Source: Campylobacterales bacterium (GTDB taxonomy: Bacteria > Campylobacterota > Campylobacteria > Campylobacterales > Hydrogenimonadaceae). From it: a stretch of DNA of 62,011 nucleotides. The DNA is taken from positions 1 through 62,011 of the forward strand of contig JALWMA010000033.1 in assembly GCA_027081015.1 (NCBI GenBank), in the 5' to 3' direction. How positions within the stretch are numbered: the first letter of the stretch is position 1; each line of letters opens with the position of its first letter. A model generated the notes under the pieces. It did no database searches and was not told the origin of the DNA. It saw only the letters and a list, made by a program, of their open reading frames with translations. The position numbers were made by a program, and so were the translations under genes. Of this stretch, positions 1-62,011 are shown in pieces.

Positions 1-67
1 CTTTGTTGCTGCATCCCCCAAAGAGAAAAACAGCTGCGAAAAGTGCCGCCAGTACTTTGATTTTCAT
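1..67 (-). CDS. Lipoprotein, N-terminal fragment (runs off left edge)
   Basis: Only the first 22 codons are in the window. They encode a lipoprotein signal peptide: Met-Lys-Ile-Lys, a hydrophobic stretch, then the lipobox FGGC followed by SNK, so the mature protein would be acylated at Cys19. The start at 67 is preceded on the minus strand by GGGATCGATC. A TATAAT -10 box lies at 102-107 with a near-perfect palindrome at 81-99 between it and the gene. The function cannot be told from this fragment. Confidence 0.7.
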   Translation of the reverse strand, partial: MKIKVLAALFAAVFLFGGCSNK

Positions 68-80
68 GATCGATCCCTTT

Positions 81-107
81 TTCGAAAAATTTTGTCGAAT
101 GATTATA
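81..107 (-). promoter_or_regulatory. Promoter with palindromic operator-like site
   Basis: Read on the minus strand, TATAAT (102-107) is followed at once by a 19-nt near-palindrome (81-99; arms TTCGA/TCGAA with an A/T core) that covers the expected transcription start of the lipoprotein gene. A repressor operator is plausible from position; no regulator is identified. Confidence 0.4.
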
Positions 108-142
108 TCTATTTTTTTTAAGAGTAGCGTAGCGTTGTAGGT

Positions 143-592
143 TTAGTTCGAATTTAGAAGCTTTTTCGCCATTTCGATCAGCGGCAGCTGGGTGCGGACA
201 ATTATCTTTTCGGCCTCTTCTGGAGAAAACCATCCTGCCTTGTCGATTTCGGGAAACTCCTGTTTTACCCCGGATCGAGGCAGCCACTCTATGGTGAATG
301 TGTTGGAGACTATATTCGTATCGGGCTCGGCTTCCACTGCCCAGACGGTTATCTGTTTGCCCGAACTCTTTACGGAGCCAAGAGGAATGAACCTGCCTTC
401 TATCTTTTGGCCCGTCTCTTCGAAAAACTCCCTTTTCGCGGCTTCGAAAAGGTCTTCATCCGGCTCGACTTCGCCCTTGACCACACTCCATGAACGGGGG
501 CGGTTTTTCCAGTAGGGTCCGCCCATATGTACGAGAAAGAGTTTAAGTCCGTCATCTTTTTTGTACGGAAGTATCCCGGCACTCTGTCTCAT
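143..592 (-). CDS. NUDIX hydrolase
   Basis: A 149-residue NUDIX-family pyrophosphohydrolase. The Nudix box runs from about G40 to G61 and matches GX5EX7REUXEEXGU (GEVEPDE...REFFEETG), so the Mg-binding glutamates are present. The N-terminal MRQSAGILPYK resembles the short NUDIX enzymes annotated as NTP pyrophosphohydrolases of the MutT/diadenosine type; substrate cannot be assigned. The start codon lies inside the 3' end of the upstream gene (41-bp overlap, same strand), so the two are probably cotranscribed and translationally coupled. Confidence 0.85.
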   Translation of the reverse strand: MRQSAGILPYKKDDGLKLFLVHMGGPYWKNRPRSWSVVKGEVEPDEDLFEAAKREFFEETGQKIEGRFIPLGSVKSSGKQITVWAVEAEPDTNIVSNTFTIEWLPRSGVKQEFPEIDKAGWFSPEEAEKIIVRTQLPLIEMAKKLLNSN

Positions 593-1304
593 TTATCCCT
601 TTCATGATACGTTCATAGCGATGTTCACCTACTTTTTTGATCTTAACATATCTCGTACTCAGCAGGCGGTTCGTAGCCGTATTTACGTCGCCTGCATACT
701 TTATTTCGGTATGGGGCATCAAAACTCCGTCGACTTTTGAAAAGTCCTTGTAAAAAGTTACGAACTGCATGGTCTGCGGCCCCATTTTGAGCTTTCCTAC
801 GGTCTTGACGATATGGAAGTTTTTCGGATCGACATGGTAGTCGCACTCGACTCCGCCTTTTACGAGAGCGAGAATATACTCCCCCTCTTTGTGCTCAACT
901 CTTATGTCGTCAGAAAACTCTTTTAGCTGCAATGGGGTGTAGAGTCTCATGAGCTGGACCTTCATGGCATCGAGCATAGGTCCTGAGACCTGCCTTTTGT
1001 CGCTGCCGTTGTAGATCTTTATTCCTGCCTCTCCTTCGAGTATCCTGGTTTCGCTTCTGTCGGGATATCTGAGCTCTATATAGAGCCTGTCTGGGAGCGT
1101 CACCCTTCTGTAGTCGCTACCTTCGACTCCGTCGGCAGCCCTTACGACTCTCCACTTCTGTATGTAACTTGCCGCTTTCGATAGCGCTTCGCTGCCTCCG
1201 TAGACCTCTACCATTCTATCGAGTATCCTGCTCTTCGAAGTCTCCGCATAAAGGTTCGCACAAAGAAGCAGTGAGCAGGCTATCGCCAAAACGAATCTTT
1301 TCAT
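552..1304 (-). CDS. Periplasmic LolA-like lipoprotein-sorting-fold protein
   Basis: 250 residues with a clear signal peptide (MKRFVLAIACSLLLCANLYA, cleavage after AYA-like LYA). The mature part is a run of beta strands with patterns such as ILEGEAGIKIYNG, LRYPDRSE and GVLMPHTEIKY, typical of the LolA/LolB/outer-membrane-lipoprotein-sorting fold. Proteins of this kind carry lipids or act as chaperones in the periplasm; the specific role is unknown. There is a good ribosome site (AGAGGAG) and a TATAAT box about 30 nt upstream of the start. The 3' end overlaps the NUDIX gene by 41 bp. Confidence 0.6.
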   Translation of the reverse strand: MKRFVLAIACSLLLCANLYAETSKSRILDRMVEVYGGSEALSKAASYIQKWRVVRAADGVEGSDYRRVTLPDRLYIELRYPDRSETRILEGEAGIKIYNGSDKRQVSGPMLDAMKVQLMRLYTPLQLKEFSDDIRVEHKEGEYILALVKGGVECDYHVDPKNFHIVKTVGKLKMGPQTMQFVTFYKDFSKVDGVLMPHTEIKYAGDVNTATNRLLSTRYVKIKKVGEHRYERIMKGINETECRDTSVQKR

Positions 1305-1419
1305 TCCGTCTCCTCTTAATATCTATTTCCGCGATTATACTCCCCGGTTGCTGTCGACAATAGAAAATTCGGAGCTTCTTTACCCTGATAAAGGTAGTTT
1401 AAGGGATAAAAAAAATGTC

Positions 1420-1568
1420 GCTATTGTCGATAATAGCTTGTAAGCGGAGCCGAGCCGACCCCGGAATAGGGAAAAGAGCCATTCCGGTCGGGCAAAGAGC
1501 TTTGCAGGGAGTTTAATGCAAAATGGAATTGCATTATTAAAAAAAACTATGGTAGACTTCAAGTCTAC
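1420..1568 (+). repeat. Chain of five hairpins in the cytochrome c leader
   Basis: Five inverted repeats stand in a row upstream of the tetraheme cytochrome gene: GCTATT/AATAGC (1420-1437, 6-nt loop); CCGGAAT/ATTCCGG (1461-1487) extended by CCGA/TCGG with a 2-nt bulge (1455-1491); GCAAAG/CTTTGC (1492-1505, 2-nt spacer); TAATGCAA/TTGCATTA (1514-1536); and GTAGACTT/AAGTCTAC around a single C (1552-1568). The last ends just before the ribosome site GGTAGGAG. An upstream segment (1354-1363) could pair with 1421-1430, in competition with the first hairpin. It could be a structured 5' UTR or a degenerate palindromic repeat element. The remaining bases of 1305-1585 show no gene. Confidence 0.6.
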
Positions 1569-1585
1569 AAAGCAGGTAGGAGAAA

Positions 1586-2215
1586 ATGAGTTTAATGCGT
1601 AAAATTTCAGGCAGATGTGCTGTTGCGTTGAGTATATTGATTTTTGCCGGAAATATCCTGCATGCGGCGGATGAGGATCCGAGGATCAAAGAGGAGCTTG
1701 AGAATTCGAAACAGGTCAACCCGCTTAAGGAGGCGCTCGGAGAGAGTGAATACAACAAAGCTATGCGCTCGGGTAAATACTACTATGTAGGAAACACGAA
1801 GTGCCGTCTATGCCACAGGAAGTTTTTTCTCGGACGGAAGAAGGATCCCCACGACTATGCCATGAAGTATCTCAAGGGCGGATATGAGGATAATCCGAAG
1901 TGCCTGCCGTGCCACAGCACCGGTTACGGGGTGCCGAACGGGTTTGTAAGCAAAAAGGAGACTCCAAGGCTTGCCAACGTACAGTGCGAAGGGTGCCACG
2001 GTCCCGGAAACAGGCATATCAAGATCGCCAGAAAGACCAAAAAGGGCGGCGGTTTCCTTGCAGGTGCCGACAGGCCTGATGTTCTAAAGAAGATGTGCAA
2101 AAGCTGCCATACGGAGCGATGGAACAGATCATACAAAGACTTCCATGCCGCATACAGCAAGTATAAAAATGCGGACCCAAATGAAAAACCGAAAGAGAAA
2201 ACCACCGGAAAATGA
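1586..2215 (+). CDS. Periplasmic tetraheme cytochrome c (c554-like)
   Basis: 209 residues with a signal peptide (about 1-27, ending LHA) and four CXXCH heme sites: CRLCH at 73, CLPCH at 106, CEGCH at 134 and CKSCH at 171. The spacing and the CEGCHGPG context fit the cytochrome c554 family of multiheme electron carriers, so a periplasmic electron-transfer role is likely; donor and acceptor are unknown. The tail is lysine-rich. The stop overlaps the start of the next gene (ATGA), coupling it to a membrane diguanylate cyclase, which suggests redox or respiration-linked c-di-GMP signalling. The leader contains a chain of hairpins. Confidence 0.85.
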   Translation: MSLMRKISGRCAVALSILIFAGNILHAADEDPRIKEELENSKQVNPLKEALGESEYNKAMRSGKYYYVGNTKCRLCHRKFFLGRKKDPHDYAMKYLKGGYEDNPKCLPCHSTGYGVPNGFVSKKETPRLANVQCEGCHGPGNRHIKIARKTKKGGGFLAGADRPDVLKKMCKSCHTERWNRSYKDFHAAYSKYKNADPNEKPKEKTTGK

Positions 2216-3777
2216 GAAACATCAAGGTCTTCAAAAGAAACAATATAATCTGGTGGCTCGTCACACTTGTCGTGACGCTTTCGATTATCTCTTTCTACAA
2301 CTACGATGTTCAGAAGAAGCTGCTTTTAAAGCAGATGCAGAGCGACTCCAAAGATATCATAAGCTCCATTACCGCTGCCATAAAGAGATTTCAGGATATT
2401 AAATCGACGATGAACCTGCAGAAGCTGGTCAACGACATGTCCCTCGACCTTGATATATTCGAATTCAGATATCTAGAGCCGGACGGGGTTATAAGAAACT
2501 CGATGTTCCAGGACGAGATAGGCCGAGTTCATACTGGGAAGAGTTTCAAGCAGACTATGCAGGGCGATCTGCCGTTCGGCGAGTTCTTCTTCGAAGTGCG
2601 CGACTACGTTCCGGTCATGGCTATCTACTACCCTATTAAAATAAAAAAAGAGCTGGTAGGCATCATCGATCTGGCCGTCGAGGTTCCTCCCGAGGTTTTG
2701 AAATCGAATGGTGACGAAGATTCGGTCATTTCACATAGAAAAGTGGATATACTAAACCTCCTCAAGGCGATAGAGGGTTCTATAAAAAACAGTATCTCGA
2801 TCTTCAGAAATACCAATATCGAAGACTTCCTCTACAAGTATGTAAGTTCCGCCGAGAATATTCTCCAGATAACGGTAATCGATCGAACCGGTCGTGTAGT
2901 TGTAAGCAGCAACAGGTCGATTATCGGAAAACGTTTCGATATGAACCGGCTGAAGAGGAAACAGATCGTGGAGCTTGAAGGTCGGCCCGTATATAGAATG
3001 CTGACCGACGGCAGCGTATTCGGCGGTGACAAAAACAAACAGCTGATTCTGCTGATAGATGCGGCTCCGTACAAAGAGAATGAGCGTAGGCTTCTTCAGA
3101 CCGCTTTGATTACAAGTATTATAGCGCTGCTGATAGCTCTCTTTATTGCAAGAGCGATCTACCGATCTGCGATCAGGCAGTCCAAAGAGGAGAAAGAGCG
3201 CCTCGAGAGGCTCGTAAAAGAGAGAACCCATGAGATCGAACTTCTGAGCAAAACCGATTCGCTTACAGGTCTTTGGAACAGAGGATATCTCGAGGAGATG
3301 CTCGAGATAGAGTTCAAGCGTGCAAGAAGATACAGGCACGACGTATCTATCGCCGTAGTCGATCTGGATCACTTCAAACAGATAAACGATACCTACGGAC
3401 ATATGGCCGGCGACGAAGTGCTGCGCCAGGTTAGCGGGCATATCAAGTCCTGCATCAGGGAGACGGACTTCGTAGGGCGTTACGGCGGCGAGGAGATCGT
3501 GGTGATACTGCCGGAGACGGACATAAAGACCGCCCGGGTGATCGCGGAGAAGATCAGGGAGACTATCGAGACGCATCCAGTTAGGTTTGAAGGCAGGAGC
3601 ATAAAGGTTACGTCGAGCATAGGCATAAGCAACCTGCGGCCGGAGCATGAAGACTACCACGAAGTATTCTCCGAAGCGGACGAGGCGCTCTATGAGGCGA
3701 AGGAGAGCGGACGGAACAGAGTCGTGGTCTCGAAAAAGGCCGAATCGCAAGAGCGGCCGGATCCCTTCGATGATTAA
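2212..3777 (+). CDS. Membrane diguanylate cyclase with periplasmic sensor domain
   Basis: 521 residues. A first membrane helix lies near residues 12-28 and a second near 296-316, enclosing about 270 periplasmic residues that look like a tandem Cache/PAS-type sensor. A short coiled coil (KEEKERLERLVKERTHEIELL) links to a C-terminal GGDEF domain with the catalytic GGEEI motif. The product-binding I-site RETD sits exactly five residues before it, so the enzyme should make c-di-GMP from GTP and be feedback-inhibited. The start codon overlaps the cytochrome stop by 4 bp, which makes a functional link with the tetraheme protein likely. Confidence 0.9.
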   Translation: MRNIKVFKRNNIIWWLVTLVVTLSIISFYNYDVQKKLLLKQMQSDSKDIISSITAAIKRFQDIKSTMNLQKLVNDMSLDLDIFEFRYLEPDGVIRNSMFQDEIGRVHTGKSFKQTMQGDLPFGEFFFEVRDYVPVMAIYYPIKIKKELVGIIDLAVEVPPEVLKSNGDEDSVISHRKVDILNLLKAIEGSIKNSISIFRNTNIEDFLYKYVSSAENILQITVIDRTGRVVVSSNRSIIGKRFDMNRLKRKQIVELEGRPVYRMLTDGSVFGGDKNKQLILLIDAAPYKENERRLLQTALITSIIALLIALFIARAIYRSAIRQSKEEKERLERLVKERTHEIELLSKTDSLTGLWNRGYLEEMLEIEFKRARRYRHDVSIAVVDLDHFKQINDTYGHMAGDEVLRQVSGHIKSCIRETDFVGRYGGEEIVVILPETDIKTARVIAEKIRETIETHPVRFEGRSIKVTSSIGISNLRPEHEDYHEVFSEADEALYEAKESGRNRVVVSKKAESQERPDPFDD

Positions 3778-3858
3778 CCGACTGCCCTGCTTCGTATAAC
3801 CTTGCAGATGGTACAATAGGAGCATCAATAATCTGACGCACTGTGCAAAGGAGTTTCG

Positions 3859-4452
3859 ATGCTCTTCGACTACTCGAAAACAGACCCCTCACAAAACTAC
3901 AAACTGATGAGCCAGACCATAATTCCACGCCCTATCGCGTGGATCGTGACAGAGGGTGACGGTGTGGTCAATGTGGCACCATTCAGCTACTTCACCGGAC
4001 TCTCTTCCAAGCCTCCCACAGTGATAGTCTCCATAGGACACAAAAGCGACGGAACGCCGAAAGATACACTCGCCAATATAAGAAAACACCGAAAATGTAC
4101 GGTATGTATGGTGGCTCCGGAGCAGATGCGGACGATGCACTACAGCTCCAAAGAGATCTCTCCGCAAATAAGTGAAGCCGAAGAGTTCAATATTCCGCTC
4201 AAATCTATGGTAGAGGGTTTTCCTCCTGTGGTAGAGGGTACACCTTCGGCTTTTTTTTGCGAACTATTCAAAGAGGTGGAGCTTCCGGGCAGTAAAACGA
4301 TTCCGCTAATACTCGAGATAAAGCGCCAGTTTGTCGATGATGAAGCTATCGTCGACAAAGAGCCTCTTAGAGTCAGATTCGAGCCGCTGGCCCGTGTGGG
4401 AAGGTACTACACTACACTTGCGGAAGATCTGATACCGCCGAAGATACCGTGA
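3859..4452 (+). CDS. Flavin reductase family protein (FMN-binding split barrel)
   Basis: 197 residues matching the flavin-reductase-like split-barrel family: IIPRPIAWI near the start, VNVAPFSYFTGLSSKPPTV and PKDTLANIRKH, the usual FMN-contacting segments. Members bind FMN and act as oxidoreductases or flavin reductases in the cytoplasm; the substrate here is unknown. It has its own -10-like TACAAT upstream and an AAAGGAG ribosome site 8 nt before the ATG. A broken methyltransferase gene starts 1 nt after its stop. Confidence 0.8.
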   Translation: MLFDYSKTDPSQNYKLMSQTIIPRPIAWIVTEGDGVVNVAPFSYFTGLSSKPPTVIVSIGHKSDGTPKDTLANIRKHRKCTVCMVAPEQMRTMHYSSKEISPQISEAEEFNIPLKSMVEGFPPVVEGTPSAFFCELFKEVELPGSKTIPLILEIKRQFVDDEAIVDKEPLRVRFEPLARVGRYYTTLAEDLIPPKIP

Positions 4453-4453
4453 A

Positions 4454-4740
4454 ATGCAGAATATCGAGCTGTTTGAAAAACTGACCGAACTCTACGACGA
4501 CTGGTTCGAGGAGCATAGCGGAGTCTACGCCGAAGAGCTCAAGGCGATAAGGGAGCTGCTACCCGATTTTCAAAAGGGTGTCGAGATAGGAGTGGGAACG
4601 TGACGATTTGCACAGCCGCTCGGCATTGAAACAGGTCTCGAACCATCCCCAAAGTCGGAAAGTTGTGCCCTGTTCGGCTGCTTCGAGCGGTTCTATCAGA
4701 CGTAATGGCAATCGGCCAAGCCCGCGTTTCTGCATTGTAG
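4454..4740 (+). pseudogene. SAM-dependent methyltransferase, nonsense-mutated remnant
   Basis: An ATG at 4454 opens a frame that reads as the N-terminus of a class I methyltransferase (YDDWFEEH, then LLPDFQKGVEIGVGT). It stops at TGA 4601-4603 exactly where the next glycine of motif I (GVGTGRF) is expected. Past the stop the same frame continues RFAQPLGIETGLEPS, the normal continuation of this family, so one GGA-to-TGA change would explain the break. Further decay follows: a second stop at 4703, and a family-like segment in another frame (4705-4740). Only 49 residues would be made, too few for activity. Confidence 0.7.
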
Positions 4741-4749
4741 TCGATTTGC

Positions 4750-4755
4750 TATAAT
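4750..4755 (+). promoter_or_regulatory. -10 box of the DUF3365 gene
   Basis: TATAAT 42 nt before the ATG, in an AT-rich stretch, with an AAAAGGAG ribosome site at the gene. No clear -35 box, as is usual for Campylobacterota vegetative promoters. Confidence 0.5.
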
Positions 4756-4797
4756 AGCTCTTTAGGGACTTCAATATAACTTCAAAAGGAGATTCTC

Positions 4798-5400
4798 ATG
4801 AGATTGGGACGATCGATATTGGCCTGTATCGCCGCTTCGGCAATGCTTTTCGCTTCGCATCATGAAGCCAGAGCACCGGGTGCGAAAGGTAAAGCGGCGG
4901 ATGAGGGGGCGGCCCAGGCCGTCAAGACCGGGAAAGAGGCGAGCCGGCTTCTGCTCAAGACTCTCGGCGGCAATATGAAAAAGCGTATGAAAGCGGGCGG
5001 GCCGGCAGATGCCCTCTCCTTCTGCTCCATGAAAGCCGCCGAGCTTACGGCGGAGGTAGACGGCAGGCTGGGTGAGAAGGTAAGCGTGAAGAGGGTAACT
5101 CTAAAGCCGAGAAACCCGGCCAACATGGCCGAGGGTGACGAAAAAGAGATTCTCGAAGCGCTGGAGGATCTGAAGAGAAACAGCGTAGTACTGCCTAAAT
5201 ATCTGCTTCAGAAGACCGAAAGCGGTTACAAGTACTACAAACCCCTTCTCATAAACAAAAAAGTGTGTCTGAAGTGCCACGGCCGAAACATAGCGCCGGC
5301 CCTGCAGGCCGAGATCAAAAAGATCTATCCGACCGATAAGGCGACCGGTTACAGAATGGGCGATCTGCGCGGCGCCGTAGTAGTTACCATAGAGAAATAG
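4798..5400 (+). CDS. Periplasmic DUF3365 (Tll0287-like) heme-binding protein
   Basis: 200 residues with a signal peptide (cleavage near HEARA, residue 25). The rest matches the DUF3365/Tll0287-like family: ALSFCSMKAAELT, then VKRVTLKPRNPANMA, and a heme-binding CLKCH near residues 157-161, ending with MGDLRGAVVVTI. The family binds c-type heme and often forms the sensor part of signalling proteins; here it stands alone. It is followed 24 nt later by a hemerythrin-PAS protein, so both may take part in sensing oxygen or redox state. This is an inference from position. Confidence 0.8.
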   Translation: MRLGRSILACIAASAMLFASHHEARAPGAKGKAADEGAAQAVKTGKEASRLLLKTLGGNMKKRMKAGGPADALSFCSMKAAELTAEVDGRLGEKVSVKRVTLKPRNPANMAEGDEKEILEALEDLKRNSVVLPKYLLQKTESGYKYYKPLLINKKVCLKCHGRNIAPALQAEIKKIYPTDKATGYRMGDLRGAVVVTIEK

Positions 5401-5424
5401 TAGAGATAACAAAAAGAGAGGTAA

Positions 5425-6411
5425 ATGAGCGAATTTTTAACACAAGATCGTAGAGGCGGCTCTATGGACCAGCTTCCCGAGGGGCATCCTGTCAGGGTCT
5501 ATCTTGAAGAGAACAGCTATCTAAGAGCTATTATTTCAGAGTTTTACAATCTCGATGTCGAAGATAATTTCGAGTATCTAAAAGAGCTTTTTGCAAAGCT
5601 GCGCAAAGTGGAGCTCCATTTTGCCAGAAAAGAGAACCAGCTCTTCCCCTATCTCGAAAAGTACGGCTGGACGAGCCCGAGTCAGAATATGTGGGCCTTT
5701 CACGACCAGATAAGGGAGGATATAAAAAGAGCGCAAAGTGCGATCGACTCAAAAGATATCTCGCTCACCGCATCTTCTCTGAAAAGAGTTTTCAGCGGGC
5801 TTGAGCATTTGATGCAGGTCGAAGAGGGCAGACTTCTGCCCAATGCGATGAGACTTCTGAGCGAAGATGACTGGAAAGAGTTCAGGGAGGGGGATGAAGA
5901 GATCGGGTGGATGCTCGATGAGAGACCGCCGCCCTACCCTGAGCCCGAGTATATACACCCTTCCGAAGACAAAGAGCGTAAAAAGCTGCCGTTCGGCATC
6001 GAAGACAAGACCCGTTACGACGAAGGCTACCTGACCCCGGAGCAGGTGAACTTCATATTCAAACATATTCCCGTAGATATTACATATGTCGATGAGAATG
6101 ACAGAGTGGTCTTCTACAACCGCGGCGACGATCGGGTGTTTCCCAGAAGCGCAGGAATAATAGGACGTGAAGTGAAGTTCTGCCATCCGCCAAAGAGCGT
6201 CGGCCAGGTACTACAGATTCTCGAAGCGTTCAAAAACGGTACCAAAGATGTCGCCGAGTTCTGGATAAATTTCAAGGGACGGTTCATACACATCCGCTAT
6301 TTCGCCGTCAGGGACGAAGAGAGAAACTATAAAGGTGTGATAGAGATGAGTCAGGATGTTACCGAGATCAGGGAGCTTGAGGGGGAGCGGCGCCTGCTGG
6401 ACTGGGAGTAG
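5425..6411 (+). CDS. Hemerythrin HHE domain plus PAS domain protein (DUF438-like)
   Basis: 328 residues, no signal peptide or membrane segment. The N-terminal half is a hemerythrin-like four-helix bundle with the expected His/Glu ligands (HPVRVY, HFARKENQLFP, HDQIR, LEHLMQVEEGRLLP). The C-terminal third is a PAS domain of the DUF438 type with the FCHPPKSV motif, ending in the typical VTEI. These proteins are thought to sense oxygen, NO or redox state in the cytoplasm. No output domain is attached, so it probably acts through a partner. A ribosome site, AGAGAGG, precedes the ATG. Confidence 0.85.
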   Translation: MSEFLTQDRRGGSMDQLPEGHPVRVYLEENSYLRAIISEFYNLDVEDNFEYLKELFAKLRKVELHFARKENQLFPYLEKYGWTSPSQNMWAFHDQIREDIKRAQSAIDSKDISLTASSLKRVFSGLEHLMQVEEGRLLPNAMRLLSEDDWKEFREGDEEIGWMLDERPPPYPEPEYIHPSEDKERKKLPFGIEDKTRYDEGYLTPEQVNFIFKHIPVDITYVDENDRVVFYNRGDDRVFPRSAGIIGREVKFCHPPKSVGQVLQILEAFKNGTKDVAEFWINFKGRFIHIRYFAVRDEERNYKGVIEMSQDVTEIRELEGERRLLDWE

Positions 6412-6421
6412 ACGCCCTTGT

Positions 6422-6955
6422 CTATTGGCGGGTTACGAAAGCGCAGTCGGTATTTGAATATGGGCAGCGCTTCGATATGCTCATCGTAAAGGACTCCTCA
6501 TCGATCCCCTCCCCTTTTCTCTCCATATGTCTTACCGCCGCCCTGAAAGCGGTAAGTACAATGTTCGCACTATCCTGCGACTCCGTGGAAACAGCCGATA
6601 CCTGCTCTCCTTCCGGTTTTGTGAGGTCGACCTCGGGCGGCTCGATGCTGTTGTAAGCCTCTTCGAGCTCCTCTTGAAGCTTTGCGACCCTTTCGTTGGC
6701 CTCTTCGAGAGTTACCCCTTTGAGCATCTCCGTAAAAACGGAGCCGAGTATCACGATATCTTCGGAGCCGTGCGCCGCGTACGAAATGTCTGCTATCGTC
6801 TCGCCGTCCATTTTCAGATATATCGTCGCATAGTTTTGGGTTGCGTTGTCGACTCCCGTCCCTATGCCGTCGGCATCCTCTATGGAGCCGTAGTTTTTCG
6901 GATTTGCAAAGTGTTTGAGCGCTTCACTGCTTATATCTGCGGTTTGAGTCTCCAT
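6422..6955 (-). CDS. IscU/NifU-N-like protein lacking the cluster-binding cysteines
   Basis: 177 residues. The first half follows the IscU/NifU N-terminal pattern (HFANPKNYG, ADGIGTG, YLKMDGETIADISY), but all three scaffold cysteines are gone: NPxCGD is NATQNY, the YGC position is HGS, and the region of the third (HCS in IscU) reads SAN. Only two cysteines remain, near the C-terminus (CPYSNTDC). An acidic insert (about residues 90-125) is also unlike IscU. It therefore cannot be a normal Fe-S scaffold; a regulatory or structural paralogue is more likely. It is divergent from the nuclease gene at 7066 and convergent with the hemerythrin gene. Confidence 0.7.
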   Translation of the reverse strand: METQTADISSEALKHFANPKNYGSIEDADGIGTGVDNATQNYATIYLKMDGETIADISYAAHGSEDIVILGSVFTEMLKGVTLEEANERVAKLQEELEEAYNSIEPPEVDLTKPEGEQVSAVSTESQDSANIVLTAFRAAVRHMERKGEGIDEESFTMSISKRCPYSNTDCAFVTRQ

Positions 6956-7053
6956 AAAGAGATCCTTTTTGAGTTATAAAGATCAATATAATAACACCGT
7001 GTCACTTTAACTCTATTGAAGTGCGGCGGCTTCCGACTTTTTGGCAAAACTGC

Positions 7054-7059
7054 TAAAAT
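7054..7059 (+). promoter_or_regulatory. -10 box placing the start of transcription at the ATG
   Basis: TAAAAT ends 6 nt before the ATG at 7066 and no Shine-Dalgarno sequence is present, so the mRNA may be leaderless. Confidence 0.4.
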
Positions 7060-7065
7060 TTACAA

Positions 7066-8631
7066 ATGAGAAAAATTGCGATCATCCTTCTGCTCCCCCT
7101 GACTCTTTTCGCTCTTGAATTCCGTGTGGCGAGCTACAATGTCGAAAATCTGTTCGATCTGAAAAAGAGCGGTACCGAGTATACGGAGTACATCCCTTTC
7201 ACCGGCTACGGATGGAACGAAAAAACGCACGGAACAAAGCTGAAAAATATCGCGAGGGTAATTTGCGACATGAAGCCGGATATAATCGGTCTGCAGGAGA
7301 TCGAGAGCGATGAAGCCCTCGGCTCTCTGCAGCGAAGCGTTGCGCGGTGCGGCCTGAAGCTGCCCTACCGTGCCGTAGCCGACAGTAAGCCCACTACCGT
7401 AAAAACCGCCCTGCTTTCGAAATTTCCGATAATCTACAAGCGGGAGATCGATCCGGACGAAACGACCGGCACCAGGAGTATCCTCGAAGTCGCCGTCTCT
7501 ATCGACGGTAAAAGGCTCACGCTGTTCGTAAACCACTGGAAGTCCCGCAGCGGCCCGGAGAGCAGAAGGGTAGTCAGTGCCAAAGCGTTGATGAAGAGGC
7601 TGAAAGAGCTCAATGGCGACTACATAGTCCTCGGCGATTTCAACAGCAACTGGAATGAGCCGAAAGAGATTTTAAGATCCAAAAGGCTCAACGATACCGG
7701 CGGAGTTACCGGAATCGGCCATATACTCAAAACGTGGAGGGGTAAAAGGGGTGTGGACAAACGTAGCGTTGCACCTCCCTATCATACCGACTTGTGGCTG
7801 GAGCTTCCGCCGCAGCGCCGATGGTCGCACAACTTCTACGGCCGCAAAGGTTCTCTCGACCACATAATTCTGCCCGCCTCGATGTTCGACGAGAGGGGTA
7901 TAAACTATGTTGACCGATCTTTCCGGCGCTTCACCCCGCACTACCTCTTTAAAAAGAGCGGCGCACTATTTAGGTGGCAGCTTGCGAAAAAGGGTCACGG
8001 CAAGCACCTCGGAGCCGGATATTCCGACCATCTTCCGATCTATGCGGAGTTTACCACCGAGCCTTTTTCTTTCGCGAAAAGAGAGAATCGGAAAGAGAGT
8101 GTCGAGGAGCCGGGCGGAGATACGAAGAGCATAGAGGCATCGGTGGAGGATCTCTACGAAATGGCACCCGGTCCGTGCAGCGTGGTGATACCGGAGGTCG
8201 CAGTCATCTACAAAAAGGGGCCCTTCGCCATAATAAAAGAGCCCGGCGGCAGAGCGATTCTGGTCTACAAAGATACGGCCTCCCTCTCACCGGGAAGGAG
8301 GTACAAGGTGCTGATAGAGAGGATATACCGCTACCGCGGGCTTCAGGAAGTCACCGAAATATCGGTGTTAAAAGATCTGGGCGGGGCCGAAATCGGGCCT
8401 CTGCTGCTTGACAATCCGGAAAGTATAGATGCAAACAGCCACGTCAACGAAGTGATAGGCGAAATAGAGGGGGTCTACCGCCGGGGCTATCTCTATTACG
8501 GCAGGGACAGAAAGATCAAGCTCTACTACAAAGATCGTTCGAAACGCCCAAAAAGCGGCGATAAGATAGTGTTGCACAATGTTCGTATAGGCCTCTACAA
8601 AAACAGGCCGGAGATTGTTGTGGAGTATTAA
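7066..8631 (+). CDS. Secreted endonuclease/exonuclease/phosphatase-family protein with C-terminal OB-like domains
   Basis: 521 residues with a signal peptide (MRKIAIILLLPLTLFA). Residues about 20-330 are a DNase I-like EEP domain: ASYNVENLFD, GLQEIES, VNHWKSRSG, LGDFNSNW and the closing YSDHLPI, so the catalytic Glu, Asp, Asn and His are present. The last 150 residues contain two beta-rich segments resembling OB folds, as in secreted bacterial nucleases. A periplasmic or extracellular nuclease is likely, perhaps for DNA scavenging. No ribosome site is seen; see the leaderless candidates. Confidence 0.8.
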   Translation: MRKIAIILLLPLTLFALEFRVASYNVENLFDLKKSGTEYTEYIPFTGYGWNEKTHGTKLKNIARVICDMKPDIIGLQEIESDEALGSLQRSVARCGLKLPYRAVADSKPTTVKTALLSKFPIIYKREIDPDETTGTRSILEVAVSIDGKRLTLFVNHWKSRSGPESRRVVSAKALMKRLKELNGDYIVLGDFNSNWNEPKEILRSKRLNDTGGVTGIGHILKTWRGKRGVDKRSVAPPYHTDLWLELPPQRRWSHNFYGRKGSLDHIILPASMFDERGINYVDRSFRRFTPHYLFKKSGALFRWQLAKKGHGKHLGAGYSDHLPIYAEFTTEPFSFAKRENRKESVEEPGGDTKSIEASVEDLYEMAPGPCSVVIPEVAVIYKKGPFAIIKEPGGRAILVYKDTASLSPGRRYKVLIERIYRYRGLQEVTEISVLKDLGGAEIGPLLLDNPESIDANSHVNEVIGEIEGVYRRGYLYYGRDRKIKLYYKDRSKRPKSGDKIVLHNVRIGLYKNRPEIVVEY

Positions 8632-8689
8632 ATGACTCTTTATCAATATTGAAATACAATAGCGGGTATTTCGTCGTTAAAGGATACCG

Positions 8690-9466
8690 ATGGGCAGCAT
8701 TGAGCTGAGTACCGTTTTTCTTGTCGCACTGCTTGGATCTTTCGGCCACTGTATCGGGATGTGCGGAGGATTTGTGCTTGCATACACGGCCGCCAAAGTC
8801 GATGCGCAGTGGTCCAAAAAGAGACAGACCGCCGCACATATTCTTTACAATACCGGCAGGGTAACCAGCTATATGGTCGTGGGAGCGGTTTTCGGGTTTT
8901 TGGGGCAGAAAGTCGGTTTCGACATGACCGCGAAAGGTATACTCTTTATCGTCGTCGGTCTTCTTATGCTGCTTATAGGACTCTCCCTGATAGGAAAGTT
9001 AAAGTTTCTAAACTCCGTAGAGTCCTCTATAGCGAGAAGCTCCTTTTTCGGCAGAATGATCAAAAAAGCGCTCTATTCGAAAAGTCTGGCGAGCTTCTAC
9101 TTTATGGGGATGCTCAACGGCTTCATACCCTGCGGGCTGGTCTACTTCTTCGCTACCGCCGCCATCGTGGCAGGCTCGGCTCTGAAAGGGGCGATAGTGA
9201 TGGGAGTCTTCGGCATAGCGACGATTCCGGCCATGCTCGGTGTCGGAATATTCTCTTCGTTTATCAAAGGCTCATCGTACAGGATGCTGGTGATAAAAAT
9301 CGCCGCGGTGATAGTGATGCTGTTCGGCCTCTTTACGATCTATAAAGGGTATGTCATGATCACGAATCCGCAGGTGATGATGCAGAAGATGCACGAGATG
9401 CGGAAGAAGATGCCGATTTTGCCGAACGGTGACGGTTCGGCCATGCACGATCACGGACCGATGTAG
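8690..9466 (+). CDS. TauE/SafE (UreH-like) membrane transporter
   Basis: 258 residues with six or more membrane helices and two paired motifs, GHCIGMCGGF near residues 19-28 and NGFIPCGLVY near 141-150, typical of the sulfite exporter TauE/SafE-type family related to DsbD/CcdA. Relatives serve in metal handling and cytochrome oxidase maturation, or export sulfur compounds; the substrate here is not known. The C-terminus is rich in Met and His (MMQKMHEMRKKM, MHDHGPM), which suggests metal binding. Ribosome site AAAGGAT. The 3' end overlaps dgkA, which is convergent, by 16 bp. Confidence 0.75.
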   Translation: MGSIELSTVFLVALLGSFGHCIGMCGGFVLAYTAAKVDAQWSKKRQTAAHILYNTGRVTSYMVVGAVFGFLGQKVGFDMTAKGILFIVVGLLMLLIGLSLIGKLKFLNSVESSIARSSFFGRMIKKALYSKSLASFYFMGMLNGFIPCGLVYFFATAAIVAGSALKGAIVMGVFGIATIPAMLGVGIFSSFIKGSSYRMLVIKIAAVIVMLFGLFTIYKGYVMITNPQVMMQKMHEMRKKMPILPNGDGSAMHDHGPM

Positions 9467-9819
9467 AGTGCATAGAGTGTCGCGATCCAGATGAGTATGG
9501 TGAATATTACCGAAAAGAGCACCATCGCGCTTCCGGCATCTTTTGCATATTTCGCGAGCTTGTGGTGTTCGAGCGTCGCAAGGTCCACTACCCTCTCTAT
9601 GGCGCTGTTTGCAAGTTCAGAGATTAGTACCGGAAAAAAAGAGAGCGCCAAAACCGCCTTCGCTACAAACGGCATAGGTATGAAGATCAGGCCAATCCAT
9701 ACGACGACGCTTATAGCCACCTCTATCTTGAAGGCCGTTTCGTTTCTTAGAACCTCGAAAAAACCGTCGATTGCGTAGTTGGCGTTTTTCCAGAGGCTGT
9801 AACCGGGACGGTTTCTCAT
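9451..9819 (-). CDS. dgkA: Diacylglycerol kinase
   Basis: 122 residues, a small integral membrane protein with three predicted helices. It has the DgkA signatures ELANSAIERVVD and KDAGSAMV. It phosphorylates diacylglycerol to phosphatidic acid at the inner membrane and so recycles lipid left by envelope glycan synthesis. Length and motifs are as usual for the family. Its start overlaps the stop of the HD-domain gene by 4 bp (ATGG/stop overlap at 9816-9819), so the two form an operon. Confidence 0.92.
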   Translation of the reverse strand: MRNRPGYSLWKNANYAIDGFFEVLRNETAFKIEVAISVVVWIGLIFIPMPFVAKAVLALSFFPVLISELANSAIERVVDLATLEHHKLAKYAKDAGSAMVLFSVIFTILIWIATLYALYIGP

Positions 9820-10361
9820 GGCTTCCTCTCTGTCAGGGCTCTGTAAAAGAGTATTTTCCTCTCGAGCCGTTTTGAAAGGTGGGGGCTCGCCTCCCCGAGC
9901 ATACCTCTTATCAGCTCCGCATTTTTAGCTATCGTCTCTATCTTCTCTCTCGGCCACTCCGCGGGAGGAGGGAGCATGCTGCTTATGCGGTCGGCGAGTT
10001 TGGCCATCGCCACCTCTTTGGGCTGCTCCAGTATCCTCATTAGCGAATCTCTCAACTGCTCCTCCTTTGGAAGCTCCATATTTTTCGTCATGGCCGCAAC
10101 ACCATCCGCAACCTTTTTACCGAAATCCTTCTTTATGGAGTAGATTGTGACGTCGCTCTTCTCCACAACGTCGTGAAGAACCGCACATACAGCCGCAAGG
10201 TCGTAATCGGCCTCCTCTCCCGCACCCATAGCCCCCATCAGCTCGTACGAAGCCGCGACCGGATGGGTTATGTAGGGGTCGCCGAACTTGGTTATCTGGC
10301 CGTAGTGAGCCCATGCACTCAGCCGCAGGGCTTTGTGAAATAGATCTGTATCTGGTATCAT
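9816..10361 (-). CDS. HD-domain hydrolase of the (p)ppGpp-hydrolase (MESH1/SpoT) type
   Basis: About 181 residues. The motifs are those of the SpoT/RelA hydrolase domain: KFGDPYITHPVAAS, LHDVVEKSD and MAKLADRIS. It has no synthetase domain, so it resembles stand-alone small alarmone hydrolases; nucleotide specificity cannot be read off, and the ED pair of the SpoT HDxxED motif reads VEKS, so activity may differ. The ATG at 10361 (MIPDTDL) is preferred to a TTG twelve codons upstream, which has no ribosome site. It forms an operon with dgkA. Confidence 0.7.
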   Translation of the reverse strand: MIPDTDLFHKALRLSAWAHYGQITKFGDPYITHPVAASYELMGAMGAGEEADYDLAAVCAVLHDVVEKSDVTIYSIKKDFGKKVADGVAAMTKNMELPKEEQLRDSLMRILEQPKEVAMAKLADRISSMLPPPAEWPREKIETIAKNAELIRGMLGEASPHLSKRLERKILFYRALTERKP

Positions 10362-10410
10362 TCGTAGACTTTGAAAAGGTTTTTGGAAGTTTACCAAAAA
10401 AAGGAAAAAT

Positions 10411-11190
10411 TTGTTGGAAAAGCTGATTGAGTGCGTGCTGGAGGCGGGAAATCTTTTTCGCGAAGGCTACGATTCGGTTAAAGAGGTGCGCCATAAAGGG
10501 GTGGTAGATCTCGTTACACAGTACGATGTGGAGGTCGAGAACCTTCTGAAAGAGAGTATCTCCACGATTCTTCCGGAACATACCCTTATAGGAGAGGAGA
10601 GTGCCGACGAGGATATGCGTGCCGAAAAGGCGGTCTATATCGACCCTATCGACGGAACGACCAATTTCGTGCACAAAATCCCGTTTTGCGCCATAAGCGT
10701 CGGTGTCTGGGAGGATGGACGGCCGGTCGCCGGAGTCGTATACAACCCCATATTGAACGAGCTCTTCTATGCAAAAAGATCGGGCGGTGCCCGGCTTAAC
10801 GGAAAAGAGGTATCGGTCTCATCCGCCGCCGATCTGCAGCAGTCCCTGATCGCTACCGGTTTTCCATATACAAAGGTGGAAAAAGGGCGCGACTTCAGGT
10901 GGGTCGTGGAGACGATGGAGAATCTTCTTCCCTATACGCAGGATATTAGACGGCTCGGGTCTGCGGCGATAGACCTCTGCTACGTCGCGAACGGAACGTT
11001 CGACGCCTTTTACGAGTGCAACCTGAAGCCGTGGGATGTCGCCGCGGCCATACTGATTGTAGAGGAGGCGGGCGGGCGCATAAGCGACCATTGCGGCGGC
11101 CCATACCGGCTGGGCGATCCGATCATAGTCGCTTCGAACGGCAGAAATCACGACGCTCTAATAGAGAAACTGGCACCATACAAGGAGTAG
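10411..11190 (+). CDS. Inositol monophosphatase family protein
   Basis: 259 residues with the complete family signature: EES near residue 67, IDPIDGTTNF near 85-94, and WDVAAAILIVEEAGG near 210. These supply the metal-binding acids. It probably dephosphorylates a small sugar or inositol phosphate (SuhB/CysQ/FBPase-like relatives exist), so the exact substrate is open. The start is a TTG (TTG-TTG-GAA) with AAGGAAA just upstream. The next gene follows 2 nt after the stop, so 10411-11995 is an operon of three. Confidence 0.85.
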   Translation: MLEKLIECVLEAGNLFREGYDSVKEVRHKGVVDLVTQYDVEVENLLKESISTILPEHTLIGEESADEDMRAEKAVYIDPIDGTTNFVHKIPFCAISVGVWEDGRPVAGVVYNPILNELFYAKRSGGARLNGKEVSVSSAADLQQSLIATGFPYTKVEKGRDFRWVVETMENLLPYTQDIRRLGSAAIDLCYVANGTFDAFYECNLKPWDVAAAILIVEEAGGRISDHCGGPYRLGDPIIVASNGRNHDALIEKLAPYKE

Positions 11191-11192
11191 CT

Positions 11193-11723
11193 ATGAGAAA
11201 TTTGAAAGCGGAGCAGGCCGCACTTTTGATGCAGATAGTTTCAGACCACTATCCCAATCAGCAGATTCTGCATATAACCGACTGCGGTACCGATCTTCAC
11301 GACTATCTATTCAAGATGACGAAGGAGAGAGGTTTTGAGTACGATCTGCGGCACACGGTAGATACTCCGCCTCCCATAACCGGTGTGGACGGGCACCCGG
11401 CATTCAGGGTGGAGCCGCTCGATCTAAGAAGAAGAGCCTACAACAAACACGCCAGGCTCTATGAGTATGTCTTTGTCACATTGGATGAGGAGAGTCTCGC
11501 AGAGAGCCTCGAAGAGATGCTCAAAAAGATATTCCGCCTCATGAAAAACTCCGGTGTGCTCGTCTTTCTTCTAAAAAAGAGAGGTCAGCTGGAGTGCAAG
11601 ATCGACAAGCTCTTGGAAGATGGGTACTTCGTGGCAGTCAACCATATAGACATTTTCGACGATTTCGATGTCGTGAATGCGAGAAAGATGCACGGATGGG
11701 GTGCATATTCGGTGGGGTTTTGA
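11193..11723 (+). CDS. Conserved protein of unknown function, Rossmann-like
   Basis: 176 residues starting at ATG 11193 (CAAGGAG upstream, 2 nt after the previous stop). Not recognised. The order of segments (ILHITDCGTD, EYDLRHTVD, YEYVFVTLDEE, IFRLMKNSGVLVFLLKK, GYFVAVNHIDIF) is like a class I methyltransferase fold, but no glycine-rich SAM motif is seen. It sits between the phosphatase and a Sel1-repeat gene; with only 2 nt to each neighbour it must be cotranscribed. Confidence 0.6.
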   Translation: MRNLKAEQAALLMQIVSDHYPNQQILHITDCGTDLHDYLFKMTKERGFEYDLRHTVDTPPPITGVDGHPAFRVEPLDLRRRAYNKHARLYEYVFVTLDEESLAESLEEMLKKIFRLMKNSGVLVFLLKKRGQLECKIDKLLEDGYFVAVNHIDIFDDFDVVNARKMHGWGAYSVGF

Positions 11724-11725
11724 TC

Positions 11726-11995
11726 ATGCAAAAGGGAGACTATTCACTCGAAGAGGCGATAGCGTTTTACGAAGAGAACCGTTTCGAAGAGGCCAGAGAG
11801 GCCCTATGGCGGCACAGAAAGGATCCCGAGGCGCAGTACTATATAGGTATGCTCTATTATGAGGGGTACGGTGTCGAGAAGAGTGTCGAAGAGGCGAAAA
11901 GGTGGTTTAAAAAAGCCTCCCGACGGGGGAGCCTCGATGCGGAGTACATGTTGCTTTGCTGCGAAGGGAACACTTCGAGCTGCTGCAAAGGCTAA
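11726..11995 (+). CDS. Small Sel1-repeat protein
   Basis: 89 residues with one clear Sel1/TPR-like repeat (AQYYIGMLYYEGYGVEKSV, then EEAKRWFKKAS) preceded by a TPR-like helix pair (AIAFYEENRFEEAREAL). The C-terminus has a cluster of cysteines (LLCCEGNTSSCCKG), unusual for a cytoplasmic Sel1 protein. Probably a protein-protein interaction module. The 3' end overlaps the convergent lipoprotein gene by 4 bp. Confidence 0.65.
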   Translation: MQKGDYSLEEAIAFYEENRFEEAREALWRHRKDPEAQYYIGMLYYEGYGVEKSVEEAKRWFKKASRRGSLDAEYMLLCCEGNTSSCCKG

Positions 11996-12495
11996 GGAAG
12001 CGTAACTGTGACGTTTCTGTCGATCCTCTTTTCGGCGGCTGTGGCCGAAAGGTTGAGACTGGCGCGCTTTTCGCCCTCCCAGTGCAGAAACTTCACTCGC
12101 GGATATCGCAGATCATCGGCATCGAAACCCATCTCTTCGGCAGCCCTCTCCCATATGTTCGATAGATCGGGAGGCTCTTTGTGCCGGTAGCGTCCGTCGC
12201 TCCCCTTTTTATAAAAACGTACCACGGTAAGATTTGAGAGCAGCATCGTTTCGACGGCCATCCATGATCCGTTCGGTGAAAGAACGACCCTGTAGTCGAG
12301 TGCGTCGTCGGCGAGTCTGTAGCGCCCCTTCTCGTCCTCGATATAGAGCTCTCCGTCCCTAACTTCCGATACGAAAGAGATAGGCGCTTCCGCCGAAGTG
12401 GTGCCGTTTGTGATGTCGCCGTCCATACCGCACCCCTGTAGCAGGATGAACAGCGGCAGAATCAGCAAAAATCTATTCACTGTTTCTCGGATCAT
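11992..12495 (-). CDS. Lipoprotein of unknown function
   Basis: 167 residues beginning with a lipoprotein signal peptide whose lipobox is LQGC (Cys22). The mature domain has beta-rich segments (VRDGELYIEDEKGRYRLADD, PNGSWMAVETML) without a recognised family. It overlaps the muramidase gene upstream by 23 bp and is probably cotranscribed with it, so a role in the envelope is plausible. Confidence 0.6.
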   Translation of the reverse strand: MIRETVNRFLLILPLFILLQGCGMDGDITNGTTSAEAPISFVSEVRDGELYIEDEKGRYRLADDALDYRVVLSPNGSWMAVETMLLSNLTVVRFYKKGSDGRYRHKEPPDLSNIWERAAEEMGFDADDLRYPRVKFLHWEGEKRASLNLSATAAEKRIDRNVTVTLP

Positions 12496-13249
12496 TGTGC
12501 AGATAGAAGCCGAAGGCTCTTTTTACGGCCTCGGATGTCTTTTTGCCTGGCCATCCGTCCACCCTGAGCGCGATACCTTCAAGTCCGTTTAGAAACTCCT
12601 GAAGCTTCTCGCTCCCCTCTATACGGCCGCTGCTGTAGAAAAAGAGCGGTGTTTCGGCGGGCTCTTCGAAAGATATCTCTCCCATCTCTTCGAGCCGCCT
12701 TATGATCACCGCCGCCCCGCACTGCTTCGATTTCGCGGTATCGGACCATCTGCCGTCGGCGGTATATTTGCCGCTCGTATAGTGGTTTGAAAAGGACCAG
12801 AGATACGGGCTCAGAACGTAGGGATGGTATAGGCGGTAGCCCCAGCCGTTGTAGCCCTCCAGTTCGTAAAGCGTCCTCTCGAGCGTCCATGATCGAACGC
12901 GGTCTATACGCCTCATCTTTAGAGCGTCCAGCGCACTCTCTTCCCAGGTAAACGGGGGCTCCCCTTTTCGCGGCCTTCCCGCCGGAACGTGGACGGTTCT
13001 GCCGCTTAGGGGGTCTCCGTTGTGCAGATGGCAGGTGAAATCCTGCCCGCTCTCCATGTTGTGTATGGCGGCTATGAAGTACCACGGGGCGCCCGACTCG
13101 GCAGATACGGCCTCATAGCGTGCTCTGTTTGCAAGAAGACTCTCTACCGTCGAGTCCACCTCCTCGAACCTCTGCGGATCGGTTTTGCAGCTGCGGTAGA
13201 GGCGTAGATACTCCTGCGCCAGTTGGTTGGTGAAGTTGACTTTGGGCAT
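12473..13249 (-). CDS. Lysozyme-like muramidase with C-terminal peptidoglycan-binding domain
   Basis: 258 residues. Residues about 40-185 match the ZliS/N-acetylmuramidase-like lysozyme family (AIHNMESGQDFTCHLHNGDPL, TVHVPAGRP, FTWEESALDAL, YNGWGYR), with a candidate catalytic Glu in the HNMESG segment. The last 60 residues look like a peptidoglycan-binding domain (LQEFLNGL...VDGWPGKKTSEAVKRAF). No signal peptide is visible, so export may depend on another route. A strong ribosome site, GAAGGAGCGG, precedes the ATG. Similar enzymes occur in prophages and in cell-wall remodelling; no phage genes are nearby. Confidence 0.75.
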   Translation of the reverse strand: MPKVNFTNQLAQEYLRLYRSCKTDPQRFEEVDSTVESLLANRARYEAVSAESGAPWYFIAAIHNMESGQDFTCHLHNGDPLSGRTVHVPAGRPRKGEPPFTWEESALDALKMRRIDRVRSWTLERTLYELEGYNGWGYRLYHPYVLSPYLWSFSNHYTSGKYTADGRWSDTAKSKQCGAAVIIRRLEEMGEISFEEPAETPLFFYSSGRIEGSEKLQEFLNGLEGIALRVDGWPGKKTSEAVKRAFGFYLHNDPRNSE

Positions 13250-13357
13250 GGCTGCCGCTCCTTCGGGCTCGAATATTAACTCTATATTACAACTACCGGT
13301 GTTAATGTAAAGTTAATCGAAGATAAACGGTTGTTACCGACGGGGAGTCTCCGCTTT

Positions 13358-14317
13358 TTAGCGCAGAAACTCCGCCCACAGCAGCCTGTGGTCGGCGATA
13401 TAGTAGCGGATGTACTGGAAGAAGCGCTTCTTGTCGCGTCTGGACGATTTGGCCCATAGATCCTTGAAGATCGCATTGTCGAAGTCGAATACACCCATTC
13501 TGCCGGAGAAGTCCTCGTCGGTGCGGCTCGGGAAAAAGGCTATCTGGTCGTAGTCGCTGTCGCCCGCGAGGTTGGTTCCGACCAGGTTGGTCGTATGCTT
13601 CGGAAGAGTCAGACCGTAGCCGGCGAGTTCGTCGTAGATCTGATCGCCCGGACGTACATGCGGCATGTTGAAGTCCCCGATCAGAATGATATCGTTGTTT
13701 GGCGGCCCCGACTGCCCCACCCTTTTTTTGGCCCATTTCGCCAACGCCTTGGTCTCCAGCCGTCTTATATGCATATTGCTCCAGTAGAGGTGGACGTTTA
13801 CAATGGAGAATTCGAAATCTCCGCACCTGAAGCCTGCCATGAAGGGGTTGCGGTTGAAGCCGGTAAAGGGGCCCTCTTCAGGCTCCATCCCCTCTATTAC
13901 GATCTTTGATCGCTCATACCCGCGCATCGCCAGTTCGGCGGCGAGCCCCGTCGGCTCAACCCTATCTTTTCTGTAGAGATACCCCAGCCTCTCGTTGTTT
14001 CCGGCGATATCGGTAAAGAAGTAGCTCCACCCCTCTCCGAGAAAGGAGTGGAGCCTGTAAAACTGGGTAAGATCGTCGGCTACTTCCTGAAAAGCGACTA
14101 TATCGAAAGGAGAGACGATCTCCGCCATCAGGTGCAGATGCCGATCTTCGCGCTTTTGGAGTCCGAAGTTTGTCAGGTTCCATGTGGCTATCATCACATT
14201 TTCGGCCGTTCGGGGAGGTATGACTCTTCCCGCTCTCTTTCTGTGTCTTCGGATGTTGTCGAGCTCTTCTTGGAGATCGAAACTGTATTCGAAGTCCGGT
14301 TTTTTATGGGCTCTCAC
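13358..14317 (-). CDS. Endonuclease/exonuclease/phosphatase family protein (cytoplasmic)
   Basis: 319 residues with the EEP (DNase I-like) motifs: ATWNLTNFG, AFQEVAD, NVHLYWSN, LIGDFNMP and the terminal ADHRLLWAEF. No signal peptide, in contrast with the nuclease at 7066. The family covers nucleases and phosphodiesterases, so the substrate is open. Its start overlaps the end of the HIT gene by 14 bp; it is the last gene of the long minus-strand operon that begins at 25078. Confidence 0.8.
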   Translation of the reverse strand: MRAHKKPDFEYSFDLQEELDNIRRHRKRAGRVIPPRTAENVMIATWNLTNFGLQKREDRHLHLMAEIVSPFDIVAFQEVADDLTQFYRLHSFLGEGWSYFFTDIAGNNERLGYLYRKDRVEPTGLAAELAMRGYERSKIVIEGMEPEEGPFTGFNRNPFMAGFRCGDFEFSIVNVHLYWSNMHIRRLETKALAKWAKKRVGQSGPPNNDIILIGDFNMPHVRPGDQIYDELAGYGLTLPKHTTNLVGTNLAGDSDYDQIAFFPSRTDEDFSGRMGVFDFDNAIFKDLWAKSSRRDKKRFFQYIRYYIADHRLLWAEFLR

Positions 14318-14819
14318 GCTGATCCTTGAAGTAGTTGACGCTCATCTCTTTTAGACGCTCGTATATCTTTTGAAACTCTACGCTGTAGACCCTTGTCTCT
14401 CCGACTGTCGTTATGAAGTTGGTATCTCTTGAAAATCGCGGTACCAGATGAAGGTGTATATGCTCCGCGATGCCCGCTCCTGCGGCGGCACCAAGGTTCA
14501 TCCCCAGGTTTACCCCTTCCGCGCCGAACCCCTCTTTGAGCATCGCGGTGCCATCCTGTGCCAGGGAGCTCATCCTGAGCCAGACCTTTGGGTCCAGACT
14601 CTCCAGCGAGTCGGTGTGGGTGTGGGGTATTATCATGAAGTGGCCGGGCGTATAGGGGTATCTGTTCATAACGACGAAACAGAGATCGTCCCTGAAAAGA
14701 ACCTGGGACTCCTCGTCGTTTTCGGGGTGTCCGCTTATATCGCAGAAGACACACCCTCCTCTGCTCTTTTTGCTCTCGGTTATGTAGCCGCTTCTCCACG
14801 GTGCATACAGGTACTCCAT
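14304..14819 (-). CDS. HIT family nucleotide hydrolase/transferase
   Basis: 171 residues with the histidine triad HIHLHLVPR near residues 117-125 and the conserved NRYPYTPGHFMIIPHTH segment. A CVFC pair near the N-terminus resembles the metal-binding part of Ap4A-phosphorylase-like HIT proteins. It likely cleaves dinucleoside polyphosphates or AMP conjugates. A ribosome site, AAAGGAG, and a TACAAT/TATAGT-like promoter lie in the 51-nt gap upstream, so it may also be transcribed independently of dctM. Confidence 0.85.
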   Translation of the reverse strand: MEYLYAPWRSGYITESKKSRGGCVFCDISGHPENDEESQVLFRDDLCFVVMNRYPYTPGHFMIIPHTHTDSLESLDPKVWLRMSSLAQDGTAMLKEGFGAEGVNLGMNLGAAAGAGIAEHIHLHLVPRFSRDTNFITTVGETRVYSVEFQKIYERLKEMSVNYFKDQRESP

Positions 14820-14870
14820 TCCGCTCCTTTCGGTGCATGTGTATCGACTATATTGTAGCGAAACTGTACC

Positions 14871-16166
14871 CTACCCTCCCAAGTAGATAATTTCGGGCCA
14901 AATCATGACGATCGCGAGTGCGGCGATCTGAAGCATGATGAAGGGGATCACCCCTCTGTATATGCTGCCGGTTTTAACTTTGTCGCCGGCGGCACCTTTG
15001 AGGTAGAAAAGTGCGAATCCGAAAGGGGGTGTCAGAAACGAAGCCTGCAGGTTCATGGCTATCAGTACGGCGAACCAGACGGGATCTATGCCGAAACTTG
15101 CGGCTATGGGAACCAGTATAGGAACTACGATAAAGGCGATCTCGATGAAGTCGACGAAAAATCCGAGAATGAAGATAACCGCCATAGAGACGAGAATGAA
15201 TGTCCATTTGCCGCCTATATCCTCCGTAAAGAATGTATGAACGAACTCTCCTCCGTCGAAAGCGTTGAAAACCAGGCTGAAAGCGGTCGCACCTATCAGG
15301 ATCATGAAGATCATCGCACTCAGTTTTACAGTCTCGAGCGAAGCGTAACGCAGAGTGCTCCACGAAAAGCTCCCTTTCGCTATCGTTAGAATCAGGGCTC
15401 CGATTACGCCGACCGCGGCGGATTCGGTCGGACTGGCGAGGCCGGCAAAGATGGAGCCCAATACAGCCACTATCAGTAGCAGCGGGGGGAGTATGGCTTT
15501 AAGTGCCTGAATGACGATCCTTCCGTACGGAAGCTCGGAACGCTCCATCGCCGGAGCCGCATCGGGTCTGATCCAGGAGAGAGCCAGGATGTAGAGGATG
15601 TAGAGTGTTACAAGAAGCAGACCCGGAACCACGGCGGCCTTGAAGAGATCGCCCACGCTTATGTACATGACGTCGCCGAGAACGATGAGCACGACTGAAG
15701 GCGGAATGATCTGCCCGAGCGTGCCGCTTGCCGCTATGGTTCCGCCGGCAAGGGCCGGGTCGTACCTGTGTTTGAGCATTATCGGAAGGGTTATGAGCCC
15801 CATCATGACGACGCTCGCACCAACTATGCCGGTGCTTGCCGCAAGTATCGCCCCGACAACGACGGTAGAGATGGCGAGCCCTCCCCTGACCGGACCGAAC
15901 AGCTTTCCCATCGACTCCAGAAGATCTTCCGCCATCTTCGACTTTTCGAGGACGAGACCCATGAAGATAAAGAGCGGCACCGCCATCAGGGTGAAGTTCT
16001 GCATGATGCCGTATATCCGAAAAGGCAGAAGCTCGAAGACCTGCAGCCCCACATCCCAAGGAAATAGAAGAGCGAAGAGTATGGCCACAGCACCGAAAGC
16101 GAACGCCACCGGAACGCCGAGCAGCAGGAAAACGAGGGCTGCCAGAAACATCAGCATACCGATCAT
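14871..16166 (-). CDS. TRAP transporter large permease (DctM type)
   Basis: 431 residues, about 12 membrane helices, with DctM signatures GIVGASVVMMGLITLPIM, AASGTLGQIIPPS and ASPTESAAVG. It forms the ion-coupled channel of a tripartite periplasmic transporter for organic acids. The sequence resembles the subgroup annotated for mannitol/chloroaromatic compounds, but the substrate is set mainly by the binding protein. It overlaps dctQ by 4 bp. No DctP binding protein is encoded nearby. Confidence 0.9.
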   Translation of the reverse strand: MIGMLMFLAALVFLLLGVPVAFAFGAVAILFALLFPWDVGLQVFELLPFRIYGIMQNFTLMAVPLFIFMGLVLEKSKMAEDLLESMGKLFGPVRGGLAISTVVVGAILAASTGIVGASVVMMGLITLPIMLKHRYDPALAGGTIAASGTLGQIIPPSVVLIVLGDVMYISVGDLFKAAVVPGLLLVTLYILYILALSWIRPDAAPAMERSELPYGRIVIQALKAILPPLLLIVAVLGSIFAGLASPTESAAVGVIGALILTIAKGSFSWSTLRYASLETVKLSAMIFMILIGATAFSLVFNAFDGGEFVHTFFTEDIGGKWTFILVSMAVIFILGFFVDFIEIAFIVVPILVPIAASFGIDPVWFAVLIAMNLQASFLTPPFGFALFYLKGAAGDKVKTGSIYRGVIPFIMLQIAALAIVMIWPEIIYLGG

Positions 16167-16684
16167 TTCATCTCTCCCAGCCTGTAGAGGGCTTTGATTA
16201 TCTCACTGACCGCCTGCAGTATCAGAAGAAGGAAGGCGACAATGACGAATGATTTGATGATGTAGCGGCAGCAGAGACCCCCGGGATTCGGGCTCGTCTC
16301 GTTCTGGACGAAGCTCTGCAGCGTGAAGTCCCAGCTGAACCAGACCACGAGCAGCCCCAGGGGGATTACGAAAAAGAGCATCGAGACGATCTGCACATAC
16401 GCCTTCATCCTGGGTGAAAAGCGTGCATACAGAATATCTACACGCACATGTTTGTCGTGCTTCAGTGCGTATGAGAGACCCAGAAGAAAGAGTATGTCGA
16501 AGAGGTGCCACTCGAGCTCCTGCAGTGCGATGGAGCCTTCGTGAAAGATGTAGCGCATCGAAGCGTCGTAGACTATGAGAAGTGCCAGAAGCAGTGCCGC
16601 GGCAGCTCCGAGTGCACCGGCCCACCGGCTCGCTTCGTCTATCATGTAGGAGATTTTGAGCAGAACCGATCTTCTCTTGTCCAT
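16163..16684 (-). CDS. TRAP transporter small permease (DctQ type)
   Basis: 173 residues with four membrane helices and the pattern of DctQ proteins (YDASMRYIF, LQELEWHLFDILFLLGLSYALKHDKHVRVDILY). It partners the large permease encoded next. It starts 12 nt after the murF stop, so it is transcribed as part of the cell-wall operon, an unusual setting for a TRAP system. Confidence 0.9.
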   Translation of the reverse strand: MDKRRSVLLKISYMIDEASRWAGALGAAAALLLALLIVYDASMRYIFHEGSIALQELEWHLFDILFLLGLSYALKHDKHVRVDILYARFSPRMKAYVQIVSMLFFVIPLGLLVVWFSWDFTLQSFVQNETSPNPGGLCCRYIIKSFVIVAFLLLILQAVSEIIKALYRLGEMK

Positions 16685-16696
16685 TTCAGCCTCCGC

Positions 16697-18127
16697 TTAG
16701 ATGAAGTTCGGTGCGTCGTTCGCGAAGAGGATGAGATCTCCCGGGCGGGTTAGCTCGGCCAGCGCATCCTGCAGCTTCTCTTTATCTTCGAGGATATAGA
16801 GCTTCTGAGCATCTACGAATCTCTTGAATACGGGACGGTTGGCCTTTCCGGTGACGATTACGAGGTCGAAGACTTCGTCGGCCTTTTTGGCCACCTTTTC
16901 GTTGAGCTCTATATCGCTCTCGACCAGCCCCGGCGTAACTACCACTTTTCTTCCCGGATGCTGTGCCGCAAGTTCGAATGATGAGATCATCCCGTCGACA
17001 TTGCCGTTGAAGCTGTCGTCTATGATAATCTTTCCTCCTGCATCGATTCGCTGAAGGCGGTGCTCGACAGGTTCGAGACCGGCCGCATAGGCGACACCCT
17101 CTTCATAAGGTATGCCGAGTTCGTTCACCACATGCAGAGCTGCCGTCACATTTACGGCATTGAAGGCGCCCAGAAGCGGCAGGTGGACGTCGAGCTCTCC
17201 CGAAGGGAGGTTGAGCCTGAAGTCTACCCCCTCGAGGCTAGCTCTTACATCTTCGATCTCATCTCCGAAAACCGTAACCTTCTGATCCGGTTTTACATTG
17301 GCGCTCTTGTGCACCCATGCGTGTTTCAGCCTTTTGCTCGAGAGTATCTCCATCTTAGTATCCCTGATGCGCTCGAGAGTTTTGAAATACTCTATATGCT
17401 GGGGTCCTATGACACCCACGACCGCATAGTGCGGCTCGACGAACTCGGTGATTTCGGCGATGTCACCCGGTCCTCTCGCACCCATCTCCACTATATAGAC
17501 TTCGGTATCTGTCGGCATGGATTCGTTGATATCCCTCATGACGCCTCCGAGGGTGTTAACGCTTCTGGGTGTGGCGTAAACACGCTTTTTGTGCCCTGCG
17601 ATCTGGGCGATGAAGTTCTTTATGCTGGTCTTTCCGTAGCTTGCCGTGACCCCTACGACTATCAGGTCGGGCATGTTTTCGAGTTTTCTCTTCGCATGGA
17701 GCCTGTATCCGTGAAGAAGAACCTTCTCTATAGCCATAGAGCCGAAAACGGCGACCGCAAGAGGAAGGATGACACCGAAGTGGTCGCTGCCGCGTGCGAG
17801 CATAAGAAGGTCCTGAAAGAGGGTAAGTGCCGCCAAAAGTGCGAAAAAGCGCTTGATCCGCCCGGTGATTACCAGCTTTTTGTCGAGCTTTTTGTGCCAG
17901 AGCCAGAGAGTCGGCAGATATGCGAAATAGAAGTAGATCCAGAAGTATATGCCGGTAAAGTAGTAGGCAAAGAGCGGAATAAGGAAATAGATCAGGTGCC
18001 AGTGGTATTTGGTGTGGTGCAGCACCACCCTCTCTATCTTGTAGCTGTACCACTGAAGATTGGTGGCCAGGTACCAGCCGAGTGCGAGTACCAGCAGTAT
18101 GTGTGAAAATAGTTCGAACCAGATCAT
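16697..18127 (-). CDS. murF: UDP-N-acetylmuramoyl-tripeptide--D-alanyl-D-alanine ligase
   Basis: 476 residues. About 150 N-terminal residues hold several membrane helices, the form usual for MurF of Campylobacterota. The ligase follows: P-loop VVGVTASYGKTSIKNF near 157, EMGARGPGDI, HRLQRIDAGGKIIIDDSFNGN. It adds D-Ala-D-Ala to the UDP-muramoyl tripeptide at the inner face of the membrane. The D-Ala-D-Ala supplier ddl lies five genes upstream in the same operon. It overlaps acyP by 4 bp. Confidence 0.93.
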   Translation of the reverse strand: MIWFELFSHILLVLALGWYLATNLQWYSYKIERVVLHHTKYHWHLIYFLIPLFAYYFTGIYFWIYFYFAYLPTLWLWHKKLDKKLVITGRIKRFFALLAALTLFQDLLMLARGSDHFGVILPLAVAVFGSMAIEKVLLHGYRLHAKRKLENMPDLIVVGVTASYGKTSIKNFIAQIAGHKKRVYATPRSVNTLGGVMRDINESMPTDTEVYIVEMGARGPGDIAEITEFVEPHYAVVGVIGPQHIEYFKTLERIRDTKMEILSSKRLKHAWVHKSANVKPDQKVTVFGDEIEDVRASLEGVDFRLNLPSGELDVHLPLLGAFNAVNVTAALHVVNELGIPYEEGVAYAAGLEPVEHRLQRIDAGGKIIIDDSFNGNVDGMISSFELAAQHPGRKVVVTPGLVESDIELNEKVAKKADEVFDLVIVTGKANRPVFKRFVDAQKLYILEDKEKLQDALAELTRPGDLILFANDAPNFI

Positions 18128-18396
18128 CTTACTATCCTGAAGTCGTTGAACGGGGCGTCAAGCCCGATCTCACTGCACTCTACACTCTCAACCTGGGACA
18201 AGGGCGATCCTTTTTTCAAAATAGATTTGAATCTCTCCAAATCGTCGCTGTCGAGGTCGGCCACCGCGACGACGCTTCCATCGGGAAGGTTCTTTACATA
18301 TCCGCGGATACCGGCGGCCGACGCCGCATTGGCGACATGCTTTCTGTACCATACCCCCTGAACAACCCCTTTTACGATGCACCTATACCGTTTCAA
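18124..18396 (-). CDS. acyP: Acylphosphatase
   Basis: 90 residues with the acylphosphatase pattern VKGVVQGVWYRKHV (catalytic Arg in YRK) and YVKNLPDGSV (catalytic Asn). The usual GVGFR is GVWYR here. It hydrolyses acyl phosphates such as acetyl phosphate or 1,3-bisphosphoglycerate. It overlaps murF by 4 bp and the alpha/beta hydrolase by 14 bp, so it is embedded in the operon. Confidence 0.85.
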   Translation of the reverse strand: MKRYRCIVKGVVQGVWYRKHVANAASAAGIRGYVKNLPDGSVVAVADLDSDDLERFKSILKKGSPLSQVESVECSEIGLDAPFNDFRIVR

Positions 18397-19108
18397 GAAA
18401 CTCTCCTATTCTTCTTGCTACTTCATCTTTGCGCTTCAGGAAAAAGTAGTGGTCCCCTTCAAAGAGCTGCAGCGTGGCATTGGGCATGATCTTCGCTATC
18501 TCCCTTCCCGCCTCCAGAGGTGTCGCTCTGTCTTCCATACCCCAGCATACGAGTGCGGGCGAGCCGCAGGCTTCGAAACTGCTTCTGAAGTTTTCGTCGA
18601 CTACACGTTTGAAGGTTTCATACATATTCTGAGGCATACCCGCCGCATCGGCCGAGACGAAAAACCTCCTGAGCTCGTCACCTCCAAACGGTTTGAGTAG
18701 TTTGAAGAGCGCAATCTTTGCACGCACCTTCAGCGGTTTGGGCATTACGATTCCGGCACTCGAGAGCAGAACGAGCCGCTCGGGCTGCAGCAGGGTCGCC
18801 ACCTTGCCTCCGAATGAGTGGCCGACGACGGCGTATGGTGTCGTATCGACCGCACCCAGAAAGGAGCTTACGATAGCGGCGTAGTCGTGCGTGGTCAGAA
18901 CCGAATCGTTGCCGCTCTTTCCGAATCCGGGCAGGTCCAGGTATATATGGCGGAAATCTTCGAGGCTTGCGGAGAAGGCCTGCGCCATAAGCTCCTTGCT
19001 GCTTCCCCATCCGTGAAGAAAGAGTATGCTTCTATGCCGATCTGGATTTACGATATCGTAAGAGAGCCCGAACCTCTCACCATTGTAGTCAACCTGTTTC
19101 AGCGCCAT
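18383..19108 (-). CDS. Alpha/beta hydrolase
   Basis: 241 residues with the oxyanion-hole HGWGSSKE, nucleophile elbow GHSFGG, an acid in WGMEDRATP and a late histidine (FEGDHYFFL), so the Ser-Asp-His triad is complete. Substrate unknown; similar genes sit next to murF in related genomes, hinting at an envelope-related ester. It starts 1 nt after the phosphatase gene's stop. Confidence 0.8.
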   Translation of the reverse strand: MALKQVDYNGERFGLSYDIVNPDRHRSILFLHGWGSSKELMAQAFSASLEDFRHIYLDLPGFGKSGNDSVLTTHDYAAIVSSFLGAVDTTPYAVVGHSFGGKVATLLQPERLVLLSSAGIVMPKPLKVRAKIALFKLLKPFGGDELRRFFVSADAAGMPQNMYETFKRVVDENFRSSFEACGSPALVCWGMEDRATPLEAGREIAKIMPNATLQLFEGDHYFFLKRKDEVARRIGEFLETV

Positions 19109-19109
19109 G

Positions 19110-19793
19110 CTACTCTCTTCTCAATATTACGTTGTTTATGAAGTCGGATAGGATGCTCTCCTTCTCCTCTTTGAAACGCCTCTTCATCTCCTCTCTCGGC
19201 AGCTTCTCCGTCCACTCGAAAAGGTCGGCGTCGGGGTGCTCCTCTTTATATTTCAAAAACTCGTCGAAATAGAAGTCGATGATTCCGGCATCTGAGCTTT
19301 TTATGTGTCCGTAGGGTATGAATTTTAGCTGGTCGCACTCTTTCAGCGGAACGTTCTCTTTCCAGTGCAGGTAGAGTGTGGCGGCGAGCCCGGTGCGGTC
19401 GGCTCCCGCCTTGCAGTGCATGAGCACCGGGTACTCCGCCTCGTCGAACGCTTTCGCCATGCTCTCGAGCCTGTTTCTGTCGGGAAGGTCGCGCGAATAT
19501 ATCTCTACATCTATCATCTTCACACCCGCCTCTTCACACGCCCTCTTTTCGAGCATATAGACCGGGCTGTGGGGCTGGGTACCGCGAAGGTTTATTACCG
19601 TCTTTATCCCCTTCTGCTTCACGATCTTTTTGAGCTGCCACGGTGTCGGCTGGCTCGAGCGGTACATCCTGTCGCTCACTTTGTGAAGGTTCAGCCTGAA
19701 TATGTTGGTGAAGTTGTGTTCGGTGATCATGGCTGTAAACCACGCCTTGATCTTCTGCCACAGAGTCTCGTATTTTACCGGCTCTTTGCTCAT
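19110..19793 (-). CDS. Dual-specificity/tyrosine phosphatase-like protein
   Basis: 227 residues from ATG 19793, chosen because it has GGGGCAG upstream and overlaps the ABC gene stop by 4 bp. The active-site loop is HCKAGADRTG (Cys nucleophile, Arg), preceded by the general-acid loop region (YSRDLPDRN), in the order of the SIW14/DSP-type phosphatases. Some relatives act on lipid or phosphoinositide substrates. Its place next to an MsbA-like exporter would fit a lipid or lipid-A phosphate, but this is inference. Confidence 0.8.
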   Translation of the reverse strand: MSKEPVKYETLWQKIKAWFTAMITEHNFTNIFRLNLHKVSDRMYRSSQPTPWQLKKIVKQKGIKTVINLRGTQPHSPVYMLEKRACEEAGVKMIDVEIYSRDLPDRNRLESMAKAFDEAEYPVLMHCKAGADRTGLAATLYLHWKENVPLKECDQLKFIPYGHIKSSDAGIIDFYFDEFLKYKEEHPDADLFEWTEKLPREEMKRRFKEEKESILSDFINNVILRRE

Positions 19794-21502
19794 TGCTGCC
19801 CCATATGGTAGAGTTTTTTGAACGTTTCGCACTCTTTTGCAAGCAGCTCCCTGCTCCCTTTGCAGACGATCTTTCCATGTTCGAAGACCAAAATCGTATC
19901 TGCCCGCTCTATCGTGGAGAGGCGGTGGGCGATCATGAATACGATCAGATCATCTTTGAATCTGTATATCGTCTCTATAATGGCCGCTTCGCTCTTGTTG
20001 TCGAGTGCGCTCGTCGCTTCGTCGAGTATAAGGATATCGGGCTCTTTGTAGAGTGCGCGCGCTATAGCGATGCGCTGGCGCTGTCCTCCCGAGAGGTTCG
20101 TACCCCCTTCGCTGAGAACGGTGTCGATTCCGTCGGGAAGCGACTGCACGAACTCCCATAGATTCGCCTTCTTCAGCGCCTCTTCTACCTTCTGCCTGTC
20201 GGGTTCGTTGACCGCGTAGGCAATGTTTGCCGCAATCGTGTCGTTGCTGATGTAGATTCTTTGCGTCACTATCGCGATCTTGTTTCTAAGTGATGTGACA
20301 TCGAGTTCGCGGCTGTCGATACCGTTTATGCGTACCACCCCTTCAGCGGGGTCGTAGAAGCGAAGAATCAGGTTGACCATCGAGCTCTTGCCGCCGCCGC
20401 TGTCGCCAACAAGTCCTATCACTTCACCCTTTTTGGCGCTGAAGGAGATATCTTCGAGCGCTATAGTGTCGCCGTAACGCAGCGTCACGTTTTCGAAAGC
20501 AACGCTCTCTACGCTTTCGAGCCTCTTCGTGCCGCCGACTATCATCGGCTTGTGGTTGAATATCTGCTCTATCCTCTCGTTTGCCGCTATGGCGTCCTGA
20601 AAGCGGTTGTAGGCACCGGATATCCTGCGCAGGGGGTCAATAAGGAGCGAAAGAGCGGTCAGGAAAGAGAAGAACTCCCCGGTCGTCATGCTCTTGTGCA
20701 CAAGAACCTCCCGCCCTCCGATGACGATGACGGCGGTTATGGCGATTGCGGCCACCAGTTCGAGTATAGGCACGAGCATCTGCTGCACCTTTACCGTTTT
20801 GATGTTGGTCTCGAAGAATCGCCTGTTGTGCTCCTTGAAGCGTTCGAGCTCGTAGGGCTGGGCATTGTAGGACTTTATCATCTCGTAGTTGGCGAAGATC
20901 TCCGAGAGGCTCGCGATGAGGTCGGAGTTCTGCTCCTGTGCGGTGTGGGAGAGCTTTTTGATCTTTCTCGAAATCACCTCCACCGGATAGACGGCAAGGG
21001 GGATGATGACAAGAGAGAAGAGCGCCAGTTTGGGGCTCTGGTATATCACGACTCCAAGCAGCGCGATGACTGTGAGAATCTCTCTTAAAAATGTAGCCAT
21101 CTCCGAAGAGATCGCGTTCTGTATGCGCAGGATGTCGTTGCTTATGCGGCTAATGAGCTCCCCGCTGTGGTAGCGGAAGTGAAAGTCCATGTCGAGGTTC
21201 ATCATGTGCGAAAGCATTCTGTCTCTCAGCTTTCTTATGATGTCCATGCCTATGTAGCTCAGAGCGTAGCTCTGCATAAAGGTACCGAGCCCCTTGGCGA
21301 CAAAGGCGACGATTATGAACGCCGGAACTATATAGAGCATCTGAACGTCGTGCTCGACGAAGATTTTGTCCATCAGCGGTTTTACGATGTAGGCGATACC
21401 GGCGGTGGCTGCCGATGCCATCACCATGCCGATAACCGCGAGGGTTATATATATGCCGTACCCCCTGTAGTAGGGAAGATAGGTCTTTAGAAAGTGTCTC
21501 AA
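19790..21502 (-). CDS. MsbA-like lipid ABC exporter (fused permease-ATPase)
   Basis: 570 residues: six membrane helices in the first 300, then one ATPase with Walker A GDSGGGKSS, signature NLSGGQRQR, Walker B ILILDEATSALD and switch HRL. This half-transporter works as a homodimer. The similarity and neighbours (ddl, murF) suggest flipping of lipid A core or another lipid across the inner membrane. It overlaps ddl at 21499-21502. Confidence 0.85.
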   Translation of the reverse strand: MRHFLKTYLPYYRGYGIYITLAVIGMVMASAATAGIAYIVKPLMDKIFVEHDVQMLYIVPAFIIVAFVAKGLGTFMQSYALSYIGMDIIRKLRDRMLSHMMNLDMDFHFRYHSGELISRISNDILRIQNAISSEMATFLREILTVIALLGVVIYQSPKLALFSLVIIPLAVYPVEVISRKIKKLSHTAQEQNSDLIASLSEIFANYEMIKSYNAQPYELERFKEHNRRFFETNIKTVKVQQMLVPILELVAAIAITAVIVIGGREVLVHKSMTTGEFFSFLTALSLLIDPLRRISGAYNRFQDAIAANERIEQIFNHKPMIVGGTKRLESVESVAFENVTLRYGDTIALEDISFSAKKGEVIGLVGDSGGGKSSMVNLILRFYDPAEGVVRINGIDSRELDVTSLRNKIAIVTQRIYISNDTIAANIAYAVNEPDRQKVEEALKKANLWEFVQSLPDGIDTVLSEGGTNLSGGQRQRIAIARALYKEPDILILDEATSALDNKSEAAIIETIYRFKDDLIVFMIAHRLSTIERADTILVFEHGKIVCKGSRELLAKECETFKKLYHMGQQ

Positions 21503-22557
21503 CGGCCGCTTCCTGTTTTGGGGCCCTTGGCGGATTGGACACGGTTTATGTAGGCGTAGTCGGGCCTGATGGTCCGCTTTTTGGGTAGCGAAGCGGCAAG
21601 CTCGTTTAAGACGCTACCGAAGTCGTCGAAGAGGTAGTTGGCGAGCGAGCCGGGTATCGGGTTTATCTCGTTTAGGAGGATTTTTCCATCTTTTACGAAG
21701 AAGTCGCACCTTATGAGCGCCCCTTCGAAGAGATCGGAGTAGACCTTTTTGAAACTCTCGATAAGTTCGTTTTCGAGCCCGGACGGCAGCTGTGCGGCAG
21801 CCACCGTCTCTGTGCGGGAGAAGTCGAGGTACTTCTGGTCGAAGTCGAGAAACTCCTTTTTTGCAGGGGCTTCGATTGTGCCGATCTTCCATCCCGAAGA
21901 TGTTTTGCATCCGGCCACGTTATACTCCTCTATCCCCTCTATGAACGGCTCTATCAGCACTTTGTCGTCGAACTCGAAAGCTACGTCGAGTGCGAAGTCG
22001 AGATCTTTTTGCTCTTTTACGACAGAAACACCGATCGAACTGCCGAGACGAAGAGGCTTGACTATCACGGGAAGGTCGAAACCGATCTCCCTCTCTTCGT
22101 CTATGCCCAGAAGCTTGTACTCTACGGTATCTATGCCGAGGCCCCGGGCGTAGAGCTTCGTGAACCACTTGTTGAAGCTTATGACCGAAGCCTCTTTCGA
22201 CGGGCCGATACAGGGGATCTCGTAAAACTCCGTCAGCGCGGCAACGGTTCCATCCTCTCCCTGAGCCCCGTGCACCAGGTTTATTACGGTCTCCATGCCG
22301 TCGACTCTCCTGTTTTTTAGAAGCCCTCTTTTTTCGAACCCCCCGCGAACGGGAGTGATCTTCTCATCTTTTTTGTAAGCCTTGGTGCTGAAGTGGTCCG
22401 ACTTCATATCTTCCGCTTTTATATGGTAAAAACTTCCCTCGGCATCGAGAAAGATGAATAGCGGGGTAGGCTTGATGATGCGTTTTAGCGCAATGGCGCT
22501 CACTATGCTGATTTCGTGCTCGTAACTTGCACCGCCGAAAAGTATTGCGAAATTCAC
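21499..22557 (-). CDS. ddl: D-alanine--D-alanine ligase
   Basis: 352 residues from a GTG at 22557 (VNFAILFGGASYEHEIS), chosen for its AGGAGAG ribosome site and the 11-nt gap to ruvA. Longer versions would run into ruvA. ATP-grasp motifs are present: VHGAQGEDG, VKPLRLGSSIGVSVV, the FFVKDGKILLNEINPIPG metal-binding loop. It makes the D-Ala-D-Ala used by MurF. The family is 300-360 residues, so the length fits. Confidence 0.93.
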   Translation of the reverse strand: MNFAILFGGASYEHEISIVSAIALKRIIKPTPLFIFLDAEGSFYHIKAEDMKSDHFSTKAYKKDEKITPVRGGFEKRGLLKNRRVDGMETVINLVHGAQGEDGTVAALTEFYEIPCIGPSKEASVISFNKWFTKLYARGLGIDTVEYKLLGIDEEREIGFDLPVIVKPLRLGSSIGVSVVKEQKDLDFALDVAFEFDDKVLIEPFIEGIEEYNVAGCKTSSGWKIGTIEAPAKKEFLDFDQKYLDFSRTETVAAAQLPSGLENELIESFKKVYSDLFEGALIRCDFFVKDGKILLNEINPIPGSLANYLFDDFGSVLNELAASLPKKRTIRPDYAYINRVQSAKGPKTGSGR

Positions 22558-22568
22558 GTCTCTCCTCT

Positions 22569-23129
22569 TTACCTGCTTAATTTTTTCAACGCCTCTTTTA
22601 TGAGCGCCTCGGTCTCGGTCGAGCTGCATGTCGCGAGTGTTTTGGCTACGGCATCCTTCTTGAAGCCGAGACTCTCGAGCGCCATTGCCGCCTCCGTGCG
22701 CGCGGCACCGCCGCTTTGCGGCTCCATGCTCTCGAGGCTGAAGTCGCCGAGCTCCACCAGTATGCGCCCCGCACTCTTGGGGCCTATGCCCGGCACACGT
22801 TTCAGCATCGCCACATCTTTGCTCTGCACTATGTTTGCGAAAGATTGGGGCGTGAATGTGGAGCAGATCGCCATGGCGGCCTTTGGTCCCACACCGCTTA
22901 TCTTTATGAGCGTATCGAACATCCGCTTCTCGTTCAGATCCAAAAAGCCGTATAGAAGCTGCGCATCCTCTCTGACTATATGGGTCGTATGGAGCTTTAT
23001 CTCCCCCTCTTTTACCGCCGCGCTGCAGTGGAGCGAGACGAATATCTCGTAAACTATCCCGCCGGGTGTCAGCAGGTGCAGCAGGGTCGGCTCCTTCTTC
23101 TCAACTTTGCCGGTTACCGCTATAATCAC
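22569..23129 (-). CDS. ruvA: Holliday junction branch migration protein RuvA
   Basis: 186 residues: N-terminal OB fold ([29 protein letters not shown]), two helix-hairpin-helix motifs ([10 protein letters not shown] and [12 protein letters not shown]), and a short C-terminal domain that binds RuvB. It recognises four-way junctions during recombinational repair. ATGA overlap with the DUF342 gene upstream. Confidence 0.96.
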
Positions 23130-25078
23130 TCTTTTGCCGCCTCCCTTACCGCTATTTCGTAACTTGTCTCCTCATCCGGGCCCGTAATCTTTTTTAGGTA
23201 GACCTCCTGCATTTTGGCGCCGGGCTTCGGTGTATACTGCAGGGTGATCTGGGGATAGAGCAGGTGAAACTCTATACTCGTATAATCTTTCCACTCGCCG
23301 TAGTTGACGATTTTAGAGTTTATGATCATCTCCTGGTAGGCAAGGAGTTTTCTCTTTATCTCTTTCAGAGTACGTTTCGTCTGTTCTATCTTCTGCGAAA
23401 GGTCGGTAAGGTCGTTTTCCATCTTCTGGTACTGTTTTATCTTGGCGACGAAAGCGGGCTGCGGTTTGATGCCTTTGCGCTTCGCTTCGAGGATTCTCTG
23501 TTTGAGTGTCTGAACCGCCGCGGTGCTCTTCTCTATAACGGCAGCCTTCTGGCTCTTCGCCTCTTCGAGCTGTGCAAGCTCCTTTTCGGTCTGAACGATC
23601 CTCTCCTCGAGAGAGACTATCTCGTTGTGGTAGGCATCTATCTCGCTTGCGTCTATGATCAGTTTGTTGTTTTCACCGACCATTTTGCCGATAGAGATTT
23701 TCGATACGGCGCAGATCCTGGCGTTCGAAGCGATGACATCCACATCGACCTCGATAGCCTTCACCTCCCCGCCTATCATCTGCGAAATCTTGGCCTTTTT
23801 CGCTTCGGCGACTCCCCCTTCAAGGCGCGTTATCTGCAGATCTTCGGTAGTCTCTACGTAGCCTCTGTGTACATTTATCTTGGCCGTTTTGGCATATATC
23901 TTACTCGTCTGGTGGGTCTGCCCCCCTATCGAAACCTCTTCGGCCCTGACTATCGCCGAAGCCCCGACGTTCCCTTCGACCTTGACTTCGGTAGCCTCCA
24001 CCTCCACGCCGGTTCCAATGGCATCTTTCATATGGTCCGATTCGTTTATATGAAGCTTGACTTCGGTCTCTACGCCGGCATCTATGGAGCCTGTCTTTTT
24101 GAAGCTCACCTCGTCGATCTCCATCGAGTCGTGTATATCGTACGTGTTCTCTTTGAAAACGACATACCCGCCCCGTTTTGCACGATATAGAATCCTTGTG
24201 TCGTCCTCTTCGACCTCTATGGCATCGCTCACCCTGAATTCCGGTTTGAACTTTTCGAGAGGCTCGGGAACCGGTATGTAGGTGCCCTGGCAGTTGCGTC
24301 CAGGTTTTCCCGGCTGCGGCTTGATATACTCTATGACTGTTTCGCCCTTCTCTACCGCCTGAATGAAACCGCGTTTGGAGTGGTCTACCCTGTCACCTTC
24401 CCGCTCCTCCTCGTTTTTGTTTTTATAGTGTAGAATCAGCTCGTCGTTGACAGGCTTTTGCGAAGCGAAACAGACACATATATCGAAAGAGAGATCTTCG
24501 GGAAGAATATACTGATCCTGCACGAGAGCTTTCGCCGTAAGGTCGTCTATGGCGCTGTCGAAATTGACATCCCAAAGATCTATCAATATTCTGGAGCGCA
24601 GCATCTTTCCGACTATCAAATTTTTGATTTTAGACTTCAGGTTTTCGGCTTTCCTGATGATGGATCCGGCTTTGACGGTGCAGACGACCCTGTTCTTCTC
24701 CTTGTTGGAGGCGATATGCAGCTGCAGGTCGCTCTTCCACGGCTCATCTTTGTATCGGAAAATCTCGAGTTCGTAACTCTGTTTTACCTGGAAGTCGGGG
24801 CTCAGGAGAATTTCGGGTCTGTTGAACTTCTCCCACTCTCCATCCTCCACCTCAGTCCACTCCTCCTCTTTCGGGTTCATCTTGATAAGGGTCTTGAACG
24901 AGAGAACCCTTATGTCGAGTGTGGTCGAGTTTATTTTGTACTTTAGGGCCGTATCGTGCAAAGTCTGGGCGACATCGTCGGTCGTAACCACGACAGGGGT
25001 GAAACTGGTGCTACCCGCACCCCTCTTTTCGGGCTTGTTCTCTTTGTCGCCTCCGAATACTTTGTCAAAAAAACCCAT
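23126..25078 (-). CDS. FapA/DUF342-family protein
   Basis: 650 residues, first gene of the 13358-25078 operon. The central part (about 200-480) has the beta-helix repeats of DUF342/FapA with many [12 protein letters not shown]-like and [15 protein letters not shown]-like strands, followed by a long coiled coil (about 490-590) and a small C-terminal beta domain. The polymerising or scaffold role of such proteins is poorly defined; relatives occur near cell-shape and flagellar genes. Ribosome site AGGACGG. The 124-nt gap to murJ holds divergent AT-rich promoters. Confidence 0.8.
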
Positions 25079-25202
25079 GCTACCGTCCTGCTCAGTTGTG
25101 ATCCGGCCGCTGCGACCGGCAAAAAAATATCTATATTTTATCTAATTATCGTTAAAATATCATCAATCGATAGACAGGTCAATAGGAAAAGGCTCTTTTT
25201 CA

Positions 25203-26612
25203 ATGCGTTTTCGCTCCATTTTCACCAACAGTGCGGGCATTCTGGTCTCTCGTATTTTCGGGTTTGTCCGCGATCTGCTCACCGCATCGGTTCTCGGGGC
25301 GAACATATACTCCGATATCTTTTTCGTAGCGTTCAAACTCCCCAATCTCTTTAGACGAATCTTCGCCGAGGGTGCATTTGTACAGAGTTTCATGCCCTCC
25401 TTCATAGCGTCGAAAAACAGAAGCGTTTTCGCAGTCGCGGTACTGATCCGTTTCTTTCTCTTTCTTATGGGCGTCTCATTGCTCGTCACCCTCTTCAGCG
25501 AGCAGATAACGAAGATCATAGCGCTCGGCTTCAGCGACGAAGCGGTCGCGGCGGCGGCGCCGCTTGTGGCGATAAACTTCTACTATCTCGATTTCATATT
25601 TCTTGTCACCTTTTTGTCCGCGCTTCTACAGTACAAGGAGCACTTCGCCACCACCGCTTTTTCCACCGCCCTTTTGAACATCTCGATGATAACGGCGCTT
25701 GTGTTATACCGCCACGACGATCCTCAAACCATAGTCTATGCGTTGAGCATTTCTGTTCTGATAGGCGGAGCACTTCAACTGGCACTCCATCTCTGGATGG
25801 CGGGACGAAAAGGTTTCTGCAGGATGCTTGCCGGCGGATTCGCATATCTCGGAAAGAGAAGGGCCGATAGCGAAAAGGAGCTCAAGCGCTTCAGCCGCAG
25901 GTTCTTCCCTTCGGTTCTGGGAAACTCGACGGCGCAGATCTCATCTTTCATAGACACATGGCTCGCCTCTTTTCTCGTGAGCGGGTCGATCAGCTACCTT
26001 TTTTATGCCAACCGCCTGTTTCAGCTTCCGCTCGCACTCTTTGCGACGGCAGCTTCGGTCGCACTCTTTCCTACCGTCAGCAAGCTTCTGAAAAGGGGGC
26101 TCGTCGACGAGGCCAAAGCGGAGTCGAAGAGGGTCTTCTGGCTTCTTGCGGGGCTGCTTGGCGGCGCTACCGCAATCGGAGCCATTCTATCTTTCGAAAT
26201 AGTGGAGCTTCTCTTTGAGAGAGGAGCCTTTGGCCGAGGAGATACGCAGAACACTTCCGTCGTGCTTGTAATGTATCTGGCGGGCCTGCTTCCCTTCGGT
26301 CTGGCAAAACTCTTCTCATTATGGCTCTACGCCTCCCACCGCCAGGCGGAAGCTGCGAAAATCGCCGCGAAGTCGCTCGGTTTCAACATTCTATTCTCTC
26401 TACTTCTCATAGCTCCCATGGAGGCTCCGGGCCTTGCGCTGGCGAGCAGCCTGAGCGGCTGGATACTCCTCTTTCTGACGCTCAAAGCGCTCGGAAGCGA
26501 GATCTTTTTGGATATAATGCGCTCAAAATATGCACCCCTGTCGCTCGTTTTCATAGCTCTCTGCGCTATTTCGGCATGGGGTATCAAGGTGGTGGTAGAT
26601 GCTTATCTATGA
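25203..26612 (+). CDS. murJ: Lipid II flippase MurJ (MviN family)
   Basis: 469 residues with about 13-14 membrane helices and the MurJ hallmarks: N-terminal SAGILVSRIFGFVRDLLTASVLG, DIFFVAFKLPNLFRRIFAEGAFVQSFMP, and FYANRLFQLPLALFATAASVALFPT. It moves lipid II across the inner membrane, downstream of the MurF step encoded in the divergent operon. It overlaps cysS by 14 bp. Confidence 0.95.
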   Translation: MRFRSIFTNSAGILVSRIFGFVRDLLTASVLGANIYSDIFFVAFKLPNLFRRIFAEGAFVQSFMPSFIASKNRSVFAVAVLIRFFLFLMGVSLLVTLFSEQITKIIALGFSDEAVAAAAPLVAINFYYLDFIFLVTFLSALLQYKEHFATTAFSTALLNISMITALVLYRHDDPQTIVYALSISVLIGGALQLALHLWMAGRKGFCRMLAGGFAYLGKRRADSEKELKRFSRRFFPSVLGNSTAQISSFIDTWLASFLVSGSISYLFYANRLFQLPLALFATAASVALFPTVSKLLKRGLVDEAKAESKRVFWLLAGLLGGATAIGAILSFEIVELLFERGAFGRGDTQNTSVVLVMYLAGLLPFGLAKLFSLWLYASHRQAEAAKIAAKSLGFNILFSLLLIAPMEAPGLALASSLSGWILLFLTLKALGSEIFLDIMRSKYAPLSLVFIALCAISAWGIKVVVDAYL

Positions 26613-28002
26613 TTCGGTCCAAAAATGCAAACTTCCTCTCGAACCGCTGCGTGACAACGAGGTACGCATATATCTCTGCGGCCCTACCGTATACGACGAT
26701 GCGCACCTCGGACACGCCAGGAGCGCCATAGCTTTCGATCTGCTCAGGCGAACCCTCGTCGCTCTGGGTTACCGCGTGCTCTTTGCCAGAAACATAACCG
26801 ACATAGACGACAAGATCATAAAAAAGTCTCTGGAGAGCGGTGAACCCATAGAGGATTTGACGCAGAGATACACGAGGCGCTATCTCGAAGATATGGAGGC
26901 GCTCGGAGTCATGGACGCCGATATATCCCCGAAGGCGACCGAATCCATGGGCCATATCGTAGAGATGATTTCCAAGCTGCTCGAAAACGGATGCGCATAC
27001 AGGGGAGACGACGGAACGGTCTGGTTCGACACTTCGAAAGATAGCGAGTACTGCTCACTCTCGCACAGGTGTGCGGACGAGGAGGAGAGCCGGTCGAGAA
27101 TCGAACATGAAGATGGTAAGCGCCACCCGCGCGACTTCGCGCTCTGGAAAGCGTGCAAAGAGCGTGATGTCTGTTACGACTCCCCGTTCGGCCGGGGGCG
27201 TCCGGGGTGGCACATAGAGTGTTCTGCCATGATAGACGCTTACGTCGCCTACAGTGATGCGCCGTACGAGATAGATATTCACGGCGGCGGAGCCGACCTC
27301 TTTTTCCCGCACCACGAAAACGAGGCGGCACAGACACGCTGCGCCACACACAGGAGACTGGCCAAATACTGGATGCACAACGGCTTCGTCAATATCGACG
27401 GCGAAAAGATGAGCAAGAGCCTCGGAAACAGCTTCTACATAAAAGATGCCCTGAAGGTGTACGACGGGGAAGTGCTGAGATTCTACCTGCTCGGCACCCA
27501 CTACCGCGCCAACTTCAACTTCAACGAAGAGGATCTTCTCTCGAGCAAAAAGCGGCTCGACAAGCTCTACAGACTCAAAAAGCGTATATACGGCACAAAA
27601 GCGGGTGAAGCCGATCCGCTTTTCCAAAAAGAGCTGCTCGACGCCCTGAGCGACGATCTGAACATATCCGCTGCGCTGGCTGTAGTGGACGAGATGGTGG
27701 CGCACTCCAACGAACATCTCGACGAAAACCCGAAAGATAAAGCCTTTAAAAAGAGGGTCGTCGCAAATATCGAGTGCCTCGGGGAGGTTCTCGGTATAGG
27801 CCGCAGGGATGCTTACGACTATTTCCGCATAGGCATGAGCGAAGAGGAGATAGAGAGGATCGAGGAGCTGGTGCGCGAGCGCAGCGAAGCGAAGAGAAGA
27901 AGAGATTTTGAAAGGGCCGATGCGATAAGGGATGAGCTGGCGAAACTGGGCATTCAGCTCATGGACACGCCCGAAAAAACCGTCTGGGAAAAGGCTGAAT
28001 AG
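26599..28002 (+). CDS. cysS: Cysteinyl-tRNA synthetase
   Basis: 467 residues, class I synthetase. YLCGPTVYDDAHLGHARS carries the zinc Cys and the HIGH-like HLGH; further zinc ligands are WHIECSAM and HHENE; the KMSKS loop is KMSKSLGN. The C-terminal anticodon-binding helices are complete. It charges tRNA-Cys. It is cotranscribed with murJ and the L,D-transpeptidase. Confidence 0.97.
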   Translation: MLIYDSVQKCKLPLEPLRDNEVRIYLCGPTVYDDAHLGHARSAIAFDLLRRTLVALGYRVLFARNITDIDDKIIKKSLESGEPIEDLTQRYTRRYLEDMEALGVMDADISPKATESMGHIVEMISKLLENGCAYRGDDGTVWFDTSKDSEYCSLSHRCADEEESRSRIEHEDGKRHPRDFALWKACKERDVCYDSPFGRGRPGWHIECSAMIDAYVAYSDAPYEIDIHGGGADLFFPHHENEAAQTRCATHRRLAKYWMHNGFVNIDGEKMSKSLGNSFYIKDALKVYDGEVLRFYLLGTHYRANFNFNEEDLLSSKKRLDKLYRLKKRIYGTKAGEADPLFQKELLDALSDDLNISAALAVVDEMVAHSNEHLDENPKDKAFKKRVVANIECLGEVLGIGRRDAYDYFRIGMSEEEIERIEELVRERSEAKRRRDFERADAIRDELAKLGIQLMDTPEKTVWEKAE

Positions 28003-28007
28003 GGTAT

Positions 28008-29528
28008 ATGGGACTCTTTTCGAAACTCTTCGTTTTCTCTTTTTTCGTCATAAATATGGCACTGCATGCGGCAGAGTCGTCGCCGAACACACCTCTGCCG
28101 GAAGATATGAGCCGCTCATGGATAGCGGACGGCAGACTTACGGAAGATGCCTATTCGCTTCTTACGGCAATAAGGGCGGACTCTTCTATTTTATGTTCGA
28201 AAGAGCGCTACAGCCTGGAGCGGATAGACGAACTGCTTCAGAAATCTTCTCTCTCGGAGAACATCGAAATCGGATTGAACACTCTGTTGAACCGCGCCTT
28301 TTCACTATACGTTTCCGACAGGCGGAAGGGGTGCCTGGATCCGCACCGCATATACGCCGGGCAGATCCATATAGACGAGAGGGTGAAGCGGGCCGTTGCG
28401 GAGGGTGAGAGTGTTCTGCTTCGGCGCCTGGAAGATGCCCTGAGAAGATACGAAAGAGTTGAAGCGGACGGAGGGTGGAAGAGTGTGCCGCAGATCTCCG
28501 GGCTGCTAAAAAGAGGTGAGAGTTCGTCGGTCGTAAGGTCGATAAGGGAGCGACTTTTTCAAAGCGGCGACCTTAACGATTCAGACTTTTCCAACACCCT
28601 TTTCGACGGTTCTGTCGAAGAGGCGGTGAAACTCTTTCAGAGGCGCCACTCTCTCAAAAGCGACGGAATAGTGGGCCCGAAGACGCTGGCGGCGATGAAC
28701 ACTCCGATCGGGCAAAAAATATCTCTTATAAAACTGAATATAGAGAGGCTCAGGTGGCTGACCGGCGGAAGCGAAGATTTCATAGTTGCCAACATTCCGG
28801 AATTTACACTGACTCTTTACAGGGGAGGCTCCCCATCGCTCAAGATGAAAACGGTCGTCGGCCGCAAAGAGCGCCCCACCCCGATGATTTCCGACCTGAT
28901 CAGTTATGCCGTTTTGAATCCTTACTGGAGAGCTCCGGAAACCATTGTCCGGGAGGATATTCTTCCGAAACTCAAAGCCGGCAGATTCGACTATCTCGAA
29001 GAGATCGGAATAACGGTCGGCAGAGGTGTCGACGGCAACGACTCTGTAGATATGAGAGGCATCGACTGGAGCCGCTATGACGGCGCAGATATTCCATTCA
29101 TATTCATGCAGAAACCGGGCCCCCGGAACTATCTCGGTTTTGTAAAATTCATGTTTCCCAACGATCTTGACATCTATATCCACGATACACCCGAGAGCCG
29201 TATTTTTAAATACGAAGAGCGTACGATGAGCTCCGGATGTATCAGGGTGCAGAAGCCTGTAGAGCTCTTTCACGCACTCTTTGCCGATGAGGAGAGCGGC
29301 AGATGGAGCTATAAAGAGATAGTGAAAGAGATAATGAGAAATAGAGAGAGGGAGGTAGGGCTCGCGAAACCGATGCCGGTCTATATTCTCTATATGACGG
29401 CGTACGCCGATGAGATGGGGAGAGTCCGCTTCCTGCCGGATATATACGGATACGATCGAATGATGCGCAGTTACATCGACAATTTCACGGGCGCCCCGGA
29501 GCATGCGAAAACGGCGTTTTTTAAATGA
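28008..29528 (+). CDS. L,D-transpeptidase (YcbB/LdtD-like)
   Basis: 506 residues with a signal peptide (about 1-22). It has a peptidoglycan-binding domain (VVRSIRERLF...LFQRRHSLKSDGIVGPKTLAAMN) and a YkuD catalytic domain with HDTPESRIF and SSGCIRV (His and the nucleophile Cys). It forms 3-3 cross-links or attaches proteins to peptidoglycan in the periplasm. Start 5 nt after cysS. The next gene is YcbK-like, the same pairing as ycbB-ycbK of Escherichia coli. Confidence 0.92.
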   Translation: MGLFSKLFVFSFFVINMALHAAESSPNTPLPEDMSRSWIADGRLTEDAYSLLTAIRADSSILCSKERYSLERIDELLQKSSLSENIEIGLNTLLNRAFSLYVSDRRKGCLDPHRIYAGQIHIDERVKRAVAEGESVLLRRLEDALRRYERVEADGGWKSVPQISGLLKRGESSSVVRSIRERLFQSGDLNDSDFSNTLFDGSVEEAVKLFQRRHSLKSDGIVGPKTLAAMNTPIGQKISLIKLNIERLRWLTGGSEDFIVANIPEFTLTLYRGGSPSLKMKTVVGRKERPTPMISDLISYAVLNPYWRAPETIVREDILPKLKAGRFDYLEEIGITVGRGVDGNDSVDMRGIDWSRYDGADIPFIFMQKPGPRNYLGFVKFMFPNDLDIYIHDTPESRIFKYEERTMSSGCIRVQKPVELFHALFADEESGRWSYKEIVKEIMRNREREVGLAKPMPVYILYMTAYADEMGRVRFLPDIYGYDRMMRSYIDNFTGAPEHAKTAFFK

Positions 29529-29597
29529 ATACAAACGCTCTGTGCGAAACCTTCGGCGTTGCGTTAAAATTATTTCAAAAGAATCGATTATAAGAGT

Positions 29598-30149
29598 ATG
29601 ATGAAAACAGATTTGAATCGAAGGGATTTTCTTAAAAAGAGTGCCGCCGCGGCGGCCGTTTTGGCTTTCCCGAATATAGTTCTTGCAAAGAGTGCCGCTG
29701 CGGTTTCGGTAAAGAGTGTGTCGCTCTACAATATTCACACTTCCGAAAAGGCGGATGCCGTATATTGGGCGGAGGGGCGCTACATATACGACGAAATCGC
29801 TCGGCTCAACCATCTCCTTCGGGACTTCAGAACGGGAGAGACCCACCCGATCGATACCGCCCTTTTCGACCTTCTTCACGATCTTAAAAGCGCCGTGGGG
29901 TCGAATGCCTCTTTTCATGTGATATCCGGCTACCGCTCACCGAAAACCAATGAGACTCTGAGAAGCAGAAGTTCCGGTGTGGCGAAAAGGAGTCTCCACA
30001 TGCAGGGACGTGCGATCGATATAAATCTGCCCGGTATCGGACTCGACACACTTCGTCTTGCGGCAAGAGAGCTAAGGCGCGGAGGCGTAGGATACTACCC
30101 GAAATCGGGCTTTATACATGTAGATACCGGCAGGGTGAGGTACTGGTAA
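29598..30149 (+). CDS. YcbK-like (DUF882) murein peptidase, Tat-exported
   Basis: 183 residues beginning with a twin-arginine signal (NRRDFLKKSAAAAAVLAFP). The mature part matches the M15-like DUF882/YcbK family: VISGYRSPKTNETLR, SLHMQGRAIDINLPG (His/Asp zinc ligands) and GFIHVDTG. Probably a zinc-dependent peptidoglycan endopeptidase. A TAAAAT-like -10 sits in the 69-nt gap after the transpeptidase, so it may have its own promoter. Confidence 0.88.
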   Translation: MMKTDLNRRDFLKKSAAAAAVLAFPNIVLAKSAAAVSVKSVSLYNIHTSEKADAVYWAEGRYIYDEIARLNHLLRDFRTGETHPIDTALFDLLHDLKSAVGSNASFHVISGYRSPKTNETLRSRSSGVAKRSLHMQGRAIDINLPGIGLDTLRLAARELRRGGVGYYPKSGFIHVDTGRVRYW

Positions 30150-30161
30150 CAGGCCCGGCAA

Positions 30162-32111
30162 CTATATATTGCACGCCAGGATGGAGCAGTAGCCCTCCCC
30201 CGCTCCGTCGCTCCCGCCGAAACCGCTCCAGTCGATTTCGGGCATACTCTCTACCCTCTTTTCATACTCCTCTTTCGAAATAGGCTCGATCGGCATCTGT
30301 TCGTAAACATCTTTTTTCCTGCGGGGCAGCATCGATGCGGACTTGATGACCGGGGCGAACATAGCCAGCATATGCTCGACCTGCGCTCCTTCCCTCTCCT
30401 CGTCGAAACTTATAGTGCATGAGACCATATTGTCCGACCACTCCCTCTGCAGCATGGCCAGCAGCGCAAACTGCTCCCATGCGCTGACGCGCTCTATAGA
30501 TCTGGGGTTGTCGTATTTGATGGGAAATTCGAAGACCGTCGTATTTTCGCTGTAGTCGTCCGGCATATGGGGTACGCCCGCTTCGATCAGAAACTTCGTT
30601 ATCTTCTGGCTGTTGCCCGCACGAAGTCTGCGCACCGCATATCTGCTTACCGGAAAGTGCATTCCGGGGCTGACCCCTGCCAGCAGGCTGACGGTTCCGG
30701 AAGGCTTTACGGCAGTCACTTTGAGCGAGACGGGGATACCGGCGTCTCTTGCAAGCCGCTCGTTCACCTCCCTAACCAGTTTATAGGAGTCTCTGAGCAC
30801 CCTTATCATCTTGGTTATACCTATCTTCTCGATCCAGTCGGTTATTCCCGATATGCTGACTCCCGTACGGCGGTTGCGTGCAACTATGGCGTTCGTTTCG
30901 CTTCTGTGTGTAGGAAGCAGCGAGACCGTGGCGGCATAGAACGTTGCAAACTGCACCGCATCTTTGAACTCTTTTTCGCTTTGGCATCGGGTAGGAAATA
31001 TCTCCGCCAGATTGCAGAGCTCGTAACTCTCGAGCGCTATCTCGCCGCAGGGATTGGTGAGCCACGCTCTGTCTCCAATCTCTTTGCCGAAGCGGCCATA
31101 TTTTTGAACATTTACCAGATTGAGTATCCCCGGCTCACCGTTTTGCCTGATCAGCTCAGATATTTCGGGCAGTCTGTCGAAATCCTCACGTTTTTGCAGC
31201 ACTACCGAGTTGTTCGACATCCAGCCGATATCTTTTCGGTCGGGGAAACGGCTGTAGTCTTTCAGGTGCAAAAAGGTCTCGTCATCTACCGAACCGATCG
31301 CTATCTCGGCACTGCGTCTGACATTTCCGGCAACCACGCAGACACCGATCGAGTTGAAAAGATCGGCAATGCACCTCGTTCTGTCGATTTCGCCCCTGCA
31401 GAAGCCGTCCATGATCTTTTCGAGACGAATATGCAGCTCCTTCAGGGGCCGCGGTCCCGAAGCGGTGCCGCCGAAGCCGTGAATGGGCGAACCTGCGGGT
31501 CTGATTTTGGAGTAGTCGAAACGGTAAAAGGGTCCGTCGCCGCAGTAGCTCTCCAGAAGCAGCCTGACTGATTTCACCCACCCCTCTTTGCTGTCTTCGA
31601 CGACGTAGAGGTGCGGGTTGCTCTTGTCGGGTATCGTCGCGGTACCTCTCCAGGCGGTGTTGAACCCGACACCTACACCGCTCATAAGCATATCCATAGC
31701 CCAGTCGGCCGAATTTACAAGATCGGAGGTATCGACGGCGCCGCAGTTGTAGAGTGCGGCGCTTCCTCTTTCGTATATATACTCCGTCCCCATGATCCAA
31801 AGGCCCCGCCCCGGAGGCAGCCACTGCATATCGAAACAGCTCGAAGCCATCCGCTGTGCGAAGTTCTGCCACTCTTCATCACTCCACACCAGCCCCTGCT
31901 CTATATAGTGGTTTTTTCTTATCGACATAATCCCCTCTACTACACGTACCACGGTGTCGGCCCACCTCTCCTGGGAGCCGTCCGGTTTTCTGCGGCTGTA
32001 GGTACGGTAGTATATGACCTCTCCAAAGCCGTTAAATCCGAAGCGCGGCACCCTGGCCATAAGCTCCTCTTTGTAACCCCTGTTCAGTTCGAAACGCTCC
32101 GTCACTCTCAT
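30162..32111 (-). CDS. nrdJ: Adenosylcobalamin-dependent ribonucleoside-triphosphate reductase (class II)
   Basis: 649 residues. Class II, monomeric type: NCGAVDTSD near the active site, GVGVGFNTAW, VRRSAEIAIGS, the NPCGEIALES thiyl-radical cysteine loop, KPSGTVSLLAGVSPGMHFP, and a C-terminal CxxxxC (YCSILACNI) that relays electrons. It makes deoxynucleotides without oxygen. ATG 32111 has GGGGG seven nt upstream; an ATG at 32129 has no ribosome site. A TACAAT box lies at 32154-32159 on the minus strand. No cobalamin riboswitch was recognised. Confidence 0.9.
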   Translation of the reverse strand: MRVTERFELNRGYKEELMARVPRFGFNGFGEVIYYRTYSRRKPDGSQERWADTVVRVVEGIMSIRKNHYIEQGLVWSDEEWQNFAQRMASSCFDMQWLPPGRGLWIMGTEYIYERGSAALYNCGAVDTSDLVNSADWAMDMLMSGVGVGFNTAWRGTATIPDKSNPHLYVVEDSKEGWVKSVRLLLESYCGDGPFYRFDYSKIRPAGSPIHGFGGTASGPRPLKELHIRLEKIMDGFCRGEIDRTRCIADLFNSIGVCVVAGNVRRSAEIAIGSVDDETFLHLKDYSRFPDRKDIGWMSNNSVVLQKREDFDRLPEISELIRQNGEPGILNLVNVQKYGRFGKEIGDRAWLTNPCGEIALESYELCNLAEIFPTRCQSEKEFKDAVQFATFYAATVSLLPTHRSETNAIVARNRRTGVSISGITDWIEKIGITKMIRVLRDSYKLVREVNERLARDAGIPVSLKVTAVKPSGTVSLLAGVSPGMHFPVSRYAVRRLRAGNSQKITKFLIEAGVPHMPDDYSENTTVFEFPIKYDNPRSIERVSAWEQFALLAMLQREWSDNMVSCTISFDEEREGAQVEHMLAMFAPVIKSASMLPRRKKDVYEQMPIEPISKEEYEKRVESMPEIDWSGFGGSDGAGEGYCSILACNI

Positions 32112-32153
32112 ATCCGGCCCCCATTGCATGGAATCGCAAAACTACATAACAAG

Positions 32154-32268
32154 ATTGTATCAAAAACCGCTTTATGGTTGATATTCGTAAATATTACTTA
32201 ATATTGGAGGGTTTGAGATAGAGTTGTCGTTTCGGTTAAACCTCTCCTTACCCCTTTTTCAGTATAAT
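32154..32268. promoter_or_regulatory. Divergent promoters between nrdJ and pyrD
   Basis: TACAAT on the minus strand at 32154-32159 for nrdJ, and TATAAT on the plus strand at 32263-32268 for the pyrD operon. No long structured leader is visible between them. Confidence 0.5.
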
Positions 32269-32299
32269 CGATCCAATTTTATTGAGTTGGATATATCAG

Positions 32300-33355
32300 A
32301 TGGATTATGAAAAGATCAAACCCCTCTTTTTCAAGCTGGACCCGGAGTATGCCCACCATTTGGTGACGGGCCTTCTCAAGGTCGGCGAAGCCGTTCCGCA
32401 GCTCTTCAACCCGTGGGTCAGGAAAAACTTTGTCGATGACGAAAGGCTTCATCAGCAGATTTTCGGGCGCACCTTCCTCAACCCGGTAGGCCTCGCCGCG
32501 GGATTCGACAAAGACGGCGAGCTGATACGCTCCATGACCGCAATGGGTTTCGGTTTTACCGAAGTGGGCACCGTCACACCCCGGCCGCAGCCCGGAAACC
32601 CTACTCCCCGGCTCTGGCGCCACGTGGCGGAGGAGTCTTTGCAAAACGCGATGGGTTTCAACAACAGAGGAAGCCTCTATATGGAGAGAAGGCTCAAAAA
32701 GCGCTTTCCTTACGTCACCCCGATCGGCGTGAATATCGGTAAGAACAAAACAACTCCCGAAAGAGAGGCGTTGAGAGACTACGAGCACGGCATAAGGGTA
32801 TTCAGAAACCTGAGCGACTATCTCGTTATAAACATATCTTCACCGAATACTCCGGGACTTCGCAATCTTCAGAACGATTCGTTCGTCTCTTCGATCTTCG
32901 ATATGGCGAAGTCGCTCACCGACAGGCCGGTACTGCTCAAGATCGCACCAGATATGGGCAAAGAGGAGGCGGTCGCTCTCTGTGCCGGCGCCGTCGAGGC
33001 GGGAGCGGACGGCATAATCGCAACCAACACGAGCATCGACTACTCGCTTGTAGCGGAACCAAAGGAGACGGGCGGAATAAGCGGCCGTGCGATAAGAGAG
33101 AAGAGTTTCGAGCTTTTTGACGCGATAGCCGCCGAGCTCTACGGTAAAACCGTACTGATAAGCGTAGGAGGTATCGACAGCGGCTACGAAGCCTACCGCC
33201 GTATACGGGCGGGAGCGAGCCTCGTACAGCTGCTCACCGGTCTGGTTTTCCAAGGTCCCGAAGTTGCGGGAAGGATAAACCGGACACTCTTGAAGCTGCT
33301 CGAAAAAGACGGTTACGCAAACATAGGCGAAGCGGTCGGGGCGGATCGCATATGA
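32300..33355 (+). CDS. pyrD: Dihydroorotate dehydrogenase (quinone)
   Basis: 351 residues from ATG 32300 (MDYEKIKPLFFKLDPEYAHHL). The N-terminal amphipathic extension marks the membrane-associated class 2 enzyme. FMN and substrate motifs are present: VGLAAGFDKDGE, TPRPQPGNPTPRLWR, NISSPNTPGLR (catalytic Ser in SSPNT), IATNT and the LISVGGIDSGYEAYRRIRAGASLVQ phosphate loop (read in parts). It oxidises dihydroorotate to orotate in pyrimidine synthesis and reduces quinone. ATGA overlap with the M16 peptidase. Confidence 0.96.
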   Translation: MDYEKIKPLFFKLDPEYAHHLVTGLLKVGEAVPQLFNPWVRKNFVDDERLHQQIFGRTFLNPVGLAAGFDKDGELIRSMTAMGFGFTEVGTVTPRPQPGNPTPRLWRHVAEESLQNAMGFNNRGSLYMERRLKKRFPYVTPIGVNIGKNKTTPEREALRDYEHGIRVFRNLSDYLVINISSPNTPGLRNLQNDSFVSSIFDMAKSLTDRPVLLKIAPDMGKEEAVALCAGAVEAGADGIIATNTSIDYSLVAEPKETGGISGRAIREKSFELFDAIAAELYGKTVLISVGGIDSGYEAYRRIRAGASLVQLLTGLVFQGPEVAGRINRTLLKLLEKDGYANIGEAVGADRI

Positions 33356-34677
33356 GACGGATAGCGAAGCTGACGGTACTCTTTTTTTCCATATCTACTC
33401 TAATATCAGGAGCTCTAATGGCAAGCACGCTGCCCAAACACTACAGCAAGACCCTGAACAACGGCCTTCAGGTGGTGGTTATCCCGCTTCGCAACGAAAG
33501 CGGGGTCATCACCACCGACATCTTCTACCGTGTCGGAAGCCGCAACGAGGTGATGGGTAAAACAGGTATAGCGCATATGCTCGAACATATGAACTTCAAA
33601 TCGACGAAAAACCTCGAAGCGGGCGAGTTCGACAAGATCGTAAAACGTTTCGGAGGGGTGGACAACGCCTCCACCGGCTTCGACTATACCCACTACTTCA
33701 TAAAGAGCGCCTCGAGAAACCTCGACCGCTCCCTTTCACTCTTTGCGGAGATGATGCAAAACCTCTCGCTCAAAGACAAAGAGTTCCAGCCCGAGAGAAA
33801 GGTGGTGGCCGAAGAGAGAAGATGGCGTACCGACAATAATCCGGTCGGGTATCTCTATTTCAGACTCTTCAACAACGCATATATCTACCACCCCTACCAC
33901 TGGACCCCTATCGGCTTTATGAACGATATTCTAAACTGGACCATCGAAGATATAAGGGATTTTCACAGAACCTACTACCAGCCGAAGAATGCGATAATCG
34001 TGGTTGCCGGAGACATAGAGCCCGATACGGTATTCGAAGCTGCAAAGAAGCGTTTCGGAAAGATCGAAAACTGCTGTGAAATACCGAAAGTCCATCAGAT
34101 AGAGCCCGATCCGGACGGACCGAAGCGGGTCGTTCTCTATAAAGAGAGCGAAGTGGAGATAGTGGCGATCTCCTTCCCGATTCCCAATTTTCAGCATGAA
34201 GACCAGCCTGCCCTCTCGGCACTCAGCGAGCTTCTCAGCCACGGCAGAAGCAGCCGCCTTGTAGAGGAGCTTGTCGACAAAAAGAAGATGGTCAACCAGC
34301 TCTACGCCTACAATCTCGAACAGAAAGATCCCGGAATCTTCCTCTTTCTGGCGGTATGCAACCCGGGTGTGAGCGCCGAAGATACCGAAAAGGTGATCTG
34401 GGAGCAGATAGAGCGCATCAAGAAAGAGGGCGTCACCGAAGATGAGCTGAAGAAGGTGAAGGTCAGCACAAAGGCAGATTTCGTATACAGTATGGAGAGT
34501 TCGAGCAGTGTGGCGGACCTCTTCGGCAGCTACCTTGCAAGAGGAGATCTGGAACCTCTTCTGAAATATGAAGATAGTATCGAGAAACTCGATACCGAAA
34601 AGATACGGGAAGTGGCCAGACGCTATCTTGAGAGAGATAAATCGGTAACAGTAATTTTGAGAAAAGGTGAAAAATGA
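33352..34677 (+). CDS. M16 family zinc peptidase (periplasmic)
   Basis: 441 residues with a signal-peptide-like N-terminus ([24 protein letters not shown]). The inverted zinc motif is HMLEH near residues 77-81, with a downstream Glu in [10 protein letters not shown]. Length suits a single-chain pitrilysin/insulinase-type M16B peptidase. Similar proteins are found next to dapA in Campylobacterota. ATGA overlaps on both sides (pyrD, dapA) show tight coupling. Confidence 0.9.
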
Positions 34678-35567
34678 GCGATCCAATCATCGGAGCCATG
34701 ACGGCTCTCGTAACTCCCTTTAAAAACGGCAGAGTGGACCACGTGCAGTATGCGAAGCTTATACAGAGGCAGATAGCCAACGGCATAGACGCCGTAGTAC
34801 CGGTGGGAACTACCGGCGAGAGCGCCACCCTGACACACACGGAGCACAAAGAGTGCATAGAGACCGCTGTAAACGTCTGTAAAGGTACCAACGTAAAGGT
34901 TGTGGCCGGAGCCGGCAGCAACTCCACGATGGAGGCGATAGACCTGGCGCAGTTTGCACAGGCGGCCGGTGCGGACGCAATCTTGACGGTCTGCCCCTAC
35001 TACAATAAGCCGACGCAGGAGGGCATCTACAGGCACTACAAAGCCATAGCGGAGTCTATAGAGATACCGGTCATGCTCTACAACGTTCCGGGCAGAACGG
35101 CGCAGGATATCGCCCCGGAGACTGTATTCAGGCTTTTTGACGAAGTAGAGAACATATACGGCGTAAAAGAGGCTACAGGCTCGATGGAGCGGACGCTTCT
35201 TCTAAAAGCGAAGCGCCCTGCCCTTGCGGTGATCAGCGGAGACGATGCGATAAACTACCCGATCATGGCGACAGGCGGAAACGGCTGCATCTCCGTTACA
35301 TCAAACATTCTGCCGAACCTCATAACCGATCTGGTCCACTCTGCACAGGAGGGCGACTTCGCATCCTCCAAGGCGATCAGCGACAGGCTGTACGATATAA
35401 ACAAGGTGCTCTTCATAGAGAGCAACCCGATTCCGATAAAGGCGGCGATGTACGCCGCCGGACTTTTGGAGACGCTGGAGTACCGCCTGCCGCTCACTCC
35501 GCCCTCAAAAGAGCATATGAGGCAGATCGAAGAGGTTGTAAAAAGGTATGAGATACCCGAAGCCTGA
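34674..35567 (+). CDS. dapA: 4-hydroxy-tetrahydrodipicolinate synthase
   Basis: 297 residues with the DapA motifs [20 protein letters not shown] (catalytic Tyr) and [10 protein letters not shown] (Schiff-base Lys). It condenses pyruvate with aspartate semialdehyde, committing carbon to lysine and to meso-diaminopimelate for peptidoglycan. Confidence 0.97.
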
Positions 35568-35604
35568 AAGATTCGGAAAATTTTGATTCAAGGAGAAAAG
35601 ATAT

Positions 35605-36390
35605 ATGAGCCATTGTGAAAGCATGAAAGGCAGAACCCTCGTAATAAGCGGGGCGACGAGGGGTATCGGAAAGGCGATTCTCTACCGCTTTGCGGAAGCC
35701 GGAGCGGATATAGCCTTCACCTACAACTCTAACGGGGATGAGGCGCAAAAGATCGCCGACGATGTAAAGGTGCGCTACGGCATAAAGGCGGTTCCCTACA
35801 AGTTGAATATACTCGAGCCTGAGAGCTACAGGGACCTTTTCAAACAGATCGACGAAGATTTCGAACGGGTCGACTACTTCATATCGAACGCGATAATTTC
35901 GGGACGCGCGGTTGTCGGTGGGTTCGGCCCCTTCATGCGTCTGAAGCCCAGAGGCCTCAACAATATCTACACCGCGACCGTAACCGCGTTCGTGATCGGT
36001 GCACAGGAGGCCGCGAAACGCATGGAGAGAGTGGGCGGCGGAAGCATAATTTCTCTGAGCTCAACCGGAAACATAGTCTATACGCCCAACTACGCGGGGC
36101 ACGGTACGAACAAGGCGGCTGTGGAGACGATGGTGAAGTATGCCGCCGCCGAGCTGGGAGAGAAGGGTATACGGGTAAACGCGGTAAGCGGCGGACCTAT
36201 AGATACCGACGCGCTCAAAGCGTTTCCAAACTACGAAGAGGTAAAAGCGGAAGTGATAGAGCGCTCTCCGCTCAACCGCATGGGACTACCGGAAGATCTG
36301 GCCGGTATCTGCTGGTTTCTCTGCACCGACGAGTGCTCATGGCTTACCGGGCAGACGATCGTCGTAGACGGAGGCACCTCTTTTCAATGA
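35605..36390 (+). CDS. Enoyl-ACP reductase, FabL-like SDR
   Basis: 261 residues of the short-chain dehydrogenase fold (VISGATRGIGKAIL cofactor loop; SNAIISG). The catalytic pair is NYAGHGTNK, a Tyr-x6-Lys spacing that marks enoyl-ACP reductases and not the Tyr-x3-Lys of ordinary SDRs. The VNAVSGGPIDTDALKAFPN segment closely resembles Bacillus FabL as I recall it. It probably reduces enoyl-ACP in the last step of fatty-acid elongation, with NADPH if FabL-like. The stop overlaps pgsA by 4 bp. Ribosome site AAGGAG. Confidence 0.75.
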   Translation: MSHCESMKGRTLVISGATRGIGKAILYRFAEAGADIAFTYNSNGDEAQKIADDVKVRYGIKAVPYKLNILEPESYRDLFKQIDEDFERVDYFISNAIISGRAVVGGFGPFMRLKPRGLNNIYTATVTAFVIGAQEAAKRMERVGGGSIISLSSTGNIVYTPNYAGHGTNKAAVETMVKYAAAELGEKGIRVNAVSGGPIDTDALKAFPNYEEVKAEVIERSPLNRMGLPEDLAGICWFLCTDECSWLTGQTIVVDGGTSFQ

Positions 36391-36923
36391 GCATGAACCT
36401 CCCCAATATCCTCGCTTTTTCGCGCCTCGCAATGGCACCGCTTCTACTGTGGCTCCTTGCCGGGCGCGACTCTTCTCTTTTGCAGGGTATTCACGAAAGC
36501 TGGCTCGACTACTTCGCGGCGCTTGTATTCGTACTCGCAAGCGTGACAGACTTTTTCGACGGCTACATCGCACGCATGTTCAATCAGATCACCGCCCTGG
36601 GAAAGATCATAGACCCGCTGGCGGACAAAATGCTGACGCTCGCCGCCTTTTTGGGGCTCGTGGTTCTGCAGCGTGCCGATGTCTGGGCCATATTTCTGAT
36701 CCTGAGCCGGGAGTTTTTCATAACGGGCCTTCGAGTCGTAGCCGTAGGCGAAGGAAAGGAGATCTCGTCTTCGATGGCGGGAAAAGTGAAGACCGTATCG
36801 CAGATGTTCGCAATAGGCTTTTTGACGATGAACTGGCCCGGAGGAGAGGCTCTTTTGTGGATCGCCGTGGCGATCACACTCTATAGCGGGTACGAGTATA
36901 TCCGCGAATATGCTAAAGGTTGA
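36387..36923 (+). CDS. pgsA: CDP-diacylglycerol--glycerol-3-phosphate 3-phosphatidyltransferase
   Basis: 178 residues from ATG 36387 (MSMNLPNILAFSRLAMAP), which overlaps the preceding stop. The CDP-alcohol phosphotransferase motif is complete: DFFDGYIAR, then x8-G-x3-D-x3-D (GKIIDPLADK). Four or more membrane helices. It makes phosphatidylglycerol phosphate. Cotranscribed with the enoyl reductase and rseP. Confidence 0.95.
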   Translation: MSMNLPNILAFSRLAMAPLLLWLLAGRDSSLLQGIHESWLDYFAALVFVLASVTDFFDGYIARMFNQITALGKIIDPLADKMLTLAAFLGLVVLQRADVWAIFLILSREFFITGLRVVAVGEGKEISSSMAGKVKTVSQMFAIGFLTMNWPGGEALLWIAVAITLYSGYEYIREYAKG

Positions 36924-36925
36924 CG

Positions 36926-37981
36926 ATGGGCATGCTCATATCTCTGCTGATACTATCTTTCCTGATCTTCTTTCATGAGCTTGGCCATTTTCTTGCCGCA
37001 CGCCTCTTCGGTGTACGCGTGGAGCGCTTTTCGATAGGTTTCGGAAAGGTGGTTCTCTCCAAAACGGTCGCCGGTACGGAGTATGCCCTGAGCGCAATAC
37101 CCCTCGGCGGTTATGTGAAGATGAAGGGGCAGGATGACACCGACCCCACAAAGATAAGCCTCGATCCGGACAGCTACAATGTAAAACCGCCGTGGCAGCG
37201 CATCGTGATTCTACTGGCCGGCCCTTTTTTCAACTTCATCCTGGCATATTTTCTCTACTTTGCCATCGCACTGATAGGAGCGAATGCCCTCAAACCTACG
37301 GTAGGGAGTGTCCAGCCGGGCTCGCCTGCCGAACAGGCCGGCTTGAAAAAGGGTGACACGATCGTAGCGATAGACGACGAGCCTGTAAAGGTGTGGGACG
37401 ATCTGAGCAAAAAAATCTCCTCTTCGCACGGCCCGATCGATATGGTGATAGAGAGAAACGGAATTCTCGTACCGCTCAGTGTAATGCCGAGGGTTCTGGA
37501 GGCGAAGAACATATTCGGTGAAAGCGTCAAGAGAAGAATGGTCGGAATAGGGCCTTCAGGCGATGTCACCGTCGTTCGCTACGGCTTTGGCGACGCCTTC
37601 GGTTTCGCATGGCACAAGACTCTGGAGGCGGCCAAACTGATCGTACTGAGTGTTCAGAAGCTGATAGAGGGTGTGGTTCCTGCCAAAGAGATGGGCGGCG
37701 TCATAGCCATAGTACAGGTGACGGCCGAGGCGAGTCAGCACGGAATAGTTGCGCTTTTTGCACTCACGGCTCTTATCTCCGTAAACCTCGGGGTTTTGAA
37801 CCTGCTGCCGATTCCGGCACTCGACGGCGGCCATATCATCTTTACACTCTACGAGATGATATTCAGGCGTCCGCTCAACGAAGAGATAATGTACAGGCTC
37901 ACGCTGGGCGGCTGGGTACTGCTGCTATCGCTGATGGCATTTACCATATACAACGACATAGCAAGGATCGCAAATGGATAG
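36926..37981 (+). CDS. rseP: RIP site-2 metalloprotease RseP
   Basis: 351 residues. HELGH near residue 18 and LLPIPALDGGH near 295 supply zinc ligands inside membrane helices; a single PDZ domain (GSVQPGSPAEQAGLKKGDTIVAIDD) lies between. It cleaves membrane-bound substrates such as anti-sigma factors or signal-peptide remnants. ATG 36926 is preferred over the TTG at 36920, since AAAGG lies just upstream. Overlaps yggS by 8 bp. Confidence 0.95.
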   Translation: MGMLISLLILSFLIFFHELGHFLAARLFGVRVERFSIGFGKVVLSKTVAGTEYALSAIPLGGYVKMKGQDDTDPTKISLDPDSYNVKPPWQRIVILLAGPFFNFILAYFLYFAIALIGANALKPTVGSVQPGSPAEQAGLKKGDTIVAIDDEPVKVWDDLSKKISSSHGPIDMVIERNGILVPLSVMPRVLEAKNIFGESVKRRMVGIGPSGDVTVVRYGFGDAFGFAWHKTLEAAKLIVLSVQKLIEGVVPAKEMGGVIAIVQVTAEASQHGIVALFALTALISVNLGVLNLLPIPALDGGHIIFTLYEMIFRRPLNEEIMYRLTLGGWVLLLSLMAFTIYNDIARIANG

Positions 37982-38651
37982 AGCAACGATGCAGGAGAGA
38001 TTCGACCGACTGGTCTGGAGGGTCGAAGAGGCGAGGATAAAGAGGAGCGAACACCATATCGTAAAGATAGTGGCGGTAAGCAAATATACCGATGAGGAGA
38101 GTATACGCCTGCTTTACGATCTGGGGCAGCGCGCATTCGCCGAGAGCAGGGTTCAGAGTCTGCAGGAGAGGGTCGAAAAGCTCGACGATCTGCCTATAGA
38201 GTGGCACTATATAGGGAGGCTGCAGAAGAACAAGATAAACCATCTTATAAGAGCCAACCCCTTCTTGATGCAGTCGCTCGATTCGCTGGAGCTTGCGGAG
38301 GCGATGCAAAAACGCCTTGCGGAGCATGGAGTCACGATGGAGTGTCTGATGCAGGTAAACAGTGCAAGGGAGGAGAGCAAGGCCGGCGTGGAGCCCGAAA
38401 AGGCGGAAGAGGTCTACCTGGCGATCAAAGAGTCGTGTCCAAATATCGACCTGCGGGGCCTCATGACCATCGGAGCGCATGTAGATGACGAATCGGTCAT
38501 AAGAGAGAGTTTCGAAACCACCTACTCCATCTTCGAAAGATTGCAAAAGGATGGTGCCCGGATATGCTCGATGGGTATGAGCCGCGACTTCGAACTGGCC
38601 ATAGAGTGCGGCTCCAACATGATACGGGTGGGATCGATACTATTCGAGTAG
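37974..38651 (+). CDS. PLP homeostasis protein (YggS/PLPBP family)
   Basis: 225 residues. PLP-binding lysine in IVAVSKYTDEESI near residue 36; further family motifs ESRVQSLQERVEKL, WHYIGRLQKNK, GLMTIGAH and SMGMSRDFELAIECGSNMIRVGS. It keeps the free pyridoxal phosphate pool in balance and has no known catalysis. Last gene of the pyrD-yggS operon. Confidence 0.95.
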   Translation: MDRATMQERFDRLVWRVEEARIKRSEHHIVKIVAVSKYTDEESIRLLYDLGQRAFAESRVQSLQERVEKLDDLPIEWHYIGRLQKNKINHLIRANPFLMQSLDSLELAEAMQKRLAEHGVTMECLMQVNSAREESKAGVEPEKAEEVYLAIKESCPNIDLRGLMTIGAHVDDESVIRESFETTYSIFERLQKDGARICSMGMSRDFELAIECGSNMIRVGSILFE

Positions 38652-38684
38652 AAGAGCCGTATCGTGCACGGCAAAGGAGCTGTG

Positions 38685-39040
38685 ATGATGATCTTTAAAG
38701 ATAGAAGCGACGCCGGAAAGCATCTCGCCTGCGCGGATACAGGGAGTTGACCCCGGTAGAAGGACGCACGGTGATCCTCGTAGATGACGGTATAGCTATG
38801 GGCTCCACCATGCGCGCCGCACTCGACTACTGCCGGCGAAACGGTGCGGCCAAAGTGGTGGTAGCCGCCCCGGTATCGAGCCCTCGTGTAAAAGAGGAGT
38901 TCGAAAAGATCGCCGACGATGTCGTGATTCTCTCCACACCCCCCTACTTCCGGGCCGTAGCCGAAGCGTACGAGAGGTGGTACGACGTAAGCGACGAAGA
39001 GGTTCTGCAGATAATGCGAAGGTTCAGGAGCGGGCACTAA
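38685..39040 (+). pseudogene. Phosphoribosyltransferase with internal deletion and frame change
   Basis: ATG 38685, with AAAGGAG upstream, starts the usual N-terminus of a two-domain phosphoribosyltransferase (MIFKDRSDAGKHLA). The sequence then jumps directly into the late part of the family, LRGYRELTPVEGRTVILVDD, in another frame; the ATG frame stops at 38750. About 100 codons of the middle, including the first PRPP-contacting parts, are missing. The C-terminal part keeps the PRPP loop ILVDDGIAMGSTM and could only start at a TTG (38747). Its 3' end overlaps the convergent GMC gene by 17 bp. Confidence 0.75.
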
Positions 39041-40709
39041 TACAGGAAAACTCTTTTTTTATATACTCGGCCACTCTCAGTGCGTTGGCGTATATGGTCC
39101 AGGTGTATGGAACACTTCCGCCCGTGGGCATGAACGAAGCGTCCGCTACGAAGAGATTGGGGATGTCGTGGCTCTGGCAGTGGCGGTTGAGCACCGATTT
39201 GGATGGGTCGTCCCCGAAGCGGCATCCGCCGGCTATCAGGTTTTGCGGAGGCGTGGAAGATACGCTGGTGACGATGTTGCGTGCACCCATCTCTTTTAAA
39301 ACGGCTTCGGCCTTTTGTGCAACCTTTCGCGCCAGCTTCAGGTCGTAAGGGTGTGAATTTACGCGCAGCTTCCCTACCGGCATGCCGAACCGGTCTTTGC
39401 GGGTTGGATCGATCGTTATGCGGCACTCGTCGGTAGGGAGCCAGTCGTTGAAGACCTCGAATCGTATCCGTTTGCTCTGTGTAAATCTGTATCGCAGCAC
39501 CTTTTCGAGCTCTTCTCCCCAAAGGAGTTTTCCATCTTTGGAGTATTTGCTCATCGCCGCCCTTCTTATGAAGTTCTGATGGCCGAACATGAACTCCACG
39601 AGAGCCCCTTTGAGGCTTCTACCACCCTCTTTGAGCCGATACCAGTCGAGTATCGAGCGATTTACGAAGAGTCCGGGCTCCATCATGGCGTCGAACATCT
39701 CCTTCGAGAGCGATTTTCGATCCAAGTCGGCCTCGCCCCACCCTCCGGCTGAGAATATGAGGTTCTTTCCCAGCTCTCCGCTCGAGTTTGCAAGACCGTC
39801 GGGATAGTGGGAGTTTGCGGAGTTGAAAAGAAGCCTCACGCTCTCATGCGCCTGTGCGGCGACTACAAAGAGCTTCGCCCTTATCTTTACCTCTCTGCCG
39901 CTTCTCGAATCTACCGCATCGGCGTACCCGACACTCCTTTTCGAGGATGTGACGAGCCTTTTGACGAATGTGTTGTCGATAAGAGTCAGGTTCCCGGTTT
40001 TTAGTGCGGGCTCTATGAACGCCTCTCTCGAGCTCCCTTTCGCCCCGCTAGAGCAGCCGTAGCTGCCGCAGAAGTTGGAGTAGTAGCAGCCGTTTCGACC
40101 GCCCCTCCGTTCGGAGAGAATGGCCCTCGGCGTTACGAGTGGGGTCAAACCGCGCCGTCTGCAGCTTATGTCGAAGAGTTCCGTTATTCTGTTTTCACGG
40201 GTGGCAGGCTGCGGGAACTTCTTTCTCTTTCTCGGCGGCTCCAGCGGATGCTCCCTGAAGGTTCCCGAAATTCCCACGAGCTCTTCGACTCTGTCGTAGT
40301 AGGGTTCGAGCTCTTCGTAAGATATGGGCCAGTCGACGATATTTGCCCCCTCTATCGGTCCGTACCGCTCGAGCAGCCTGAAGTCGTCGGGGTGCATTCT
40401 GTGAAACATTCCGCTCATCAGGTTCGACGATCCGCCTACGATGTTTCCGTTCCAGAAGCTCCAGCCGGTTTCGTATGTGGGCCTCTGAACCCACCTGCCC
40501 TCGGAGAGCTCTTCGATTACATGGTACTCCTCGAAGAGGTTCGGCGTGACGATATCGCGCCTGCAGTATGCGATTTCGTCTTTGCTGAAATCGCCTCTTT
40601 TCATCCACGGGCCCTTTTCGACAAGGGCCGTCTTCAAACCTGCGTCTGCAAGCAGATATGCCACTGCTCCTCCGGCCGCTCCACTCCCTATGACGGCCAC
40701 ATCATACAC
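39024..40709 (-). CDS. GMC-family oxidoreductase, FAD-binding large subunit
   Basis: 561 residues. FAD dinucleotide motif VAVIGSGAAGGAVAYLL at the start, GGSSNLMSGMFHRM, and the C-terminal NLFVADASFMPTGGSVPYTWTIYANALR. It resembles the large subunit of gluconate/sorbitol-type membrane dehydrogenases, though the substrate is unknown. It overlaps by 8 bp a Tat-signal small subunit, the usual partner, through which such flavoproteins are exported. The third, cytochrome c subunit is not nearby. Confidence 0.85.
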   Translation of the reverse strand: MYDVAVIGSGAAGGAVAYLLADAGLKTALVEKGPWMKRGDFSKDEIAYCRRDIVTPNLFEEYHVIEELSEGRWVQRPTYETGWSFWNGNIVGGSSNLMSGMFHRMHPDDFRLLERYGPIEGANIVDWPISYEELEPYYDRVEELVGISGTFREHPLEPPRKRKKFPQPATRENRITELFDISCRRRGLTPLVTPRAILSERRGGRNGCYYSNFCGSYGCSSGAKGSSREAFIEPALKTGNLTLIDNTFVKRLVTSSKRSVGYADAVDSRSGREVKIRAKLFVVAAQAHESVRLLFNSANSHYPDGLANSSGELGKNLIFSAGGWGEADLDRKSLSKEMFDAMMEPGLFVNRSILDWYRLKEGGRSLKGALVEFMFGHQNFIRRAAMSKYSKDGKLLWGEELEKVLRYRFTQSKRIRFEVFNDWLPTDECRITIDPTRKDRFGMPVGKLRVNSHPYDLKLARKVAQKAEAVLKEMGARNIVTSVSSTPPQNLIAGGCRFGDDPSKSVLNRHCQSHDIPNLFVADASFMPTGGSVPYTWTIYANALRVAEYIKKEFSCISARS

Positions 40710-41208
40710 CGCAATACCTCTTTTTCGGTCTCGGCAAACCCGGCTTCAGCCCAAACGATCTCCACCCGGTCTCATCCACGTTCCCGCCGTAGATCGGGTC
40801 TGAAAGCAGCGCTTCAAGAGTAAGGTTCATCACCTGGCTAAGCCAGTATGAACCGAAACGATCCTCTTCGAACTTACGCAAAAGCCGCTCCCTCTTTTTG
40901 TAAGTGAGCTTCGAGATGCTCTCTCCTGCCATACCCTGAAGCCTTTTTGCCCCCTCGAATAGGATAGCGCGGATATCGGGGTCGAAACTTTTGTGTTCGA
41001 GGGCCTCTTTGGTGTATCGTGCGGCATTGAAGGTGTCAGCATCTGGCATCGTTGCGAGACCTTTGGGGAAAAAGTGGCGCTGCACCGAAAAGATAACATC
41101 AAGGGCGCTCTCGTGCTTTTCGCTCTCCAATCTTTCCGCCGACAGCGAAACGGACGAACCAAAAGCCGCCAAAGATGCCGCCGTGCCGATAAACTCTCTT
41201 CTATTCAT
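40702..41208 (-). CDS. Tat-exported small subunit of GMC dehydrogenase (gluconate 2-dehydrogenase subunit 3-like)
   Basis: 168 residues from ATG 41208. The N-terminus is a twin-arginine signal (MNRREFIGTAASLAAFGSSVSLSA, read in two parts). The remainder matches the gluconate 2-dehydrogenase subunit 3 family, including VIFSVQRHFFPKG and the late DPIYGGNVDETGWRSFGL. It carries the large subunit across the membrane by the Tat route in known examples. It starts 7 nt after the stop of the membrane protein gene, so all three are one operon. Confidence 0.8.
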   Translation of the reverse strand: MNRREFIGTAASLAAFGSSVSLSAERLESEKHESALDVIFSVQRHFFPKGLATMPDADTFNAARYTKEALEHKSFDPDIRAILFEGAKRLQGMAGESISKLTYKKRERLLRKFEEDRFGSYWLSQVMNLTLEALLSDPIYGGNVDETGWRSFGLKPGLPRPKKRYCGV

Positions 41209-41215
41209 AACCGTA

Positions 41216-41872
41216 CTATACCCCTTTATCGTGCAGTGAACGTGTACGGTAGAGAGCGTAAGCATAAGCAAACAGCCCCAAAACATACCCCGTCGCAAAC
41301 ATCGGAACCGAAAAGCGTTCCGGCACCCCGCCCTCCATAACGGCGGAGGCGGCGAATATGAAAGAGGCGATCATGATGAGCCCTCCAGCGACTCCGGCAC
41401 CCAGCGACAGAGGGCCGAAGCGCGGGTAGAACCCCCTTTCGTTGAGATATAGTACGATAACCGAGAGGATGATGAGGGCTGCCGAAACCGCGACCGGAGC
41501 CCAGACCGGCCCGACCCATGGAAGCGGGATGAGAAAGAGGATGTCCCATGTAGAGAGTGACTGCGGCCAGTCGAGCAGCATCTTCAAGAAGATGTAGTAG
41601 AAGATATCCCAGATTCCGAACATTATAAAAAAGGCCGCGACCCTCGACTGCAGCCGCCTATAGGAGAGTGCGGCCGTCGACCACAAAAGAATCAGTGTGG
41701 CAGCCTCTCTCGCCGTCTCTATGGCAAGAATTTTTTTATCTATCGGCACGAGCGGAAACGAAAAGCCGTTCGGGTAGTAAATCTCTCTGAGGTAGACGAC
41801 TACGGCACTCTCTATGTATCCGAACGACACTCCCCATATGACCAGCCATAGAAGCCGCTTTTTCAGATCCAT
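41216..41872 (-). CDS. Polytopic membrane protein of unknown function
   Basis: 218 residues with six predicted membrane helices and a conserved-looking N-terminal GVSFGYIESAVVVYLRE. Family not recognised. It lies 4 nt after the YajG-like gene and 7 nt before the GMC small subunit, so it belongs to the same transcription unit and may help anchor or assemble the oxidoreductase; this is inference from position. Confidence 0.65.
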   Translation of the reverse strand: MDLKKRLLWLVIWGVSFGYIESAVVVYLREIYYPNGFSFPLVPIDKKILAIETAREAATLILLWSTAALSYRRLQSRVAAFFIMFGIWDIFYYIFLKMLLDWPQSLSTWDILFLIPLPWVGPVWAPVAVSAALIILSVIVLYLNERGFYPRFGPLSLGAGVAGGLIMIASFIFAASAVMEGGVPERFSVPMFATGYVLGLFAYAYALYRTRSLHDKGV

Positions 41873-41876
41873 CGAT

Positions 41877-42467
41877 TTAGAAACGGTAGATATCTATATT
41901 TTCGCGAATCTCGTCCACCAGCGCAGCAAGCGTCTCCTGCAGATACTCTTTTATCTCATCCTCTCCGGCGAAGGGCGGCGCCCATTTGCTCTGGACGATC
42001 GAAACACGCTTCGTAATCTTCGATCTTCCCTGTTTTATGGTGAGCGTTGCGGCAGCCTTGGCTGTAAGGTTTTCACCGGTCAGGCTGCTTTTGTCGAAAG
42101 TAGCGCCGAGGTAGTCTATCTGGACCTTCACATTTGCGATCTTTTTGTCGTTCTTGATCCCCGTAACGACTCTGCACCCCTCGACCTCGAGCGCTTTTGT
42201 CAATGCATCGGCAAGCCACTTGTCGAGTGCCTGGTCGCTGTATATTGTGGTGACGGTTTTTCCGCCCTTTACGATTTTACCGACGACACTCTTGTCGACT
42301 CTGGCGTCCGTAACATCCGACAGAACGATCACACCGCTCTTTTGCAGTACCGCAGGGTTTGGAACGAAAGGATCGATACGTATCTCGGCCTGCTGTTTCT
42401 GGGCACATCCGCCGAGACCGAATATCGAAATAAAAAGAGCTGTAACCAGAATGGAGATCTTTTTCAT
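41877..42467 (-). CDS. YajG-like lipoprotein
   Basis: 196 residues from ATG 42467 (GGGACGG upstream). Lipobox LGGC (Cys near residue 19). The mature part resembles YajG-family lipoproteins: IRIDPFVPNPA, SDVTDARVDKSVVG, LADALTKALEVEGCRV. Function unknown, envelope-located. Confidence 0.7.
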   Translation of the reverse strand: MKKISILVTALFISIFGLGGCAQKQQAEIRIDPFVPNPAVLQKSGVIVLSDVTDARVDKSVVGKIVKGGKTVTTIYSDQALDKWLADALTKALEVEGCRVVTGIKNDKKIANVKVQIDYLGATFDKSSLTGENLTAKAAATLTIKQGRSKITKRVSIVQSKWAPPFAGEDEIKEYLQETLAALVDEIRENIDIYRF

Positions 42468-42558
42468 GCCGTCCCTTTTGCCTTTTTTCCCGTTTAGTAT
42501 AGCCAATTATTCTTTATCACTCCGCATGATATGAAGGTTTGACAAAACGCTTTTTGGC

Positions 42559-42564
42559 TAAAAT
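42559..42564 (+). promoter_or_regulatory. -10 box placing the start of transcription at the ATG
   Basis: TAAAAT ends 6 nt before ATG 42571; TTGACA at 42539-42544 is a possible -35 though the 14-nt spacing is short. No Shine-Dalgarno is present. Confidence 0.4.
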
Positions 42565-42570
42565 TATGCC

Positions 42571-43140
42571 ATGAAAAAGAGTGGTTCGTCACTTGGAAAA
42601 TGCCCCGAATGCGGGGGAAAGATCGTCTGTCGCGGAGAGTTTTACGGCTGCGAAGGTTTTGTGAGAGGGTGTGGTTTCACCCTCTCCGTTCATTCCCTCG
42701 CCTCTATCGGCCACTATACTATAACACCGAAGCAGATGAGAAGTCTGCTGAAAGGGCCGACCAAGTTGGCGTTCAAAACTTCAAGCGGGGTGGAGCGCAT
42801 ATTCAGAGTCGAGCTTAAAAATGTCGACGGCAGATGGCGCGCATGGGTCGATTTCGAGGCCGGAAGCGAGCCGGAAGCTCTGGGAAGCTGCCCTCTGTGC
42901 GGCGGCGATGTAGTGGAGAGTCCGTTGAGCTTCGGGTGCTCCAGATGGGATGAGGGGTGCGAGTTCGCGATATTCAAAAATTCCCTTAAGCGTTTTGGCG
43001 GTAAAATGCTCGGCAAACAGAAGGCGAGAGAGCTTCTTGAAAACGGTGTCACGGAGGCGGAGATCAGGGCTTTTGACGGTTCTATGAAAAGAGTGAGGCT
43101 CCTTCTCGACACAGAATTCGGATGTAGCGTGGAGTTTTAG
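42571..43140 (+). CDS. Stand-alone protein of two topoisomerase C-terminal zinc repeats
   Basis: 189 residues made of two similar halves. Each has a zinc-finger-like CPxCGG (CPECGGKI; CPLCGGDV) with a second Cys pair (YGCEGFVRGCGF; FGCSRWDEGCEF) and a following helix-strand unit (LLKGPTKLAFKTSSG; LLENGVTEAEIRAFDGS). This is the pattern of the C-terminal repeats of type IA topoisomerases, here without the catalytic core. It may bind single-stranded DNA or partner with a topoisomerase; role unknown. Confidence 0.75.
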   Translation: MKKSGSSLGKCPECGGKIVCRGEFYGCEGFVRGCGFTLSVHSLASIGHYTITPKQMRSLLKGPTKLAFKTSSGVERIFRVELKNVDGRWRAWVDFEAGSEPEALGSCPLCGGDVVESPLSFGCSRWDEGCEFAIFKNSLKRFGGKMLGKQKARELLENGVTEAEIRAFDGSMKRVRLLLDTEFGCSVEF

Positions 43141-43252
43141 TCTGCCTCTGGGTCGATCTGCTCCGTCTGCAGAAAGCACAGACCCCAACCCTGAGAATAT
43201 GGGACATGGAGGCGCTAACCGGCATTAAACCAAAGATTGAAGAGGAGGCATT

Positions 43253-43687
43253 ATGAAACAGGATATCACACTTCAAAAGAGGTACGACGAGGCGGCCAAA
43301 AAGGCCGCCGAGAACCCGGAGGATGAGTCTGTAAAGCCTTTTCTCGCCCTCGATTCGATCCTCAAAGAGATCGATAAAAACGGTTTCATGCAGATGATAG
43401 ACCTCGACCCCTACTTTGGAGAGACATCTCTGCCTTTCAAAGATCAGACCGATCTGCTGGCAAAAGCATATCCCGAAGAGTTCGCCTTTTTCAAAGAGTT
43501 CATCGACGACCTGCAGGAGGAGATAGAGCTCCATTTCGAGCTTACAGAGATGTACGAAGACGAGGAGTTCGACCAGTTCGTCGACGATATGAAGATTATA
43601 AAGAGCAGATATACCGAAACCTTCAACAGAGAGTATCGGGAGAGGATGTACGACTTTACAAAGAGGGTTATAGACGATCTGCTTTAA
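43253..43687 (+). CDS. Small acidic conserved protein, unknown function
   Basis: 144 residues, strongly acidic and probably all helical (FFKEFIDDLQEEIELHFELTEMYEDEEFDQFVDDM read in parts). No domain recognised. Ribosome site GAGGAGG. A short unexplained stretch with a weak inverted repeat lies at 43141-43252. Just downstream is the dispersed hairpin repeat, which may serve as its terminator. Confidence 0.6.
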   Translation: MKQDITLQKRYDEAAKKAAENPEDESVKPFLALDSILKEIDKNGFMQMIDLDPYFGETSLPFKDQTDLLAKAYPEEFAFFKEFIDDLQEEIELHFELTEMYEDEEFDQFVDDMKIIKSRYTETFNREYRERMYDFTKRVIDDLL

Positions 43688-43706
43688 AGATACCGCAACA
43701 GCATTC

Positions 43707-43815
43707 CGGCGTTTGGTGAGCTAAACGCCGTCTCGAAATCTTGGATTTCGAAGCTTCAGGGGGTTGTAGGGCCGCACAGGCCCTGCCGGATTACGGGCTT
43801 TGCCCGGAATCCGTG
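43707..43815 (-). repeat. Dispersed hairpin repeat, copy 1
   Basis: Orientation is given relative to copy 2. Successive inverted repeats: CGGCGTTT/AAACGCCG (43707-43730), CGAAATC/GATTTCG (43734-43750, loop TTG), GGGCC/GGCCC (about 43769-43783) and an imperfect stem around CGGGC/GCCCG (43793-43806). Its reverse complement aligns with 47334-47432: shared blocks ATTCCGGGCAAAGCC, CGGCAGGG, CCCTACAACCCC and CGAAATC-nnn-GATTTCG. The final stem differs in sequence but is a stem in both copies. It fills the gap between two convergent genes. Confidence 0.75.
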
Positions 43816-43820
43816 TAACA

Positions 43821-46199
43821 TTATGACATTCCAATCACCATCCTCCTAAGCTCATCCCCCTCTACAAGCTCCTCTTTCAGAAGCCTCTTTGCGATCTTCT
43901 CTATAATCTTCCACTCTCTTTCGACGACCTCCTGTGCCAGTTTCGTTCCCTTCTCTATCCAGTGGACAATCTGCGACTCCAGCTTCTCCTTGAATAGGTC
44001 ACTGTTGATGCTTTGCAGCAGCGTCTCTATGTGGACATTCGGCAGTTCATCGTCCATTCCAAACTGCGCTATGGCGCTGTAGGCATACAAAGCCGCCTCC
44101 TGCAGATCGCTGTAGGCACCCGTTTCGAGCCCCTTTCGTGGACCGAACTTCTTTATTGTAGCGACCCTGCCTGCGAGCAGAACCGCTATGTTGGCCTCTA
44201 TCTCCTCTTTTGAAAGATTCGTTTCGATGGCGTCCTGCATATACGAAACAAGCCCCAGCGCTTCGCTTCTGGGAATGACCGTAACCTGCTCTATCTCTAC
44301 ATCAGGCAGGAGCCTCAGAGATGTGACGGCGTGGGCCGCTTCGTGGTAGGCGCTCTTTTTCAGATCCTCTTCGAAGTTTTTGAAACGCTTCTTCTCCAGC
44401 TTATGGCCGTATTTTATGGTATTGATCCTATCGATCACGATCTCTTCACTCAGCCTGTCCAGACCGGCCCTGAGGGCATCCAGTGCCGCCTCTTTGGCGA
44501 TGCGTCCGAGCTCATAGCCGTTCATTCCGGACATATAGCGGATAATCCGGTCTATATCTATATCTTTTTGGTGCGGCTTCTCCATGATCTTTTCGGCAAA
44601 AAACCGGCGCGCCTCCCTGTCGAGTTCCGGCACCTCCACACTCTGGTCTATGCGCCCCGGGTGCATAAGCTCCGCCGGCACCTCCTCGATATCTCTTGCC
44701 GTGGCTATCGTGAATATATAGTCCTTCGGTTCGCTCGGCAGCCGGTCGATCATCTGCGTAAGAGTCGCGGTGGGGATAGCTGTGTAGTTCCCATCTATCA
44801 TACCTTTCGTATCCACCCCCTCCAAAACTACAAGTACAGGTGCAGCCAGGCGGGCGCGCGTAAAAACCTCTTTGACAAGAAGCTCGTCGAAAAGATCACT
44901 CTCCTGCAGATAGATATATGCAAGGCCGGCCTCTTTTGCGAAAGCTTTTACGAGCATACTCTTGCCCACTCCCTCCGGACCGTAAAGAAGCAGGCCCTTC
45001 GGCAGTGTAATGTCGAAATGTCTGAGCCCCTCTTCATCCTGAAGCAGTCTGATTATCGATCTGAGCTCCTTTTTGACCCTCAGCTGTCCGGCTACATCGC
45101 CGAAACCTATGTGCGATACGTGGATTGCGAGGCGGTCGGAGTACGGCGATTTCGGCTCCGGCCTCTCCTGCTCCTTCTCCGTGATCTTTTCCAGGATTAG
45201 CTTTGCTGTATATCCGCGCCTGCTCCGGCGCCACTCAAGCATGTAGCTGCGCTCGAACTTTACGAAATACTTTAGATCTTCAGAAAGTTCGGAATACTCT
45301 TCGAGCCGCTTTTGTGCACCCTTTGAGAGTGTGATTATGCACCTTTTGGCATCTTCGGGAGATTTCGAGACCAGGTCCGCCAGAAGTGCGGGCAGTTTGT
45401 GCGAGATCCTTTTCGCATTGAGATAGGGGGAGAAGCCGAGCAAAAATGCAAGCGCACCCAGACTGGGGTCCGAAATTTCGGTCTGCATCGTCCTTTCGGC
45501 GTTGATCTGCTCTAAGGTTCTATCCAAAACCCTTTCACAGATCTGCCACAGCGTCCTGAAATCGAGCGGATAGAAGAGAGCCAGGTCTCCTTCGCTGAAG
45601 ACCGTGAGTATATCCGCATCGAAAACCGTTACGAGGTTCCCCTCTTCGTCGGCAACGGCCTCTTTGGCGATCTGTTCGTAAAACCGCCCCTGAATCAACA
45701 GAGGATCTTCGTAATAGCCGTCTATGAAGCTTTTGTCGTACCATGAAGGGTCGTTTACGGAGAAGGTGAAGAGAAATATCGCCTGACGGTATCTGCGAAG
45801 ATCGTCGGGTGCTCCGTCGGACACGATCGAAGCGAGAAGCCGCTGGATCGAGTGGTCGGCCTTGTCTATATCTTCGAAGATTACGACTCCGTCCGGATAT
45901 CTCGATATCCACGACTCCAAAACACCTTTCGGCCCCACCAGACGCTCTATATCGTCGCTGAAAGAGAAGTCTCCCATATGCAGAATCAGCATCTCGCGCC
46001 GAAGATAGCGGCCTATTACCTTCGCGGCGAAGTTCTTCCCGCAGGCCGGTGTGCCGGCCAGTGTCACCATTCCGGCGACACCGTCGAAAATCGTGAGCCT
46101 CCCGAACCGCTCTACGGCAGACTCTATAAGCTCTATCGCCCTATCCTGCCCGAGAATCTCCCTTTTTGCATATTCTGAAAACTTTTCCATACTATTCAC
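43821..46199 (-). CDS. Soluble double-AAA+ protein with FtsH-type M41 protease domain
   Basis: 792 residues, no membrane helix. Domain 1 (about 15-160) is a Clp-like AAA+ module with altered Walker A (GTPACGKN, 49-56) and Walker B (VVIFED, 105-110). A helical region follows (about 200-350). Domain 2 (about 365-600) is FtsH-like AAA+ with an intact Walker A (GPEGVGKS, 407-414), but Walker B is LVVLEG where FtsH has FIDE, and the arginine-finger box is GRIDQ instead of GRFDR. Domain 3 is M41 with zinc motif HEAAH (619-623) and third ligand in GAYSDL (Asp 698). An active protease with a weakened ATPase is the reading. Overlaps truD by 8 bp. Confidence 0.85.
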   Translation of the reverse strand: MNSMEKFSEYAKREILGQDRAIELIESAVERFGRLTIFDGVAGMVTLAGTPACGKNFAAKVIGRYLRREMLILHMGDFSFSDDIERLVGPKGVLESWISRYPDGVVIFEDIDKADHSIQRLLASIVSDGAPDDLRRYRQAIFLFTFSVNDPSWYDKSFIDGYYEDPLLIQGRFYEQIAKEAVADEEGNLVTVFDADILTVFSEGDLALFYPLDFRTLWQICERVLDRTLEQINAERTMQTEISDPSLGALAFLLGFSPYLNAKRISHKLPALLADLVSKSPEDAKRCIITLSKGAQKRLEEYSELSEDLKYFVKFERSYMLEWRRSRRGYTAKLILEKITEKEQERPEPKSPYSDRLAIHVSHIGFGDVAGQLRVKKELRSIIRLLQDEEGLRHFDITLPKGLLLYGPEGVGKSMLVKAFAKEAGLAYIYLQESDLFDELLVKEVFTRARLAAPVLVVLEGVDTKGMIDGNYTAIPTATLTQMIDRLPSEPKDYIFTIATARDIEEVPAELMHPGRIDQSVEVPELDREARRFFAEKIMEKPHQKDIDIDRIIRYMSGMNGYELGRIAKEAALDALRAGLDRLSEEIVIDRINTIKYGHKLEKKRFKNFEEDLKKSAYHEAAHAVTSLRLLPDVEIEQVTVIPRSEALGLVSYMQDAIETNLSKEEIEANIAVLLAGRVATIKKFGPRKGLETGAYSDLQEAALYAYSAIAQFGMDDELPNVHIETLLQSINSDLFKEKLESQIVHWIEKGTKLAQEVVEREWKIIEKIAKRLLKEELVEGDELRRMVIGMS

Positions 46200-47280
46200 C
46201 CTCTCTTATCGGCCTGTTGGCGATCATCTCCAGCACCACTGTGGCATAGGAGCCTTTTGGGAGCGTGAAGTGAAGCTCGTAGTGGGCATCCTGCTCTTTG
46301 TATATCCCCTCCACATCTTCGGGCCAGATCCAGGCGTATCTGCGGCTCCCCTGCGCCGGTATATCGTGGATGAACTCCTTCTCTATCTCCCATGCAAGGC
46401 CGGTAGAGTGTTTCGCCTTTTTTCCGCACAGGAGTCCCGTAGGGCTGATTTGGCGATTTTTGAAACGGTCAGACTCCTCTGCGACGCTGTCGACGACGAA
46501 GTGCTTTCCGTGCGGGTAGTGGCTCGCCACGTCGCCCGGAAGAAGCCTGAAGAAGTGGTGCTCCCTGCGAATCTCTTTTATTAGTGCCGAGTTCCAGACA
46601 TAGAGCTCTTTCAGCTCCTTTTCAGTCAATGCGTCGAATAGTCTCGAAATCTCTATCCTCTTGCTCAGCCAGAGGTTGAAGAGGTGGGATTGATATGCGC
46701 TGATAAGAAAGTCGCGCCTCTTTCTGTCACGCATTTTCCGTTTCCCCTCTATGATCTCTTTGGCGGTTTCGAAGTTGTCGCCTTCGCGTCCGAAGCGCTG
46801 GTAACCGAAGTAGTTCGGAGAGCCGTTGAGCCTTATCCACTCCAGGAGCGAATCGATCTTTTTGGCGTCTGTGGGGTTCACTTTTTTCAGCCGTATGAAG
46901 AAACGGTTTCCCTTCAGGTGGCCTATTCGAAGCTTGTTTGCATGGAGTGTCCGCTCCAAAATTTTGATCTGCGGATGTGAGAAATCTTTCAGCCTCTCTT
47001 CATACTTTTTATGGAGCGATATATACTGAATCGTCATCGCGTCCTTGTCTTTGAGGCCTGCGTAGCCGAAATCGCGCACCCTGATTCCGAGATGGGAGCT
47101 GAGGGTTTGAAGCATCTGCCACGTAGTAAGCCCCTTTTTCCTGACTTTCAAAACGAGATGCTCCCCCTCGCCGCTGAAGTCGTAGAGGGGTATTTCGCTC
47201 ACTGTGAAATCGGCGGGCGTCTGCCTGAAATGGAAATATACTGGAGAGTGGGAGAGAGGATATAGACGATCCGGTTTCAT
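46192..47280 (-). CDS. truD: tRNA pseudouridine synthase D
   Basis: 362 residues with the TruD signatures GYAGLKDKDAMTIQ (catalytic Asp), RIGHLKGNRFFIRL and NYFGYQRFG. It converts U13 of tRNA-Glu to pseudouridine. Length is as usual for the family. The stop overlaps the start of the AAA+/M41 gene, so the two are cotranscribed, probably from a promoter in the 47281-47487 gap. Confidence 0.95.
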   Translation of the reverse strand: MKPDRLYPLSHSPVYFHFRQTPADFTVSEIPLYDFSGEGEHLVLKVRKKGLTTWQMLQTLSSHLGIRVRDFGYAGLKDKDAMTIQYISLHKKYEERLKDFSHPQIKILERTLHANKLRIGHLKGNRFFIRLKKVNPTDAKKIDSLLEWIRLNGSPNYFGYQRFGREGDNFETAKEIIEGKRKMRDRKRRDFLISAYQSHLFNLWLSKRIEISRLFDALTEKELKELYVWNSALIKEIRREHHFFRLLPGDVASHYPHGKHFVVDSVAEESDRFKNRQISPTGLLCGKKAKHSTGLAWEIEKEFIHDIPAQGSRRYAWIWPEDVEGIYKEQDAHYELHFTLPKGSYATVVLEMIANRPIREGE

Positions 47281-47333
47281 CTTGCTCCTTGAGTAGGTGA
47301 TCGTTTATGCAATTATACTCTTATGTTGCGCAA

Positions 47334-47432
47334 ATTCCGGGCAAAGCCATTAATTCGGCAGGGGGTGAGCGCCCCTACAACCCCAAGAATCTACGAAATC
47401 TCAGATTTCGGGACGATTTTACGTAAAATCGG
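47334..47432 (+). repeat. Dispersed hairpin repeat, copy 2
   Basis: Begins ATTCCGGGCAAAGCC and holds GGGG/CCCC (47371-47385), CGAAATC/GATTTCG (47394-47410, loop TCA) and the perfect palindrome CGATTTTACGTAAAATCG (47414-47431). Homologous in reverse orientation to 43707-43815. TATACT- and TATAAT-like -10 boxes (47443-47448, 47456-47461) follow at its right end, so it lies directly upstream of the HD gene promoter. It is in frame with that gene and can be mistaken for coding sequence. Confidence 0.75.
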
Positions 47433-47487
47433 TTATACTCTTTCACGATACGGAGTTATAATTGTGTCTAAAAACCGAGGTATAGAG

Positions 47488-48669
47488 ATGATAGATCCGA
47501 AATTCCTGCACCTGCTATTTTCGACCGCAAGCATTGAGAGATGGAACGACCAGATTCGACCGGTAGATTTCGTGGAGCTGGACAAACAGTCGCACAAGAT
47601 GATAACCGCATGGCTCCTGGGGCGCATCGAAGAGGAGGAGAACCGCACGAAGATCGACTGGCGCAGACTCATAGAGTACGGCGTGTGCGAGTTCATGTAC
47701 CGTGCGGTAGTGACCGACCTTAAGCCGCCCGTCTTTCACCATCTGGTGAAACATAAAAAGCGGGAGCTGGATGCCTATGTAAAAAAGGAGCTTTTCGGCA
47801 TCATGGACCGAAAGCTTCAAGAGAGGTTCGAAGCGTATCTCTCCTCCGACGAGAACGAGATTGAGCGCCGCATACTCGGCGCGGCCCACTTTCTTGCAAG
47901 CCGGTGGGAGTTTGGGATAATCTACGACTTTCACCCTAACGCAGCCGGCGTCACCGAGATAAAAGAGCGCATAGACTCGGAAGTCGAAGATTATCTCGAC
48001 CTGACGGGCGTGCGCAGGCTGGAGATGGGGATAAAGAGCAGGAACTTTCTTGAGACGTGCGCCATGCTAAGGTTTCAGAAACGGTGGGCAAAGACGCCGA
48101 GGATTCCGCAGACGTCGGTGCTTGGGCACATGTTTTTCGTAGCCGTCGTAACCTATCTTCTAAGTCTGGAGTACGGTGCCTGCGACAGGAAACTATACAA
48201 CAACTTCTTCGCCGCCCTTTTCCACGATATAGCCGAGTCTCTTACAAGAGATATAATTTCACCGGTAAAATACGGCGTAGAGGGGCTCGACGAACTTCTG
48301 GCCGATTACGAGAAGGAGGCTGTAGAAGAGAGGCTTCTGCCGATGCTTCCTCCATATCTGAGAGACGAGATGCGCTACTTCGTGAACGACGAGTTCGCCG
48401 ACAAGATCATGGTGGACGGGAACCTTGAGCTTATCGAGAGGGTCGACTTGATGGAGTCGAAGTACAACAGCGACAGCTACAACGCGATAGACGGCTCGCT
48501 CATAAAGACGGCGGACCACATAGGCGCCTTTATGGAAGCCGCCGCTTCCATCAGAAACGGCGTCAACCCGCCCTCACTGCAGGAGGCGAAAAGCGGCTTG
48601 ATGAAAAAGTATCAAGGTTTTTCCATATTCGGCATAGATATAGAAAAGATTCTTGCCGGGCTGGCATGA
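47488..48669 (+). CDS. HD-domain protein (YfbR/HD_3-like)
   Basis: 393 residues from ATG 47488 (MIDPKFLHLLF, with GAGG upstream). An earlier in-frame start at 47323 would translate the hairpin repeat and is rejected. The C-terminal half has the HD_3/YfbR-type metal motifs SVLGHMFFVA (His), LFHDIAESLTRDIISPVK (His-Asp) and ELIERVDLMESK (late Asp region). YfbR itself is a 5'-deoxynucleotidase; the 200-residue N-terminal extension here is of unknown role. Substrate unknown. Confidence 0.75.
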   Translation: MIDPKFLHLLFSTASIERWNDQIRPVDFVELDKQSHKMITAWLLGRIEEEENRTKIDWRRLIEYGVCEFMYRAVVTDLKPPVFHHLVKHKKRELDAYVKKELFGIMDRKLQERFEAYLSSDENEIERRILGAAHFLASRWEFGIIYDFHPNAAGVTEIKERIDSEVEDYLDLTGVRRLEMGIKSRNFLETCAMLRFQKRWAKTPRIPQTSVLGHMFFVAVVTYLLSLEYGACDRKLYNNFFAALFHDIAESLTRDIISPVKYGVEGLDELLADYEKEAVEERLLPMLPPYLRDEMRYFVNDEFADKIMVDGNLELIERVDLMESKYNSDSYNAIDGSLIKTADHIGAFMEAAASIRNGVNPPSLQEAKSGLMKKYQGFSIFGIDIEKILAGLA

Positions 48670-48671
48670 AG

Positions 48672-49508
48672 TCAGAAATGGTTAGCTTTGCAGATGTCGA
48701 TATAGGGCTTTCTTACGGCCCTCGCGAAGATGGTGACGGGTGTCCTCGTCTTTTTCGCGATGTTTAATATCCTGCTCTCTTTGGCAGGGTCGAAAGCGAA
48801 CAGAATCTCGAACTCTTCGCCGCTGCACCCCACCCTTTTCGGAATGGGGCGGAAAAACTCGAAACCGAGCCCGTTTGCGCGGTGAAGCTTTTCAAGATCG
48901 CGGAAAAGACCGTCCGAGATGTCCATCGCACACCTAATGCTCGAAGCGGCTTCGTAAAAGAACTTCTCTCTCAGTACCGGCTCGATAAAGCGCGACCGTC
49001 CGTTTACGCTGCCGCCCCTCAACAGACGCCCGAGATCCCGCAGGCTTCCCCCGAGATCACCGGTATAGGCCAGCAGATCCCCCTCTCTCATACCGCTTCT
49101 TCTTACCGGTTTTTCGCACTCGGCCATAATGGTTACCGATATGTCGAGCTTGATATTGGCTATCGTGTCTCCGCCTATTATCGTGATGCCGTATTCGTCC
49201 GCCGCATCCTGAAAGCCGCGGGCGAGCTCTTTTAGCTCACTTCTCGAGTAGTCTTTGGGAATCGCTACCGTCAAAAGGGCGTATCTCGGTTTAGCGTTCA
49301 TTACGACAGCGTCCGATATATTCACGAGCATCGCTTTTTTGGCGATCTGGTAGAGGCTCATCCAGTCGCGCCTGAAATGGACGTTTTCGAAAAAGGCGTC
49401 CTGGCTTACGCATAGATTTTTAAGCTTACCGGCCCCTATGACGGCCGCATCGTCTCCGATAAACGGGCTCTTGGAAAAACAGTCTATAAAGTAGTCCTCT
49501 TTGTTCAT
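48672..49508 (-). CDS. thiL: Thiamine-monophosphate kinase
   Basis: 278 residues from ATG 49508 (MNKEDYFIDCFSKSPFIGDDAAVIG). Motifs: GDDAAV, SQDAFFENVHFR, NISDAVVMNAKP, GGDTIANIKLDISVT and MDISDGLFRDLEK, which bind Mg and substrate. It phosphorylates thiamine phosphate to the active diphosphate. TATAAT lies on the minus strand at 49516-49521, only 7 nt before the start and without a ribosome site, so a leaderless transcript is possible. Confidence 0.92.
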   Translation of the reverse strand: MNKEDYFIDCFSKSPFIGDDAAVIGAGKLKNLCVSQDAFFENVHFRRDWMSLYQIAKKAMLVNISDAVVMNAKPRYALLTVAIPKDYSRSELKELARGFQDAADEYGITIIGGDTIANIKLDISVTIMAECEKPVRRSGMREGDLLAYTGDLGGSLRDLGRLLRGGSVNGRSRFIEPVLREKFFYEAASSIRCAMDISDGLFRDLEKLHRANGLGFEFFRPIPKRVGCSGEEFEILFAFDPAKESRILNIAKKTRTPVTIFARAVRKPYIDICKANHF

Positions 49509-49634
49509 GCCGGTAATTATATCAGAGTCCATTCGGCTCGAAAGGTTCAAAGAGGCTGAAAACATTGGTAACACTCAACCGAATTTGCGCAACTCTCGCA
49601 AACATGATTAAACTTATTTATAGACTTGGCTATG

Positions 49635-49640
49635 TATAAT
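49635..49640 (+). promoter_or_regulatory. -10 box of the sdhABE operon
   Basis: TATAAT 41 nt before the sdhA ATG, preceded by TATG; no clear -35. AAAGGATG serves as ribosome site at sdhA. Confidence 0.5.
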
Positions 49641-49680
49641 TGACCATATTCCCATGCCACATTACAAAGGATGCGTCTCA

Positions 49681-51399
49681 ATGAGTATACAGATACATAA
49701 ATACGATGTTGTGATTGTCGGTGCCGGACTCGCCGGGCTGGCAGCCGCAAGGGAGCTTCAGCGGGCGGGCAAGAGTGTCGCCGTACTGACGAAACTGCAC
49801 CCGCTCAGAAGCCACTCCGGAGCGGCGCAGGGCGGTGTCAACGCCGCTCTCAGCGAAGATGACGATATCGAACTCCATATGTTCGATACGGTCAAAGGGA
49901 GCGACTATCTTGCCGACCAGGATGCCGTCGAGCTGATGTGCTCGAAAGCGCCCGAAACCATCCGCTGGATCGCCAACAGCGGCGCCGCTTTCAGCCGAAA
50001 AGAGGACGGCACGATAGCGCAGCGCCCTTTCGGCGGCCAGTCGAAGCCGAGAGCCTGCTACGCCAGAGACCGAACGGGCCTTACGCTGCTTCAAACCATA
50101 TATGAGCAGGCCGACAGGGAGAACGTAACCTTCTTCGACGAATGGTACGTCGCCGACATCATCTACGAAGATGGGGTGGTTAAAGGAGTGGTCGCATACA
50201 ATATAAGGGACCTCGAGCCGGCCATCTTCAACGCCAGGGCCACCATGTTCGCTACCGGCGGTTACGCCAGGGCTTTCAAAATCAGCTCCAACGCGCACGC
50301 CAATACCGGCGACGGCCTCTCGATAGTGGCACGCCACGGTCTGCCTCTGGAGGATATGGAGTTCGTCCAGTTCCACCCTACCGGACTCGCCGGCAGCGGA
50401 ATTTTGATCTCCGAAGCGGCCAGGGGTGAAGGCGGACGCCTCTACAACAGCCTCGGCGAAAGGTTTATGGAGAAGTACGCTCCCGAGAAGATGGAGCTGG
50501 CGCCTCGCGACGTCGTAAGCCGTGCAATCACACAGGAGATACTCGAAGGGCGCGGCGTGGGCCCCAACAAGGATGCCGTGGCGATAGACCTCACACACCT
50601 GGGAGAAGAGCTCATAATGGAGCGTCTGCCGGAGCTCAGGGATCTCGCCATCACGTTCCTCGGGCAGGATATGATAAAAGAGCCCATCCATATCGCGGCG
50701 ACGGCCCACTACTCGATGGGCGGCATACCATGCGACATAGACGGCCATGTAAAAAAGAGCCCCAAAGAGATCGTAAAAGGGTTCTACGCGGCCGGTGAGT
50801 GCGCATGTGTCAGCGTTCACGGAGCCAACAGGCTGGGTGCCAACTCGCTGCTTGAAGCGCTCTTTTTCGGACGTCATGTAGGTGCACATATAGTGGAAGA
50901 TCTCGAAAGCGGCAAACTCGAGTGCCACGAAGCGAAAGAGGCCGATGCCGACAGAATGCTGGCCGAGATCAGGTTCTGCATGGAGAACAACGGCACCGAG
51001 TCGGTACCCAAGCTTAGAGCCGAGCTTCAGGAGAGCATGATGGCCAACGCCGGAGTCTTCAGGACCGAAGAGACTCTTTTGAAGCAGAGGGCCATTCTCG
51101 CCGAGCTGAAAGAGCGCTATAAAAACATTCGCATCGACGACAAGAGCAAGATATTCAACACCGATCTGCAGGAGGCGATCGAGTTCGGCCATATGCTCGA
51201 CTACTCCACCTTTATCGTCGAAGGTGCCATCGCACGCAAAGAGAGCCGCGGCGCGCACTATAGAGACGACTATCCGAAGAGAGACGACGAGAACTTCCTC
51301 AAACACACATTTGCGACGATGAACGAAGACGGATCGATAGATATAGAGTATGGAGATGTGGTACTCGGAAAATTCGAGCCGCAAGAGAGAAAATATTAA
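49681..51399 (+). CDS. sdhA: Succinate dehydrogenase/fumarate reductase flavoprotein subunit (E-type)
   Basis: 572 residues from ATG 49681. FAD fold [18 protein letters not shown]; the His for covalent FAD in [15 protein letters not shown]; active-site segments [24 protein letters not shown] and HYSMGG; late [14 protein letters not shown]. It interconverts succinate and fumarate. There is no Tat signal, so it faces the cytoplasm, unlike the periplasmic methylmenaquinol:fumarate reductase MfrA. Followed by sdhB (9-nt gap) and the HdrB-like subunit. Confidence 0.92.
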
Positions 51400-51408
51400 G
51401 GATGGGCG

Positions 51409-52392
51409 ATGAGCAGTGAACGAATTACAAAAAAATTGACTTTCAAGACTTTCCGTTTCAACGCGGAGACCGATTTTCTGCCCTACTTTAAGACTTACGA
51501 GATGGAAGTGGGTAAAGATGAACTGGTGCTTGACATTCTAAACAGAATCAAGTGGGAGTTCGACGGAAGCTTCAGCTACCGAAGGAGCTGCAGGCACGGT
51601 ATCTGCGGAAGCTGTTCGATCAAGGTGAACGGCAAGCCGGTACTCTCGTGCAAGCAGAATGTCTGGGAGCTTGTGGATATTTTCGAAACGGACACTCTCC
51701 TGCTGGAGCCGCAGAGCAGAAAACGTGTCGTCAAAGATATGATAATTGACAAGAAGGACTTCTGGCAGAAACATGCCGAGCTCAAGCCCTACCTCGTAGC
51801 CGAGATAGACGAACACCCGAAAGAGGAGATAAAGGTCTCTCCGCACGAGGCTGAGCAGCTTCTCGAGGCCGACTACTGCATCCAGTGCGGAAACTGCTAC
51901 TACGCGTGCCCGGTCGTAGAGGTAAACGAGAACTACTTCGGACCGGCGCAGTTTGCGAAAGCGTACCGCTTCAACGCGGATGTTCGCGACAACGCAAAGC
52001 GGGAGCGCCTGGAGAAGGTTCGCGAAATGGGCCCGGGAGTATGGGACTGTGTGAAGTGTTTCGAGTGTGCGGAGGCGTGCCCGAAAGATGTAGACCCGAT
52101 AGGCAAGATCACGAAGCTGCATAACCAGATTTTCGAAGAGGGGCTCGCACAGGACAATGTGGCCACGCGACATGCGGTGGGCTTCAAACACTCCATCGTA
52201 AAACATGGACTTCTGGACGAGGGAGAGCTCGTAAGGTACTCCGAGGGAACGCTGGGGGTTATGAAGCACCTGCCCGAAGCTGTTGCGATGTTCAAAAAGG
52301 GCAAGATAGTGATGCCTTGGAATATGCCTAAATCAAAAAATCTCGACGAGATCAAGACTCTGGTCAAGAGCTCGTCGAAAGTCAAATTTTAA
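51409..52392 (+). CDS. sdhB: Succinate dehydrogenase/fumarate reductase iron-sulfur subunit
   Basis: 327 residues, longer than the usual 240. [2Fe-2S] ligands in CRHGICGSCSIKVNG and VLSC; the other clusters use CIQCGNCYYACP and CVKCFECAEACPKD. It carries electrons between the flavin and the HdrB-like membrane-associated subunit. The 90-residue C-terminal extension is common in E-type enzymes. Confidence 0.92.
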   Translation: MSSERITKKLTFKTFRFNAETDFLPYFKTYEMEVGKDELVLDILNRIKWEFDGSFSYRRSCRHGICGSCSIKVNGKPVLSCKQNVWELVDIFETDTLLLEPQSRKRVVKDMIIDKKDFWQKHAELKPYLVAEIDEHPKEEIKVSPHEAEQLLEADYCIQCGNCYYACPVVEVNENYFGPAQFAKAYRFNADVRDNAKRERLEKVREMGPGVWDCVKCFECAEACPKDVDPIGKITKLHNQIFEEGLAQDNVATRHAVGFKHSIVKHGLLDEGELVRYSEGTLGVMKHLPEAVAMFKKGKIVMPWNMPKSKNLDEIKTLVKSSSKVKF

Positions 52393-52403
52393 AGGGGACG
52401 AAT

Positions 52404-53357
52404 ATGGCGAAACTTAAATATGCACTCTATACCGGATGTACTGCGAGAGAATCGACCCCTGAACTGCTTATGTCTACGCTGGCCGTAGCCAAGAAACTCG
52501 ATATCGAACTCGTACTTTTGGACGAAGCGAGCTGCTGCGGTGCAAGCCACCTGCAGGATTTCGACGATTTCCTTTCACTCGTTCTGAATGCCAGAAACAT
52601 CTGCTACGCCGAGAAGCAGGAGCTGGATATGGTCACGATATGCAATACTTGCCAGCTCAACACGGTGATGACCAAGGAGCGTCTCGACGGCGACGAAGAT
52701 CTTAAGTCGCAGGTCAACGAGAAACTGGCGGAGGTCGGGCTCGAGTACAAGGGTACCAGCTCGGTGCGCCACTTTCTTTACGCGATCATAGACGACTACG
52801 GTCTCGACAGGCTTGCCGAAAAGGTTGTAAAGCCGCTCGACGATTTCAATATCGCCGCATTCTACGGCTGCCACAATATCCGGCCGAGCCACCTTCACAG
52901 AAAGCACAATGCGGTAGAGAGAGATGTGGGAGAAGGCGGCGGAGAAGAGGGCTTTGAAAAAGTAGAGCTCATGAGCAAATACAACAGCGGTGAAAACCCC
53001 TACAACCCCACCTCTCTCGACAGGATCATAGACGCTTTGAGAGGCAAAAGCGTAGATTACGAGAGCAAAAACAAGTGCTGCGGCTTCCATGCGGACCTGC
53101 AGGCACCCCACACGGCACACAAACTCACCGGCACCGCACTACTGGATGCCATAGACAACAACGCCGACATGATGGTGACCCCCTGCCCGCTCTGTCATCT
53201 GAATATGGATGTAAAACAGGATTCCGTCGCCAAAGAGATGGGTAGAGATATAAAACTGCCTATTCTGCACCTGCCGCAGCTCATCGGGCTGGCACTCGGC
53301 ATCGACCCGCAGGAGCTCGGCCTTCAGCACAACGTTTCCGAACCCACTTTTGTATAA
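52404..53357 (+). CDS. sdhE: HdrB-like cysteine-rich (CCG) quinone-reacting subunit SdhE
   Basis: 317 residues with two CCG domains: the first CTAR...EASCCGASH...CNTCQ, the second YGCHNIRP...NKCCGFHADLQ...PCPLCHLN. This is the heterodisulfide-reductase-subunit-B-like protein that replaces the heme b membrane anchors (SdhC/D) in E-type complexes and passes electrons to or from quinone. No membrane helix is seen. A hairpin follows the stop. Confidence 0.9.
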   Translation: MAKLKYALYTGCTARESTPELLMSTLAVAKKLDIELVLLDEASCCGASHLQDFDDFLSLVLNARNICYAEKQELDMVTICNTCQLNTVMTKERLDGDEDLKSQVNEKLAEVGLEYKGTSSVRHFLYAIIDDYGLDRLAEKVVKPLDDFNIAAFYGCHNIRPSHLHRKHNAVERDVGEGGGEEGFEKVELMSKYNSGENPYNPTSLDRIIDALRGKSVDYESKNKCCGFHADLQAPHTAHKLTGTALLDAIDNNADMMVTPCPLCHLNMDVKQDSVAKEMGRDIKLPILHLPQLIGLALGIDPQELGLQHNVSEPTFV

Positions 53358-53360
53358 AGT

Positions 53361-53378
53361 TTGCGCCTCTTGGCGCAA
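53361..53378 (+). terminator. Hairpin after sdhE
   Basis: TTGCGCC/GGCGCAA with a TCTT loop, starting 3 nt after the sdhE stop. The following bases contain only a short T run, so termination is likely but not certain. Confidence 0.5.
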
Positions 53379-53483
53379 GCTTCAAAAATCTTTAAACCGT
53401 AGAGAAAATAAGACAAATTTTATCTGCTTTAATACCCTTATGATACAATTGGGATATCAAAAAACTCAAAGAAGGAGCTGAAA

Positions 53484-53876
53484 ATGCCAAAGATCAACCG
53501 CTATGTAGACATAGATACCGTAGAGAGAGAAGCCAAAAAAGATTACATCGACAGACACTCTCCGTTCATATACTGCGAAAGCAGTGCAAAAAAAGGGGAG
53601 AAGTTCCCTGTAAGGGTCGTGATGGGTAAAGAGTACACTCACCCTGACGATCCCGACCACTTCATCGAGAGTATCCGCCTCTTCAACGGCGAAACACTTC
53701 TCGGCGAAGTCACTTTCAACGCCGGAATGCTCGGCGGTGAAGGCCATAAAGGACACGCGGAGGTCACTTTCAACATCGTTCCGACCGGAAGCAAGCTCCA
53801 CCTCGTAGCTCAGGCGTACTGCACGAAGCACGGATTGTGGGAGAACGAGCCGGTCGTCGTCGAAGTTACCGAGTAA
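53484..53876 (+). CDS. Superoxide reductase (class II, neelaredoxin type)
   Basis: 130 residues. The mononuclear iron ligands of superoxide reductases are all in place: His25 (RHSPFI), His53 and His59 (YTHPDDPDHFI), and Cys113-x2-His116 (YCTKHGLW). No N-terminal rubredoxin-like Cys4 site, so it is class II. It reduces superoxide to hydrogen peroxide in the cytoplasm, fitting a microaerobic or anaerobic life. Own promoter region with TACAAT, ribosome site AAGGAG, and a terminator after the gene: a single-gene transcript. Confidence 0.92.
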   Translation: MPKINRYVDIDTVEREAKKDYIDRHSPFIYCESSAKKGEKFPVRVVMGKEYTHPDDPDHFIESIRLFNGETLLGEVTFNAGMLGGEGHKGHAEVTFNIVPTGSKLHLVAQAYCTKHGLWENEPVVVEVTE

Positions 53877-53896
53877 GCCGCTCTCAACTCATGAAC

Positions 53897-53927
53897 GGGC
53901 GCCTTTAGGCGCCCTAACCTCTTTTTA
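53897..53927 (+). terminator. Rho-independent terminator
   Basis: GGGCGCC/GGCGCCC with a TTTA loop (53897-53914), followed by a T-rich tail with TTTTT at about 53922-53926, 20 nt after the superoxide reductase stop. Confidence 0.8.
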
Positions 53928-53953
53928 ACCCCTTTTAATCTACACTATCATCC

Positions 53954-54622
53954 ATGAACAGACTCTATAACGCCCTGCAGTTAAAAAGACTTTACCAGCT
54001 AAAACAGCTCGGTTACAGATATGTGCCGATCATAGAGAAACGAAGCGGCGGCTCCGCTGATCTGCCCGACGATCTCGAGATGCTTAAGCGGATCGTTTCG
54101 GAGTGCAGACTCTGTGCTTTGAGCAAAACCAGGACAAAGACGGTGTTCGGAGAGGGCGACCCCAATGCGGCACTGATGTTCGTGGGAGAAGGTCCGGGCG
54201 CACAGGAAGATACGACCGGAAGGCCGTTCGTGGGCAGGGCCGGCGAGCTCTTGACAAAGATGATAGAGAACGCGATAGAGATTCCAAGAAGCAGCACGTA
54301 CATAGCTAACATAGTGAAGTGCAGACCTCCCAACAACAGGGTCCCTACACCCGAAGAGGCCTATACCTGCCTCCCTTTTTTGATGAAACAGATAGAGATA
54401 GTCGCACCGAGGGTCGTCGTGGCGCTCGGTGCGACGGCCTACCACTATCTGACGGGTGACAAAAGCGGCATTACGAAGGTAAGGGGAGAGGTCATAGATA
54501 CCGGAAAATATCTGCTGATACCGACTTACCACCCGAGCTACCTGCTCAGAAACCCGTCGGCAAAAAAAGAGGTTTACCAGGATCTTTTGAAAATCAAGAG
54601 GATTTTATGCGAAAACTGTTAG
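53954..54622 (+). CDS. Uracil-DNA glycosylase, family 4
   Basis: 222 residues. Fe-S cysteines CRLCALS and further Cys in NIVKCRPP and TCLP; active-site GEGPGAQEDTTGRPFVGRAG (read in parts) and TYHPSYLLRN. It removes uracil from DNA. A 40-residue N-terminal extension precedes the first cysteine. The stop lies 16 nt inside the next gene. Confidence 0.92.
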   Translation: MNRLYNALQLKRLYQLKQLGYRYVPIIEKRSGGSADLPDDLEMLKRIVSECRLCALSKTRTKTVFGEGDPNAALMFVGEGPGAQEDTTGRPFVGRAGELLTKMIENAIEIPRSSTYIANIVKCRPPNNRVPTPEEAYTCLPFLMKQIEIVAPRVVVALGATAYHYLTGDKSGITKVRGEVIDTGKYLLIPTYHPSYLLRNPSAKKEVYQDLLKIKRILCENC

Positions 54623-55878
54623 TAATTTTCACGCTGATTACCGTGATTTCGGCGCAGATTCAGCTGCTCTCTCCCATTCCGCTCCCGTCCAACGTCATAA
54701 TAGACCTCGATACGCGGGAGTATAGCGACGAGGAGCTCGCCGAGCTGCTCCACAGAGGGGAGATCTTTACCTTTCTCGCCAAGGCAGGCAAGACCCAAGA
54801 CCCTGAACTCGCCGCCGTGAAACAGAGCTATATGACACTCTTTAACGTAACACACAAAATCTACTCTTCGGCGGCATTCAGAGTGGCGTTTGTCGTACCT
54901 TACAAGAAGATAGGAAAGTACGCCTACTCCACTTCCAACTCGGTACTTGCCTACCTTTTGAACCGAAAAATCCCATTCGAAATGGAGCTGTTCCCCATAG
55001 AGAACGAAGATAACGCCACACTGCACGAAGCGCTTCAGAACATCTCCGGCGGAGCATTCGACCTTATAGTCGCACCGGTTACGTACAGAGGGGCGGAGTA
55101 TCTCTGTATGCAAAACCTCGAGACCGAGCTCTTCATACCTACACTGCACAAAAACAGAGTAGACTGCATGAACAGCCTCGTCAGCTTCGGCGGCATAGAC
55201 TACAATGCGCAGATAGAGACTCTCTCCTACCTCGTCGAATCCAACGCCACCGTCATTACGGTATCGGATAGCTCATCCATTTCGAAGATGCTCTCGCAAG
55301 CCGTAGCGCAGAATCTGGATGTAAAAGATCATCTCACGCTCGATAGAAGCGGATACTACAAAGATATGATACTGAGGCATGAAGATCTGAACGAGTCGAC
55401 GATCTTTATGAACACTCCGGTGGTAAAGAGCAGCCTCTTTCTTTCACAGCTGACACTGGCAGATTTCAAACCGCTGCAGCTCTTGAGCACACAGATTAAC
55501 TACTCTCCGCTGCTTCTTACGCTTACGCAGTACCACGACAGGGAGAATATGGTGGTGGCCAGCTCCATAGGGGAAGCAGACCCGGTTTTGAGTGAAAATA
55601 TCGCCCTGATCGGCCAGGATATCCGCTTCAACTGGCTAAACTACGCGACGGTTACGGGAGTGGACCACTATTTCAGTACGAAAACGGGAGAACAGAGGCT
55701 CACAAAAGAGCACTTTTCGGACGGCTCCATAGAGTATGATGTGCTTCTTTACGAAGCGGGACTCTACCGCTTTATTCCCAAAGAGGTGCCGCTCCCGCCC
55801 GAGGATCTGAACGATACATACGTATATCCGGACGAAGAGCTGCCGATGGAGGACTACCACTCCGATATGATGGAGTAG
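54607..55878 (+). CDS. Exported protein with periplasmic-binding-like fold, unknown function
   Basis: 423 residues with a short signal peptide (MRKLLVIFTLITVISA). The body alternates strands and helices (AFRVAFVVPYKKIGKYA, GGAFDLIVAPVTYRGAEYL, NATVITVSDSSS, HDRENMVVASSIGE) like a type 1 periplasmic-binding fold, as in LpoA-type activators, but no family was recognised. It is coupled to the uracil-DNA glycosylase by a 16-bp overlap and overlaps the convergent ybgC by 25 bp. Confidence 0.65.
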   Translation: MRKLLVIFTLITVISAQIQLLSPIPLPSNVIIDLDTREYSDEELAELLHRGEIFTFLAKAGKTQDPELAAVKQSYMTLFNVTHKIYSSAAFRVAFVVPYKKIGKYAYSTSNSVLAYLLNRKIPFEMELFPIENEDNATLHEALQNISGGAFDLIVAPVTYRGAEYLCMQNLETELFIPTLHKNRVDCMNSLVSFGGIDYNAQIETLSYLVESNATVITVSDSSSISKMLSQAVAQNLDVKDHLTLDRSGYYKDMILRHEDLNESTIFMNTPVVKSSLFLSQLTLADFKPLQLLSTQINYSPLLLTLTQYHDRENMVVASSIGEADPVLSENIALIGQDIRFNWLNYATVTGVDHYFSTKTGEQRLTKEHFSDGSIEYDVLLYEAGLYRFIPKEVPLPPEDLNDTYVYPDEELPMEDYHSDMME

Positions 55879-56222
55879 AGGCTTCGAGGAATCTTCGCCA
55901 CCCTACCCTCTTTCAAAAACGCGAGCTTCACCTTCATCTCAAAAAGCGTCTCGCCCTCTTTTAAAACACTCTGCAAAAGGGTTATGGAAGCCCCCTTGCG
56001 CTCCAGAAGCTCCGTTTTTACCTCTAAAAGGTCGCCAAGCATCGCCGGTTTCATAAAGTCGGCTTCCAGATGCTTTACAACGAAGTACCCCTCCTCGCTT
56101 TGGGGAGTGAGCCCCCTTTTGAAAAAAGCTTCACTCCTCGCCCTCTCGCAAAACTTCAGGTAGTTTGCGTAGTAGACTATGCCTGCAGCGTCGGTGTCTT
56201 CGTAGTAGACTCTTATTTTCAT
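55854..56222 (-). CDS. ybgC: Acyl-CoA thioesterase, YbgC type
   Basis: 122 residues, hot-dog fold. VYYEDTDAAGIVYYANYLKFCERAR contains the catalytic Asp of the 4-hydroxybenzoyl-CoA thioesterase/YbgC family. It hydrolyses short acyl thioesters. It is the last gene of ordinary core type before the accessory island. Confidence 0.9.
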   Translation of the reverse strand: MKIRVYYEDTDAAGIVYYANYLKFCERARSEAFFKRGLTPQSEEGYFVVKHLEADFMKPAMLGDLLEVKTELLERKGASITLLQSVLKEGETLFEMKVKLAFLKEGRVAKIPRSLYSIISEW

Positions 56223-56305
56223 CTTCTAAACCCTATGTATATTTGGCATCTTTTATCGGTTAACCGTTTGATATTCTGTTGTGACTCTTTCACTTTCTGC
56301 TACTG

Positions 56306-56518
56306 TTGTTTCTGTATTATACATTGTGCAGTCGGGGCGGGGTCATTATAGTCGAACAAAAGCGCATCGAAGCGGCATTTTGGGGTGCCAATTACATTGC
56401 CGGTGAAATCATCAAAAACACCAAAACGGGTGACAAACTCCTTATGCAAAGGCTCAAAGAGAATCTGCCCGAAGCGTTGCATAAAAAAGCGTTAAATGCT
56501 CAAGTAAAACACTTGTGA
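56306..56518 (+). CDS. Small ORF of doubtful status at the island edge
   Basis: Up to 70 residues from a TTG; the more gene-like part begins after residue 12 (VEQKRIEAAFWGANYIAGEIIKN read in parts) and ends LNAQVKHL. No ribosome site and no ATG. It may be the tail of a decayed gene. Function not recognised. The flanking stretches 56223-56305 and 56519-56575 show nothing else. Confidence 0.25.
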   Translation: MFLYYTLCSRGGVIIVEQKRIEAAFWGANYIAGEIIKNTKTGDKLLMQRLKENLPEALHKKALNAQVKHL

Positions 56519-56575
56519 TTTGAAGATTGATTATATAGCAATGTAGCACTCTCCCAAAGCCCACTTAGAATGTGT

Positions 56576-56581
56576 TATAAT
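56576..56581 (+). promoter_or_regulatory. -10 box of the AbiEii-type gene pair
   Basis: TATAAT preceded by TGTGT, 33 nt before ATG 56615, which has the strong ribosome site AAAGGAGG. Confidence 0.5.
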
Positions 56582-56614
56582 AGTAAAAAATTATACCGAT
56601 GAAAGGAGGCGGTC

Positions 56615-56920
56615 ATGCTGTATTACCGACGACGCAACTCTACCGAACCGGTACCCAGGCAACGCATGCACCGCCATCCGTTGCTGACTCTCGTCAATTG
56701 GTCCTACGATCGTAGCCGACACTTGGATGAAGAGCGGTTTAGAGCGATTTTGAGCCGGTTTGACGAACACTATGCCCATATCTATCTGCGTATCTTCAAC
56801 GAAGTACCGGCAGAAGTTCTATGGTCTTTCGTTGCCGAAAACGAATTGCACGAAAGCGACATAGAGAGCATCTATGACGAGATGCACCGGTTCGGGGTCG
56901 ATCTGCGTCCACTTCGATAA
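56615..56920 (+). CDS. Small protein coupled to the AbiEii-type gene (possible antitoxin)
   Basis: 101 residues with strong AAAGGAGG upstream. The N-terminus is basic (YYRRRNSTEPVPRQRMHRH), the rest helical and acidic (EERFRAILSRFDEHYAHIYLRIF, WSFVAENELHESDIESIYDEM, read in parts). No wHTH of the AbiEi antitoxin type is apparent. TAATG overlap (56918-56922) with the nucleotidyltransferase gene, the arrangement of toxin-antitoxin pairs; an antitoxin role is inference. Confidence 0.65.
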   Translation: MLYYRRRNSTEPVPRQRMHRHPLLTLVNWSYDRSRHLDEERFRAILSRFDEHYAHIYLRIFNEVPAEVLWSFVAENELHESDIESIYDEMHRFGVDLRPLR

Positions 56921-57823
56921 TGTACTCACCTTCTGATTTCTCCGATCAAGCCCGACTCTTCGATATCGCCCTGGCGATTTTGGAAGACTACGATATCACT
57001 ACCTGGTCACTGGGCGGCGGTACGGCGCTTTCGATGCTCTATTACCGACACAGGCTCTCTTATGACATCGATATCTTCATCGAATCATTCGGAGAGCTAC
57101 AGCGTATTCTCGATCATAAAGAGGAGATCGCCGCCAATCTCTGCATCGATCGCAAAGCCATCCTCTCTTCTCCTACCGGCGTGACGTTTGTGCTTGACGA
57201 TGAAGCACACGGTTTGAAACTCGATTTTGTCTATTCTCCGCCACTCACAAGCAAGCCTTTTGTGCAATGTGATGTATTTGATCACAGTGATATTACGGTG
57301 CAAACGCCGCTTGAAATTGTCGCCAAAAAGCTCAAATTCCGTGAAAAAGCGACAATTCGGGACCTTTGTGGATTATGCTATCGCTGAAGAGAAAGACGGG
57401 CTTTTGAGTAAGCTCAAAATGGAAAATGTGGTCAATATCGATCGCTACTTCGATCTGATTGAAAAATTCGACTCGATATCCAAAACCATTTTCGATGAAG
57501 AGTTACGATGGCTCATCCCAAATTCCTATATTTCCAAAGAGACATTCGCCGATACGATTTACGGACTGATGAAGCCTAAAGACAAAACGGTCCGTGTAGC
57601 TATCGATCCTTCCTGGGAAGTCGTAGCCTTTGATGAGTTTATCCCTGCCTACCAAGAGCAATACTCCCCGATCGGTAAGCTTGAAATCTACACGATCCCA
57701 AACACGGGGATGGATTATAAGGAGCTAATGAGTCTGGAGAAAACTCAGATTGTAGAGATGGCTTCCGAAGAGAATGATTCTCAAGACAATGTCGAAATTT
57801 CCAATAGTGACAATAGGGATTGA
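56920..57823 (+). pseudogene. AbiEii/AbiGii-type nucleotidyltransferase, frameshifted
   Basis: The first part (to 57387) has the toxin-family nucleotidyltransferase motifs WSLGGGTALSMLYY and SYDIDIFI, then LEIVAKKLKFREKATIRD. At 57361-57370 the frame is lost; removing one C of GACCTTTGTG restores IRDFVDYAIAEEKDGLLSKL, which runs on to a stop at 57823. The two halves together (about 300 residues) form a normal-length protein. As read, the product stops at 155 residues, lacking the C-terminal half. Confidence 0.75.
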
Positions 57824-57849
57824 AGGAAAATATTTTGGGAAAAGTGCGA

Positions 57850-58248
57850 ATGACACGTTCTGAGAATATGCGTAGAATTAAAGCAAAAGGCACTAAAATA
57901 GAACGTATACTCGCCAAAGCAATGTGGAGAGAGGGACTTCGCTACCGAAAAAATTGTAAAGATGTGTTCGGAAAGCCGGATTTTTGCTTTAAAGGCAAGA
58001 AGATAGCGATTTTCTGCGACAGTGAATTTTGGCATGGTAAAAAGTTTTTAGAGGGTGAAAGATTTAAAACAAATAGTGATTTTTGGGAAGAGAAAATTAA
58101 ACGCAATATTGAACGGGACAAAGAAGTGAATAAACGATTAGAAAGTGAAGGTTGGACGGTGCTTAGGTTTTGGGGTAAAGATATAGAAACGAACACAGAT
58201 AAGTGTGTAAACAAAATTATGCGGTACATACAAAAGGATTCAAAATGA
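57850..58248 (+). CDS. Vsr-like DNA endonuclease (zinc site lost)
   Basis: 132 residues from ATG 57850 (MTRSENMRRIKAKGT); an in-frame TTG at 57820 is possible. Vsr fold features: RSENMRRIKAKGTKIE, KPDFCFKGKKIAIF (catalytic Asp44), FWHG (His62), TNSDFWEEKIKRNIERD, LESEGWTVLRFW. The Cys and His zinc ligands around THGCFWHHHHC of E. coli Vsr are replaced (CDSEFWHGKKF). Likely a single-strand nick or restriction nuclease of the neighbouring methylation system. Stop overlaps the ATPase start by 4 bp. Confidence 0.85.
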   Translation: MTRSENMRRIKAKGTKIERILAKAMWREGLRYRKNCKDVFGKPDFCFKGKKIAIFCDSEFWHGKKFLEGERFKTNSDFWEEKIKRNIERDKEVNKRLESEGWTVLRFWGKDIETNTDKCVNKIMRYIQKDSK

Positions 58249-59888
58249 GCGACAAATTGAAAATGACGTTTGATCCTAGGACTATAGAGCATCTCGGTAT
58301 TAAGATGTATTCTACGCTACCTCCGGCTATTGCTGAATTAATCGCAAACGCTTATGACGCTTGTGCAAGTGAAGTATTAGTAAAGCTTTCAGATAATCCC
58401 AAGAAAATAGAAGTTATTGACAATGGAACCGGCATGACTTTCGATGAAGTCAATGAGTACTTTCTAAAAATAGGACGGAACAGAAGGATAGAATCTCAAG
58501 AAATTCCTTGTGACAGGTTTCCTACCGGGAAAAAAGGTCTTGGAAAGCTGGCTTTGTTTGGAATCGGAAAAAAAATAGAAGTTATCACCAAAAAAGATGG
58601 AGAGAAAATCGGTTTTGTAATGGATTGGGACGAAATAATGTCTACGGGCGGTGTGTATGAACCTAAATTTGAAAAAGATACATGTTCAGCCGATGAGCAT
58701 GGAACAACAATAATCGTACATGATCTAAAAAGAAAAGCAGGTTTTGATATAGATTCACTTGCTGTTTCTATTGCAAAACTATTCAATTTCAATGATGAAA
58801 GTTTTCATATAAAATTAATTCTTAACGGCAATAATGAGATTGAAATCGACAGGGATTTGAAATTCAAAGGCATTACAAGGCAATTTGAATGGACTGTTAC
58901 GGATGATGTCAAAATGCTTTTGAGTGATGAAAAATATGAGCACCTCAATGATGTAAAGGGAAAACTATTTACATCGGAAAAGCCTTTAAAACCGGGTTTA
59001 AGGGGGATCACTCTATATGCAGACGGTAGAATGGTTAATCTGCCGGAATTTTTCGGAGTTTCTGAATCTAGTCATTTTTTCTCTTATTTGACCGGCTATT
59101 TAGATATTGATTTTGTCGATCAATGGGATGAAGATGTCATTTCAACAGATAGGCAATCATTGGATTGGGATCATGAGAAACTTCAATCATTAAGAGCATT
59201 TTTGCAAAGAATAATTATGGCGATATCCAAAGACTGGAGAGAAAAGAGAAAAAGAAAAAAAGAAGAGGAGGTTCAGCAATCTACCGGAATAGATATTCAA
59301 AATTGGCTAGATAAAACACCTAGGAATATTCGAGAGAAATTAAATACTGTTATATCCTCAATATCTGATAAAGATGTAGAAATGCCTGTTGAAAAACAAA
59401 GAGAGGTCGTCGAAACAATACACGAACTAGTGCCAGAATACCCTTATTACCATTGGCGTCATTTGCATGAAGCAATACATAGAGTATCAAAAGAAGATTA
59501 TGAAAAAGGTGACTATTTTCGAGCAGCTGAGGACGCTGTAAAAGAATATGAAAATATTGTTAAAAAAGTTTCAGAACTTACAGATAAAATGGGTGTGGAC
59601 TTAATGAAAAATGCATTTGGAAGAGATTGTAGTAATTCAAAAATTAACATTACAAATTGTTCAAACAGAACTGAAAAAAACATTGAGAATGGACAGCAAA
59701 ATCTCTCCGTTGGACTAATTTCAGGATTTAGAAATCCTGTTGCCCACGAGCCTAAAAAAGACATTCATCCTTCACTATTTAGTGATAAAGATTGTCTGGA
59801 TATTTTAAGCTTAACTTCTTATCTTCTCAATAAGCTTGATCAGAGGGTTAAACCGCCGATAGAGGATAATGAAGAAACTGAATCTTGA
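58245..59888 (+). CDS. MORC/MutL-like GHKL ATPase with HEPN-like tail
   Basis: 547 residues from ATG 58245 (ATGA overlap with vsr). The GHKL ATP-binding motifs are complete: AELIANAYDA (31-39), VIDNGTGM (57-64), GKKGLGKLALFGIG (95-108). The middle resembles the transducer region of MORC-type ATPases. The C-terminal 120 residues include a helical domain with RNPVAHE (496-502), the pattern of TIGR02391/HEPN-type abortive-infection domains. MORC-like ATPases are known partners of prokaryotic restriction-modification genes. Very AT-rich. Confidence 0.85.
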   Translation: MSDKLKMTFDPRTIEHLGIKMYSTLPPAIAELIANAYDACASEVLVKLSDNPKKIEVIDNGTGMTFDEVNEYFLKIGRNRRIESQEIPCDRFPTGKKGLGKLALFGIGKKIEVITKKDGEKIGFVMDWDEIMSTGGVYEPKFEKDTCSADEHGTTIIVHDLKRKAGFDIDSLAVSIAKLFNFNDESFHIKLILNGNNEIEIDRDLKFKGITRQFEWTVTDDVKMLLSDEKYEHLNDVKGKLFTSEKPLKPGLRGITLYADGRMVNLPEFFGVSESSHFFSYLTGYLDIDFVDQWDEDVISTDRQSLDWDHEKLQSLRAFLQRIIMAISKDWREKRKRKKEEEVQQSTGIDIQNWLDKTPRNIREKLNTVISSISDKDVEMPVEKQREVVETIHELVPEYPYYHWRHLHEAIHRVSKEDYEKGDYFRAAEDAVKEYENIVKKVSELTDKMGVDLMKNAFGRDCSNSKINITNCSNRTEKNIENGQQNLSVGLISGFRNPVAHEPKKDIHPSLFSDKDCLDILSLTSYLLNKLDQRVKPPIEDNEETES

Positions 59889-60917
59889 TTATAAGTCGAT
59901 AGCTTTCTTTATCATCTCCGCCTGTTTCTTAATGTACGCCGGCGGCAAAGCATTACCGATCATCAACGCGATTTTATCGCGTGCGATGTCGGTGGGAAAT
60001 TTGTAATCTTTCGGAAAAGTCTGTAAAAGCGCGGCTTCCCGGAGTGTGATAGCCCTATCCTCTTCAGGATGCAAAAACCGACCTTTAGAAGGATTTGTAC
60101 AACCGCCGGTAATTGTCGGTGCTACATCATCCCATTTCATACGACCGTATACGTCTCGAAAACCGTTAGGATATTTCAAATGGCACGGTAACCAATACTC
60201 TTTCGGTAGATCTTTTCTGCTCCCCCCGTTTTTCGGAATAAGCGAAATCATTTTTTGTACTTTATCAGTACGTTTTACGGCATAGTCATGAAGCGGATCA
60301 GCCCCGCTGCCCGGTGTATGCACATTTGAGAGTGTATCTCTTACGGTCTTTTTAGTGCTTGATTTATGGGCAAACGGGATCTTTTTTCCCCTGCCGGTCA
60401 TCAAGATCATGCGTTTTCTTCTTTGAGGTACGCCGTATTCGGATATATCATGAATTTGTACTGTTTCGCTATCAACGTGATAACCGAGTTCTTTGAGGCG
60501 GGTAAGCACTTTCTTGATTCTGGGATCTTTGGCTAACCCCGGGACATTTTCGATGAGGATCGCTTTCGGCAATAATTCTTCCGTGAGTCTCAACATTTGA
60601 AATACCAAATCATTTCTCTCATCATTAACGGAAGAAGCGGCATTTTTTGTGCGAAGAGATGAAAAACCTTGGCAGGGAGGACAGCCGGCGAGGAGATCCA
60701 GTTCTCCTTTTTCGATTTGCAAGGCATTAAAAATCTCTTCAGGTGTAAGCTCTTGTATCGGTTTATTCCATAGCCTGCTCTCCGGATGATTCAATTGATA
60801 AGCTTTGGAGACAACCGGATCTATTTCAGCCGCACCGATAACATTGAAGCCTGCCTGCTTAAGTCCTTCAGTCAGTCCTCCGGCACCGCAAAATAAATCT
60901 ATGGCTCTTGGCTTCAT
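59889..60917 (-). CDS. DNA (cytosine-5-)-methyltransferase
   Basis: 342 residues with the C5-methylase motifs in order: I DLFCGAGG (7-14), IV GCPPCQGFS (78-86, catalytic Cys82), VI ENVPG (123-127), VIII QRRKRM (165-170), IX/X near REAALLQTFP and MIGNALPP. The short target-recognition region is about 190-270, so the site cannot be predicted. Its stop abuts that of the ATPase gene with no gap. TATAAT on the minus strand at 60953-60958. Confidence 0.95.
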   Translation of the reverse strand: MKPRAIDLFCGAGGLTEGLKQAGFNVIGAAEIDPVVSKAYQLNHPESRLWNKPIQELTPEEIFNALQIEKGELDLLAGCPPCQGFSSLRTKNAASSVNDERNDLVFQMLRLTEELLPKAILIENVPGLAKDPRIKKVLTRLKELGYHVDSETVQIHDISEYGVPQRRKRMILMTGRGKKIPFAHKSSTKKTVRDTLSNVHTPGSGADPLHDYAVKRTDKVQKMISLIPKNGGSRKDLPKEYWLPCHLKYPNGFRDVYGRMKWDDVAPTITGGCTNPSKGRFLHPEEDRAITLREAALLQTFPKDYKFPTDIARDKIALMIGNALPPAYIKKQAEMIKKAIDL

Positions 60918-60985
60918 ACTCTCATCCGAATATCTTTCTTTATTTATATGTAATTATACAGGCAAAAGCTTGTTATGATATTAAT

Positions 60986-61025
60986 ATTTGTTAAATTGAC
61001 TAATAAAATAAAATTTGTTAAAGTG
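60986..61025 (+). promoter_or_regulatory. Direct repeat over the HTH gene promoter
   Basis: ATTTGTTAAATTG (60986-60998) and ATTTGTTAAAGTG (61013-61025) agree in 12 of 13 bases, 27 bp apart. They overlap a TTGACT-17 nt-TAAAGT promoter (60996-61001, 61019-61024) of the HTH gene and face the divergent methyltransferase promoter. A likely binding site for the HTH protein itself. Confidence 0.5.
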
Positions 61026-61030
61026 TAGCT

Positions 61031-61468
61031 ATGAAAAGAGATCACAAAGAATTTGAAACACTCCTCAAAGCCAAGGGTATTAGAAAAAAAGCATTCTCCA
61101 CATACAGCGGCATTCCTTACGACACCGTTGCCGGCTGGAAAAAGTCGGGGCGGGTGCCCCCTTATGCGATGGTGCTGCTTGTTCAAATGCCCTCAGGCAG
61201 AGAGTATGTGAGTGCTGGTGAGCTTCTTAAAGCTGGATTGCCCAAAGCTGTACTGTGGAACAACGATCCGGATAAAAAGGTGCCTACCGATATTTTTATC
61301 GTAGCAACACTAATGAGAGCACATAATGACTTTGTTATCGATAAACTTACCGAGTATTTTGGTAAAGAAACCGTTTTGGCGGCACTTTTGACGCATAAAG
61401 AACAAATTTCCGCACATTTGGCCCGGCGGGTTGCGGAACATATCCGCCGGTTTCCAAAATCCGCATGA
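61031..61468 (+). CDS. HTH protein, possible controller of the R-M system
   Basis: 145 residues. The N-terminal part (RKKAFSTYSGIPYDTVAGWKKSGRVPPYA, read in parts) looks like a helix-turn-helix of the phage CI/XRE kind. The remainder is helical (DIFIVATLMRAHNDFVIDKLTEYFG, HKEQISAHLARRVAEHIRR) and not recognised. It is divergent from the methyltransferase with only 113 bp between them, the position of a controller gene. Confidence 0.65.
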   Translation: MKRDHKEFETLLKAKGIRKKAFSTYSGIPYDTVAGWKKSGRVPPYAMVLLVQMPSGREYVSAGELLKAGLPKAVLWNNDPDKKVPTDIFIVATLMRAHNDFVIDKLTEYFGKETVLAALLTHKEQISAHLARRVAEHIRRFPKSA

Positions 61469-61697
61469 TTCCCGTAGCGGTATCGGAAAGACTAAAAATC
61501 AAAGGGCGGCATTAGCGAGTTTAGAGCGTTGAAAGCATATCGGTACCAGAGGTGAAAACACTGTAGCCCTTGTGCTTGCACTCTCTGTGAGAAAGCTCTG
61601 CCCATTTTCTATCTTGGAGAGATTTACGAATTTAAAAAAACAGATAACATGGGGCTTTCGCCGGGTGCACCCCATTAATGAGTCGTCACAGCGTATA
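61469..61697. other. Gene-free right edge of the island
   Basis: No convincing gene. An inverted repeat ATGGGG/CCCCAT with an inner GGGTGCACCC lies at 61649-61675. It may be a terminator for the HTH gene or debris of an insertion end. Confidence 0.4.
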
Positions 61698-62011
61698 CTA
61701 TCTTATCTCGATCTCCTCCACAATATCGAGCCCGAAGCCGCCCAGCCCTACGAACTCTCTTCCTTTGCTTGAAACGAGCAGCTTGATATTTCGGATTCCC
61801 AGCTCCGCAAGTATCTGTGCGCCGATTCCGTACTCTTTCATCGTATCTCCGGCCGAATCGCGACTGTCCAGGAAAATTATGACGCCTCCGTTTTTTTTCA
61901 GATACTCTATCGACTCGATGAGCTGATTGTAGCGGTGCTGGTTCAGCAGCAGGTCTACATCTGGCCCTATGTTATGAAACTTCACGTTTTCGGTCTCGTG
62001 CAGCTTGTAGA
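61698..62011 (-). CDS. RibBA-like protein, C-terminal part (runs off right edge)
   Basis: About 104 C-terminal residues in frame up to the edge (YKLHETENVKFHNIGPDVDLLL...). It resembles the C-terminal half of GTP cyclohydrolase II: EYGIGAQILAELGIRNIKLLVS and GGFGLDIVEEIEI. The QEGRGIGL loop of active enzymes is replaced by DSRDSAGDTM, so this half is probably inactive, as in the bifunctional-looking RibB proteins of Campylobacterota. The DHBP synthase part would lie beyond the edge. Confidence 0.75.
   Translation of the reverse strand, partial: YKLHETENVKFHNIGPDVDLLLNQHRYNQLIESIEYLKKNGGVIIFLDSRDSAGDTMKEYGIGAQILAELGIRNIKLLVSSKGREFVGLGGFGLDIVEEIEIR

Follow-up and report, generated by a model that had tools for sequence, protein, structure and literature searches.

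A predicted soluble Clp-FtsH-M41 fusion protease with degenerate ATPase motifs and an intact zinc site in Campylobacterales

We analyzed the open reading frame at positions 43821-46199 of the reverse strand in the window, that is, the whole 62,011-nucleotide stretch of DNA from a Campylobacterales bacterium. The encoded protein joins a Clp-type AAA+ domain, an FtsH-type AAA+ domain, and an M41 peptidase domain in a single chain. Its residues for ATP hydrolysis and substrate gripping have been lost, its zinc site has been retained, it is under purifying selection, and no membrane anchor was found. Judged from these sequence features, it is probably a soluble and hexameric M41 zinc metalloprotease that would cut unfolded proteins without ATP-driven unfolding or threading.

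The predicted product has 789 amino acids, from the ATG at 46190 to the stop at 43821, and all residue numbers below refer to this protein. The ATG at 46190 is most likely the real start, because a GAGAGGG motif precedes it and the genus orthologues have their first Met at the aligned position. The stop codon of truD (Pfam TruD, 3.3e-65) lies 1 nt upstream of this ATG. In the genus, truD was seen at 12 loci and lay close upstream at 9 of them, the window included; it is a probable operon partner. Orthologues with 64-89% identity were found in 12 genomes of the host genus, and five others have no full copy of the gene. In one genome of the genus, only a short piece of the 5′ part, broken by a stop codon, is left (G014 contig 129, 6615-6749), which is probably a recent gene loss. 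A 189-amino-acid protein with repeated zinc ribbons, weakly similar to the topoisomerase C-terminal repeat, is encoded at 42571-43140 of the forward strand and is conserved near the protease locus in the host genus. The gene and its domains are as follows.

46192..47280 (-), truD, next gene upstream, same strand
43824..46190 (-), whole protein, 789 aa, from the open frame and genus orthologues; stop codon at 43821-43823
45366..46190 (-), D1, Clp/Hsp100 NBD2-type AAA+ domain, residues 1-275, from sequence and fold matches
45126..45365 (-), D1-D2 connection, residues 276-355, a strand, helices, and a long beta hairpin in the predicted structure
44409..45125 (-), D2, FtsH-type AAA+ domain with lid, residues 356-594, from profile and fold matches
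43824..44378 (-), M41 zinc peptidase, residues 605-789, from the Pfam match (1.8e-28)

This order from N- to C-terminus had been proposed in the original prediction and was borne out by Pfam, sequence, and fold matches. Pfam AAA matched residues 400-521 (5.6e-19) and Peptidase_M41 matched residues 609-783 (1.8e-28; 100.1 bits against a curated cut-off of 29.9), with a weak AAA_2 match at residues 44-126 (1.1e-5, just below the cut-off). The D1 sequence matched NBD2 of Hsp104, ClpC1, and ClpB (best E-value, 5e-6), and the best Foldseek matches of its fold were NBD2 of ClpB and Skd3 (E-value of about 1e-12). D1 and the connection, which belongs to the fastest evolving part of the protein, were predicted with a pLDDT of 90.6 and a pTM of 0.86 when modeled alone. 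The best structural match of the full-length AlphaFold model was FtsH; its domains were confident individually, but their relative placement was not (pTM, 0.51). No transmembrane segment was found in the protein, the highest 19-residue hydropathy being 1.35 compared with 2.54 in FtsH of the same genome, and we predict a soluble protein without a membrane anchor. It had been proposed that a Clp-like module had replaced the membrane part of FtsH. However, no such replacement took place in the window lineage, because the intact sister form described below already carries the whole Clp-FtsH-M41 fusion.

We then located the ATPase motifs, pore-loop sites, and zinc ligands.

46032..46055 (-), D1 Walker A, GTPACGKN; K52 kept, Thr/Ser lost (N53)
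45924..45935 (-), D1 pore-loop site; GYVG reduced to GPKG, with helix 78-85 followed by helix 90-97 in the model
45870..45887 (-), D1 Walker B, VVIFED; DE changed to ED (E106-D107)
44958..44981 (-), D2 Walker A, GPEGVGKS; intact
44877..44894 (-), D2 pore loop 1 site; FVG loop gone, 6-residue deletion
44811..44831 (-), D2 Walker B, VVLEGVD; DE changed to EG (E457-G458)
44643..44663 (-), D2 Arg-finger segment, HPGRIDQ; R513 (first Arg) kept, Q516 in place of the second
44331..44345 (-), HEAAH, motif for zinc binding and catalysis, residues 616-620; H616, E617, and H620 intact
44106..44108 (-), third zinc ligand, Asp695; intact

The GKN and ED of D1 (in place of GKT/S and DE), the LEG of D2 (in place of DE), and the intact HEAAH with its third zinc ligand were thus all present as first described. 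A shift of the alignment that would restore the D2 Walker B motif was ruled out, as an FtsH-only profile aligned APAIVFIDEID to APVLVVLEGVD in the same register and without a gap. In addition, the sensor-1 Asn of D2 is replaced by R499. FtsH pulls its substrates with the FVG loop and Clp D2 with the GYVG loop; in the AlphaFold models, helix runs into helix at the corresponding sites of both D1 and D2. The missing pore loops argue against threading more directly than the Walker changes do, and they, rather than the Walker boxes, are the strongest defect. The suggestion that both rings may bind but hardly hydrolyze ATP survives, and the missing sensor-1 and the absence of both pore loops add to its strength.

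We searched 399 genomes of the host order with a profile and obtained 67 family loci, clearly separated by score from true FtsH (at least 344 bits versus at most 241 bits), and 66 of them were extracted. We built one quick tree and one careful tree of 74 rows on the AAA-M41 part, which separated the family from FtsH with full support. The 66 relatives comprise 9 of an intact type and 57 of a derived type that includes the window protein, and the derived type forms one clade (support of 100/99, with 52 of its 57 members in the careful tree). All nine intact members have DE and the sensor-1 Asn in D2, and six of them also have the canonical DE in D1. In D1, GKT, DE, and an aromatic loop (GYTD, GYSD, GYKN, or similar) are still present in most intact homologues; this loop is gone throughout the derived clade. 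Two losses are shared by all 66 members, namely that of D2 pore loop 1 (the 6-residue deletion) and that of the second Arg finger. The missing Arg finger noted at the outset is thus real, but it is not part of the decay because the intact members lack it as well.

Within the derived clade, only 8 of 57 members retain the D2 Walker B Glu, 2 of 57 the sensor-1 Asn, and 1 of 40 the D1 Walker A Thr/Ser. The D2 Walker A Lys is kept in all 57, and the first Arg finger is Arg in 39 and Lys in the remainder. The zinc and catalytic residues are invariant wherever they are covered (H 55/55, E 55/55, H 55/55, and D 53/53). Loss of the D2 Walker B motif was repeated, since the tree needs at least three changes of DE, and the ATPase motifs of this clade decayed repeatedly. 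Homologues with a canonical D2 Walker B do exist, but only among distant relatives (about 30-40% identity). DE occurs in no host-genus orthologue; it was found in six of the seven proteins of the sister group f18 (36-39% identity) and in the intact forms (about 30%). D1 itself is absent from 18 members of families f5 and f6 (L176-L190, L192, L193, and L037), mostly about 455 amino acids long, which have ED at the D2 Walker B and Lys at the Arg finger and keep the zinc site in all cases that cover it. Two intact-type proteins, L172 (7590-10220) and L174 (7955-10516), have canonical D2 ATPase motifs and have lost the first zinc His (YEAGH and KEAAH), which by sequence is the opposite decay within the same family. 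The extra N-terminal residues of L194-L197 (group g70) were considered as a counterpart of the N-terminal domain of the intact form, and they proved to be a non-homologous upstream reading frame. In each of the other families of the host order, the gene has its own stable chromosomal neighbors; no partner gene conserved across the derived-clade families was found, the neighbors being chromosomal and family-specific only.

Within the host genus, every domain gave a dN/dS of about 0.06-0.18. The overall value of 0.095 between the window protein and its nearest orthologue is the best one to quote, as synonymous sites are near saturation in most pairs. The large domain of D2 (median dN/dS, 0.061) is as conserved as the M41 domain (0.078), which suggests that it does more than hold a ring together.

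From the losses and retentions described above, we infer a hexamer that would bind nucleotide, remain active without hydrolyzing it, and act on unfolded proteins. Nucleotide binding would persist in the P-loops of D2, and possibly in those of D1, with the retained first Arg finger reaching the site of the neighboring subunit; the D2 Walker A Lys and first Arg finger of the derived clade fit such retained binding. Nucleotide would serve as ring glue or a gate rather than as fuel, because the P-loop Lys and first Arg finger are kept and the hydrolysis residues and grips are gone. Neither ring has a substrate-gripping loop, and for this reason flexible or already unfolded proteins would enter the M41 chamber by diffusion, to be cut at the HEAAH/Asp site. 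The same genome encodes FtsH, ClpA, ClpB, ClpX, HslU, and Lon with normal motifs, so the protein is an addition to the motors of the cell and not a replacement for them.

As a counterpoint, D2 keeps its Walker A motif, and the first position of its Walker B is still acidic; slow ATP hydrolysis may be compatible with this. D2 could then act as a timer or gate, slowly hydrolyzing ATP to open and close the chamber, still without threading. The Walker A Lys and an Arg or Lys at the first finger in all 57 derived members would suit this reading, as would the strong conservation of D2 and the swap of DE to ED; this swap is seen in D1 and on different branches also in D2, which looks like selection for a state and not like loss. 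However, nearly all host-genus orthologues have Gly at the catalytic Glu and most have Arg at the sensor-1 Asn, and we consider a slow ATPase unlikely.

We also considered whether the missing motor could be supplied by a partner in mixed rings or stacks, such as FtsH of the same genome or a membrane AAA paralogue encoded on contig 138 (L051, G000 contig 138, 2847-4511). This paralogue has canonical ATPase motifs, an FtsH-type pore loop, and an M41 site that is dead (YQAAK instead of HEXXH), i.e., it is the mirror image of the window protein, and mixed complexes that include FtsH relatives with dead sites are known from FtsHi/Ycf2 (PMC9020784). The two families are nevertheless distant (about 30% identity), and proteins of the contig-138 type occur in most genomes of the order with or without the Clp-FtsH-M41 protein, so that their presence gives no support; we regard such a partnership as quite improbable. 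A role in the cell as a scaffold, chaperone, or regulator instead of a protease is more doubtful still: the loss of the first His in L172 and L174 makes a non-proteolytic role possible elsewhere in the family, but no derived-clade sequence that spans the four zinc and catalytic residues departs from them. Lastly, a gene decaying toward a pseudogene, as the degraded ATPase motifs, the five genus genomes without a full copy, and the broken fragment in G014 might suggest, is hardly credible given the full-length frames in most of the genus, the ribosome-binding motif, and the coupling to truD, and we rejected it on the dN/dS of about 0.1 and the invariant protease site.

The preferred reading of a zinc protease without a working motor was then compared with known systems. 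The C-terminal half resembles FtsH (HflB, TIGR01241) in that its AAA fold is FtsH-type and leads into an M41 domain bearing HEXXH and a distal Asp, and both the profile score and these residues place it in M41 (PF01434). It scored 193 bits against the TIGR01241 equivalog cut-off of 600, and of the canonical ATPase set of FtsH only Walker A is kept, with EG at Walker B, Arg at sensor-1, and Gln at the second Arg finger. Unlike FtsH, it lacks the membrane anchor and the FVG loop and carries an extra Clp-type ring. That ring, D1, is similar in fold and sequence to D2 of Clp/Hsp100 proteins (NBD2 of ClpB, ClpC, and Skd3), but it has GKN, ED, and no GYVG loop, and it is fused to FtsH-M41, whereas Clp/Hsp100 proteins dock on ClpP or act alone.

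The closest mechanistic analogy, rather than homology, is with LonC of Meiothermus taiwanensis, a protease with a degenerate AAA module that is hexameric, binds six nucleotides without ATPase activity, and breaks down unfolded protein only (PMC3391209). LonC is of the Lon type and has a single AAA-like module, whereas the window protein is an M41 zinc protease with two, and no Lon (S16) protease domain was found among its Pfam matches. Its sequence would be compatible with the absence of ATP hydrolysis and the nucleotide binding of the LonC type, and by analogy it may be the M41 counterpart of LonC. Hexamers can be formed by the ATPase or protease domains of FtsH alone (PMC9020784). Chloroplast FtsHi proteins are also FtsH relatives with one of two activities dead (PMC9020784), but they lost HEXXH, whereas the window protein keeps the protease and lost the motors. 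FtsH ternary conflict systems share the presence of two AAA domains per chain with the N-terminal one inactive (PMC7159879). In those systems, however, both domains are FtsH-type, the second is active, and MoxR and vWA partners are present, whereas the window protein has a Clp-type D1, a degraded D2, and a fused M41. A search of openly available papers found none on an M41 protease with degenerate AAA domains.

We further examined the neighborhoods of the intact homologues. DUF4062-STAND proteins (890-1636 aa) adjoin four of them (L164, L170, L171, and L173), the neighbor in L164 (7237-17732) also having TPR; a TIR protein and a TrkA-N protein flank L170 (3-15285) as well, and NERD-helicases adjoin L034 and L020. 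Directly upstream of three intact homologues lies a small gene with a product of 180-210 aa.

G008 contig 15 3178-3660, small gene upstream of L034
L164 6649-7188, small gene upstream of the intact homologue
L167 6709-7338, small gene upstream of the intact homologue

Of 399 genomes, only three carry the small gene at near full length, and these are the ones in which it precedes the intact protease; neither Pfam nor PADLOC matched its L164 copy. In the host order, DUF4062 is rare (14 of 299 genomes) and adjoins the intact protease in three of those 14 genomes (G087, G180, and G267). The link is not general, as DUF4062 is missing from G008, which does have an intact protease. A published study describes DUF4062 as a TIR-like NADase belonging to the phage-defense system Swarozyc (PMC13174449). 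The DUF4062/STAND genes and the intact AAA+ metalloprotease genes form a candidate defense operon, and the family may derive from a phage-defense component, since several intact homologues adjoin DUF4062/STAND, TIR, or NERD-helicase genes. Among 298 genomes drawn from the phylum, matches occurred only in the host order; in a scan of a genome collection of all species, true FtsH dominated the matches listed. No record in plasmid and phage collections covered at least 80% of an intact homologue, and a plasmid or phage origin was rejected on this basis.

Taken together, we tentatively propose that Clp-FtsH-M41 fusion proteases are a soluble family previously undescribed as such, which would have originated as an ATP-driven part of phage-defense operons with DUF4062 (TIR-like NADase)/STAND genes. 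One branch would have been domesticated as a vertically inherited, housekeeping M41 equivalent of LonC, its motors and grips disabled and its zinc protease kept. M41 proteases are textbook machines that unfold and thread their substrates with ATP. A clade that lacks the ATPase chemistry and the gripping loops and has an untouched zinc site offers a natural test of the roles of AAA rings other than pulling, namely in assembly, gating, and access, and the intact sisters in the same order allow direct comparison of motor gain or loss. The intact forms also point to an unrecognized protease in defense operons.

Follow-up and report, generated by a model that had tools for sequence, protein, structure and literature searches.

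A GHKL-HEPN protein as the probable restriction arm of a BbrUII/HgiDII-type cassette in a Campylobacterales bacterium

Classical restriction acts by destroying foreign DNA, abortive systems by sacrificing the cell itself. Among restriction-modification (R-M) systems, those of the BbrUII/HgiDII type (Type II) are the closest described relatives of the locus discussed here. As in this locus, they combine a C5 cytosine methyltransferase (MTase) with an adjacent GHKL-S5 protein, the two genes are often convergent, and they are sometimes accompanied by a vsr gene. The homology between the GHKL proteins extends over the N-terminal ~400 residues, but where BbrUII and HgiDII end in a PD-(D/E)xK DNase, the protein studied here (the effector) has a predicted HEPN RNase fold.

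Other described systems share parts of this architecture. The paraMORC ATPases were described by Iyer et al. (2008; PMC2292703), and their fusions to the Ymh (HEPN) domain were noted near R-M genes in 2013 (Anantharaman et al., PMC3710099). Like the effector, these fusions unite a GHKL ATPase with a C-terminal Ymh HEPN domain near R-M genes, with Vsr and a cytosine methylase as neighbours. They receive a single sentence, as accessories resembling PrrC and RloC, and are not identified as a restriction arm; reading the effector as such an arm, and the exchange of DNase and RNase beside the same MTase and Vsr, are thus new with respect to that work. The anticodon nucleases PrrC and RloC themselves also join a HEPN RNase to an ATPase and are linked to R-M, but their ATPase is of the ABC type, not GHKL, and the primary defence of PrrC is a DNA-cutting Type I system. 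In VcSduA (Shedu with GHKL, paraMORC3), a GHKL ATPase likewise controls a fused C-terminal nuclease, and both the ATPase and the nuclease activity are needed for defence; its nuclease, however, is a PD-(D/E)xK enzyme (DUF4263), and it is treated as an independent defence system (PMC12137116). Our literature search found no activity of any GHKL-HEPN protein and no experiment on GHKL-HEPN R-M systems.

A horizontally acquired three-gene unit

The window (the whole stretch of 62,011 nucleotides that was analysed) contains the genes for Vsr, the GHKL ATPase and the convergent C5 MTase at the positions listed in Table 1. An earlier note, made from the sequence alone, had described an R-M or defence cassette here, and we agree: all three genes are present, the MTase is intact, and the ATPase is, on sequence, a restriction-enzyme homologue. 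Its account of the layout is equally accurate, as the Vsr and ATPase genes overlap by ATGA (58245-58248) and the ATPase stop codon (59886-59888) abuts that of the convergent MTase (59889).

Table 1. Positions of the cassette, its parts and the surrounding insertion in the window
Feature	Position	Strand	Description
vsr	57850..58248	+	132 aa; alternative TTG start 57820; PD-(D/E)xK-fold mismatch endonuclease, V.NgoAXIII class
GHKL-HEPN effector	58245..59888	+	547 aa; BbrUII/HgiDII-type restriction-enzyme homologue, C-terminal DNase replaced by predicted HEPN
GHKL ATPase + S5 transducer + helical linker	58245..59405	+	residues 1-387; alignment A3, 14 homologues
Ymh-family HEPN domain (predicted)	59457..59885	+	residues 405-547; RNase motif R496-N-P-V-A-H501
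C5 cytosine DNA methyltransferase	59889..60917	-	342 aa; convergent with effector; PF00145, TIGR00675
Strain-specific insertion	56223..61697	.	between 4HBT thioesterase gene and ribA

The trio shares an insertion between core genes with a small gene (61031-61468) and an AbiEii-like gene that is frameshifted; in genomes of the same genus, the 4HBT gene adjoins ribA and the genes of the insertion are missing. The Vsr and GHKL genes have a G+C content of 35-36%, against 51% for the window. The cassette is a horizontally acquired DNA-methylation/defence unit. We considered the AbiEii-like gene and the small gene, which encodes 145 aa, as parts of the module and rejected them, as none of the related loci retrieved contained a homologue of either.

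As in BbrUII/HgiDII systems, the GHKL gene has a C5 MTase beside it (PF00145, E 3.6e-58; TIGR00675 also matched), with the motifs PCQ, ENV, QRRKR and GNALPP all intact. The enzyme is 87% identical to the MTase of locus L076, 73% to that of L077 and 61% to that of a Pantoea locus (L033). The order of the trio is conserved in Sulfurimonas and Sulfuricurvum (L076 and L077), and a C5 MTase with a GHKL protein, with or without Vsr, recurs in many phyla; the arrangement is therefore not due to chance. The earlier note had named a failure of the three genes to co-occur elsewhere as evidence against its reading, and the trio was found in many phyla. A genome scan queried with two full sequences yielded 18 loci (not all independent, because L083 and L084 are near-identical), all of them with the MTase and 14 with Vsr. 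The GHKL protein of the window is partnered by an MTase and a Vsr of other clades than those of most of its relatives (MTase 35% identical).

A predicted HEPN domain in the place of the DNase

The N-terminal part of the effector carries the GHKL and S5 ATPase module of the MORC family, as judged from a match to HATPase_c_3 (E 9.6e-21) and from Foldseek, which with the AF2 model (pLDDT 74.8) retrieved Hsp90, MutL and SMCHD1; the earlier note was thus right to see a MORC/MutL-type ATPase of the kind described by Iyer et al. Residues E31, N35, D59, G61, G63, G95 and K97-K101 of the ATP site are invariant among the 14 homologues of alignment A3. A GhXhhpXXRhl motif in S5 separates MORC from paraMORC (Iyer et al. 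2008, PMC2292703), and we assigned the effector to the putative paraMORC side from its Ymh fusion and its HgiDII-type N-terminus.

The family model NF050001 aligns over positions 2-412 of its 659 with residues 6-387 of the effector (224.8 bits, E 2.1e-66). Since the family cut-off is 550 bits, the effector is not a member of this equivalog. On the DNase-type proteins of L098, L093 and L056 the model runs over its full length (2-649 of 659); on the window protein and those of L091 and L036 it stops at model positions 2-412, 2-415 and 2-401, respectively, and these proteins then run into TIGR02391. Over its N-terminal ~390 residues, the ATPase corresponds by sequence homology to the restriction enzyme found in R-M systems of the BbrUII/HgiDII type.

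Residues 405-533 match the Ymh HEPN family (PF09509, E 6.3e-23, 81.3 bits against a gathering score of 25; TIGR02391, E 7.2e-31), and R496 and H501 of the RX4H RNase motif are invariant in all 14 intact homologues. A Foldseek search of the domain model (pLDDT 79.8) against the PDB gave no significant match. VIA-align was run on the same candidates, and its six best chains all have the HEPN arrangement; among them are 2hsb and 3o10, both titled HEPN (Z 8.2 and 8.0, rmsd 3.4, 108-111 residues), and the first unrelated fold follows at Z 4.5. For the modelled C-terminus, this is moderate support for the helical HEPN fold. In the closest DNase-type relatives, the PD-(D/E)xK motif D..ExK (RRIDF..IIELK) is invariant; searched for in the window effector, it is absent, and a DNase hidden in the GHKL protein was rejected, residues 387-405 being a linker. 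The PD-(D/E)xK DNase is thus missing from the predicted protein, and its place is taken by a HEPN domain, predicted to cut RNA, in which the RX4H site is intact. When the earlier note stated that the cassette has no classic restriction enzyme, this was correct for the DNase part but not for the ATPase, which is itself a restriction-enzyme homologue; it had overlooked both this homology and the C-terminal Ymh HEPN domain. A second HEPN-like tail (RNxxxH) occurs on more distant pairs of GHKL protein and C5 MTase (L007, L009 and L010). The tree permits one or two origins of the HEPN type, with a single origin in 44% of bootstraps.

As a restriction-enzyme-like protein here carries a predicted RNA-cutting domain, it probably protects against phages by incapacitating the infected cell and not by cleaving phage DNA. 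We consider it reasonably probable that the cassette is a BbrUII/HgiDII-type R-M system with a restriction arm that cuts RNA instead of DNA and brings about abortive infection, with Vsr as an accessory. The MTase would mark self DNA at its own site, and the GHKL/S5 module, acting as a MutL-like, ATP-driven dimer clamp, would detect foreign DNA lacking the mark. Dimerisation driven by ATP would bring the HEPN domains together and activate the RNase, which would then cut tRNA or other RNA and shut down the infected cell. Vsr, finally, would nick the T:G mismatches that arise by deamination of 5-methylcytosines made by the MTase.

The effector is broken, with Vsr retained, in L082, L076 and gonococcus (where it has two stops), which is what one would expect if it is costly and toxic. 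A mobile, patchy and often broken cassette would also suit a methylation-linked toxin-antitoxin unit, in which loss of the MTase leaves self DNA unmethylated and HEPN then kills the cell, phage defence being secondary; the molecular logic, unmethylated DNA triggering an RNase, is the same, and such addiction is known for classical R-M. This idea overlaps with the abortive R-M reading instead of opposing it, however, and killing upon loss of the MTase lacks direct evidence; as the main function, we find it very improbable.

Vsr as an accessory

The window Vsr matches PF03852 (E 7.9e-26) and TIGR00632 (134.4 bits, above the cut-off of 97.85). Its residues E18, D44, H62 and D90 are invariant or nearly so, and the aromatic pair F60/W61 is retained (alignment A5); the protein was also aligned with E. 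coli Vsr (1cw0). The structural zinc ligands of the E. coli enzyme are not conserved (Cys66 is replaced by Glu, etc.), the zinc-ligand cysteine being lost with FCDSEFWHGKK in place of FTHGCFWHHHHC. The same loss, in the same unusual motif, is found in a gonococcal Vsr of 54% identity, which we identified as V.NgoAXIII from gene context and elimination; the Vsr of the gonococcal trio is, by elimination, V.NgoAXIV. V.NgoAXIII is reported to be a T:G mismatch endonuclease, in line with a family that cuts T:G mismatches (PMC6116569). That activity was measured in Neisseria gonorrhoeae, which has MutL, whereas none was detectable in the genome of the window's host.

The earlier note had suggested that Vsr cuts the DNA, with the GHKL protein as a clamp or licensing factor; such a pairing would resemble the stimulation of Vsr/MutH by MutL. 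Vsr is indeed alone in the trio in having a DNase fold, its gene overlaps the GHKL gene here, gonococcal Vsr is stimulated by MutL and ATP (PMC6116569), and in a host without a MutL of its own the GHKL protein could fill that part. The ATPase, however, is itself the restriction-enzyme homologue, with a predicted nuclease of its own (HEPN, an RNase fold), and 4 of the 18 loci keep MTase and GHKL-HEPN without Vsr, among them Haemophilus parainfluenzae, where the two genes stand alone between core genes. Moreover, Vsr occurs just as well next to GHKL proteins that carry a DNase domain themselves (L093, L098 and L099) and next to the restriction enzymes of unrelated R-M (AlwI-type and PLD-type plasmid systems, L058 and L054). 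Its characterised relatives, including the closest one with a reported activity, are mismatch endonucleases, and F60/W61 and the active site are retained. From the co-occurrence pattern and the characterised relatives, we dropped Vsr as the cutter as the leading model and now deem it quite unlikely. This amends what is probably a mistaken view of Vsr genes in R-M loci, namely that they encode restriction enzymes. Most likely, Vsr just repairs mutations arising from methylation, although its retention in most trios means that it may have a role beyond repair.

Exchange of DNase and HEPN effectors

The DNase-type locus L098 and the HEPN-type loci L091, L086 and L094 have MTases that are 75-81% identical, target-recognition region included (79-81% for L091 and L086), and Vsr proteins that are 61-74% identical, whereas their effectors share only 37%. 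Likewise, L093 compared with L078 and L036 gives 75-77% for the MTase, 62-66% for Vsr and 44-45% for the effector. With MTase and Vsr similar and effectors divergent, two kinds of effector thus serve the same modification arm; found beside the same MTase and Vsr, they therefore look like interchangeable restriction arms.

This position bears on a proposal made for the paraMORC-Ymh fusions near R-M genes, in which HEPN forms a second line, PrrC/RloC-like, that is set free upon inhibition of a DNA-cutting R-M system encoded elsewhere (Anantharaman et al. 2013, PMC3710099). Such a back-up role would agree with the presence of some loci (L079 and L089) within islands that contain further R-M genes, but GHKL-HEPN sits exactly where the DNase-type restriction enzyme is otherwise found next to the same MTase, and at several loci (L091, L049) no R-M system of the DNase type lies nearby; we therefore think it unlikely.

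Returning to the effector as a restriction arm, we lean slightly towards a recurrent class of R-M systems in which the restriction enzyme has swapped its DNase for a HEPN RNase, so that the same MTase and Vsr work with a DNA- or an RNA-cutting GHKL effector and unmodified foreign DNA leads to shutdown of the cell instead of cleavage. L098 (DNase) and L091/L086 (HEPN) would then amount to a natural swap experiment, with one mark of self and non-self and either kind of effector. Such pairs would permit a direct test of how a MutL/MORC-type GHKL clamp senses unmethylated DNA, a question that extends to the eukaryotic MORC proteins.

A restriction-enzyme relative with a predicted RNase tail

The three genes that the earlier note had read as a defense cassette lie at the positions claimed, and Pfam and NCBIfam support each of them. 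The ATGA overlap joining vsr to the ATPase gene was likewise seen at its coordinates, as was the convergent methyltransferase (MTase) gene, which meets the ATPase gene stop codon to stop codon. Judged by their sequences, the motifs of MTase, GHKL, and Vsr are all intact.

Features of the insertion (window positions)
Feature	Position	Strand	Support
vsr	57850-58248	+	Pfam/NCBIfam-confirmed; Vsr E 7.9e-26
GHKL ATPase gene	58245-59888	+	HATPase_c_3 E 9.6e-21
C5 cytosine MTase gene	59889-60917	-	DNA_methylase E 3.6e-58
AbiEii-like nucleotidyltransferase toxin gene, frameshift-split (ORFs 56920-57387, 57227-57823)	56615-57823		PF08843 E 1.7e-11
145-aa gene, HTH-like N-terminus	61031-61468		
Insertion	56223-61697		

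Residues 1-387 of the ATPase represent the N-terminal region of the restriction-enzyme family BbrUII/HgiDII (NF050001, E 2.1e-66; 225 bits, below the cut-off of 550, covering model positions 2-412 of 659). They are followed by a C-terminal Ymh domain (PF09509 E 6.3e-23, TIGR02391 E 7.2e-31), a HEPN RNase family (PMC3710099). By PADLOC, the N-terminal part is classed as a Type II restriction enzyme, and the C-terminal part resembles Aga_HEPN and PD-Lambda-3_B. The sacsin N-terminal NCBIfam model also matches the GHKL part (E 1.2e-6); human sacsin likewise joins an Hsp90-like GHKL domain to a C-terminal HEPN domain.

Relatives of 600-690 aa (DNase-type) carry a PD-(D/E)xK tail (RRIDFLC...IIELKRP), in which D53, E67, and K69 are invariant (alignment A4) and which weakly matches Pfam HSDR_N_2 and NucS_C and, in the PDB, NucS. 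Their match to NF050001 runs through to the end of the model (2-649 of 659); that of the HEPN-type proteins, which lack the DNase-tail motif, breaks off at 401-415. In the HEPN type, all 14 intact sequences have R496 and H501, and the GHKL ATP-binding residues are invariant too. Among the six top VIA-align matches of the AF2 HEPN model (pLDDT 79.8), the best are chains titled HEPN (archaeal 2hsb at Z 8.2 and human sacsin 3o10 at Z 8.0), with 1ufb and the toxin 7bxo behind them; the next fold reaches only Z 4.5. The full-length effector model (AF2, pLDDT 74.8) matches Hsp90, MutL, and SMCHD1.

In the mechanism we propose, the GHKL/S5 module would sense DNA without the methylation mark, and ATP-driven dimerization would activate the HEPN RNase, which would then stop the cell. 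VcSduA, like the window effector a GHKL protein carrying a C-terminal nuclease, has variants hitting ATP hydrolysis or the nuclease that abolish defense (PMC12137116), thus supporting GHKL control of a fused nuclease as a general principle.

Distribution and exchange of effectors

That the same trio would recur across genomes was borne out. When 85,000 species genomes were scanned with an alignment of two sequences, 18 loci emerged (the near-identical L083 and L084 both counted); a C5 MTase adjoins the GHKL gene in all of them, and 14 have a Vsr. Hosts include Sulfurimonas, Sulfuricurvum, N. gonorrhoeae, Chelonobacter, H. parainfluenzae, Bacteroidota, Fibrobacter, Ignavibacteria, Armatimonadota, Alphaproteobacteria, and Patescibacteria. 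Most loci have the order MTase > GHKL-HEPN > Vsr; three Campylobacterota share the window's arrangement (Vsr > GHKL-HEPN with convergent MTase). Intact trios also lie in a further Neisseriaceae genome (L101) and on an IMG/VR contig (L036). In the gonococcal copy, two stops interrupt the effector and the MTase is frameshifted, with vsr still open; the L082 effector has one stop and that of L076 a frameshift within its HEPN part. H. parainfluenzae L091 holds MTase and GHKL-HEPN only, flanked by LigB-type and YdbH genes.

The three-gene order of the HEPN-type trio, Vsr included, also occurs at DNase-type loci: L098 and L099 in Pasteurellaceae and L093 in Altiarchaeales. The L098 MTase is 81%, 79%, and 75% identical to those of HEPN-type L091, L086, and L094, target-recognition region included, and its Vsr 74% to that of L086, but the GHKL parts share just 37% with these HEPN-type loci. 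Between L093 and L078/L036, identities are 77/75% (MTase), 62/66% (Vsr), and 44/45% (GHKL). These identities indicate that the effector gene, DNase or HEPN, has been swapped while the modification gene next to it stayed the same. In the N-terminal tree, two HEPN clades nest within the DNase-type radiation, suggesting one or two origins.

More distant GHKL and C5 MTase pairs in other Campylobacterota (L007/L044, L009/L042, L010/L043; also L017/L049) have a different, HEPN-like tail with RNxxxH (R-D-A-M-A-H in L017), which in L007, L009, and L010 aligns to R496/H501. These three lack Vsr, and L044, the L007 locus, has an Mrr-like gene as a neighbor. Such tails are apparently further HEPN-type effectors of this R-M family. 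The pairs at L042, L043, and L056 adjoin Tn7-like transposition genes (TniQ, TnsA) and are likely transposon cargo. A DNase-type relative also turns up in a phage: the P2-like record L059 (Escherichia phage PhiR44_1) encodes, between its portal and replication genes, a GHKL protein of 652 aa annotated 'ParaMORC3', whose gene is convergent with that of a Dcm-type MTase.

Vsr as a probable repair enzyme

The earlier note had cast Vsr as the cutter. The gonococcal Vsr at L053 (adjoining pheS), 54% identical to the window Vsr, neighbors a truncated MTase of 133 aa, which fits the published NgoAXIII layout of a VSR and then an MTase of 112 or 133 aa (PMC6789123); we therefore identify this Vsr as V.NgoAXIII. 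Because that gonococcal record has Vsr at two places, the other, inside the trio, would by elimination be V.NgoAXIV. V.NgoAXIII recognizes T:G mismatches whatever the context, and MutL together with ATP stimulates it (PMC6116569, PMC6789123). The window and L053 proteins (FCDSEFWHGKK and FVDGEFWHGKD) both lack the zinc cysteines and, in the alignment, keep the catalytic residues and the F-W pair. In E. coli Vsr, this pair contacts the mismatch. Given this relatedness and the residues kept, the simplest reading is that Vsr, rather than being the cutter, repairs 5mC deamination at the sites of the MTase. The genome (99.9% complete) encodes one Vsr and no MutL that we could find; the sole MutL-model match is the trio's GHKL protein (27 bits).

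Genomic setting and significance

The Vsr and ATPase genes have a G+C content of 35-36%, the MTase gene 44.6%, and the window 51.1%. The region is an insertion, since in same-genus genomes the genes flanking it (those for UDG, a 423-aa protein, and a 4HBT thioesterase on one side, ribA on the other) neighbor each other without it. Directly upstream of vsr, the AbiEii-like gene, preceded by a 101-aa ORF, is a broken remnant of another defense gene; at L079, an AbiEi/AbiEii-like pair likewise lies upstream of the system. The 145-aa gene, divergent from the MTase gene and of similar G+C (45.9%), has no family match and no homolog in any related locus and is possibly a regulator. In G313, from another family of the order, a 53-aa GHKL-gene remnant (L038, 5158-5355; 87% identical, one stop) adjoins a 4HBT gene, the neighbor found in the window too, perhaps reflecting a shared insertion site.

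A 2008 paper described neighborhoods of Vsr, cytosine methylase, and MORC/paraMORC (PMC2292703); one from 2013 reported fusions of paraMORC and Ymh close to R-M genes and drew the PrrC/RloC analogy (PMC3710099). To these we add two-gene units without Vsr, the reassignment of Vsr to repair, the identity of this paraMORC as a BbrUII/HgiDII restriction-enzyme homolog that has lost its DNase, and the swapping of DNase and predicted RNase effectors next to MTases that are nearly identical.
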